In this document: piece after piece, positions 1 to 35,637 of the stretch | Layout: each line of letters opens with the position of its first letter | Position numbering within the stretch: the first letter of the stretch is position 1 | Origin: Richelia intracellularis | GTDB taxonomy: Bacteria > Cyanobacteriota > Cyanobacteriia > Cyanobacteriales > Nostocaceae | Reading direction: 5' to 3' | Assembly (NCBI GenBank): GCA_000613065.1 | Contig: CBZS010000028.1 | Location: 1-35,637 of the forward strand | DNA: 35,637 bases | The notes under the pieces: generated by a model | Databases searched by the model: none | What the model was told of the DNA's origin: nothing | What the model saw: only the letters and a program-made list of their open reading frames with translations | Translations under genes and position numbers: made by a program

Positions 1-359
1 TGCAGGTCTATTTTACTTTTGAGTACGGTAATCAACATAATTCCCAATGCTAAAAAGCCAGAGAAAACCAAAGCCATAGCTGTATCTACTTTGATACGAG
101 ATTGTGATTCAATCCAGGCAATGGCAAAGGTACTTAAAGTACCGGATATAAATGCTCCTAAAAATATATCAATTCCCAGAAAAAAGGCGATTGTTAGTCC
201 CGGTAACACTGCATGGGCAATCACATCACCTAATATTCCCATGCGCTGAACTATCAAGTAGGAACCAACTACAGAACAAAGAATACCCAATAAAATAGCA
301 ATTAAAATTGATTCCCGAATAAAACCAAAACTTAAAGGTTCTAATAGTAATTCGAACAT
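1..359 (-). CDS. znuB: Zinc/manganese ABC transporter permease (ZnuB-like), cut by window edge
   Basis: Reading leftward from an ATG at 357-359, the frame stays open to the window edge (about 119 residues). The product is the N-terminal half of an ABC-3 family (ZnuB/MntB/SitC) inner-membrane permease: an amphipathic start (MFELLLEPLSFGF), a first hydrophobic helix, then the family-typical stretch around GDVIAHAVLPGLTIAFFLG and further membrane segments. Its ATG overlaps the TAA of the upstream ATPase gene by one base, so the two are very likely translationally coupled. With the divergent znuA it would import Zn2+ across the plasma membrane. The C-terminus lies outside the window. An Mn-type permease is not excluded by this gene alone; the zinc call rests on the neighbouring binding protein and Zur-like site. 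Confidence 0.88.
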   Translation of the reverse strand, partial: MFELLLEPLSFGFIRESILIAILLGILCSVVGSYLIVQRMGILGDVIAHAVLPGLTIAFFLGIDIFLGAFISGTLSTFAIAWIESQSRIKVDTAMALVFSGFLALGIMLITVLKSKIDL

Positions 360-1093
360 TACTCTCCTTCTTCTCCTGTTAAAAGTAAAACAGTTCCTCC
401 ATAAGCACGTTTTAAATTGTCAGTCGTAATTACTTGCTTAAAAGAACCATTAGCAATAATTTTTTTATTTAGTAATAATAAAGAATCACATTTAGTTAGA
501 CTCGCACCCAGATCATGGGTTATTACCATCAATATTTTGCCATCTTGTTTGAGTTCATCAAACACATCATACATAACTAATTCCGTAGCTTTATCTACCC
601 CCGAAAATGGCTCATCAAATAAGAATAATTCTGCCTGTTGTGCTAAAGCTCTCGCTAAAAATACCCTCTGTTGTTGTCCTCCAGAAAGTTCACCAATTTG
701 CCGCGAACGCCATTTCAACATCCCCACCCTTTCCAAGGCTGATTTTACAATATGCCGCGATTCCAGGCTAGGCACTCGCCACCATTTTGTATGTATAGTC
801 CTAGCCATCATCACCACGTTCCATACAGTAATTGGATAATCCCAGTCAATCTGGCTCTTCTGGGGTACATAAGCTACGGAACACAGTTGTTTTTTGACCG
901 CACGGGAGCGAAATCTCACTATCCCACTTCCTATAGGTACTAAACCTAATATCGCTTTGACTAAGGTACTTTTTCCCGCTCCATTGGGACCAATCACCCC
1001 TATCATTTCTCCCGGAGAAGCAGATAAACTCACCTTTTCCAAGACTTTTGTCCCACGGTAACTGACATTTAAATCCTCTATTTTTAATACCAT
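359..1093 (-). CDS. znuC: Zinc ABC transporter ATP-binding protein (ZnuC-like)
   Basis: A 244-aa ABC ATPase of the metal-uptake (ABC-3 partner) class, full length for the family. Visible motifs are Walker A GPNGAGKST (residues 35-43), Q-loop in VAYVPQKS, signature LSGGQQQR (about 141-148), Walker B ELFLFDEP followed by the D-loop SGVD, and the switch histidine in VITHDLG. It hydrolyses ATP to drive import through the permease encoded immediately downstream, with which it overlaps by one base. It is transcribed leftward from the short gap shared with znuA, so one regulator site could control both transcripts. No frameshift or missing catalytic residue is seen. Start is the ATG at 1091-1093. 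Confidence 0.93.
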   Translation of the reverse strand: MVLKIEDLNVSYRGTKVLEKVSLSASPGEMIGVIGPNGAGKSTLVKAILGLVPIGSGIVRFRSRAVKKQLCSVAYVPQKSQIDWDYPITVWNVVMMARTIHTKWWRVPSLESRHIVKSALERVGMLKWRSRQIGELSGGQQQRVFLARALAQQAELFLFDEPFSGVDKATELVMYDVFDELKQDGKILMVITHDLGASLTKCDSLLLLNKKIIANGSFKQVITTDNLKRAYGGTVLLLTGEEGE

Positions 1094-1100
1094 AGTGTTA

Positions 1101-1115
1101 TGATAATGATTATTA
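1101..1115. promoter_or_regulatory. Candidate Zur box between znuC and znuA
   Basis: The 46-bp gap between the divergent starts contains TGATAATGATTATTA, an imperfect palindrome around a central G. It differs at two positions from the TGATAATnATTATCA form I recall for cyanobacterial Zur (zinc-responsive Fur-family repressor) sites. Its position between divergent zinc-uptake genes suits repression of both when zinc is sufficient. The match is by eye only. Confidence 0.62.
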
Positions 1116-1139
1116 TTCTCAAGTTATATCGCCAAAGAT

Positions 1140-2183
1140 ATGTCCAGGAATGTACGTTTAAATGCCATTGCCGCATTGATATTAGGGATGGGAGTAATTG
1201 GTTGTGACTCCGCACCAGAATCCAATTCTAACAGTACTACATCTACAAATAATACTGCTATTACAACTAGCGAACGATCATCGGAAAATCTGCCTTTAGT
1301 GGTAGCGACTACTAGTGTATTGTGCGATCTAACCAAACAGATAGCCGGAGACACTGTAAATCTTAAATGCTTAGTAGCTGCGGAAGAAGATCCCCATACT
1401 TACAAACCAAAACCTGGGGATCGTAAAAATATTGAAACAGCTATTCTTATTCTTTATGGTGGGTATGATTTTGAACCCAGTATTATCAAGTTAGTTAAAG
1501 CCAGTAAAACACCGACAAAAGTCGCGGTACATGAGGTAGCGGTACCCAAGCCAATAATTACTGAGGAACATCACCACCATCACCATGGGGAAAGAGGTGA
1601 GAAACATAGTGAAAAGGAGGATAAAGTACCAGACCCCCATGTATGGCATAATCCCGAAAATGGGATAAGCATGGTAAAAGTAATCCGGAGTAATTTAGAA
1701 AGTAAATCTCCCGAAAATGCCGAGTTATACGCTAATAATGCCCAGAAAATTACCCAAGAGTTACAACAAATAGATAGTTGGATCGATAATCAAATTAATA
1801 CAATTCCAGCACAGCAACGCAAGTTAGTAACTACCCATGATGCACTAGGTTATTATGTTCAAGGTTATGGCTTAAAATTCGCTGGTGCATTAGGAGGTTT
1901 GAGTGCAGATGAGCAACCAACTGTTGCAAAAGTAGGTCAATTAGTAAAGGTAATAAAACAGAAAAATGTACCGACAATTTTTGCAGAAAATTATCAGAAT
2001 CCTAAGCTAATTGAAAGGGTTGCTCAAGAGGCTAATGTGAAGATTTCACAAAGAAAACTTTACACTGATAGTCTGGGAGAATCTGGTTCAGGAGCTGACA
2101 CTTATCAAAAAATGTTAATTGCAAATACCCAAACAATTGTTGAAGGGCTAGGTGGTAAGTATACAGGATTTACCAGAAAATAA
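1140..2183 (+). CDS. znuA: Zinc ABC transporter substrate-binding lipoprotein (ZnuA-like)
   Basis: A 347-aa cluster A-I (ZnuA/TroA/PsaA) metal-binding protein. The N-terminus has a short signal segment and a lipobox ending at Cys22 (VIGC), so it is probably a lipoprotein, followed by a Ser/Thr/Asn-rich linker. Candidate metal ligands are His86 (DPHTYKP), His167 (PDPHVWHNP), His233 (TTHDALGY) and Asp310 (YTDSLG). A His-rich flexible loop with six consecutive His (144-149) lies between the first two. Mn-type relatives carry Glu at the third position, so His233 plus the His-loop favours zinc. It is transcribed divergently from znuCB across a Zur-like site. The stop codon (2181-2183) is only three bases from an inserted ISKra4-type end, so the native 3' region is lost. 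Confidence 0.93.
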   Translation: MSRNVRLNAIAALILGMGVIGCDSAPESNSNSTTSTNNTAITTSERSSENLPLVVATTSVLCDLTKQIAGDTVNLKCLVAAEEDPHTYKPKPGDRKNIETAILILYGGYDFEPSIIKLVKASKTPTKVAVHEVAVPKPIITEEHHHHHHGERGEKHSEKEDKVPDPHVWHNPENGISMVKVIRSNLESKSPENAELYANNAQKITQELQQIDSWIDNQINTIPAQQRKLVTTHDALGYYVQGYGLKFAGALGGLSADEQPTVAKVGQLVKVIKQKNVPTIFAENYQNPKLIERVAQEANVKISQRKLYTDSLGESGSGADTYQKMLIANTQTIVEGLGGKYTGFTRK

Positions 2184-2186
2184 TTT

Positions 2187-2498
2187 GAGTGCGACTCTTT
2201 TGGTAGTACGGAGTATGATATAAGAAGAATAAATGACAAGTCAACCAGAGTAGTATTCACAGTCAAAAATATACTTGATGAAATTGGTTTGTAAAAAGTG
2301 AAAAAACAAGAACAGTTCCAGACCCTATGCAAGCATCTACATCAAATCAAGGTATGTTTTGGTCACAAGCACGAGAACTATTTGAACAGATAGTTAGTTG
2401 GTTAGACTCAGACAGCATTTGTGGGTTAGAACACTCCCAGATAGGGAGTAAGTTACTTGAGAATAGATACGAACTACTGAGACGGTTGTTACCTGAGT
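2187..2498 (+). mobile_element. ISKra4-type IS, left-end fragment
   Basis: The fragment opens with the terminal repeat GAGTGCGACTCTTTT, continues through a leader of about 140 bp, and then encodes the N-terminus of an ISKra4-type transposase (MQASTSNQGMFWSQ..., from 2327), including the conserved LEHSQIGSKLLENRYELLRRLLPEF region. It stops abruptly at 2498, where an IS5-type element starts. Similar heads occur at 18760-19039, 25550-25831 and 34072-34289, and the leader alone recurs inverted at 3390-3503. Family assignment comes from recognising both this head and the C-terminal part at 24748-25148. Confidence 0.75.
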
Positions 2499-3384
2499 TT
2501 ATCCGACTAATAGCAGCAAGTTATAATATGCGTTTTGAGTAAAAGCGGTTATATCATCTGATGGTTGGAGGTTTTGAAGGACTGAATAATTTGGAGTGGT
2601 CTTTGTTTGAGGATATTTTTCCGAAAGCCCCAGAGAAACGCGAACGAGGAATGCCACATTCTTCATTTCGTTCTGTACTCAATACCTTACTGTATATATT
2701 GATAACAGGGTGTCGTTGGTGTGACGTTCCAAAAGGAGAAATATGGGCATCAAAGAGCTCTGCACGTCGATGGATCAAACGTTGCCACTTCGACGGGACG
2801 TTAAAGGCTTTACAACCACGAATATTGGGGATTGGACAAAACAAAGGGTTAATCAAGTGGAATTATTGCGCGGTAGACGGCTATTTTTCCCCCTGGAAAG
2901 GGCGGTGGTGATGGTGTTGATTACGGTGGAAAAGGAAAGGGTATTTTAATACACACTCTTACTGAAGGCTGAGGAATGCCTTTATCCAATCGCACCACAC
3001 CTGGCAATGGAAGTGAAACAGATCAGGTGATACCACTTTTAGACAGTGTAAAGGTTAAGACCAACAAACGCGGTAGACCCCATAAACCGCTGAAAGTGCT
3101 TGCTGCTAGCAAAGCTTACGATTCTAAGGATAAGCGGGCTGCTTTACTTAGACGTGGTATTAAGCCGCAATGGCCCAAGCGGGTTTGGAAGACAAATAAC
3201 AACAAGGGCAGACCCATTAAAATTTCCGTTCCACGTTTTCAACAAGAACGTTGTTTCCCATGGGTTCAAAAAAAATATCGTCGTCTTGTTGACAGATGGG
3301 AAAGAATTTCAGCTTGTTTTGATGCTTTTTTGTCTCTTGCAACAATACCATATTTGGATTAACAAAATTATATTAGTGGGATAT
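2499..3384 (+). mobile_element. IS5-family element (IS427-like), copy A, about 886 bp
   Basis: Bounded by decayed copies of the CTATCCCACTAATA terminal repeat that is clear at 33027 and 30893. It has the same architecture and nearly the same length (about 889 bp) as copies B (27385-30893, split) and C (33027-33915). It carries two transposase reading frames separated by a shift at a T5C5 run. It sits exactly where the ISKra4-type head at 2187-2498 ends, so it interrupted that element. Confidence 0.85.
2561..3362 (+). pseudogene. IS5-family transposase, two frames, decayed
   Basis: Frame 1 (2561-2911) gives the N-terminal part, with LEWSLFEDIFPKAPEKRERG, TGCRWCDVPKGEIWASKSSA and AVDGYFSPW. 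Frame 2 (from about 2895, main open part 2976-3362) gives the DDE-domain remainder, with NRTTPGNG, VIPLLDSVKVKT, KAYDSKDKRAALLRRGIKPQ and the C-terminal WERISACFDAFLSLATI. Frames join at 2884-2893 (TTTTTCCCCC), a break also present in the other two copies, so it may be programmed. Here frame 2 also has a stop just before MPLSNRT, so this copy is probably dead. Confidence 0.8.
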
Positions 3385-3389
3385 ATTTA

Positions 3390-3503
3390 AGACTTTTTAC
3401 AAGGCAATTCCATCAAGTACATTTTTGGCTATCAATACTACTCTGGTTGACTTGTCATTTATTATTCTTATATCATACTCCGTACTATCAAAAGAGTCGC
3501 ACC
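3390..3503 (-). mobile_element. ISKra4-type IS leader, inverted fragment
   Basis: The reverse complement of this stretch matches the first 110 bp or so of the ISKra4-type head at 2187, from terminal GGTGCGACTCTTTTG to the TTGTAAAAAGT leader. It breaks off right beside the IS5-type right end. With the head at 2187 it gives an inverted pair of ISKra4 ends flanking the IS5 element. Confidence 0.75.
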
Positions 3504-3555
3504 GAATTAATTTATCCTAAATCTGGCTCATCCAAGTGTTTTTTGCTCACTTGTG

Positions 3556-4781
3556 AGAAATCCGGGGTCAATATCCTTCCTATAATTATGTAGATGAATT
3601 GCGTAGCCAACTTAACCAAGCACTACGTCGTTACCCTGGTTCATCCTTAGTAATTAACATCCCTGGAACTGAGGAAGGGGGAGATCCCATTGCAGTGGAG
3701 TTAAAAGGTAAGCATATGAATGAGCTACGCAAGATTTCTGCACAAGTACAATTAGCATTACGACTAATTCCAGGAAGAGAAGATGTCCGCGATGGTTTGG
3801 GAGATGTGCGCTACGATGTCAAACTCCAATCTCGCAGGGAAGCCATGGATGTTTATGGCATTAGTCAAGATCATTTAGCATTGCAGGGACGCTACATCAT
3901 GACAGATAACGATATCGGTGATTATGCCATTGGTAAAGGAGAAGAAGACTTAGAAATTCGTTTAAGTACTGTTTTCCCATCCCGTCAAGGTTCCGTGGGA
4001 GGTCCCATCCGTGCTGATGAATTAAGGATGATTCAGTTATTCTCCTCAGAGCAGGGGGTAATTTCTGGACGTTCTGTCCGAAATACAGAAGAAAGTGTAG
4101 GTCCTTTCTCTATTTTATCGATTACCCACACTGGTAAGGAACGTAGCGTTACAGTTTACTCCCAAGCCAAAGGACGCACCACAGGGGAAATTTTGGCAGG
4201 TTTAAAACAAAAATGATAGGAGATGAAGGAAAAATGGTCTGCTGGTTATGATTATAAATTTGCCGGTGATGCTGAAACCCAAAGCTAAACATTTGGTTCG
4301 GCAATTCAGATGTCTTATGTGGCTATTTTCCTAGTCTTCTCTGTCTTGGTATTACAATTTGGGTCTTTTACCCAACCTATCATTATCATGCTTTCCATTC
4401 CCTTCGCCTTTATTGGCACCTTCGGTGGTTTTTCCCTGTTGCAAATACCCCTATCTTTCCCAGCCATGATTGGGATTATTTCCCTAGTAGGTATTGTAGT
4501 GAATGATGCCATTGTCATGGTAGAAACCATGACAATGGCATCGGGAAAATGGAATGAAAGTGCGACAGGCAGCCGCTGGGGGTGCTGCCGACAGATTGCG
4601 CCCCATTTTAACTACCAGTATCGCCACTATTGTGGGTTTAATTCCCTTACCAATTAACGGTCTCGTATGGTTTCCTTTATGTATGGGGATTATCTTCGGG
4701 TTATGTGCTTCTACCTTGATTGCATTGTTAGTACTTCCCTCTCTTTATTTACAACTCACACCCAGTAAAACCGAGGCATAG
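3556..4781 (+). pseudogene. RND (AcrB-type) efflux pump, C-terminal remnant
   Basis: Three successive frames reconstruct the C-terminal part, about 400 residues, of a large resistance-nodulation-division inner-membrane pump. The first piece (about 3556-4216) is periplasmic porter domain (YNYVDELRSQLNQALRRYP ... GDVRYDVKLQSRREAMDVYGIS). After a frame change comes MKEKWSAGYDYKFAGDAETQS, an in-frame stop, then the transmembrane part with VVNDAIVMVETMTM (4310-4540). A third frame (4554-4781) gives VRQAAAGGAADRLRPILTTSIATIVGLIPL and the final helices. The N-terminal 600 or more residues are missing, replaced on the left by the IS cluster at 2187-3503. At least three frame disruptions mean no working pump is made. 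Confidence 0.85.
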
Positions 4782-4853
4782 CCTCATAGAAAAAGTACTT
4801 TAGTAGAGTAAAATTACTTATCAGACACAAGTCATGTAGGCAACATTACGCCA

Positions 4854-5081
4854 ATGAATTTAATTATTTTAGTTGCAGCTTTAATTGTTGCTTCGCTGGT
4901 ATTTACAGCATCATTTAAGTTGGTGAAGACAGTAATCAGTACAGTTATAGCGGTTTTAATTCTTGTGCTAATTTTAATGGTTTTCGGTGTTACTCCCGAA
5001 GATTTAGTGCAGGAATTATCTAACTTACCCCAAATTATTAACAATATGATCACTCAATTCCTTAACATTATTGGGTTTTAA
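4854..5081 (+). CDS. Small two-helix membrane protein, unknown function
   Basis: A 75-aa open frame. The N-terminal 45 residues are almost entirely hydrophobic (MNLIILVAALIVASLVF, then VISTVIAVLILVLILMVFGV), giving two predicted helices, followed by a short polar segment (TPEDLVQELSNLPQIINNMITQFLNIIGF). Composition and clean termination suggest a real gene. No strong Shine-Dalgarno is visible before the ATG. It lies between the RND remnant and an IS1634-type element, with no evident operon partner. I do not recognise a named family. Confidence 0.55.
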   Translation: MNLIILVAALIVASLVFTASFKLVKTVISTVIAVLILVLILMVFGVTPEDLVQELSNLPQIINNMITQFLNIIGF

Positions 5082-5219
5082 CTATAACATTTCATAAAAA
5101 TAAAGTTACTACCTATTTTTCATAAGGCGAAATGATGTAAGATTATTTGATTAATTTAGGAGAAGTTGAAAGCTTAGCATGAATTCATCGCAAACTTTTA
5201 ACTCCTGCATTCTGCCATG

Positions 5220-6929
5220 TAACCCACATTCGGCAGGTGGGAACGCAAAATGTTGTATTTTTTTAGTATGAGTTGTTCCGAATAACAAATCAAAGTACAA
5301 GATATGGAGCACTTAGGCATAGTGGCAGGGATTATTGATGAAATGAGTTTGGTTGATTTGTTCAACCAACTGCTTGGAACTCATACCCAAGAAATAATCA
5401 GCGCAGAGCAAGTGGTCAAAACAATGATTATCAATGGCTTAGGCTTTATCAGTGCACCACTATATTTATTTGAGAAGTTCTTTTAAGGGATTGCAACGGA
5501 ACATTTATTGGCAGAGGAAATACAAGCAGAACATTTGAACGATGAACCCTTGGGCAGAGTCTTAGACAAACTATATGATCCAGGATTAACGGAAATTTTT
5601 ATCCAAGTCGCACTATCAGCAACAGATAGATTTGGAGTGAAAATGGACAGCTTCCACTTGGATTCAAGTTGATTTCATGTACATGGCGATTATGGAACTG
5701 GTACTGATGATGAAGCATCAGCACAATCAGAATTAATTACAATTACATATGGTTATTCTAGAGACCACCGACCAGATTTGAAACAATTTATCCTTGACTT
5801 GATGTGGAGTGGTGATGGAGAGATTCCTTTATATTTAAGAGTTGCACATGGTCATGAAGTCGATTCTGCCATGTTTGGAACACTTATGGCAGATTTACAG
5901 AAACAATGACAAGGCAAATTGATGCTTTATTTGTTGCAGATGCAGCCCTCTACACTGAAGACAATTTGCAGATGATACTCTAATTAAGATGGGTATTTCG
6001 AGTTCCTGCAACCCTAACTGCCGCAACATAACTATTAGAAAAGAAGAGTATTGATGCATTTGTACCAAGTCAAATCCCAGGATATCGTATTGCCCCCTGT
6101 TGTAATGATTCTGGTGGTGTGCGACAACGGTGCCTAGTTATAGAAAGTGAAGCCCGTAAACAATCTGACTTAAAACAACTGGGAAAACAAACGTCTGACC
6201 AAAAAATATACCCAGGCACAATCCCAATTACGAAAATTTTGTAAACAGGAATTTGCATGTGCCGAAGATGCATTCAACGCAGGCAAATTACTTGAGAGTC
6301 AGTTGCCATTTCATCAACTTGCATGCAATTATTGAAGTTATTGAAGATGGGCAACACCGGGGACGTGGTAGACCTCGCAAGGATTCTCAACCTACCCTAA
6401 TTTCCCATATTCAAGCGGAAATTGTACCCAAATAAACTGCAATTACCATTGCCACAGAAAATTGGTGGCAGGTTTATTCTTGCCACCAATGTTCTTGATG
6501 CCGACAAACTTAGCAACGAAGATGTTTTACGTGAATATAAGGCAGAACAATCTACAGAACGTGGTTTTCGGTTTCTCAAATACCCATTGTTTTTTACTTC
6601 CACTGTGTTTCTAAATTAAAGGAAAAGAGTGGCGGCTTTGGCAATGGTTATGGGTTTGTGTTTGCTAGTTTACAGCCAAGGTCACAGGGCATTACGCCAA
6701 TCTCTAAAACGAGGCTCCCAAACAATTCAAAATCAGTTAGGTAAACCAGCTGCCACTCTTAGTTTACGTTGGGTGTTTCAATGTTTCATGTCAATTCATT
6801 TATTAACCTTCGGTTCTTTGAAAAAGATTTCCAACCTCAGTGAACAGCGGTGCTGGACTCTACAGCTTTTTGCTGCTCCCTGTCCTAAATATTATCTTCT
6901 TTGCTAACTAACCTGCGGAATCTGGGATA
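5220..6929 (+). mobile_element. IS1634-type element, copy 1 (about 1710 bp)
   Basis: Terminal inverted repeats close to TAACCCACATTCCGCAGGT occur at 5220-5238 and, in reverse, at 6911-6929. The same ends bound copy 2 (27648-30267). The interior encodes one long transposase broken into many frames. No clear target duplication is visible at the flanks. Confidence 0.85.
5304..6907 (+). pseudogene. IS1634-family transposase, multiply frameshifted
   Basis: Starts MEHLGIVAGIIDEMSLVDLFNQLLG and can be followed through several frames: LGRVLDKLYDPGLTEIFIQVALSATDRFGVK; then, after a TGA, HVHGDYGTGTDDEAS and ITYGYSRDHRPDLKQFI (about 5500-5800); FILATNVLDADKLSNEDVLREYKAEQSTERGFRFLK (6470-6590); and AALAMVMGLCLLVYSQGHRALRQSL (6630 on) to the C-terminal KYYLLC. 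This is the IS1634 DDE transposase order at about normal length (560-570 codons), with many indels and stops. Confidence 0.85.
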
Positions 6930-6952
6930 TAAACCTAAAGACACAGTGACAT

Positions 6953-6984
6953 AAAAAAAGTCCCACAACCAAGCAGTTGTGGGA
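6953..6984 (-). terminator. Rho-independent terminator of vipp1
   Basis: Read leftward, the sequence is a GC-rich hairpin (CCCACAAC, 6-nt loop, GTTGTGGG) followed by a run of seven T. It lies about 25 bp beyond the vipp1 stop codon and is the clearest intrinsic terminator in the window. Confidence 0.9.
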
Positions 6985-7008
6985 AAACTGAGCAAAAAGT
7001 ATAAAAAG

Positions 7009-7785
7009 TTACAACTGGTCCAGCTTTTTACGCAGAGCATCCAACTCAGCATCCACAGGTTCTTGGGTTTGGGGAACAGATTGATTATTGGTAGCCTGTT
7101 GGGGGCACTGGGGTTGATTAGTTTCTGTCCCAGGTAAAGACATTTGTGACTTCAAAGCCGCCAACTCATCATCAACATCGCTGCTTTCTAATTGGGCAAA
7201 TTGACTTTCCAAAGCACTACCAGCTAACTCAGTTACAGATTGGGCACGAGCTTCCTGCATCATTACCTTCTCTTCCATCCGCTCAAAAGCTGCCATGGCA
7301 CTGGTATTCATACCCTTAACCATGCTACCCAATTGCTCTTGAGCTTTAGCAGCAGTAATCCGAGCCTTGAGCATTTCTTTCTTAGTTTTAGCCTCAGAAA
7401 TTTTGCTCTCTAGTTGGATTAAATTGCGTTTGAGCCCCTCTACCTGAGCATTTTGTTGCTCTAAGGTTGCCTTGAGAGTTGTTGATGTTTCGCCGAAAGT
7501 TTTTTTGCGTTCTAGAGCTTGTCTGGCAAGATTCTCATCACCTTTTTGCAATGCTAGTTGAGCATTACGTTGCCACTTCTTGACCTCATTAGCAGCATCA
7601 TTGTATTGTTTCTCGGTGCGCTTTTGAGCAGCAATTGCTTGAGCTACACCCTGCCGCAGTTGTACCATATCTTCCTGCATTTCCAGGATAGACTGCTCCA
7701 GTATTTTTTCTGGATCTTCGGCTTTACTTACCAAATCGTTCAGATTAGAACTTACTACTCGTTTAACGCGATCAAATAATCCCAT
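7009..7785 (-). CDS. vipp1: Vipp1/IM30, PspA-family membrane-remodelling protein
   Basis: A 258-aa PspA/IM30 (ESCRT-III-like) protein, almost wholly helical and charged. It begins MGLFDRVKRVVSSNLNDLVSKAEDPEKILEQSI, the amphipathic membrane-binding helix 0 and start of helix 1, and continues through the long coiled-coil hairpin and the conserved AFERMEEKV segment. What marks it as Vipp1 rather than PspA is the C-terminal extension: a Gln/Pro-rich linker and a last helix VDAELDALRKKLDQL. The family protects and shapes thylakoid and plasma membranes. It has its own strong terminator and lies 241 bp downstream of the paralogue at 8027-8737, same strand, so the two are a duplicated pair with room for separate promoters. 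Confidence 0.92.
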   Translation of the reverse strand: MGLFDRVKRVVSSNLNDLVSKAEDPEKILEQSILEMQEDMVQLRQGVAQAIAAQKRTEKQYNDAANEVKKWQRNAQLALQKGDENLARQALERKKTFGETSTTLKATLEQQNAQVEGLKRNLIQLESKISEAKTKKEMLKARITAAKAQEQLGSMVKGMNTSAMAAFERMEEKVMMQEARAQSVTELAGSALESQFAQLESSDVDDELAALKSQMSLPGTETNQPQCPQQATNNQSVPQTQEPVDAELDALRKKLDQL

Positions 7786-8026
7786 AATTTTGGTTTTCCT
7801 GTAATAGATTTACGCGTCTTGTGGACAATTAGCTTTTTTTACAATTTTCATAGCTACTTATTTCAATGTAATCTTTTCAGATTGAAATTGATGTCTGACC
7901 ACAAGCCTTTAGTCTTATTCTTAAGATATGTTGCTAATTCACTAATTGCCCAATTCTATTCTAAAGGGAGACAAGGAGTAACATAGAAGAGGTAAATTCC
8001 ATTTCTCCTGATATACAATTAATTGC

Positions 8027-8737
8027 CTAGCGATAATTATTATCGCTATTGGGTAACTGCTTCGGTTCCGAGTTCTCCACTCCTTTAAGCTGTGCTTTCA
8101 TATTTGCTAGTTCTGCATCAATATCACTACCAGCCTCTAAGGAAGCAAATTTTTGCTTGAGATTATCCGTACCACTTACAGAGATTGCTTCTGTTTGTGA
8201 CTCTAGCTGTAAAACTTTATCCTCCATACGTTCAAAAGCACTCAAGCTACTTGTACCGCTAACCCCATTGAGCATCTCCTCTAGTTTTGCCGAAGTCTCA
8301 GCAGAACGAGCGCGGGCAATATACATATCTTTTTTCGTTTTCATCTCGGAGATTTTCAACTCCAAGGCTCGCATATCCTTTTTCAGCTTTGTCACTACTT
8401 GATTTTGCTCCTCTAACTGTTGTGAAAAGGCGGTGGCGGTTTCTTGGTATCCTTTACGTTTTGTGAGTGCTTCCCTAGCTAATCGTTCATTATCCTGCTG
8501 CATAGCTAATTGGGCGCGGCGATACCATTCTTCGGCGGTAGACTGGGCTTGATTCCCTTGACGTTCAGTGCGTTTTTGATTTGCGATCGCAACTGCAACA
8601 GCTTGACGCAATTGGACTAAGTTTTCCTGCATTTCCATCACAGTTTGCTCCAGAATTTTTTCTGTATCTTCAGCGTTTGACACCAAATTGTTAAAATTTG
8701 CACGAATCGCTCGCAGGATACGGTCAATTAGACCCAT
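8027..8737 (-). CDS. PspA/IM30-family protein, second paralogue
   Basis: A 236-aa PspA-family protein starting MGLIDRILRAIRANFNNLVSNAEDTEKILEQTV. It has the same helical-hairpin layout and AFERMEDKV motif as the neighbouring vipp1 product. It ends after LKGVENSEPKQLPNSDNNYR, without the C-terminal helix that defines Vipp1, so it is closer to a classical PspA in domain content. The likely role is membrane-stress protection at the cytoplasmic face, by family. A GCGATCGC octamer lies inside the gene. The stop codon overlaps a perfect 9-bp inverted repeat (8028-8048). Confidence 0.88.
   Translation of the reverse strand: MGLIDRILRAIRANFNNLVSNAEDTEKILEQTVMEMQENLVQLRQAVAVAIANQKRTERQGNQAQSTAEEWYRRAQLAMQQDNERLAREALTKRKGYQETATAFSQQLEEQNQVVTKLKKDMRALELKISEMKTKKDMYIARARSAETSAKLEEMLNGVSGTSSLSAFERMEDKVLQLESQTEAISVSGTDNLKQKFASLEAGSDIDAELANMKAQLKGVENSEPKQLPNSDNNYR
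8028..8048 (-). terminator. Hairpin overlapping the pspA-like stop codon
   Basis: A perfect inverted repeat (TAGCGATAA, TTA spacer, TTATCGCTA) spans the last codons and stop of the gene. No T-run follows in the leftward direction, so it may stabilise the mRNA 3' end or be a weak terminator rather than a canonical one. Confidence 0.4.
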
Positions 8738-8878
8738 GTCAGACCCTCCATAAAGATTAAATCAGCTATTCAATTTTGGATTTGGACCGTTAAGAAGCAA
8801 ATTACTGATATTTATTTCTCCTTGCCTTCTTTCGCTCTTCAACTCCTCTGACCCTATTATTACCGAAATACTCTTGGA

Positions 8879-10033
8879 TTAAGGTTGCTTAACCCTAGCA
8901 TTAATACCCTGAGCTCTTAATTGTTTTAATAATTCTTGGGCTCTAGCTTTAGTTTTAAGAGCACCTAAATAAATAATTGTTCTATCGTTTGATAAATAAG
9001 CATCCCCCACTACTGCTTTTGCTTTGGTTAGGGTGTTATTACCTTGGTTATTAGTTACTACATGATAAAAGCCATCAGATGAAGGCTTAATATCCCTTAA
9101 TGGGATTTGGGAGGCTGTAGGGGAAGGCTGAGGGGTAGAATTAACTTGAGGTTTTGGGGTTAATTGTTGTACTGGCTGTATAGGACTAGCGGCAAGGGGA
9201 GAAGTTTTTGGACTCGTGGGAGTAATAGGGGTTGCTTTAGATTTGGGGGTTAATCCTACTATATCGTTGGGACTATTAACTTCTGGGAATTCTTTCGCAG
9301 CTAAATTTGGGTATTTGGGAATTGGTGAAATTGGAGTTTGTGGTTGGTTCGGAATACTTAACTCTCCCACTCCTTTATTTCCAGGCTGACGCTGGAATAA
9401 TCCATTAAGACTGAATTGGGGTAAGCTCTTTGGATTAAATATTACATAACCCAGAGTTAGACTAGCTAGTAATAGCAATAATATAGAACCGCTCCCCACG
9501 GGTGATAGCAAACCATCACTAGTCTTTTTCTTTTTATACTGATTCTTTTTTTGTTTTTGCTCTTCCGTTAAACTACGTAAGAGGACTTCAGAAGATTCCA
9601 GGTAATCCTCTGGTTCTGGGGAATGGTTATTGGTATGTGTAACATTTGTATCTCCATCACTTTTAACTCCTGTGGAAACAATGCTACTAGATAGGGATGG
9701 AGCAGACTGATTTTGTCTCGCGTCTCCGGTTGTTTTCTTGTCTGTAGATGTGTTGACTGGTGTATCATTTGTACCTTCTGTTGTGTCTGATGGCGGATTC
9801 ATATTCACTGAAGGGCTATATAATTGCAGTCCCAATGATTGACTCGTAATAGAGTTAACTATACGAGGAGGGTTTGGAATTCTGGAACCAATACGAGTAC
9901 GTCGGTACCTAGCTAATTCTCGATCTAGTTCTACTTCTAAGCTGGCTAATGCTTTAGCAAGAATTGGATTCAAGGCTGTTCCAGTACTCTTAGATGGTGA
10001 AATATTGGGATTTAATCGGGGATTGTCACTCAT
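8879..10033 (-). CDS. Single-pass membrane protein with C-terminal SPOR-like domain
   Basis: A 384-aa protein. The N-terminal 60 residues are basic and helical (NPILAKALASLEVELDRELARYRRTRIG). Residues about 75-165 are low-complexity Ser/Thr/Asn; a Lys-rich stretch (QKQKKNQYKKKK) precedes one transmembrane helix (about 180-199, SGSILLLLLASLTLGYVIFN). A Pro/Thr/Ser-rich linker (200-315) leads to a final domain of about 68 residues with FYHVVTNNQG ... AYLSNDRTIIYLGALKTKARAQELLKQLRAQGINARV. The end has the shape of a SPOR domain (peptidoglycan-binding, often at division sites). The layout, with a cytoplasmic head, one helix, a disordered linker and SPOR, suggests an envelope or division-associated role; this is inference. 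Monocistronic. Confidence 0.7.
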   Translation of the reverse strand: MSDNPRLNPNISPSKSTGTALNPILAKALASLEVELDRELARYRRTRIGSRIPNPPRIVNSITSQSLGLQLYSPSVNMNPPSDTTEGTNDTPVNTSTDKKTTGDARQNQSAPSLSSSIVSTGVKSDGDTNVTHTNNHSPEPEDYLESSEVLLRSLTEEQKQKKNQYKKKKTSDGLLSPVGSGSILLLLLASLTLGYVIFNPKSLPQFSLNGLFQRQPGNKGVGELSIPNQPQTPISPIPKYPNLAAKEFPEVNSPNDIVGLTPKSKATPITPTSPKTSPLAASPIQPVQQLTPKPQVNSTPQPSPTASQIPLRDIKPSSDGFYHVVTNNQGNNTLTKAKAVVGDAYLSNDRTIIYLGALKTKARAQELLKQLRAQGINARVKQP

Positions 10034-10388
10034 TGCCTACCTGATTGTTGATTCAACTTCTGGATGAACAAAATATACAATAGGGTCGAACTATTTTAGA
10101 TATTGCGAAAAGTTGGCTTTCCCGGCACAAAACTTTTCAAGACGGATCTTAGATGATTAATAGAATTTGGTGTAAATAGGTAGATATAAATCTATAAAAA
10201 TATTTACATATGAAACCAAAACTGTTCAAATATCTATTGATTAAGTCAAAAATTCGGCGTTGCTGAATCAGGGGATGATTTCACTAAATTTTCAACGATT
10301 TCTCAATGGTTTCAAAGGCTAATTCATCCCGCACTTATGCAACGCCAAAAATTCTACAGGTATACCCATAATTACCACGGCATTGCAG
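10034..10388. other. Divergent intergenic region carrying a MITE
   Basis: This 355-bp gap separates the leftward SPOR-like gene from the rightward gene at 10389. Positions 10256-10346 are the MITE listed separately; the rest is AT-rich with no reading frame or RNA gene that I can support. Confidence 0.6.
10256..10346 (+). repeat. IS1-derived MITE, copy 1 (91 bp, 8-bp target duplication)
   Basis: A 91-bp element with ends GGCGTTGC...GCAACGCC; the inverted repeat extends imperfectly to about 25 bp, sharing GGGATGA at the same offset. It is flanked on both sides by AAAAATTC, an 8-bp direct duplication proving insertion as a unit. Three more copies lie at 11834, 17520 and 18669. Its right end resembles the end of the IS1-family remnant at 19508-19533, so it is probably mobilised by, and derived from, an IS1-type element. 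It ends 42 bp before the next start codon. Confidence 0.85.
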
Positions 10389-10775
10389 ATGAATGAAAAA
10401 CGTCTCCAAGCTTATCAAAATCTAATCCAAGCACTGCTCACCTGCCCGGAGGGAGAAGAATGGGATTTCTTACAAGCAAATACTGACTTGATTGATGGTG
10501 GATTTATTCAAACCATTAAACAGGTTATGGTGGAAAAACAAAAATTAAGGGAAAAAAAGAGGGCTGATTTTCTTCGGGATATTCTCTCAGAATTAGTATC
10601 TTTTCAGGCTTATATAGAACTGATTGAACAGTTACTCAACGGTGAAAATCAGGAAGCGATAGAATCCCTATTGAATAACCATCGGCATTTGTTAGATGGG
10701 GGATTAATACAAAGTATGCTGGCTGTAGCAAATGATATTTTGCCCAGGGGGAACCAGATAATGCTAATTTACTAA
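10389..10775 (+). CDS. Helical repeat protein, frameshifted near its C-terminus
   Basis: From the ATG at 10389 the frame gives 128 aa (MNEKRLQAYQNLIQALLTCPEGEEWDFL...). Two similar halves are visible: EEWDFLQANTDLIDGGFIQTIKQVM and EAIESLLNNHRHLLDGGLIQSMLAVAN. This resembles the N-terminal module found before TPR/CHAT regions in filamentous cyanobacterial proteins (recollection). After ANDILPRG the frame is lost at a five-G run (about 10747-10751). The alternative frame continues EPDNANLLMNLAGELMGIYENGSP and stops at 10825, so the ancestral product was longer and this copy is probably a frameshifted stub. A MITE lies just upstream. Confidence 0.55.
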   Translation: MNEKRLQAYQNLIQALLTCPEGEEWDFLQANTDLIDGGFIQTIKQVMVEKQKLREKKRADFLRDILSELVSFQAYIELIEQLLNGENQEAIESLLNNHRHLLDGGLIQSMLAVANDILPRGNQIMLIY

Positions 10776-10938
10776 TGAATTTGGCTGGGGAGTTAATGGG
10801 AATTTATGAAAATGGTTCACCATAAATTTGACAATATTACGATACCTAAATTTTATATGCGATCGCATGTTGCTGTAAATACATTTAATTCTTCCCCTTT
10901 AAGCTTTTCCCTTGAGTTAGTCAAATTCAAAAGCCTTA

Positions 10939-11814
10939 TTATCCCTTGACTCCACTACCTGTCTCTGTGGGTACAATATAACGCTGTAAAGCGAGAAATA
11001 CTATCAACACAGGAACAATGGAAATCAGCGAACCTGCAGCTACTAATCGCCAATCTAAAGAAAAAGTACCTACCAACTTAGATACACCAAGAGGCAGGGT
11101 ATATAATTTTTCATCTTGAATTACGAGCAAAGGCCAAAGAAAATCACACCAAGAGCCAATAAAGACAAAGATTGCCAGGGTAACTAATGCTGGACGAATT
11201 GCTGGCAGCATTATATGCCACCACAAGCCCAATTCCGAACAACCATCCATCCTTGCCGCCTCTTCCATTTCTTTGGGTACTCCCATAAATGCTTGTCGTA
11301 ACAGGAAAATACCAAAGGCATTGGCTAAGTTAGGAAAGATAATTCCCCAATAGGTATTAGTTAATCCCAACCGTACCGTGAGAATATATAAGGGAATCAT
11401 CACGATTTGAAAGGGAATCATAATTGTGGAAACGATCGCAACAAAAATCCAATCCCGTCCAAGAAATGATAGCCTTGCTAAAGGATAAGCTGCTAAAGCG
11501 GATAAGATTAAATTCACCCCCACAACACATATTGCTACGAAAGTACTGTTAAATAAATATTGGGCAAAAGGTAGAGTTTGGCACACAGTTATAAAGTTAT
11601 GTATGGTAGGTTGAGCAGGTAATAACTGAGGCGGAGATTGAAAGATATTTTCTGTTGATGATTTTAAGGAAGTTCCTAGGAGCCATAATAAGGGAAAGAG
11701 CATTCCCATAGAAATAGCTGTAAGTAAGCCATACATCCCCAAAATTTGCAGGAGATATTTACTTGTTGTACGAGTCATGAATAAAGCAAGGGTGAAGGAA
11801 GAAGTGAAAGACAA
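10939..11814 (-). CDS. Carbohydrate ABC transporter permease (MalG/UgpE type)
   Basis: A 291-aa inner-membrane permease with six predicted helices. It carries the MalG-type cytoplasmic EAA loop MEEAARMDGCSELGLWWHIMLPAIRPAL, which docks onto the ATPase, and an end typical of the family (VLIVFLALQRYIVPTETGSGVKG). A shorter start at the Met of MTRTTSKYLLQ (about 11778) is possible. No partner MalF-type permease, binding protein or ATPase is in the window, so it is an orphan that must pair with subunits encoded elsewhere or be unused. A MITE ends up 20 bp upstream of its start, between it and the kinase gene. Substrate cannot be read from the sequence. Confidence 0.85.
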   Translation of the reverse strand: MSFTSSFTLALFMTRTTSKYLLQILGMYGLLTAISMGMLFPLLWLLGTSLKSSTENIFQSPPQLLPAQPTIHNFITVCQTLPFAQYLFNSTFVAICVVGVNLILSALAAYPLARLSFLGRDWIFVAIVSTIMIPFQIVMIPLYILTVRLGLTNTYWGIIFPNLANAFGIFLLRQAFMGVPKEMEEAARMDGCSELGLWWHIMLPAIRPALVTLAIFVFIGSWCDFLWPLLVIQDEKLYTLPLGVSKLVGTFSLDWRLVAAGSLISIVPVLIVFLALQRYIVPTETGSGVKG

Positions 11815-11833
11815 TAAATCATCTAATTCATCC

Positions 11834-11924
11834 GGCGTTGCATAAGAACGGGATGAATTAGCGTTCTAAACCATTGACAAATCGTTGATAATTTAGTTAA
11901 ATCATCCCCTGATTCAGCAACGCC
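11834..11924 (-). repeat. IS1-derived MITE, copy 2
   Basis: 91 bp, opposite orientation to copy 1, with ends GGCGTTGCATAAG...CAGCAACGCC. No matching direct repeat is visible at the flanks. It lies between the hybrid kinase stop and the sugar permease start (both leftward), so it may separate the two transcripts or displace the permease promoter. Confidence 0.85.
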
Positions 11925-11961
11925 TTGCCAAATTATAGGCAATTAAGAAGCAAGAACTAGT

Positions 11962-14355
11962 TCAAATACGTCCTGCCAAACAACCAACAACGGTAACTAA
12001 TTCATATGGTTCCACAGGCTTAAACAAATACATTTGATACCCTTCATGAATAGCTCGCATTCTTTGCTCTGCTTTGCTATTAGAAGTTAAAGCTGCAGCC
12101 GGAGTTTTTCTAGATTTTTCTGTATTTTCCAAAAAGCGTATCTGACGGATGAGGGAATAAGCATCCTCTTGTGGCATCTCTATGTTGCATAGTAACACAT
12201 CTGGCTTGCATTCTTGAATAATATTCATTGCTTCTATCACTGAAGATACAGGCTGTGTTAGCGCCTGGTAAGATTGTAATACTGCCAGTAAAAAATCCTG
12301 TGATTCTACTTCACTATCAAATATTAAAACCTGCACATCTGCTAAGAAGTCTGGTGATAAGTTAATAATTCCTGTTGATGGGTAGAAAACTGAACAGCGA
12401 TCGCTACTGGAAGTGATGGTTTCATTTAGTTTCTGTTCTAAAGGCTTATATTCTATATTTAATAACGGCAACTTAACCGTAAATACCGTGCCCTTACCAA
12501 TACCAGGACTTGCCACATTGATGGTACCACCATGTAATTCTACTAAATGACGGGCGATCGCTAACCCTAAACCCATACCACCATGGAATCTGGTGTTGGA
12601 ACTATCAGTTTGATAAAAACGATCAAAAATGTAGGGAATTAATTCTGAATCAATGCCAATTCCAGTGTCTTTAACTTGAATTTGAGCATAAAATTTCCAA
12701 GGATCGTTAACAGGCAAATTTACATCTTCAACTTGGGAAAGAGAAATGTCTACCCTACCACCATGGGGTGTAAACTTAATCGCATTAGAAAGCAGATTCC
12801 AAATAATTTGTTGTAAGCGTTCTGGATCACCAGAAACTAAAAATTTGGAATTTAGAGGTGTAAATAAGTTGGGGTTAGCCGTAGATTCATCGGATGTACA
12901 CTGGTGTTTATGTTGACCATCAAGGCAATAACTAAAATAAATCCCCTTGGCTTCAGTGGCTAATTTGACATTTTCCAACACTGCCTGCAAGATGGGTATC
13001 AAATCGCAATTACGTATATTCAGGCTTAGTTTGCCTTTAATCATCCCGGAAATATCCAATAAGTCCTCTACTATTTGAGTTTGGAGTTTGGCATTGCGTT
13101 CAATTGCATCTAACCCCTTGTCAACTTGAGTTGTATGTAAGTTCCGGGAACGTAATAATTGCGACCACCCCAAAATAGATTGCAAGGGGGATCGCAATTC
13201 ATGGGACAATACACTTAAGAATTCGTCTCGAATCCGATTTGTATCTCGTAGCTGTTCGGATTGTTGCTGTATAAAATTTTTCAATACATATCTTTCCATG
13301 GCAATGCTAATATTACTGCTCACCGCTTCCATCATTGCCTGTTCTTTATAACTAAATTGCGATCGCCTACGACTTGCAAAGGCAATTTTTCCGAATATTT
13401 TTCCCTGTACTCTCAATACCTGGCTGTAATAAGCTTGCACCCCTGCAGAACGTAGCAATACTGTTCTGGGCTCTGTAGAGTGTTGAACATTCTTCAAAAC
13501 AATTTTAGGAAATTCCTGGGTGACAATCTCAATATATTCCATAGACTTAGCCAAGTCAGGAGAAATACCACTATGGGAATCTAGATGCATGACTGGAGAG
13601 TTATTTTCTACCATGTAGTTCCAGTACATATCTAAATCTAGTTCTGGAGCTAATTTAGCAAACCAAGTTTGAATGAACAGCTTGGGATGGGAATAGGCAG
13701 TGGTATCATTGTTTAGTTCCCGCAAGATTTTAATGCGCCGTTGGTCTTGTTGCCTAGATGTTTTTGACCTATGGCGTTCACTCAGATCCAAAACATAAGC
13801 AATTATATTCGTCTGGTTTGTAGGTAAAAATTTATAACTGCATAACACATGCAGGTGACTACCATCTTTACATAGAAGTTTTTGCCTGTGAGGTTTTGTT
13901 GTAAATTCTCCATTTGACAAGGTAAAGTTGGGTGATAGGAGTTCTAACCAAGAAATTTGGCCTGATGTTAGCTCCTCTCTCCCATAGCCACTCATTTGCA
14001 AAAGAATATCATTAGCTTGTTTAATTTCCCCATCAATATTAATACAAAGAAATCCCACAATATCTATATTAAATAGAGAATTGAGCTCGCTTTGAGTCTT
14101 TTGCAGTATTTCTTTGGTGTAGTTAATTTGCTGCTGTAAATTCTTAATAATTAAGCATAATTTTCCAATCAAAACTGCCATAAATGCCGTTGTTCCTAGT
14201 CCAAACAAAACAATTGCAAATTCCAGATCATAGTATTTTAATCTTAGACCATGAATAATTAACCAACCCACAAATTCAAGTATTATTAACCACAGCAGTA
14301 ACCATAGCCATAATCGGGGATTCCCAGGTATTTTTTTGATTAGCATATCCATCAC
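11962..14355 (-). CDS. Membrane hybrid histidine kinase (PAS-GAF-HisKA-HATPase-pseudoreceiver)
   Basis: A 797-aa sensor kinase. Domains: two transmembrane helices (about 14-36 and 47-70), a coiled coil, a PAS domain (about 90-195), a GAF-like domain (about 215-360) without an evident chromophore Cys, HisKA with phospho-acceptor His385 (SHELRSP), and HATPase_c with N-box NLLSNAIKF (Asn520/524), G1 DTGIGID, F-box FDRF and G2 GLGLAIA. A C-terminal receiver fold (about 672-797) follows. In the receiver the phospho-acceptor Asp is replaced by Asn724 (LLCNIEMP) and the acidic pair is reduced to FDSE, while Thr757 and Lys779 remain. The kinase core looks intact, so phosphate probably goes to a separate regulator. 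The first codon is GTG (14355); ATGs at 14352 and 14346 are alternatives, the last best spaced from AGGGGG. It follows two small membrane ORFs by 9 bp, suggesting an operon. Confidence 0.9.
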   Translation of the reverse strand: MMDMLIKKIPGNPRLWLWLLLWLIILEFVGWLIIHGLRLKYYDLEFAIVLFGLGTTAFMAVLIGKLCLIIKNLQQQINYTKEILQKTQSELNSLFNIDIVGFLCINIDGEIKQANDILLQMSGYGREELTSGQISWLELLSPNFTLSNGEFTTKPHRQKLLCKDGSHLHVLCSYKFLPTNQTNIIAYVLDLSERHRSKTSRQQDQRRIKILRELNNDTTAYSHPKLFIQTWFAKLAPELDLDMYWNYMVENNSPVMHLDSHSGISPDLAKSMEYIEIVTQEFPKIVLKNVQHSTEPRTVLLRSAGVQAYYSQVLRVQGKIFGKIAFASRRRSQFSYKEQAMMEAVSSNISIAMERYVLKNFIQQQSEQLRDTNRIRDEFLSVLSHELRSPLQSILGWSQLLRSRNLHTTQVDKGLDAIERNAKLQTQIVEDLLDISGMIKGKLSLNIRNCDLIPILQAVLENVKLATEAKGIYFSYCLDGQHKHQCTSDESTANPNLFTPLNSKFLVSGDPERLQQIIWNLLSNAIKFTPHGGRVDISLSQVEDVNLPVNDPWKFYAQIQVKDTGIGIDSELIPYIFDRFYQTDSSNTRFHGGMGLGLAIARHLVELHGGTINVASPGIGKGTVFTVKLPLLNIEYKPLEQKLNETITSSSDRCSVFYPSTGIINLSPDFLADVQVLIFDSEVESQDFLLAVLQSYQALTQPVSSVIEAMNIIQECKPDVLLCNIEMPQEDAYSLIRQIRFLENTEKSRKTPAAALTSNSKAEQRMRAIHEGYQMYLFKPVEPYELVTVVGCLAGRI

Positions 14356-14364
14356 CCCCTATTA

Positions 14365-14712
14365 CTAATCATGTATCAGGCTTCCCATACAAAGTACAGG
14401 GAAGCCTGATACTTGATACAAACCCATGAGTTGGAAATCAAGGATACTATTACCTATTTCTACTCTTGTTCCATTATCAACAACAATGACTAACAGATAA
14501 ATTGCTGCGAGCGTTAAATTAATAAGTTGACTAAAAACATCATAGATGAAGCCTTTTCCCCTGCTCATTACTACCATCGCTATACTAATGATAATAAAAT
14601 TTAGTACTGCGAACAAACTTATTTCTCTTAGATAGGGTATACACCCAGTTGATGATAAATCAATAAAACTTAGTTCATTAATCTTTAGATTAAAAATTTC
14701 TATATCCTGCAT
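14365..14712 (-). CDS. Small membrane protein upstream of the hybrid kinase
   Basis: A 115-aa open frame with hydrophobic helices around ISLFAVLNFIIISIAMVVM and LINLTLAAIYLLVIVV, and a possible third near the C-terminus. I do not recognise a family. It is followed 9 bp later by the kinase gene and preceded at 12 bp by another small membrane ORF, all leftward, so it is probably co-transcribed and might modulate the kinase (inference from position only). Start ATG at 14710-14712. Confidence 0.5.
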   Translation of the reverse strand: MQDIEIFNLKINELSFIDLSSTGCIPYLREISLFAVLNFIIISIAMVVMSRGKGFIYDVFSQLINLTLAAIYLLVIVVDNGTRVEIGNSILDFQLMGLYQVSGFPVLCMGSLIHD

Positions 14713-14724
14713 CAGAGTCAGAGA

Positions 14725-14994
14725 TCAAATTAAAAGAACTAACCCTACAGCTACTCTAGCTAAAATATCAGCACAGTAATGTATAGAAAGAATAAATCTA
14801 GCAGAGTAGAATACTTTTTTTGTGTTAAGTAACGCTATGCTTAACGGATAGCTATTACTAATACAATTAGATATAGCAGACAAAATAATAAATAACAATA
14901 TACATATGTATAACAGTAATTTGGGTATTTTTAGAGATACAATTTGTTCATAAATTAACGCTTTAGTCAATTTTAATAAGTTCAGACTCAACAT
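14725..14994 (-). pseudogene. Membrane ORF with PAP2-like C-terminal motif, probable remnant
   Basis: An 89-aa hydrophobic frame ending in SARFILSIHYCADILARVAVGLVLL. The R-x5-H-x3-D spacing matches the third motif of PAP2-superfamily membrane phosphatases, but the expected upstream PSGH motif is absent, so this is probably the tail of a truncated phosphatase; a genuine short protein is possible. An ISAzo13-type element is inserted three bases before the ATG. Removing the IS and one TTA copy places an in-frame TAA directly before the ATG, so the IS itself did not remove coding sequence. Confidence 0.4.
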
Positions 14995-14997
14995 TTA

Positions 14998-16342
14998 GGT
15001 GATTTATAAGAAAGAATTTACCAATGAAAGTAAGATGTAATGTTGATCAGTAAAAAAATAGGGGCAAGTATTTTGGAGTATCCTAGACCCAGCAGAGGAG
15101 CCCAAATCATTAAAAAGATCACAAATCGAAGACTTGCCGTTGGCAGCATCGAAAATGAATGGAGTGGAACGTCGGGGTTTTCAACCTGAGATGACGTTAA
15201 AATATTGCCAAGGTAGAGCAAGGTTAGCACAAACAGTATTCGGTTCGGGTAGAGAAAATATAGAGTTAGGGTTAGCGCAAAAAAGAACAGGGATAATCTG
15301 TGTGGGATTACAATCAGCCTTTAGCACAGCAAAGCGTTGAGAGGAGAAACAACCTCTTCTCTTGTGGCATTATCCCTGGGACAAATTGCAGAATCTGATT
15401 CTCAACAAGACCCAACATTTAAAAGTTCCTTAGCCTATACCCGTTTAACAGCAACATCCCCACTCGAAAAACTCAAAGAACAGGGATTTAGCCAGGAGCA
15501 ATTGCCTTGCGCCAGTACAATGGCACAAGTATTGAATCGAATGGGCTATGGTCTTCCTAAAGTAGTAAAAGCCAAACCTCAAAAAAAAATTCCACAAACG
15601 GATGATATCTTCAACAACATCAAAGAATTTGAGCCGCAATCAACAAACAAGCCTCAAAGTCAAACCACTAAGCATGGATTGAAAAGCTACGGTTAATATC
15701 GGGAGTTATTCTCGTGGTGGAATAACCAGAGGAGATGATCAAGCTGATGATCATGATATGGGATGCACAGAAAAATATACTCCCTGTGGGAGTTTTGCTC
15801 AAGATACTGGGGAATTATTGTATATTAACTTTGGTAGTTGTTCTTATAAAACCAGGGATTTTATTGTTGATAGTCTAATTCAATGGTGGAAGACAATGAC
15901 ACCAGAACAAAAGCTGGATACCGAACTGATACAAATTAAAGTTGATAATGGTCCGGAAACTAGTGGAGTAAGAACTCAATAAAAAAAAAGGATGGTTGAG
16001 TTTGTTAATCTGCTAAATATACCAATTCAATTGCTTTACTATACTCCTTAGCATAGTAAATACAATCCCATAGAGGCTTGTTGGGGTATTCTTGACCAGC
16101 ATTGGAATGGGGGGGCGAAGCTTGTTGATGTTGAAGTCATGCTTTCCTGGGCTTCGAGTATGATTTGGAAAGGCTTGTATCCTATCTTGAGTTTAAGTAA
16201 AACTGTTTACCAAAAAGGGATTTCTCTAACAAAGAAAGCTATGAAACAAGTCGAGTTTAGATTACAGCGAAATCCACTGTTGCTCAAATGGGATATCTTG
16301 ATTCAACGGGTTTAGCTGGTAACTTCTTTTTCAAAAATAACC
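14998..16342 (+). mobile_element. ISAzo13-type element, copy 1 (about 1345 bp)
   Basis: Ends resemble GGTTATTTCTAAGAAA (left) and, inverted, GGTTATTTTTGAAAAA (right), and TTA is present at both flanks as a 3-bp target duplication. The interior encodes one transposase in several frames. Two other copies are at 19811-21165 (inverted) and 34290 to the window end. The family is known from a single long DDE transposase, as here. Confidence 0.85.
15130..16315 (+). pseudogene. ISAzo13-family transposase, frameshifted
   Basis: Pieces in order: N-terminal AASKMNGVERRGFQPEMTLKYC (from 15134); TSSLVALSLGQIAESDSQQDPTFKSSLAYTRLTATSPLEKLKEQGFSQEQLPCASTMAQVLNRMGYGLPKV (15337 on); after an A-run frameshift, CKATVNIGSYSRGG; GCTEKYTPCGSFAQDTGELLYINFGSCSYKTRDFIVDSLIQWW ... 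IKVDNGPETSGVRTQ (15758-15982); then a stop and VEFVNLLNIPIQLLYYTP ... YNPIEACWGILDQHWNG to the end. The DDE-like D and E positions are present, but at least four disruptions make it inactive. Confidence 0.85.
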
Positions 16343-16509
16343 TTAGATGCTAGATTGCTAATTATATATTTTCTGACCATATAGTTAAAATTATTTTATA
16401 GCATATTTCTACAGTTAACTTTTAGAGGATGTTTTAAAAGGTGGGAGGCATCAGAAAAAAGCTCACAAGGCATATGCTAAGAATTATAGAAAACAGCACC
16501 CCGTGAGCA

Positions 16510-17324
16510 AATGACTAAGAATTATCCTAGCAATTTAACCTGGAAACAGTGGGAGTTAATCGCAGAGATCTTCCCAGAGGCAAAACCAGCTGGTCGTCCA
16601 CGTACAACAACATGTATGTACCCAGTAGTCAACGCGATTTTATAGCTACTGTGTCAAGGGTCTACATGGCGGGCATTACTAGGATATTTACCAGCTTGGT
16701 CTACATGGCGGGCATTACTAGGATATTTACCAGCTTGGTCTACAGTCTATGGCTATTTCAGAAGATAGGGGACAGACCTTACTTGGCTTCAGGTTTATGA
16801 AAAACTATATGAATGGGTTCGAGTAGCAGCCAGTCGAGAACCAAGTCCATGGGAAGCATCCTTTGATAGGCAATCAGTTGAAACCGCAACCATGATTTGT
16901 ATGGATGTTGGTTTCGACGCAGGAAAACAAGTACATGGACGGAAGCGGTTTATTACGGTTGACTTGTTAGGGCTAGTTTTGCGAGTCTTGGTTACTTCTG
17001 CAAGTGTGCCAGAACCTGCAGGTTTATCAGATGAAAGATAAAGTTAAAAGACTGCACACTACTATCTGGATGAATGGAGGATATCGGGAGGAAGATTTTG
17101 CCCACTGGATAATCGATTTTTTTCGTTGGATTGTGGAAGTGGTTCTCAGACCCTTAGAAAAGAAGGGTTTTACCCTTTTACCAAAACCTTGGGTTGTAGA
17201 ACCAACTTTCGGGTGGCTCAATTTGTGTAGAAGATTAAGTAAGGACTATGAAAGGCTACCTGAAACTTCTGATACTTTAATTTATATTGCAATGATACGT
17301 ATCATGGTCAGGGAACTTGCATGA
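16510..17324 (+). pseudogene. IS5-family transposase (second type), broken
   Basis: Begins MTKNYPSNLTWKQWELIAEIFPEAKPAGRPRTT. An in-frame 39-bp tandem duplication repeats STWRALLGYLPAW; a TAG follows in the RR(W) region; then TWLQVYEKLYEWVRVAASREPSPWEASFD, SVETATMICMDVGFDAGKQVHGRKRFITVDLLGLVLRVLVTSASVPE. After a rearranged junction (about 17010) the C-terminal part DKVKRLHTTIWMNGGYREEDF ... VVEPTFGWLNLCRRLSKDYERLPETSDTLIYIAMIRIMV runs to 17324. The D and E catalytic positions are recognisable; the gene is not functional. Confidence 0.85.
16661..16738 (+). repeat. 39-bp perfect tandem duplication inside the IS5 transposase
   Basis: The unit starting TCTACATGGCGGGCATTACT (39 bp, 13 codons) is repeated twice without a mismatch. 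The sister IS at 29125 has it once, so the duplication is specific to this copy and recent relative to the IS divergence. Confidence 0.95.
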
Positions 17325-17360
17325 TTTGTAACTCACTTCTACTTTTAAAACATCCTCTTA

Positions 17361-17519
17361 CTGTGTATCTTGCAATCACTAGCTTTAAGTTGTATGAATT
17401 GAATTACTCGCACAATATATGTAGTGAAACATACTTGTATCCCAAGAGAAATTGCATCTACCTTGATATTGATTTTCCTGATATTTTTAAAACAAGTCAT
17501 CTATACAACAAAAAATATT
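17361..17519. other. AT-rich spacer, no supported feature
   Basis: Between the IS5 copy and the MITE I see no reading frame with family similarity, no RNA gene and no terminator. With 16343-16424 it is the native sequence upstream of the small membrane ORFs, now split by the IS5 insertion. Confidence 0.4.
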
Positions 17520-17610
17520 GGCGTTGCATAAGTGCGGGATGAATTAGGCTTTGAAAGCATTGATAAATAGTTTAAAATTTAGTGAAATCATCTCCTGATT
17601 AAGCAACGCC
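17520..17610 (-). repeat. IS1-derived MITE, copy 3
   Basis: 91 bp, ends GGCGTTGCATAAG...AAGCAACGCC. The flanks are AAAATATT on the left and AAAATATG on the right, an 8-bp target duplication with one mismatch. Confidence 0.85.
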
Positions 17611-17863
17611 AAAATATGATATTCATTACAGAATATTTAGTTGAATAAAGATTATGCCAAATAACATGATTCTCATCACTTCATTGAAATGTTTGCATGT
17701 TTGTGTTTTTATTGGTTCTAAACTTACAAAATTTTTTTCAAATTCACAGTAATATAAATTTATTCATCATCTGTGTTTAATTTCTTTCTATATTTCTATA
17801 ATAAAGCCCAGTATTTGAATATACCAGACTTGATTATGGATAGATACAAGTATGGTATTAGCC
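17611..17863. other. AT-rich intergenic region downstream of the thioesterase
   Basis: About 250 bp of AT-rich sequence after the leftward thioesterase stop. It contains no convincing reading frame, hairpin terminator or IS end. Confidence 0.4.
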
Positions 17864-18310
17864 TTAAATAAATTCTCTTGATTTTCTTCTTTCTTTATTT
17901 TCTGTCTCTCTGATATTTGCATCTAACCACTGTCTAATTTGATTCGGCAAACGATGTTTTTGCCTAGTACCAGTTTCAATGCAAACGTGCCTAGTCACAG
18001 CCTTACTTGCAATCATATCTGCTGTGATAATTTCATAATTAATTTCAAATTTATCAGTGTCTAATTGTTGTGGTGTTAGAACTACTAATAGTTTGTCACC
18101 ACAAAATATAGGACGCATAAAATCGATACTAGAATGAACAATGGGAAATGCTAAAGATGAATGACCGAAAAATGCCTGTAAATTAATACCTGATACCTCT
18201 AAAGATTCTTCATATGCTTCATGGCATATTGATAAAACATTGGCAAAAAAAACAACTCCAGCAGCATCCGTATTTTCAAATCTTACAGTGCGGTTATAAG
18301 TGAAAGACAT
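17864..18310 (-). CDS. Hotdog-fold thioesterase, probable 1,4-dihydroxy-2-naphthoyl-CoA hydrolase
   Basis: A 148-aa 4HBT-family acyl-CoA thioesterase. The signature is RFENTDAAGVVFFANVLSICHEAYEESL with catalytic Asp15, followed by FPIVHSSIDFMRPIFCGDKL and the strand pattern of a single hotdog domain. It resembles the cyanobacterial enzyme (Synechocystis slr0204 type) that hydrolyses 1,4-dihydroxy-2-naphthoyl-CoA in phylloquinone (vitamin K1) synthesis, needed for photosystem I. Another YbgC-like substrate cannot be excluded. It is the only intact gene between the two ISAzo13 copies, which fits an essential gene in a decaying region. The C-terminal tail (TENKERRKSREFI) is charged. Confidence 0.82.
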   Translation of the reverse strand: MSFTYNRTVRFENTDAAGVVFFANVLSICHEAYEESLEVSGINLQAFFGHSSLAFPIVHSSIDFMRPIFCGDKLLVVLTPQQLDTDKFEINYEIITADMIASKAVTRHVCIETGTRQKHRLPNQIRQWLDANIRETENKERRKSREFI

Positions 18311-18389
18311 TGGTATAAATTTCCAATTTTATGTAAAGCAAAAGAGAAAATCTATGCTCTCCTTTACCCTTAAAATAATTTTACCGTAG

Positions 18390-18668
18390 CTATAAATATA
18401 GGGCACCTCGAAAAATTGAGCAGGTAGCTCGCGAGATGAGAGTATAGGGAGAGCAGAAGCTGGGGTTGAATGGCCATGGTATAACAAAAAGTCGGGGAAC
18501 TTTAACAGCTATACCAGAAGTTAGAAAGCAAGAAGAGGCTGTTGATGAAGTTAGACGAGACGGAGCCGTGGTCATAATTTCGTCCGATTTTAGAACAAGT
18601 GCATAACAAGGCCAGAAAAAATAATGCTGGGCGAAAGCCCATAGATGCAATAGTCATGTTCAAAATGG
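18390..18668 (+). pseudogene. Transposase N-terminal fragment, family uncertain
   Basis: Rightward, the end of this stretch reads RPILEQVHNKARKNNAGRKPIDAIVMFKM, a phrase typical of the N-terminus of some IS5-superfamily transposases, and is then cut by the MITE at 18669. The preceding 200 bp contain several short open pieces but no frame I can extend with confidence. The rest of the transposase is absent, replaced by a different IS beyond the MITE. Confidence 0.45.
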
Positions 18669-18759
18669 GGCGTTGCATAAGTGCGGGATGAATAAGGGTT
18701 TGAAACCATTGATAAATCGTTGAAAATTTAGTGAAATCATCTCTTGATTCAGCAACCCC
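18669..18759 (-). repeat. IS1-derived MITE, copy 4
   Basis: 91 bp with a clean left end (GGCGTTGCATAAGTGCGGGA) and a right end mutated from GCAACGCC to GCAACCCC. It sits exactly at the junction between a transposase fragment and an ISKra4-type head, and the flanks do not match each other, so the junction probably arose by recombination or deletion next to the MITE. Confidence 0.82.
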
Positions 18760-19039
18760 CCATTCTCAAGTAAATTACTCTCTATCTGGGAGTGTTTTAA
18801 CCCACAAATGCTGCCTGAGTCTAACCAACAAACTATCTGTTCAAATAGTTCTTGTGCTTGTGACCAAAACATACCTTGATTTGATGTAGATCCTTGCATA
18901 GGGTGTGGAACTGTTCCTGTTTTTTCACTTTTTACAAGCCAATTCCATCAAGTACATTTTTGGCTGTCAATACTACTCTAGTTAACTTGTTATTTATTAT
19001 CCTTATATCATAATCCGTAGTACCAAAAGAGTCGCACCC
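18760..19039 (-). mobile_element. ISKra4-type IS, left-end fragment
   Basis: Read leftward from 19039 it has the terminal repeat GGGTGCGACTCTTTTGG, the leader, then MQGSTSNQGMFWSQAQELFEQIVCWLDSGSICGLKHSQIESNLLENG (start at 18899). The frame stops being transposase at the MITE. Its outer end abuts the IS1-type remnant at 19045. Confidence 0.75.
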
Positions 19040-19044
19040 TAATG

Positions 19045-19533
19045 AATTAGGTAAAACAAGTTGGTGAAAAATTGCCAGATGCACCATCAATAGAGGATAT
19101 CCCAGAAGTTGTAGAACTGGAAGAATTAGAAACTTTCGTGGGTAAAAAAAAACAAAATTTGGTTGTGGACAGCACTAGATCATTTCCGCCAAATAATTTT
19201 AGCTTGGGTACTGGGAGACTATAGTGCAGAAACCTTTCAACCTTTGTGATATATTGTCTACCTCTGGAAGTGCTATTTTTCTGTCACAGATAGATGGAAA
19301 GTTGACGTCAGTTTTGTTGAGCCAGAAGACCATATTCTTAGCAAAAAAATATGACCAGAGTAGAAGGGTAAAACACAGGTTTACGTCATTATCTCCCAGG
19401 TCTACATCGAAAAATATTATGCTACTCTAAATCCTTAGATATGCTGCAGCACTCTATTCGATTGTTACTTCATTACTTTAAGTATAGAGAAATACCTGTA
19501 TTTGGTTGATTCATCCGGCAAATATGCAACCCC
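19045..19533 (+). mobile_element. IS1-family element, 3' remnant with transposase fragments
   Basis: Several frames reconstruct the IS1-type transposase C-terminal part: QVGEKLPDAPSIEDIPEVVELEELETFVGKKKN; IWLWTALDHFRQIILAWVLGDYSAETFQPL; CYFSVTDRWKV; FVEPEDHI; YMTRVEG; and finally MLQHSIRLLLHYFKYREIPVFG. Just after the stop comes the element end, at about 19508-19533, similar to the right end of the 91-bp MITEs. The 5' part is lost where the ISKra4-type head abuts. Multiple indels make it inactive. Confidence 0.8.
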
Positions 19534-19810
19534 CTTTACTCTTTAGATTTATGATCTACGCACTTTGCCTAGCACCCAACTTATTCCCCAAAATTTTCCA
19601 GTGAAAGTAAAAAAACCAATTGATAACAACTGGGGGGTTAATTAGGGTGCATTTAACTAAAATATGTATTCGTCAAGCAAATAAACATATCCGGAAATTC
19701 TTTCATGTTGATGGGGAAGAAATAAACCTCATCTATATCGAGACTTGAAGTTTACCAGTAAATCATATTTACTGTCCAATAATAAAGTAATTCCACTCAA
19801 AGAGGACTAA
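19534..19810. other. Spacer, no supported gene
   Basis: About 280 bp between the IS1 remnant and the ISAzo13 copy. Short open pieces exist but none has recognisable family similarity; no hairpin terminator or RNA gene is seen. Confidence 0.4.
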
Positions 19811-21165
19811 AGTTATTTTTGAAAAATAAATTACCAGCTAAAGCGGTTGAATCAAGATATCCCATTTGGGCAACAGTGGATTTTGGTGTAATCTAGACTC
19901 CACTAGTTTCATAGCTTTCTTTGTTAGAGAAATCCCTTTTTGGTAAACAGTTTTACTTAAACTCAAGATAGGATATAAGCCTTTCCAAGTCATATTCGAA
20001 GCCCAGGAAACCATGACTTCAACATCAACAAGCTTCCTTCGCCCGCCCCATTCCAATGCTGGTAAAGAAGACCCCAACAACCCTGTATGGGATTGTATTT
20101 ACTATGGTAAGGAGCATAGTAAAGCAATTGAATTGGTATATTTAGGAGATCAACAAACTCAACCAACCTTTTTTTTAATTGAGTTCTTACTCCACTACTT
20201 TCCGGACCATTATCAACTTTTATTTGTATCAGTTCGGTATCCTGCTTTTGTTCTGGTGTCATTGTCTTCCACCATTGAATTAGAGTATCAACAATAAAAT
20301 CCCTGGTTTTATAAGAAGAACTACCAAAGTTAATATAGGATAATTGCCCACTATCTTCATCAAGAATCCCACAGGGAGTATATTTTTCTGTGGATCCCAT
20401 ATCATGATCCTCAGCTTGATTGTCTCCTCTGCTTTTTCCACCACGAGAATAACCCCCGATATTAACTGTAGCTTTGCAATCCATGCTTAGTGGTTTGACT
20501 TTGAGGCTTGTTTGTTGATTGGGGCTCAAATTCTTTGATGTTGTTGAAGATATGATCCGTTTGTGGAATTTTTTTTGAGGTTTGGCTTTTACTACTTTAC
20601 GAAGACCATAGCCCATTCAATTCAATTGCCTTGTGCCATTGTACTGGCGCAAGGCAATTGCTCCTGGCTAAATCCCTGTTCTTTGAGTGTTTCTAGTGCG
20701 GATGTTGCTGTTAACCGGGTATAGGCTAAGGAAGTTTTAAATGTTGGGTCTTGTTGAGAATCAGATTCTGCTATTTGTCCCAGGGATAATGCCAGAACAG
20801 AAGAGGTTGTTTCTCCTGGCAACACTTTGTTGTGCTAAAGGCTGATTGTAATCCCACACAGATTATCCCTGTTCTTTTTTCCGGTAACCCTAACTCTATA
20901 TTTTCTCTACCCCAACCGAATACTGTTTGTGCTAACCTTGCTGTACCTTGGCAATATTCCAACGTCATCTCAGCTTGACAGCCCCGACGTTCTACTCGAT
21001 TCATTTTCGATGCTGGCAACCGCAAGTCTTCTATTTGTTTGTGATCTTTTTAATGATTTGGGTTACTCTGCTGGGTCTAGCATACTCAAAAATACTTGCC
21101 CCTGTTTTTTTACTCATCAACATTACATCTTAGTTTCATTGGTAAATTATTTCTTAGAAATAACC
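19811..21165 (-). mobile_element. ISAzo13-type element, copy 2 (about 1355 bp, leftward)
   Basis: Both ends are readable: GTTATTTTTGAAAAAT on the left and, inverted, GGTTATTTCTAAGAAA on the right. It lies in opposite orientation to copy 1 at 14998. The flanks are TAA and TTA, so a 3-bp duplication is at best imperfect. Confidence 0.85.
19840..21030 (-). pseudogene. ISAzo13-family transposase, best-preserved copy
   Basis: Leftward pieces: RLPASKMNRVERRGCQAEMTLEYCQGTARLAQTVFG (from 21025); LPGETTSSVLALSLGQIAESDSQQDPTFKTSLAYTRLTA (20825-20622, interrupted near MAQ); then one 208-codon frame (20616-19990) from MGYGLRKVVKAKPQKK through CKATVNIGGYSRGGKSRGDNQAEDHDMG, IKVDNGPESSGVRTQLKKRLVEFV and YNPIQGCWGLLYQHWNG. 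A final frame (20080-19838) carries MVSWASNMTWKGLYPILSLSKTVYQKGISLTKKAM. It is interrupted at three or more points. Confidence 0.85.
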
Positions 21166-21408
21166 TTAACAGCTATCCTGCTCAAAACTACAGATTTCAA
21201 ACTAGATGCGGTTGAGATCAAGAATAAATATGTATGGGGAAATTCAAGCTTTTACGCACTTTTACTTAAATTTAGACAAAAAGACTTAGTTTTTATCGTG
21301 ACTAACCACTATTTATTCACCCATAAGATAGAGTTGCTGCAAGTACTTTTTCCCATAAACTATATGGTTATTGTAGGTTATTATTTTGTATATTTCCTGG
21401 TAGTTTAA
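21166..21408 (+). pseudogene. ORF tail coupled to the response regulator, 5' end replaced by IS
   Basis: An open frame runs out of the ISAzo13 end and continues for 80 codons (LTAILLKTTDFKLDAVEIKNKYVWGNSSFYALLLKF...) to a TAA that overlaps the ATG of the response regulator (TAATG). It is hydrophobic at its C-terminus (INYMVIVGYYFVYFLVV). I do not recognise it. The overlap suggests the tail of a real upstream gene truncated by the IS; chance readthrough in AT-rich DNA is the alternative. Confidence 0.3.
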
Positions 21409-21824
21409 TGTTGCCTTGTCAAATTTCTGCTATACGGGTTTTGATAGTTGACGATCACGAACTCACCCGTTTAACTCTCAAGCTAGCCTTTTCTCATCAA
21501 GCTAACATCCAGTTAGTTGGTTTGGGAACTAATGGTAAAGAAGCCATTGAATTGGCCAAAGAATTACACCCAGATGTGATTATTCTTGATTTACAAATGC
21601 CTGTTATGGATGGTTGGAATGCTTCTTGTCAAATTAAAGCCATAGCTCCCCAGACACAGATTATTGCTTACTCTTCCCTGGAAAATAACAAATTTCCAGA
21701 AACCAACGTTGTGGGACAGTGGGATGCTTATTGTCAAAAAGATATACCAACCATAGAGTTAATTGCCCTAGTGCAGCAGCTAGGAAATAATTCGGCAAAT
21801 CATATAAGCTGCAAAATACATTAG
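21408..21824 (+). CDS. Single-domain response regulator
   Basis: A 138-aa protein consisting of one receiver domain: the acidic pair Asp15/Asp16 (VLIVDDHE), phospho-acceptor Asp61 (IILDLQMPVMDGW), Ser89/Ser90 and Lys111 (CQKDIP) are all present, so it should be phosphorylatable. The sequence is NarL/FixJ-like but has no DNA-binding domain; it ends about 10 residues after the last helix, so it is either a stand-alone relay protein or a truncated transcription factor. No kinase gene is adjacent now, but the hybrid kinase with an unphosphorylatable receiver lies on the far side of the IS archipelago (11962-14355). Confidence 0.85.
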   Translation: MLPCQISAIRVLIVDDHELTRLTLKLAFSHQANIQLVGLGTNGKEAIELAKELHPDVIILDLQMPVMDGWNASCQIKAIAPQTQIIAYSSLENNKFPETNVVGQWDAYCQKDIPTIELIALVQQLGNNSANHISCKIH

Positions 21825-22006
21825 TAGCAAGAATAAGTGTGATGTAACTAATCATCTCCCAATACTTAATGATCGGAGTGTGTCTACTTGTATCAGCTAC
21901 CTCGTATGCATGATTTCCTGGTTAATTTGTAGATAATTGCCAGCATCACCTGGAGAATATGGTTACTGCTGACTAATTTGTAATTACTACCTATGAGATA
22001 GATAAT

Positions 22007-22189
22007 TTAGTTATTTCCCTGTCCGAGGAAGGTGCGTTGAAATTCATCTAGTAATTCGTCCATTTCTTCTAAAGCTTGATTTACATCGATTCTCAAGCTC
22101 CCTAAGTTGGGTTGTTCTAGTAAATTCAGCAAATATTCTCTTTTACTAGCAATCGTTTCAATCCTTTCTTTAATGGTTTCCATCTGCAT
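22007..22189 (-). CDS. Small helical protein, unknown function
   Basis: A 60-aa frame (MQMETIKERIETIASKREYLLNLLEQPNLGSLRIDVNQALEEMDELLDEFQRTFLGQGNN), highly charged and probably two helices or a short coiled coil. The second Met (22183) is an alternative start. It is isolated, with about 180 bp on either side. I recall no named family; the regular amphipathic pattern suggests it is real. Confidence 0.5.
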   Translation of the reverse strand: MQMETIKERIETIASKREYLLNLLEQPNLGSLRIDVNQALEEMDELLDEFQRTFLGQGNN

Positions 22190-22363
22190 AACGTATCCCC
22201 TACTGAAATATCATTATTTCTAAACTTAACTCAAAAAATGCTATTGCGGTTTGGGAAATGGAAATTATTGCTGATATGTTGGGAGAAAATTGGGCTTCCC
22301 TATTAGCTAGCGATCGCGGATGATAATAAAGCTAGGTAATCAAAATATATACCAATTTAAACT

Positions 22364-22912
22364 ATGTTTCGCCGATTTTCTTTGGGTACAATAGGTTTAA
22401 CTGTAGGTAGTATCCTAACTATCATAGGCTTTGTCGCTTATGCTCAGAATAATGCTACCCTTAACTTAGTAGGTTTTTTCTATGGTATTCCTTTACTATT
22501 AGGTGGATTAGCGCTGAAAGCTAACGAACTCAAACCTGTTTCCTTCAGCCAACCTACCACTGCAGAAGTATTGAAGTTGCGTCAAGAACAAGCAACTGAC
22601 ACCCAAAATAAAGTTCTCCAGGACATTACCCGTTATCGCTACGGGCAAGATGCTCACTTAGATAGTACTTTAGATTACCTGGGTTTAAGTCCTACAGATG
22701 ACGAAAGACCAGAAGTTACTAGTTTACGAGAAATCAGTCAAGATGGAGCTTATGCTTTAGTTTTAGAGTTTTACTCCCCTTTTGTTTCGATTGATACTTG
22801 GACACTGAAACAAGAAAAAATGACAAAATTTTTTGGTCCTGGTGTAGAAGTAGGAGTAACACAACCAATTACAGACAGGATTGAGCTAATGCTAGTTACT
22901 TCTCCAGGGTAA
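22364..22912 (+). CDS. DUF2854-family membrane protein
   Basis: A 182-aa protein of the DUF2854 family, found in cyanobacteria and plant plastids. Two adjacent N-terminal transmembrane helices (about 7-28 and 32-50, FSLGTIGLTVGSILTIIGFVAYA and LVGFFYGIPLLLGGLAL) are followed by a soluble domain with RYRYGQDAHLDSTLDYLGLSPTDDERP and a C-terminal beta-rich part ending FGPGVEVGVTQPITDRIELMLVTSPG. Function is not established. Length and start look normal; it is monocistronic. Confidence 0.8.
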   Translation: MFRRFSLGTIGLTVGSILTIIGFVAYAQNNATLNLVGFFYGIPLLLGGLALKANELKPVSFSQPTTAEVLKLRQEQATDTQNKVLQDITRYRYGQDAHLDSTLDYLGLSPTDDERPEVTSLREISQDGAYALVLEFYSPFVSIDTWTLKQEKMTKFFGPGVEVGVTQPITDRIELMLVTSPG

Positions 22913-22998
22913 AAATTTGATGTATGAGTGTGAGGGAGTGATGAGTTAATGGTTGTACAAGTTTCTCCTTTACTCCTTCCCTGCAGTATTCAAACAAC

Positions 22999-23259
22999 TT
23001 ACTTTTCCAAACGCACTGCATACCACTGTAAATATTCTCCCTCCCCAACATCTAACTCACAGCTTGTATCAATTAAATACTGAGACTGGATAAAAACAGA
23101 GTCAAATTTATGTAAATCAACTGGTAAATCTTGGGGAGATATTTTTTCTAAAACAGCCTGGAGTTTTTCCTGAAGTTCAGATTTTGTGAGAAACTGCTCT
23201 GGCTGGTTTGTCTCCAGAACAACAAAGTCTTCTTCTTGGTACATTAATGGATTTGGCAT
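22999..23259 (-). CDS. CRR7-like (chlororespiratory reduction 7) protein
   Basis: An 86-aa acidic protein starting MPNPLMYQEEDFVVLETNQPEQFLT and ending CELDVGEGEYLQWYAVRLEK, the pattern I recall for cyanobacterial CRR7-family proteins. In chloroplasts CRR7 is needed for NDH-1 complex accumulation; the cyanobacterial role is less clear. It is soluble and has no cofactor motif. A decayed ArsR-type regulator lies only 12 bp upstream on the same strand, so this gene may now rely on whatever promoter lies in that remnant. Confidence 0.75.
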   Translation of the reverse strand: MPNPLMYQEEDFVVLETNQPEQFLTKSELQEKLQAVLEKISPQDLPVDLHKFDSVFIQSQYLIDTSCELDVGEGEYLQWYAVRLEK

Positions 23260-23271
23260 GGCAAATAATTT

Positions 23272-23590
23272 TTACCTGTAAAAAACAACTGTACTTACGG
23301 TCAATTTTACTGTTAAATCAAAAATTACAGGTTCAGTTATAGAAGAATAAAGCCTAACGCCTTTCTCCTGAAGGAATACTAAGTCTGCTTGAGTAAATGC
23401 TTTTTAATGTTTGGAAAGAGTTGCCTGTCCCAAACCCATAGACCTAAACATTTTAGTCACAGTCATCCCTCCGTTTTTTAAACAATTAAAAATCTGCAAG
23501 GGACTGGTTCACACAGTGCCTTAAAATATTCTGCAACAGGAACAAGCTCCTCAGTTATATTTTTCCGGGATAGTCTTTGACATAACTGTT
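23272..23590 (-). pseudogene. ArsR/SmtB-family transcriptional regulator remnant
   Basis: Reading leftward, one frame gives LSRKNITEELVPVAEYFKALCEPV (about 23565-23490). After a frame change the continuation is PLQIFNCLKNGGMTVTKMFRSMGLGQATLSKH, then a TAA, then KAFTQADLVFLQEKGVRLYSSITEPVIFDLTVKL, ending at a TAA near 23272. This is the order of a winged-helix ArsR/SmtB regulator: an AxxFKALxEPxRLQIL start, the recognition helix GLGQATLSKHLK, and a wing ending in GVRLYYSI. With one frameshift and one internal stop it is not functional. No metal-binding Cys pair survives in what can be read. Confidence 0.72.
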
Positions 23591-24154
23591 CTGTTTATTT
23601 GCTGTACAGCCTATATTTTTATGTAGTTATAGGACCTGGATTACTACCTAATAAGATCGTCGATCGAAACTTGGCTTTTGTATAGCTATTGTTCAGTAAG
23701 GAATCAAGATAGTAAATTTTTGCATTTTGTGCGGAGATAGTGTTGGGTCAATTGAGGTGCTGCTTCCCTGCTTCCCTCACTTAATTAATAATTTTGGCAT
23801 TACTGAATTGTTGGTCTAATAGATAAGAACCTAAACATATACAGGTATGTACTCCGCCTAAGATTTTTCGCTTGTTTCTTCCCTATTATGAAGAAATACG
23901 AACATATTTAAAAGCTTCAGGTTCAAATTTTAAATGTAATATGCCATATTACCTATATCCTACTAAATTGCATCAAACCCAGGGTAAGCGCATCTAATTT
24001 TGTCATTAAAATTACAGATTGTTGTACAAAATTGTGAGGTATGTCTTGGTTGTCAAGTGCGAACGCCAACGCCCTTGGGGGGGTACTGGAGGGGCATCGC
24101 CAAAAAAAATTGACCCAAATGGAGAAGAAAAATGGAGATTTAAGTATTAAGAAC
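23591..24154. other. Gene-free AT-rich region
   Basis: About 560 bp between the ArsR remnant and an IS5 right-end fragment. I find no reading frame with family similarity on either strand, no tRNA, and no IS terminus except at its right edge. It may hold the former promoter of lost genes. Confidence 0.4.
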
Positions 24155-24231
24155 CTATCCCATTAATCTGGTTTTGTTGATACAAATATGGATTCTTGCA
24201 AGAGACAAAAAAGCATCAAAACAAGTTGAAA
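24155..24231 (-). mobile_element. IS5-family (IS427-like) right-end fragment, 77 bp
   Basis: CTATCCCATTAAT at 24155 and the following bases match the right ends of copies A-C, including the reverse of the C-terminal codons FDAFLSLA. The homology ends abruptly at about 24231 inside the transposase tail, where oxidoreductase sequence starts, so this is a deletion scar rather than a whole IS. Confidence 0.85.
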
Positions 24232-24410
24232 GGCGTTGGATTTCGGTTATTAGCCCCAGCACTAAGGTTGCTTATGTGTATCATGCCTTCAGTTTTTCTA
24301 CCCATGCTTTTCAACTTTCACCAGTGGTAGGAAGAATTATGTCAGAGTTTATTTTAGAGGGCAAGAGTTCACTGGCAATTGAACCGTTTTCTATCTCTAG
24401 GTTTCTTTAA
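24232..24410 (+). pseudogene. DAO-family FAD-dependent oxidoreductase, C-terminal remnant
   Basis: The frame reads ISVISPSTKVAYVYHAFSFSTHAFQLSPVVGRIMSEFILEGKSSLAIEPFSISRFL and stops at 24410. This is the C-terminal pattern of glycine-oxidase/D-amino-acid-oxidase-like (DAO) flavoproteins, in which the normally conserved GFSGHG-type loop reads SFSTHA here. About 55 codons survive of a protein that is normally 370-400 aa; everything upstream has been replaced by the IS5 fragment. Confidence 0.7.
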
Positions 24411-24712
24411 TTAAAGCGATTATACTTCTCGCTATTTGTTTGCGAGCGCTAAACAATCATTATCAACTTTAGCTAACATATTCTGAGAAGCGGGGGTCTA
24501 GCTACCATTTTTATCAATAATTATCCGCAACATCTACTCTCCAATGTGGGTAATTCCTCCAAACCAGATATTTTTTCGCTTCCAGAGATCTCCATTGTGA
24601 GAGCCTTCTTCTTGGTACATAGTACTATCGATAGCCCATCAGCGAATGGGAATACCAAATACAAGGGGAGTGATTTGGGATTTTTATTAAGGTTTGGTCT
24701 GTAAATTCAATT
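24411..24712. other. Possible coding remnant, unidentified
   Basis: Leftward from about 24690, one frame gives GIPIR, a stop, then WAIDSTMYQEEGSHNGDLWKRKNIWFGGITHIGE and another stop; a neighbouring frame gives NYPHWRVDVADNY. The composition looks like former coding sequence, but I cannot name a family. The right edge is an ISKra4-type terminus. Confidence 0.3.
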
Positions 24713-25831
24713 GAGTGCGACTCTTTTAGAAAGACGGGGAGTGGAACTTAGACAGGTATTGGAAGAGGTGGAGGGGTAGTAGAACAACTAGCTTTGAGAA
24801 CTTGCTTCATCAAAGAAATACCACTAGAGTACAAAGCCAGCGGATTGGGTTTATGTTCTTGTTCTAGATGAAACTGCCAATACTCATCCCAATCGCCACT
24901 CATGTATAAAGAACCCAGGGGTAAAACAGCCTCAGCACCCCTCATGGTCCATCTAGCCCCAGTTATTCCATCCTGTCTTTAATCAGGTGGCGACAAGCAC
25001 CCTCAATCACCCCCGTGGCGATGGGGAATCCAGTTTTTAAGTAATCGTCATATTTGAGGTCTTTGGCATTGTTAAGTAAATATCTAGCACAGGTATCCAC
25101 GGGTTTATTTTGGGAGGTTCGTTTGGGTAAAGTCGCACTCCGGCCCATACCTGGGGCAACTGAACTTGATTTACCTTGAAGGATAAGCTGTAAACGTTTG
25201 ATCTTCCTAGCTTCTACCTGTGTTGAAGTTTGAGAATAAAAGACAAATACAGCTTTTCACAAATACTCAATCACATGGATAATATCCCTGTCTTAGTCCA
25301 TGAGAGAGAATATTGCTGTGCTGGTAGATTAAACTCCCCATCCAAAGGAAATAGCCTATTTATCTTTCTTCCTCCATAACCTATTCTATTGGCGATTACT
25401 GTGCCAAATAATGTGGTCAATTTCCGGGACAATTTTTTCTTGTGTGTTCTGTTTCCTGAGTCTGTGCCTGCACACTCTGCCTCTATTTCATCTTGACTGC
25501 GTTTATGAAAATATCTTTGTTTGTAACAACCGTCTCAATAGTTCGTATCCATTCTCAAGTAACTTACTCTGTATCTGGGAGTGTTCTAACCCACAAATGC
25601 TGTCTTAGTCTAACCAACTAACTATCTCGTGAAATACTTCTCGTGCTTGTGAGCAAAACATACTTTGATTTGATGTAGATGCTTGTATAGGGTGTGGAAC
25701 TGTTCCTGTTTTTTCACTTTTTACAAGCGAATTCCATCAAGTAAATTTTTGGCTGTCAATACTACTCTGGTTGACTTGTCATTTATGATTCTTATATCAT
25801 CATAATCCCTACGACTAAAAGAGTCGCGCCC
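24713..25831 (-). mobile_element. ISKra4-type element, both ends present, internally deleted
   Basis: Inverted termini GAGTGCGACTCTTTTAG (24713) and, reversed, GGGCGCGACTCTTTTAG (25831) bound 1119 bp, several hundred bp shorter than I would expect for an intact member. It is the only ISKra4-type copy in the window with both ends. The flanks show no target duplication. Confidence 0.82.
24748..25690 (-). pseudogene. ISKra4-family transposase, decayed
   Basis: Leftward pieces: the N-terminal head with LGLEHSQIQSKLLENGYELLRRLL (about 25600-25510; the usual start ATG is ATA here); a middle with several stops; HVIEYL.KAVFVFYSQTSTQVEARKIKRLQLILQGKSSSVAPGMGRSATLPKR (to 25148); then LNNAKDLKYDDYLKTGFPIATGVIEGACRHLIKDRME (25080-24963) and RGAEAVLPLGSLYMSGDWDEYWQFHLEQEHKPNPL (24945-24830). 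The GVIEGACRHLIKDRM block is the ISKra4 hallmark used for the family call. Confidence 0.85.
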
Positions 25832-25878
25832 AAAATATTTAAAGTGTAGAGTTTGAGTCATAATGATCTAATATCTAA

Positions 25879-25950
25879 AGCCGATGGCGGGATTTGAACC
25901 CGCGACCGCTCGATTACGAATCGAGTGCTCTACCACTGAGCCACATCGGC
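25879..25950 (-). tRNA. trnT: tRNA-Thr (anticodon CGT)
   Basis: Leftward, the sequence folds as a complete cloverleaf: acceptor GCCGATG/CATCGGC (7 bp), D-arm GCTC-AGTGGTA-GAGC, anticodon stem CTCGA/TCGAG with loop TTCGTAA (anticodon CGT, reading ACG), variable loop CGGTC, and T-arm GCGGG-TTCAAAT-CCCGC. The CCA end is not encoded. It is intact although surrounded by IS material on one side. Confidence 0.96.
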
Positions 25951-25988
25951 ACAAACAGTGTGTTATTATAGCACTAATTATCAGAACT

Positions 25989-26273
25989 ATGACAAACAAA
26001 AATTATAGAGATAGCTCCACTTCCCAGAAGTTTACACCGGAACAGTACACTCGTCTCAAAACTGAAGCCGCAGCACCCTATAGAGGTTTGCGGAAGTTTC
26101 TTTATCTAGCTTTCGGTGCTTCTGGCTTTATTGGTGCGTTTATCTTTGCTCTCCAAGTAATAGCTGGAAAGAATGTTGGCAATGCTTTACCTAATTTGGC
26201 TTTACAAGTGGGATTGGTAGCTTTGATGGTATTTTTCTGGCGTTTGGATAGGGGTAAGAAAAATCGTGTATGA
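25989..26273 (+). CDS. DUF3493-family small membrane protein
   Basis: A 94-aa protein from the ATG at 25989. The frame is open further upstream, but only through the tRNA gene, so that extension is not real. It begins MTNKNYRDSSTSQKFTPEQYTRLKTEAAAPYRGLRKFLYLAFGASGFIGAFIF, then a second hydrophobic helix (LPNLALQVGLVALMVFFWRLD). Two helices and the APYRGLR..YLAFGASGFIG block match the cyanobacterial/plastid DUF3493 family, a domain shared (by recollection) with the photosystem II assembly factor LPA1/REP27. It is followed 24 bp later by a methyltransferase, same strand. Confidence 0.75.
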   Translation: MTNKNYRDSSTSQKFTPEQYTRLKTEAAAPYRGLRKFLYLAFGASGFIGAFIFALQVIAGKNVGNALPNLALQVGLVALMVFFWRLDRGKKNRV

Positions 26274-26297
26274 AAGAGCTATGTACCATTGAAAATA

Positions 26298-26942
26298 ATG
26301 GTCTTCATAGAAACTAATAACGAGATGACTAATGACTTTGTCAGCAATAAACAGCGACTTTTTGACCGTTGGGCTCCTAGCTATGATTGTTTATTCCCTT
26401 CAGTTATTTACCAAGCGATCCACCAACGGTTGTTAAAATATGTAAATTTACCGCCAAAAGCCCGGGTACTAGATATGGGCTGCGGTACGGGACGTTTACT
26501 CAATCGTCTAGCTTCCCAGTTTCCAAATTTACATGGTACGGGACTGGACTTATCCTCAGAAATGTTACGGTTTGCCAGGTCTAGTAATTGTCATCATCCC
26601 CGATTAATTTATCTCCGTGGTGAAGCCGATACATTACCTTTTGCAGAAAATCAGTTTGATGCGGTATTCAGTACAATTAGCTTCTTGCATTATTTACATC
26701 CAGAACATGTTTTAAATCAAGTTGCACGGGTATTGAAACCTCATGGCTCTTTTTACTTAGTTGATATCAACTGTCCCCAATTCCTAGAGCCATACTTGCA
26801 AGTTTTCCAAACAACATCAGCAGAGGCTATCAGGCTGTATTCTCGAGAATCACGACAACAGTTAGGTGCTAATGCTCAACTAAAATGCTTGGGTCACCAT
26901 AGTTTACTTACTCCTGTATTATTGACTGTTTTTAGTAAATAG
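26298..26942 (+). CDS. Class I SAM-dependent methyltransferase (UbiE/Methyltransf_11 type)
   Basis: A methyltransferase of about 215 aa. Motifs: FDRWAPSYDCLFP at the N-terminus, SAM-binding motif I VLDMGCGTGRLL, the acidic motif II end GTGLDLSSEML, DTLPFAENQFDAVFSTISFLHYLHP (motif IV-like) and VLKPHGSFYLVDI. The substrate cannot be deduced; UbiE/MenG-like C-methylation and unrelated small-molecule roles both fit. The ATG at 26298 is used; the ATG at 26325 (MTNDFVSNKQRLFDRW) is an equally plausible start. Probably co-transcribed with the DUF3493 gene. Confidence 0.85.
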   Translation: MVFIETNNEMTNDFVSNKQRLFDRWAPSYDCLFPSVIYQAIHQRLLKYVNLPPKARVLDMGCGTGRLLNRLASQFPNLHGTGLDLSSEMLRFARSSNCHHPRLIYLRGEADTLPFAENQFDAVFSTISFLHYLHPEHVLNQVARVLKPHGSFYLVDINCPQFLEPYLQVFQTTSAEAIRLYSRESRQQLGANAQLKCLGHHSLLTPVLLTVFSK

Positions 26943-27056
26943 TAAGGAAACCTCAAATTACATCAAGAATTGTATGCACTTAGATATCGCCATACATCTG
27001 AGTTCATATACTATGTTCATTCCCATGCTTTGCATCATGCACGAGGAGGTGCCAGA

Positions 27057-27257
27057 ATGGTTCACACTTACGAGGTATTTGTAGATATTGTCGAGTTTGA
27101 CAATCCTAGAAGCAATCACTTTGAACGCGGTACAACCAGGTACGAAATTAAGGCAGAATCTAGGGAAAGGGCTGATGGTATGGCTATTTTACAGGCTAAA
27201 CAAGAAAACCCCCAGGCTACTGAAATTGACCCTAGAGTTACGAGAATTATTAAATAA
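27057..27257 (+). CDS. Small conserved-looking protein, unknown function (66 aa)
   Basis: The start is decided by AGGAGGT at 27044-27050, six bases before the ATG; the frame is open further upstream but lacks any ribosome-binding site there. The product is MVHTYEVFVDIVEFDNPRSNHFERGTTRYEIKAESRERADGMAILQAKQENPQATEIDPRVTRIIK: soluble, mixed alpha/beta, no cofactor motif. It lies about 115 bp downstream of the methyltransferase, and a hairpin 55 bp downstream could end the transcript. I do not recognise the family. Confidence 0.65.
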   Translation: MVHTYEVFVDIVEFDNPRSNHFERGTTRYEIKAESRERADGMAILQAKQENPQATEIDPRVTRIIK

Positions 27258-27310
27258 ATTTGTTCCTAAATAAATTAGGGCATTTCAATCTTTCTAAAAT
27301 CTTATCTATT

Positions 27311-27327
27311 GGGAGCATCCTGCTCCC
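27311..27327 (+). terminator. GC-rich hairpin downstream of the 66-aa gene
   Basis: GGGAGCA-TCC-TGCTCCC: a perfect 7-bp stem with a 3-nt loop. Only a weak TT follows, so it is a probable terminator or 3'-end hairpin rather than a textbook one. Confidence 0.5.
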
Positions 27328-29124
27328 TTGATATCAAAAGCAGGGAAGATTTAGCTTCAGCATTATTGCTAAGTCTACATGAGTCGATCCCAGTAATATA
27401 TTGTTGTTAATCCAAATATGGATTGTTGCAAGAGACAAAAAAGCATCAAAACAAGCTGAAATTCTTTCCGATCTGACAAGAAACAAGACGACGATATTTT
27501 TTTTAACCATGGGAAACAACCTTCTTGTTGAAAACGTGAGACGGAAATTTGAATGGCTCTGCCCTTGTTCTTTTTTGTCTTCCAAACCAGCTTGGGCCAT
27601 GGCGGCGTAATACCACGTCTAGCTAAAGCAGCGTGCTCCTCTGCCTTTAACCCACATTCCGCAGGTTAGTTAGCAAAGAAGATAATATTTACGACAGGGA
27701 CCACCAAAAAACTGTAGAATCCAGCATCCCTGTTCACTGAGGTTGGAAATCTGTTTCAAACAAGCGAAGGTTAATAAATGAATTGACATGAAACATTGAA
27801 ACACCCAACCTAAAGTAGGAGTGGCAGTTGGTTTACCTAACTAATTTTGAATTGTTTGGGAGGCTCGTTTTAGAGATTGCCTTAATGCCTTCTGAGCTAG
27901 TCTGTAAAATAGCAAACACAAACCCATAACCATTGCCAAAGCTGCCACTCTTTTCCTTGGATTTAGAAACACAGTGGAAGTAAAAAACAATGGGTATTTG
28001 AGAAACCCAAAACTACGTTCTGTAGATTATTGTGCCTTATATTCAGGTAAAACATCTTCGTTGCTAAGTTTGTCGGCATCAAGAACATTGGTGGCAAGAA
28101 TAAACCTGCCACCAATGTTCTGTGGCAATAGTAATTGCAGTTTCTTTGGGTACCATTTCGGCTTGAATAGTTAAATTAGGGTAGGTTGAGAATCCTTGTG
28201 AGGTCTACCACGCCCACGGTGTTGGCCATCTTCAATAACTTCAATAATTGCAAGTTGATGAAATGGCAACTGACTCTCAAGTAATTTGGCTGCGTTGAAT
28301 GCATCTTCGGCACATGCAAATTCCTGTTGACAGAATTTTCGTAGTTGGGATTGTGCCTGGGTATCTTTTTTGGTCAGACGTTTTTCCCGTTGTTTTAAGT
28401 CAGATTCTTTGCGGGCTTCACTTTCTATCACTAGCCACCGTTGTCGCACACCACCAGAATCATTACAACAGGGGGCAATACGATATCCTGGGATTTTACT
28501 TGGTACAAATGCATCAATACTGTTATTTTCTAATAATTATTTTGCGGCAGTTAGGGTTGCAGTAACTCGAGATACCCATCTGAATGACACTATCATCTGC
28601 AAATTGTCTTCAGTGTAAAAGGCTGCATCCGCAATAAATAAAGCATCAATTTGCCACTGTTTGTGGAAATCTGCCATAAGTGTTCCAAACATGACAAAAT
28701 CGACTTAATTACCATGTGCAACTCTTAATTATAAAGGAATATCTCCATCACCACTCCATATTAAGTCAAGGATAAATTGTTTTAAATCTAGTCGGTGGTC
28801 TCTAGAATAACCATATGTAATTGTAATTAATCCTGATTGTGCTGATGCTTCATCATCAGTACCAGTTCCATAATCCCCATGTACATGAAATGAACTTAAA
28901 TCCAAGTGGAAGTTGTCCATTTTCACTCCAAATCTATCTGCTGCTGATAGTGGGACTCGGATAAAAATTTCCGTTAATCCTGCATCATATAGTTTGTCTA
29001 AGACTCTGCCCAAGGGTTCATCGTTCAAATGTTATGGTTGTATTCTCTCTCCCAATAAATCTTCCGTTGCAATCCCTGAAAAGAACTTCTCAAATAAATA
29101 TAGTGGTGCACTGATAAAGCCTAA

Positions 29125-30045
29125 GAGGATGTTTTAAAAGGTGGGAAGTATCATAAAAAAGCTCACAAGGCATATGCTGAGAATTATAAAAAACAGCACC
29201 CCGTGAGCAAATGACTAAGAATTATCCTAGCAATTTAACGTGGGAACAGTGGGAGTTAATCACCGAGCTGTTTCCAGAGGCAAAACCAGGTGGTCGTCCA
29301 CGTACAACAACATGTATGTACCCAGTAGTAAACGCGATTTTATACGTACTGTGTCAAGGATGTACATAGCGGGTATTACCAGGAGATTTACCACCTTGAT
29401 CTACAGTCTATGGCTATTTCAGAAGGTGGCGCAAAGACCGTACTTGGCTTCAGGTTGATGAGAAGCTATATCAATGGGTTCGGATACCAGCCAGTCGAGA
29501 ACCAAGTCCATGGGAAGCAGCCTTTGATACCCAATCAGTTGAAACCGCAAACATTATTTGTACGGATGTTGGTTTCGACGCAGGAAAACAAATACATGGA
29601 CGTAAGGGATTTATTACGGTTGACTTGTTAGGGCTAGTTTTGCGAGTCTTGGTTACTTTTGCAAGTGTGCCAGAACGTGGAGGGGCTAAACTAAACGTGC
29701 CAGAACGTGCACGTTTATCAGATGAAAGATAAAGTTAAAAAACTGCACATTATCTTGATGGATGGAGGATATCGGGGGGAAGATTTTGCCCACTGGATAA
29801 TCGATATTTTTCGTTGGATTGTGGAAGTGGTTGTCAGACCCTTAGGAAATAAGGGTTTTACCCTTTTACCAAAACCTTGGGTTGTACAACGAACTTTCGG
29901 GTGGCTCAATTCGTGTATAAGATTAAGTAAGGACTATGAAAGGCTAGCTGAAACTTCTGAGACTTTAATCTATATTGCAATGATACGTATCATGGTCAGG
30001 CGAATTGCATCATTTGTAACTTACTTCGACTTTTAAAACATCCTC
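29125..30045 (+). mobile_element. IS5-family element (second type), copy 2, TAA target duplication
   Basis: Ends GAGGATGTTTTAAAAG and CTTTTAAAACATCCTC bound 921 bp, flanked by TAA on both sides. Joining the flanks at one TAA restores the IS1634 sequence found uninterrupted at about 5440-5455, so the insertion is exact. It is rightward, inside the leftward IS1634-type copy 2. Confidence 0.94.
29210..30020 (+). pseudogene. IS5-family transposase (second type), two nonsense codons and a rearranged middle
   Basis: From the ATG at 29210 the frame reads MTKNYPSNLTWEQWELITELFPEAKPGGRPRTT...YVLCQGCT, a TAG where the family has Trp, RVLPGDLPP, a TGA where the family has Trp, then STVYGYFRRWRKDRTWLQVDEKLYQWVRIPASREPSPWEAAFDTQSVETANIICTDVGFDAGKQIHGRKGFITVDLLGLVLRVLVTFASVPERGGAK. 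A local duplication (CCAGAACGTG repeated) then breaks the frame. The C-terminal third (29707-30036) runs KVKKLHIILMDGGYRGEDF ... QRTFGWLNSCIRLSKDYERLAETSETLIYIAMIRIMVRRIA. Confidence 0.88.
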
Positions 30046-30927
30046 TAAGGCATTGACAATCATTCCTTTGACCACTTGGCCTGCACTGATTATTTATTGG
30101 GGATGAGTTCCAAGCAGTTGTTTGAACAAATCAACCAAACTCATTTCATCAATAATCCCTGCCACTATGCCTAAGTGCTCAATATCTTGTACTTTGATTT
30201 GTGATTCGGAAAAACTCATACTTCAAAAATACAACATTTTGCGATCGCACCTGGGGAATGTGGGTTATAATCGTAGGCTTTGTCAGCAGCAAGCACTTTC
30301 AGGGGTTTACCGGGTCTACCGGGTTTGTTGGTCTTAACCTTTACACTGTCTAGAAGTGGTATCACCTGATCTGTTTCACTACCATTGGCAGGTGTGGTGC
30401 GATTGGATAAAGGCATTACTGAGCCTTCAGTAAGAGTGTGTATAAAAATACCCTTACCTTTTCCACCGTAAGCAACACCACCACCACCGCCCTTTTCAGG
30501 GGGAAAAAGACCCGTCCACCGCGCCATAACTCCAGTTTATTAACCCTTTCTCTTGTCCAATTCCCAATATTCGTGCTTGTAAAGCCTCTAACCTCCTGTC
30601 CAACTGCCAACGTTTGAGCCATCGATGTGCAGAGCTCTTTGATGCCCATATTTCTCCTTTTGGAACGTGACACCAACGACACCCTGTTATGAATATATAC
30701 AGTAAGGTATTGAGTACAGAAAGAAATGAAGAATGCGGCATTCCTCGTTCGCGTTTCTCTGGCGGTTTCAGAAAAATATCCTCAAACAAAGACCACTCCA
30801 AATTACTCAGTGCTTTAAAACCTGCTGCCATCAGATGATATAACCCCTCTTACTTAACAGGCATATTATCACCTTCTGCTATTAGTGGGATAGATTTATG
30901 CACAACAAATTTAAATATTTGGAATGT

Positions 30928-30949
30928 TCACCATAAATTCTTATGGTGA
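30928..30949 (-). terminator. Hairpin downstream of hisD
   Basis: TCACCATAA-ATTC-TTATGGTGA: a perfect 9-bp stem about 45 bp beyond the hisD stop in the leftward direction. No T-run follows, so intrinsic termination is uncertain; it may protect the 3' end of the message. Confidence 0.45.
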
Positions 30950-30994
30950 GAAGTAGAAGAAGATAAACCTTTACTTACTGCTTTACACCCTTGA

Positions 30995-32281
30995 TTACTG
31001 CAAGCGAGTACTCACACTCCCAGCATGGGCTGGTAAACCTTCTGCTTGTGCTAGAGCGATCGCTGCTTTACCAATTTCTTGTAATGATTTGCGATCGCAT
31101 TCTAAGTAGGTAATTCGCTTCATAAAATCATAGACGCTCAACCCAGAGGAAAAACGAGCAGAGCGTGCTGTTGGTAACACATGATTCGGGCCACCGACAT
31201 AATCACCGATCGCTTCTGGGGTCTGTCTTCCCAAGAAAATACTACCAGCACAGCGAATTTGTTTAGCGACTTGTCGGGGTTCGTCTACACATAATTCCAG
31301 GTGTTCTGGTGCTAATTGATTTACTAGAGGAATACTTGCGTTTAAATCATGCACCAGAATTACAGCACCATATTTTTCCCAACTTGCACCTGCTACCTTT
31401 TGGGTGGGTAAGTCTTTGATAATATTAGTGATCGCATCAATCACTTTCTGAGCAAAATCTGCGGAATCTGTTATTAAAATAGACTGAGCACTGGGGTCAT
31501 GTTCGGCTTGAGATAATAAATCCCAAGCAATCCACTCCGGATTATTCTTGTCATCGGCAATTACCAAAATTTCCGATGGCCCGGCAATGCTATCAATGCC
31601 CACAGTACCATATACCTGGCGTTTCGCTTCCGCCACGTAGGCGTTACCAGGTCCAACAATTTTATCTACTGGGGCAATACTTGCAGTTCCGTAGGCTAAA
31701 GCAGCTACCGCTTGTGCTCCTCCAATTCTGTATATTTCTGTTACCCCAGCAATTTTTGCGGCTGCCAACACAGCGGGATTAATTTCACCGTTGGGGGTGG
31801 GAACTGTCATTACAATCCTTTCCACACCAGCTATCTTAGCTGGCAAAGCATTCATCAGTACAGAACTGGGATAACTCGCCCTACCTCCGGGTACATAGAT
31901 ACCAACAGTAGATAAAGCTACCCAGTTCAGACCTAAATTTACTCCCACAGCATCGGTGTAGGCAATATTTTCAGGTATTTGTTTTTGGTGAAAAGCCGTA
32001 ATCCTTTCTGCTGCGACTTCCAAAGCTGTTATGACATCAGATGGGCATTGTTGAGCATGATTAGCGATCGCTTCCTGACTCAAATCCAACGAGATAGGAT
32101 GATAATGGTCAAAACGGCTAGTATATTCCCTAATTGCCTCATCACCACGCACCTTGACATCAGCCAGAATTTCTCTTACCGTGCCACTAACATCAACCGT
32201 AGCTTCTCGGCGATCGTTTACTAATGTTGTGAATTTAGCTGCAAAATCTTGGTCAGTGGTTTTCAAGAAGTCCATGGACAA
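30995..32281 (-). CDS. hisD: Histidinol dehydrogenase
   Basis: A 428-aa HisD, full length. It catalyses the last two steps of histidine synthesis (L-histidinol to L-histidine with 2 NAD+, Zn-dependent). Visible conserved blocks are VGIYVPGGRASYPSSVLMNALPAKIAGV, YRIGGAQAVAALAYGT, KIVGPGNAYVAEAKRQVYG, IDSIAGPSEILVIAD, the zinc/catalytic segment LSQAEHDPSAQSILIT, LAPEHLEL, GDYVGGPNHVLPT and the C-terminal AHAGSVSTRL. Two GCGATCGC octamers lie in the coding region. It is a single gene without other his genes nearby, as is usual in cyanobacteria. It lies undamaged between two IS-ridden stretches, which fits selection for an essential biosynthetic step. Confidence 0.97.
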   Translation of the reverse strand: MSMDFLKTTDQDFAAKFTTLVNDRREATVDVSGTVREILADVKVRGDEAIREYTSRFDHYHPISLDLSQEAIANHAQQCPSDVITALEVAAERITAFHQKQIPENIAYTDAVGVNLGLNWVALSTVGIYVPGGRASYPSSVLMNALPAKIAGVERIVMTVPTPNGEINPAVLAAAKIAGVTEIYRIGGAQAVAALAYGTASIAPVDKIVGPGNAYVAEAKRQVYGTVGIDSIAGPSEILVIADDKNNPEWIAWDLLSQAEHDPSAQSILITDSADFAQKVIDAITNIIKDLPTQKVAGASWEKYGAVILVHDLNASIPLVNQLAPEHLELCVDEPRQVAKQIRCAGSIFLGRQTPEAIGDYVGGPNHVLPTARSARFSSGLSVYDFMKRITYLECDRKSLQEIGKAAIALAQAEGLPAHAGSVSTRLQ

Positions 32282-32536
32282 ACTCCTAGGATGTGGGATA
32301 TGTAGGGGTAGTTCTTTAGTTTATAACCATTTGGAATTTTCGGATAACAACTAATATTTCTCCCAACGATTGAATTTCCCAGTAACAAGCAAAATAGAAT
32401 ATGCGAAATTTGCGCCTGATGTGAATTAAAAATAACTCTTGTAGCATAAGAGTTTTAAGTACGTCCAAAATCATATCGAGACTATGGAAGTACTTAAAAT
32501 GGTTTCATAAGTCAATTCATATTAAGCGTAGAGTAT
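32282..32536. other. Divergent intergenic region between hisD and the yihY remnant
   Basis: About 255 bp, AT-rich, carrying the hisD promoter and the former yihY promoter in opposite directions. I see no clear operator, riboswitch or T-box-like fold. Confidence 0.4.
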
Positions 32537-33026
32537 ATGAATACTAAAATGAATCCCAATATTTTTTTTAGACTCATAAAAAAAAACATTTCAGGAGTAT
32601 TAAACAGACAAAGTATAAACATTAGCAGCTTCTCTTGCTCATTAGACTGTATTCTCTCTTGCACTCTTACTAAGAATTGCGATCACTATTGCTGGCACTG
32701 TTTTTGGAGAAGACGTTGCTAGAGGTGAAATTGTGTTGCGGATACAGGGTTTAGTGGGTAATGAAGGGGCAAAAATCATAGAAACGGCGTTCGAAAACGC
32801 TAATAGGCCTGATGTTAGTAGTATTGCTTCTATTTTCAGTATTGTTGCTTTATTATTTGTTGCCTCTGGAGTATTTGCCCAACTCCAGGAGGCACTTAAT
32901 AGGATATGGAAAGTGACAGCTAAACCAAAGCAAGGAATTATCGGTTTTGTGAGAAAACGGATCCTATCTTTTTTTGCTGTGTTGGGGATTGGTTTTCTGC
33001 TTTATTGGCTCTTAATACCTACGAAT

Positions 33027-33915
33027 CTATCCCAGTAATAGCAGAAGGTGATAATATGCCTGTTGAGTAAGAGGGACTATATCATCTGATGGCTGCATGT
33101 TTTGAAGGACTGAGTCATTTGGAGTGGTCTTTGTTTGAGGATATTTTTCCGAAACCGCCAGAGAAACGCGAACGAGGAATGCCACATTCTTCATTTCGTT
33201 ATGTACTCAATACCTTACTGTATATGTTGATAACACGGTGTCGTTGGTGTGATGTTCCAAAAGGAGAAATATGGGCATCCAATAGCTCTGCACATCGATG
33301 GCTCAAAGGTTGGCAGTTGGACGGGAGGTTAGAGGCTTTACAAGCACGAATATTGGAGATTGGACAAGATAAAGGGTTAATAAACTGGAGTTATGGCGCG
33401 GTGGACGGGTCTTTTTCCCCCTGGAAACGGCGGTGGTGATGGTGTTGCTTAGGTTGGGAAAGGAAAGGGTATTTTAATACACACTTTTACTCAAGGCTCA
33501 GCAATGGCTTTATCCAATCGCACCACACCTGCCAATGGTAGTGAAACAGATCAGGTGATAGCACTTCTAGACAGTGTAAAGGTTAAGACCAACAAACCCG
33601 GTAGAACCCGGTAAAGCCCTGAAAGTGCTTGCTGCTGAGAAAGGCTACGATTCTAAGAATAAGCGCGCTGCTTTTCCTAGACGTGGTATTAGGCTGCAAT
33701 GGCCCAAGGGGGGTTGAAAGACAAAGAAGAACAAGGGCAGACCGATTAAAATTTCCGTCCCATCTGACAACAAGAAGGTTGTTTCCCATGGTTTCAAAAA
33801 AAATATCGTCGTCTTGTTTCTTGTCAGATGGGAAATAATTTCAGCTTGTTTTGATGCTTTTTTGTCTCTTGCAACAATCCATATTTGGATTAACAAAATC
33901 ATATTAGTGGGATAG
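33027..33915 (+). mobile_element. IS5-family element (IS427-like), copy C (889 bp)
   Basis: Left end CTATCCCAGTAATAGCAG and right end, inverted, CTATCCCACTAATATGAT are both intact. Flanking TA within a CTAG-like target, or an AAT duplication, can be read at the junctions. It is inserted in the yihY-family gene, same orientation. Confidence 0.9.
33089..33870 (+). pseudogene. IS5-family transposase (copy C), decayed
   Basis: Frame 1 (33089-33439): MAACFEGLSHLEWSLFEDIFPKPPEKRERGMPHSSFRYVLNTLLYMLITRCRWCDVPKGEIWASNSSAHRWLKGW ... AVDGSFSPWKRRW. Frame 2 after the T5C5 run (33412-33421): LGWERKGI-like and HTFTQGSAMALSNRTTPANGSETDQVIALLDSVKVKTNKPG, then further shifts, then RAAFPRRGIRLQWPK and the C-terminal FDAFLSLATI. 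Several indels beyond the frame junction make it inactive. Confidence 0.83.
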
Positions 33916-34071
33916 AATTATGTAAGTGGAATTTTTTTGGCAATTGTTGAATTTCTCTATTTTCTTTGGAATTGTTACCTTACTTTTTGCTCTTCTCTAC
34001 AAGTTGTTACCTGATGTAAAAGTTAAATGGGATGATGTTTGGACTGGTGCAATTATCACCTCTTTTCTATT

Positions 34072-34289
34072 GGGTGCGACTCTTTTGGTCGTACAGAGTA
34101 CGATATAAGAAGAATAAATGACAAGTCAAGCAAAGTACTATTGACAGCCAAAAATGTACTTGATGGAATTGGCTTGTAAAAAGTGAAAAAACAGGAACAG
34201 TTACACACCCTATGCAAAGATTTACATCAAATCAAGGTATGTTTTGCTCACAAGCACGAGAACTATTTGAAGAGATAGTTATTTGCTTC
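34072..34289 (+). mobile_element. ISKra4-type IS, left-end fragment
   Basis: Starts GGGTGCGACTCTTTTGG inside the yihY-family remnant, carries the leader and the first transposase codons (MQRFTSNQGMFCSQARELFEEIVI), and is cut at 34290 by the ISAzo13-type copy 3. Confidence 0.78.
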
Positions 34290-35637
34290 GGTGATTTCTA
34301 AGAAAGAATTTACCAATGAAAGTAAGATCTAATGTTGATGAGTAAAAAAACAGGGGTAAGAATTTTGGAGTATGCTAGACCCAGCAGAGTAACCCAAATC
34401 ATTAACAAGATCACAAATAGAAGACTTGCTGTTGCCAGCATCGAAAATGAATGGAGTAGAACGTCGGGGCTTTCAACCTCAGATGACGTTGAAATATTGC
34501 CAAGGTAGACCAACGTTAGCAAAAACAGTATTCGGTTGGGTAGAGAAAATATAGAGTTAGGGTTAGGGGAAAAAAGAACAGGGATAATCTGTGTGAGATT
34601 ACAATCAGCCTTTAGCACACCAAAGGGTTGCCAGGAGAAATAACCTCTTCTCTTGTGGCATTATCCCTGGGACAAATTGCAGAATCTGATTCTCAACAAG
34701 ACCCAACATTTAAAACTTCCTTAGCCTATACCCGCTTAACAGCAACATCCGCACTAGAAAAACTCAAAGAACAGGGATTTAGCCAGGAGCAATTGCCTTG
34801 CCCCAGTACAATGGCACAAGTATTGAATCGAATGGGCTATGGTCTTCCTAAAGTAGTAAAAGCCAAACCTCAAAAAAAATTCCACAAACCCATGATATCT
34901 TCAACAACATCAAGGAATTTGAGCCGCAATCAACAAACAAGCCTCAAAGTCAAACCACTAAGCATGGATTGCAAAGCTACGGTTAATATCGGGGGTTGGT
35001 TATTCTCGTGGTGGAAAAACCAGAGGAGACAATCAAGCTGAGGATCATGATATGGGATGCACAGAAAAATATACTCCCTGTGGGATTCTTGATGAAGATA
35101 GTGGGCAATTATTCTATATTAACTTTGGTAGTTGTTCTTATAAAACCAGGGATTTTATTGTTGATACTCTAATTCAATGGTGGAAGACAATGACACCAGA
35201 ACAAAAGCAGGATACCGAACTGATACAAATTAAAGTTGATAATGGCCCGGAAAGTAGTGGAGTAAGAACTCAATAAAAAAAAAGGATGGTTGAGTTTGTT
35301 GATCTCCTAAATATACTAATTCAATTGTTTTACGATACTCCTTACCATAGTAAATACAATCCCATAGAGGGTTGTTGGGCTATTCTTGACCAGCATTGGA
35401 ATGGGGCGGGCGAAGGAAGCTTGTTGATGTTGAAGTCATGGTTTCCTGGGCTTCGAGTATGACTTGGAAAGGCTTATATCCTATCTTGAGTTTAAGTAAA
35501 ACTGTTTACTAAAAAGAGATTTCTCTAACAAAGAAAGCTATGAAACAAGTCGAGTCTAGATTACAGCTAAATCCACTTTTGCCCACATGGGATATCTTGA
35601 TTCAACGGCTTTAGCTGGTAATTTATTTCTCAAAAAT
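34290..35637 (+). mobile_element. ISAzo13-type element, copy 3, reaching the window edge
   Basis: Left end GGTGATTTCTAAGAAAG at 34290; the right terminal repeat is entered at the last bases of the window (ATTTATTTCTCAAAAAT), so only a few bases are missing. Transposase pieces: ASKMNGVERRGFQPQMTLKYC; GEITSSLVALSLGQIAESDSQQDPTFKTSLAYTRLTATSALEKLKEQGFSQEQLPCPSTMAQVLNRMGYGLPKV (34628-35041); GCTEKYTPCGILDEDSGQLFYINFGSCSYKTRDFIVDTLIQWW ... IKVDNGPESSGVRTQ (35052-35276); VEFVDLLNILIQLFYDTP and the C-terminal part. It shares the stop after GVRTQ with copy 1. Confidence 0.87.

What the first reader, a model, noticed from the sequence alone, without database searches (positions are those of the whole stretch)
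10256..18759. A 91-bp MITE family apparently derived from the IS1-type element at 19045-19533
Four copies (10256-10346, 11834-11924, 17520-17610, 18669-18759) have identical length and shared GGCGTTGC/GCAACGCC ends. Copy 1 has a perfect 8-bp duplication (AAAAATTC) and copy 3 a 7-of-8 duplication. The end of the IS1-family remnant (about 19508-19533) resembles the MITE right end, and IS1-family insertions give 8-9 bp duplications. A non-coding element cross-mobilised by an IS1 transposase is the simplest model.
Basis: partly seen in the sequence, partly recalled or inferred. Interest (0 to 1): 0.55.

Follow-up and report, generated by a model that had tools for sequence, protein, structure and literature searches.

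The report
IS1-type mini-transposon with self-copying ends
A 91-letter piece of non-coding DNA has spread to hundreds of places in this cyanobacterium's genome using the ends of a known kind of jumping gene, and in about a third of the copies examined one end appears to have been overwritten with a copy of the other, which would make it a natural record of a mutation process mostly studied with artificial reporters.

Summary
The four 91-bp copies are real. They belong to a family with 280 exact-ended copies genome-wide, about 455 full copies by extrapolation. In 1.41 Mb sampled, 198 of 203 full copies are exactly 91 bp; of 182 with both flanks, 78 have a perfect 8-bp target duplication and 113 match at 7 or 8 of 8, against 0.5% and 1% for shuffled flanks. 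IS1-family elements in the same genome share the ends GGCGTTGC-N8-GGGATGA and make 8-bp duplications. Mobilisation by an IS1-type transposase is well supported. Descent from the IS1 remnant beside it is not: only about 25 bp are shared.

Two further results. First, the 8-bp block in each end has two forms. The usual element is A–B (131 of 198), but 38 are A–A and 25 B–B, and private variants are mirrored in both arms far above chance (14 versus 0.95; 0 of 5000 shuffles). This fits hairpin template switching (quasipalindrome correction). It was not seen in IS1 (0 of 20) or in two sets of relatives (0 of 30, 0 of 33). Second, one insA codon is TAG at all 49 IS1 places read, so no intact helper is evident.

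The parts
10256..10346 (-). 91-bp element, copy 1, type A-B, with perfect 8-bp duplication AAAAATTC (10248-10255 and 10347-10354)
   Evidence: 1 difference from the typed family consensus
11834..11924 (+). 91-bp element, copy 2, type A-B (A block ATAAGAAC), no duplication; its left flank TTCATCC resembles another element's end (by eye)
   Evidence: 92.3% to consensus
17520..17610 (+). 91-bp element, copy 3, type A-B (B block TTAATCAG), 7 of 8 duplication
   Evidence: 91.2% to consensus
18669..18759 (+). 91-bp element, copy 4, type A-B, right end GCAACCCC, no duplication
   Evidence: 93.4% to consensus
19036..19533 (+). IS1-family remnant: positions 256-755 of the 755-bp element, first 255 bp missing; DDE_Tnp_IS1 match at 19145-19351 with a stop inside
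   Evidence: 93.6%; PF03400, E 9.5e-5
19511..19533 (-). right terminal repeat of the IS1 remnant, block ATATTTGC

Best explanation
The 91-bp element is a non-coding mini-transposon (MITE) whose 23-bp terminal repeats, GGCGTTGC-N8-GGGATGA, are those of cyanobacterial IS1-family elements. An IS1-type transposase acting in trans moves it, duplicating 8 bp of mostly intergenic, AT-rich target. It went through a recent burst in this genome. The two arms lie only 91 bp end to end and differ in an 8-bp block (A = ATAAGTGC, B = TGAATCAG) between matching stems of 8 and 7 bp, so the single strand can fold into an imperfect hairpin. During replication the polymerase sometimes switches template within the hairpin and copies one arm onto the other, turning A-B elements into perfect-stem A-A or B-B elements. 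Shown: ends, length, duplications, copy number, end types, mirrored private variants and controls. Inferred: that an IS1 transposase does the moving, that the burst is recent, and that template switching rather than another arm-to-arm copying process does the overwriting. The confidence given is for IS1-type mobilisation together with arm copying within an element in at least part of the A-A and B-B copies.
For: Copy number: 280 exact-ended 91-bp copies, reversed-pattern control 0; 287 when any length of 76-106 bp is allowed. In 1.41 Mb sampled, 198 of 203 full copies are exactly 91 bp. Duplications: 78 of 182 perfect at 8 bp, 113 of 182 at 7 or 8 of 8; in the first 139 copies 65 are perfect at 8 bp, 1 at 7 and 2 at 9, against 0.5% for shuffled flanks at 8 bp. 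IS1 in the same genome: 53 PF03400 matches; about 755-bp elements with the same 8+7 bp end motif and, in several, 8-bp duplications. In five relatives, IS1 copies of 754-756 bp with 8-9 bp duplications (L111, L118, L124, L126, L131) have one end exactly GGCGTTGCATAAATGCGGGATGA, which is exactly the A end of 15 of 30 relatives' 91-bp elements. Arm copying: A-B 131, A-A 38, B-B 25, B-A 2, other 2 of 198. Mirrored private variants: 14 in A-A/B-B against a shuffled mean of 0.95 (0 of 5000 reach it); in A-B 2 against 1.79 expected. The 15 shared stem positions disagree between arms 1.16 times per A-B element but 0.56 per A-A/B-B element (p 0.0015), while body divergence does not differ significantly (p 0.22). 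Long-spaced control: 0 of 20 IS1 end pairs homotypic (Fisher p 0.0012). Folding: A-B -13.8, A-A -27, B-B -27.7 kcal/mol (one example each).
Against: No transposition was observed, and the element's body is not IS1 sequence. TAG stands in insA at 49 of 49 places read (46 of 46, plus L035, L036 and L059), so no intact helper is visible; the assembly is a draft in 857 contigs, 95.8% complete. A and B blocks differ from the blocks usual in this genome's IS1 (ATAATAGA, ATATTTGC). A-A elements are slightly clustered among similar bodies (35 of 1000 shuffles reach the observed value; B-B 569 of 1000), so some A-A copies may descend from other A-A copies by transposition. 43 arm differences in the 63 homotypic elements are not mirrored. 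The controls from relatives are imperfect: only 11 of 30 and 16 of 33 have both inner stems exactly GGGATGA, so many pair less well than the copies here.
Confidence: 0.85

Rival explanations
1. A-A and B-B elements are mobile subfamilies that transposed as such; no arm copying is going on. (Partial versions of this can hold beside the best explanation.)
For: A-A elements are slightly more alike than chance (35 of 1000); A-A and B-B carry perfect target duplications about as often as A-B (12 of 33, 10 of 23, 55 of 122).
Against: Private variants are mirrored in both arms in 11 of 63 homotypic elements against 2 of 131 A-B elements (p 1e-4). A-A occurs in 27 distinct bodies and B-B in 21, and 10 bodies are shared between A-B and A-A or B-B.
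Confidence: 0.12
2. Arms are exchanged by recombination between different copies, not within one element.
For: There are hundreds of copies; one 91-bp copy has the IS1 left block ATAATAGA (L142) and two of 22 IS1-sized end pairs have an A-type block, so ends can pass between elements.
Against: A donor arm from another copy would not be expected to carry the recipient's private variant, yet such variants are mirrored. If the two arms changed independently, 5.45 B-A elements would be expected; 2 are seen.
Confidence: 0.15
3. A-A and B-B are artefacts of genome amplification or of assembling short repeats.
For: The assembly is a draft in 857 contigs; amplification chimeras are known to involve inverted repeats (recalled). 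How this genome was sequenced is unknown to me.
Against: The block lies within 16 bp of unique flank; target duplications are kept; seven homotypic elements have single-arm changes inside the block, which would have to postdate the copying.
Confidence: 0.08
4. The element is not a transposon but a functional intergenic hairpin (terminator or regulatory RNA) kept by selection.
For: 91-bp elements with related bodies occur across genera, and insertion points avoid open frames (27 of 187 inside, open-frame coverage 0.498).
Against: Target duplications, presence in 48 of 192 genomes only and none in the one same-genus genome searched (G043), and no strongly preferred neighbour orientation (42, 41, 38, 28).
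Confidence: 0.03

Closest known systems
Type I MITEs (mobilised by the transposase of an insertion sequence with the same ends)
   Same: Short, non-coding, many dispersed copies, terminal repeats and duplication length shared with a resident insertion sequence; the definition as quoted in PMC3542288 (passages read).
   Different: Only about 25 bp are shared with the resident IS1, so it is not a simple internal deletion of it; in about a third of copies both arms carry the same block.
IS1 family
   Same: Ends starting GG, about 755 bp, 8-9 bp duplications, PF03400 transposase.
   Different: The 91-bp element is too short to code for a transposase; its A and B blocks differ from those usual in this genome's IS1.
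MITEs of Anabaena sp. 90 (147 copies, 77-541 bp, called type II)
   Same: Filamentous cyanobacteria and similar sizes (PMC3542288, passages read).
   Different: There no matching insertion sequence was found by the authors; here one is present. I could not compare sequences (supplements were not available to me).
ERIC elements
   Same: High-copy intergenic elements; up to 711 copies reported in Photorhabdus (PMC10969869, passages read).
   Different: Sequence, length and insertion signature differ (recalled; no ERIC sequence was compared).
Quasipalindrome correction by template switching
   Same: Imperfect inverted repeats become perfect; arm homogenisation and spacer inversion (PMC8604942 and PMC7202029, passages read; PMC8794818, abstract, opening and outline read).
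   Different: In the passages I read it is described for mutational hot spots, reporters, yeast genes and RNA genes; here it is inferred across many copies of one mobile element.

Membership tests
Type I MITE of the IS1 family | Terminal inverted repeats shared with a resident insertion sequence | tested here: met
   GGCGTTGC-N8-GGGATGA at both ends of the 91-bp element and of IS1
Type I MITE of the IS1 family | Same target-duplication length as the insertion sequence | tested here: met
   8 bp in both; 78 of 182 perfect in the MITE, several IS1 copies 8 of 8
Type I MITE of the IS1 family | Too short to code for a transposase | tested here: met
   91 bp in 198 of 203 full copies; the others 90, 92 and 102 bp
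Type I MITE of the IS1 family | Body derived from the parent insertion sequence | tested here: not met
   IS1 consensus matches the window's elements over 25 bp only; this defines deletion-derivative MITEs, not all MITEs
Type I MITE of the IS1 family | Moved by the IS1 transposase | not testable with these tools
   Needs a transposition assay
IS1 family (for the 755-bp element) | DDE_Tnp_IS1 transposase | tested here: met
   53 PF03400 matches, best E 4.9e-25
IS1 family (for the 755-bp element) | Two frames joined by a frameshift at an A-run | tested here: inconclusive
   Frame changes at an A-run in the own consensus and in L118, L124 and L126; one continuous frame in L111; the 20 own full copies also have TAG upstream
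Quasipalindrome correction by template switching | Arms of an imperfect inverted repeat become identical, carrying private variants across | tested here: met
   63 of 198 homotypic; 14 mirrored variants against 0.95 expected
Quasipalindrome correction by template switching | Depends on close spacing of the arms | tested here: inconclusive
   For: 63 of 194 at 91 bp against 0 of 20 at mostly about 755 bp. Against: 0 of 30 relatives' 91-bp elements and 0 of 33 elements of 97-121 bp in G053, so close spacing alone is not enough
Quasipalindrome correction by template switching | Spacer inversion as a second product | tested here: inconclusive
   2 of 198 are B-A relative to the body, one with a perfect duplication
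Quasipalindrome correction by template switching | Bias between leading and lagging strand | not testable with these tools
   Draft assembly; replication direction unknown

The most novel reading that the evidence does not exclude
In this lineage one hairpin arm is copied onto the other at an unusually high rate: 63 of 198 copies here, none of 30 relatives' 91-bp elements and none of 33 in the multi-copy relative G053. The burst of hundreds of near-identical imperfect palindromes would then act as a genome-wide natural reporter of quasipalindrome template switching, perhaps revealing a repair or replication defect. In addition, IS1 spread while carrying a fixed stop codon in insA, so both IS1 and the 91-bp element were moved in trans by a transposase source not seen in the assembly.
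Probability: 0.3. Interest if true: 0.7.

Novelty: new member of a known kind. Interest (0 to 1): 0.5.

Why it matters
The element itself is a new, very abundant member of a known kind. The value lies in its arms. Hundreds of near-identical imperfect palindromes, each anchored in its own flanks, let one count how often and in which direction one arm overwrites the other, and compare this with the same kind of ends held about 755 bp apart in IS1. The shared stop codon in IS1 also bears on an old question: whether IS1-type transposases, thought to act mainly on their own copy (recalled), can drive a burst of non-coding passengers in trans.

Tried and rejected

Rejected or weakened ideas: (1) The 91-bp length as a special constraint. 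It looked fixed across genera, but that search asked only for 91 bp; other lengths with the same tips are common (60-90 bp in 65 of 192 genomes; 92-122 bp in 152 of 192). (2) Loss of the hairpin nuclease SbcCD as the cause of arm copying: an uninterrupted SbcD match is present here and SbcD is found in 60 of 60 genomes searched; SbcC was not tested. (3) Amber suppression as the explanation for the stop codon in IS1: none of 35 tRNA genes found has a CTA anticodon, but a tRNA could be missing from the draft. (4) A longer autonomous element with A and B ends: none seen in 1.41 Mb; the other three quarters of the genome were not scanned for this.

One search showed that G170 is unsuitable (4 of its 6 listed copies have blocks that differ at only 2 of 8 positions, none identical) and G157 weak (0 of 36 with blocks differing at 2 or fewer, but none with both inner stems GGGATGA). 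They are dropped; 0 of 30 and 0 of 33 remain, themselves with only 11 of 30 and 16 of 33 having both inner stems exact. I lowered the probability of the novel case from 0.35 to 0.3 for this.

Dropped before counts: 5 full copies not 91 bp long and 17 partial copies are left out of the end-type counts; 16 of 198 copies without 8 bp of flank on both sides are left out of the duplication counts; one 100-base stretch that overlapped another (L232) was left out. All fetched contigs were chosen because an earlier search showed a copy or an IS1 there, many of them an exact-ended copy, so the figure of 455 may be too low.
Full report
WHAT IS THERE. The window is contig C28 of a 5,488,377-base draft genome in 857 contigs, by its relatives a nitrogen-fixing filamentous cyanobacterium (similar elements on plasmids of Nostoc, Calothrix and others; the organism itself is unnamed). 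The four reported copies are at the stated places and are each 91 bp. Copy 1 lies in the opposite orientation to the others; copy 4 ends in GCAACCCC rather than GCAACGCC. Copy 1 has a perfect 8-bp duplication, copy 3 one of 7 of 8, and copies 2 and 4 none.

HOW MANY. The pattern GGCGTTGC-N75-GCAACGCC occurs 280 times genome-wide and its reversed control 0 times. Allowing any length from 76 to 106 bp raises this to 287. I examined 100 stretches, 1,408,510 bases: 99 fetched from contigs in which an earlier search had shown a copy or an IS1, plus the window. They hold 203 full and 17 partial copies; 198 of the 203 are exactly 91 bp and 125 have exact tips, which scales to about 455 full copies in the genome. 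Bodies differ from the consensus by 4.3%.

IT TRANSPOSES LIKE IS1. In the first 139 copies with flanks, 65 have a perfect 8-bp duplication and 89 match at 7 or 8 of 8; shuffled flanks give 0.5% and 1%. Perfect 7-bp and 9-bp duplications number 1 and 2. In the larger sample 78 of 182 are perfect and 113 of 182 match at 7 or 8 of 8. Insertion points avoid open frames of 150 codons or more (27 of 187 inside, coverage 0.498) and lie in AT-rich DNA (flank G+C 0.301, sample 0.392).

THE IS1 CONNECTION. The genome has 53 matches to the IS1 transposase model PF03400. Twenty full copies give a 755-bp consensus with 3.0% divergence. Their left ends usually carry the block ATAATAGA and their right ends ATATTTGC, between GGCGTTGC and GGGATGA, with 8-bp duplications in several. 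The 91-bp element has the same 8 and 7 bp but the blocks ATAAGTGC (A) and TGAATCAG (B). In five relatives, IS1 copies of 754-756 bp with 8-9 bp duplications have one end exactly GGCGTTGCATAAATGCGGGATGA, which is exactly the A end of 15 of 30 relatives' 91-bp elements. Beyond about 25 bp the body of the 91-bp element is not IS1 sequence. So the ends are IS1-type, but the neighbouring remnant is not the parent.

RELATIVES. Exact-ended 91-bp matches occur in 48 of 192 genomes of the family, own included; outside this genome there are 1 to 6 per genome. Most of those listed have recognisably related bodies; several (for example in G065, G097, G109, G155 and G184) have other bodies. Of 30 fetched, 15 have a perfect 8-bp duplication. 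Other lengths with the same tips occur in 65 of 192 (60-90 bp) and 152 of 192 genomes (92-122 bp), with very varied bodies. IS1 transposase matches occur in 100 of 192. The one same-genus genome, G043 (88% complete), has none of these. Twelve plasmid records carry similar elements at 74-88% identity.

ARMS THAT OVERWRITE EACH OTHER. Relative to the body, 131 of 198 copies are A-B, 38 A-A, 25 B-B, 2 B-A and 2 have another right block, one of them the IS1 left block. If each arm changed independently, 5.45 B-A copies would be expected. In the 63 A-A and B-B copies, 14 arm variants that are not consensus appear in both arms of the same element, in 11 elements; pairing arms at random among elements of the same type gives 0.95 on average and never 14 in 5000 trials. 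In A-B copies, over the stem positions both arms share, 2 are mirrored where 1.79 are expected. Differences between arms at the 15 shared stem positions fall from 1.16 per A-B copy to 0.56 per A-A or B-B copy (p 0.0015), while body divergence is not significantly different (p 0.22). The simplest reading is that one arm was copied onto the other within the same element. Seven homotypic copies have a single-arm change inside the block, so these are unlikely to be fresh sequencing errors. Results against: 43 arm differences in homotypic copies are not mirrored, and A-A copies are slightly clustered by body (35 of 1000 shuffles).

CONTROLS. The same kind of ends, mostly about 755 bp apart in IS1, show no homotypic pair in 20 (Fisher p 0.0012); two further IS1-sized pairs have one A-type block and are not homotypic. 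Thirty 91-bp elements from 30 relatives are all heterotypic, their blocks differing at 4 to 7 of 8 positions (p 3.7e-5). In G053, with 33 copies of 97-121 bp, none is homotypic (blocks differ at 4 to 6 of 8; p 1.1e-5). Taking only exact-tip copies here, 45 of 125 are homotypic (p 5e-6 against G053). Limits: both inner stems are exactly GGGATGA in only 11 of the 30 and 16 of the 33, so some of these pair less well. Two other multi-copy relatives proved poor controls: G157 (0 of 36 with blocks differing at 2 or fewer positions, but different inner stems) and G170 (4 of 6 copies with blocks differing at only 2 positions, none identical; 6 of 33 copies seen). The process therefore looks like a feature of this genome and not of such ends in general, but the contrast is not clean.

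MECHANISM. Folded as single-stranded DNA an A-B copy gives -13.8 kcal/mol with an open 8 x 8 loop between two stems, and one A-A and one B-B copy -27 and -27.7 with a continuous 23-bp stem. Quasipalindrome correction by template switching predicts arms that become identical and carry variants over; spacer inversion is another product (PMC8604942, passages read; PMC7202029, passages read; PMC8794818, abstract, opening and outline). The two B-A copies would fit spacer inversion. I did not find a cause: SbcD is present and uninterrupted here.

THE HELPER PROBLEM. All 20 full IS1 copies have TAG where four relatives' copies have a tyrosine codon (LKA*VNG against LKAYVNG twice, LRSYVNG and LKLYVNG). 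A 15-base pattern open at that base finds 46 places genome-wide, all TAG; L035, L036 and L059, which that pattern misses, also have TAG. So 49 of 49 places read carry it; copies that differ elsewhere in the pattern would be missed, and some places lie near contig ends and could be assembled twice. No tRNA with a CTA anticodon is among 35 found. Either IS1 itself was moved in trans, or the stop is bypassed, or the source has been lost or lies outside the draft.

NOVELTY. In eight searches of the library I saw, in the listings and in the passages I opened, no description of this family or of arm copying in a bacterial MITE; the MITE review PMC10969869 has no occurrence of 'template switch' in its main text. 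Most subscription papers are not in that library. The element is a new member of a known kind; the arm copying is a known process inferred in an unusually rich setting.

Noticed in passing
own genome, IS1 copies such as L031, L038, L045, L049, L058: At 49 of 49 IS1 places read insA has the same TAG where four relatives have tyrosine, although copies differ from their consensus by about 3% and several have their own 8-bp duplications.
   Followed up: partly
family-wide, e.g. G053, G157, G170: A very large set of short elements with the same GGCGTTGC tips but unrelated bodies, some carrying a GTAGAGACGTTCC palindrome, others runs like GCGCAAAGGCGCAAAG, in 152 of 192 genomes at 92-122 bp.
   Followed up: partly
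L142:10873-10963, L180:13216-13971, L142:1712-2466, L058: Ends seem to have passed between IS1 and the 91-bp element: one 91-bp copy has the IS1 left block, and some IS1 copies have the A block (exact, or ATAAGTAC in L142).
   Followed up: no
L033:1388-1478: A B-B copy of the 91-bp element sits at the right end region of an IS1 copy, whose last 38 bp are missing from the alignment.
   Followed up: no
L154:8364 and L151:8322: Two copies of 102 bp carry an 11-bp insertion in the body that by eye looks like a repeat of adjacent sequence.
   Followed up: no
window 15070-16320 and 19784-20616: Broken remnants of what look like further insertion sequences; the stretch near 16240-16320 seems to recur in reverse near 19820-19960. 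Judged by eye only.
   Followed up: no
G000 and G043: A genus with one 5.49-Mb and one 3.2-Mb genome would fit a genome-reducing symbiont such as Richelia (recalled guess from sizes; no call names the organism).
   Followed up: no
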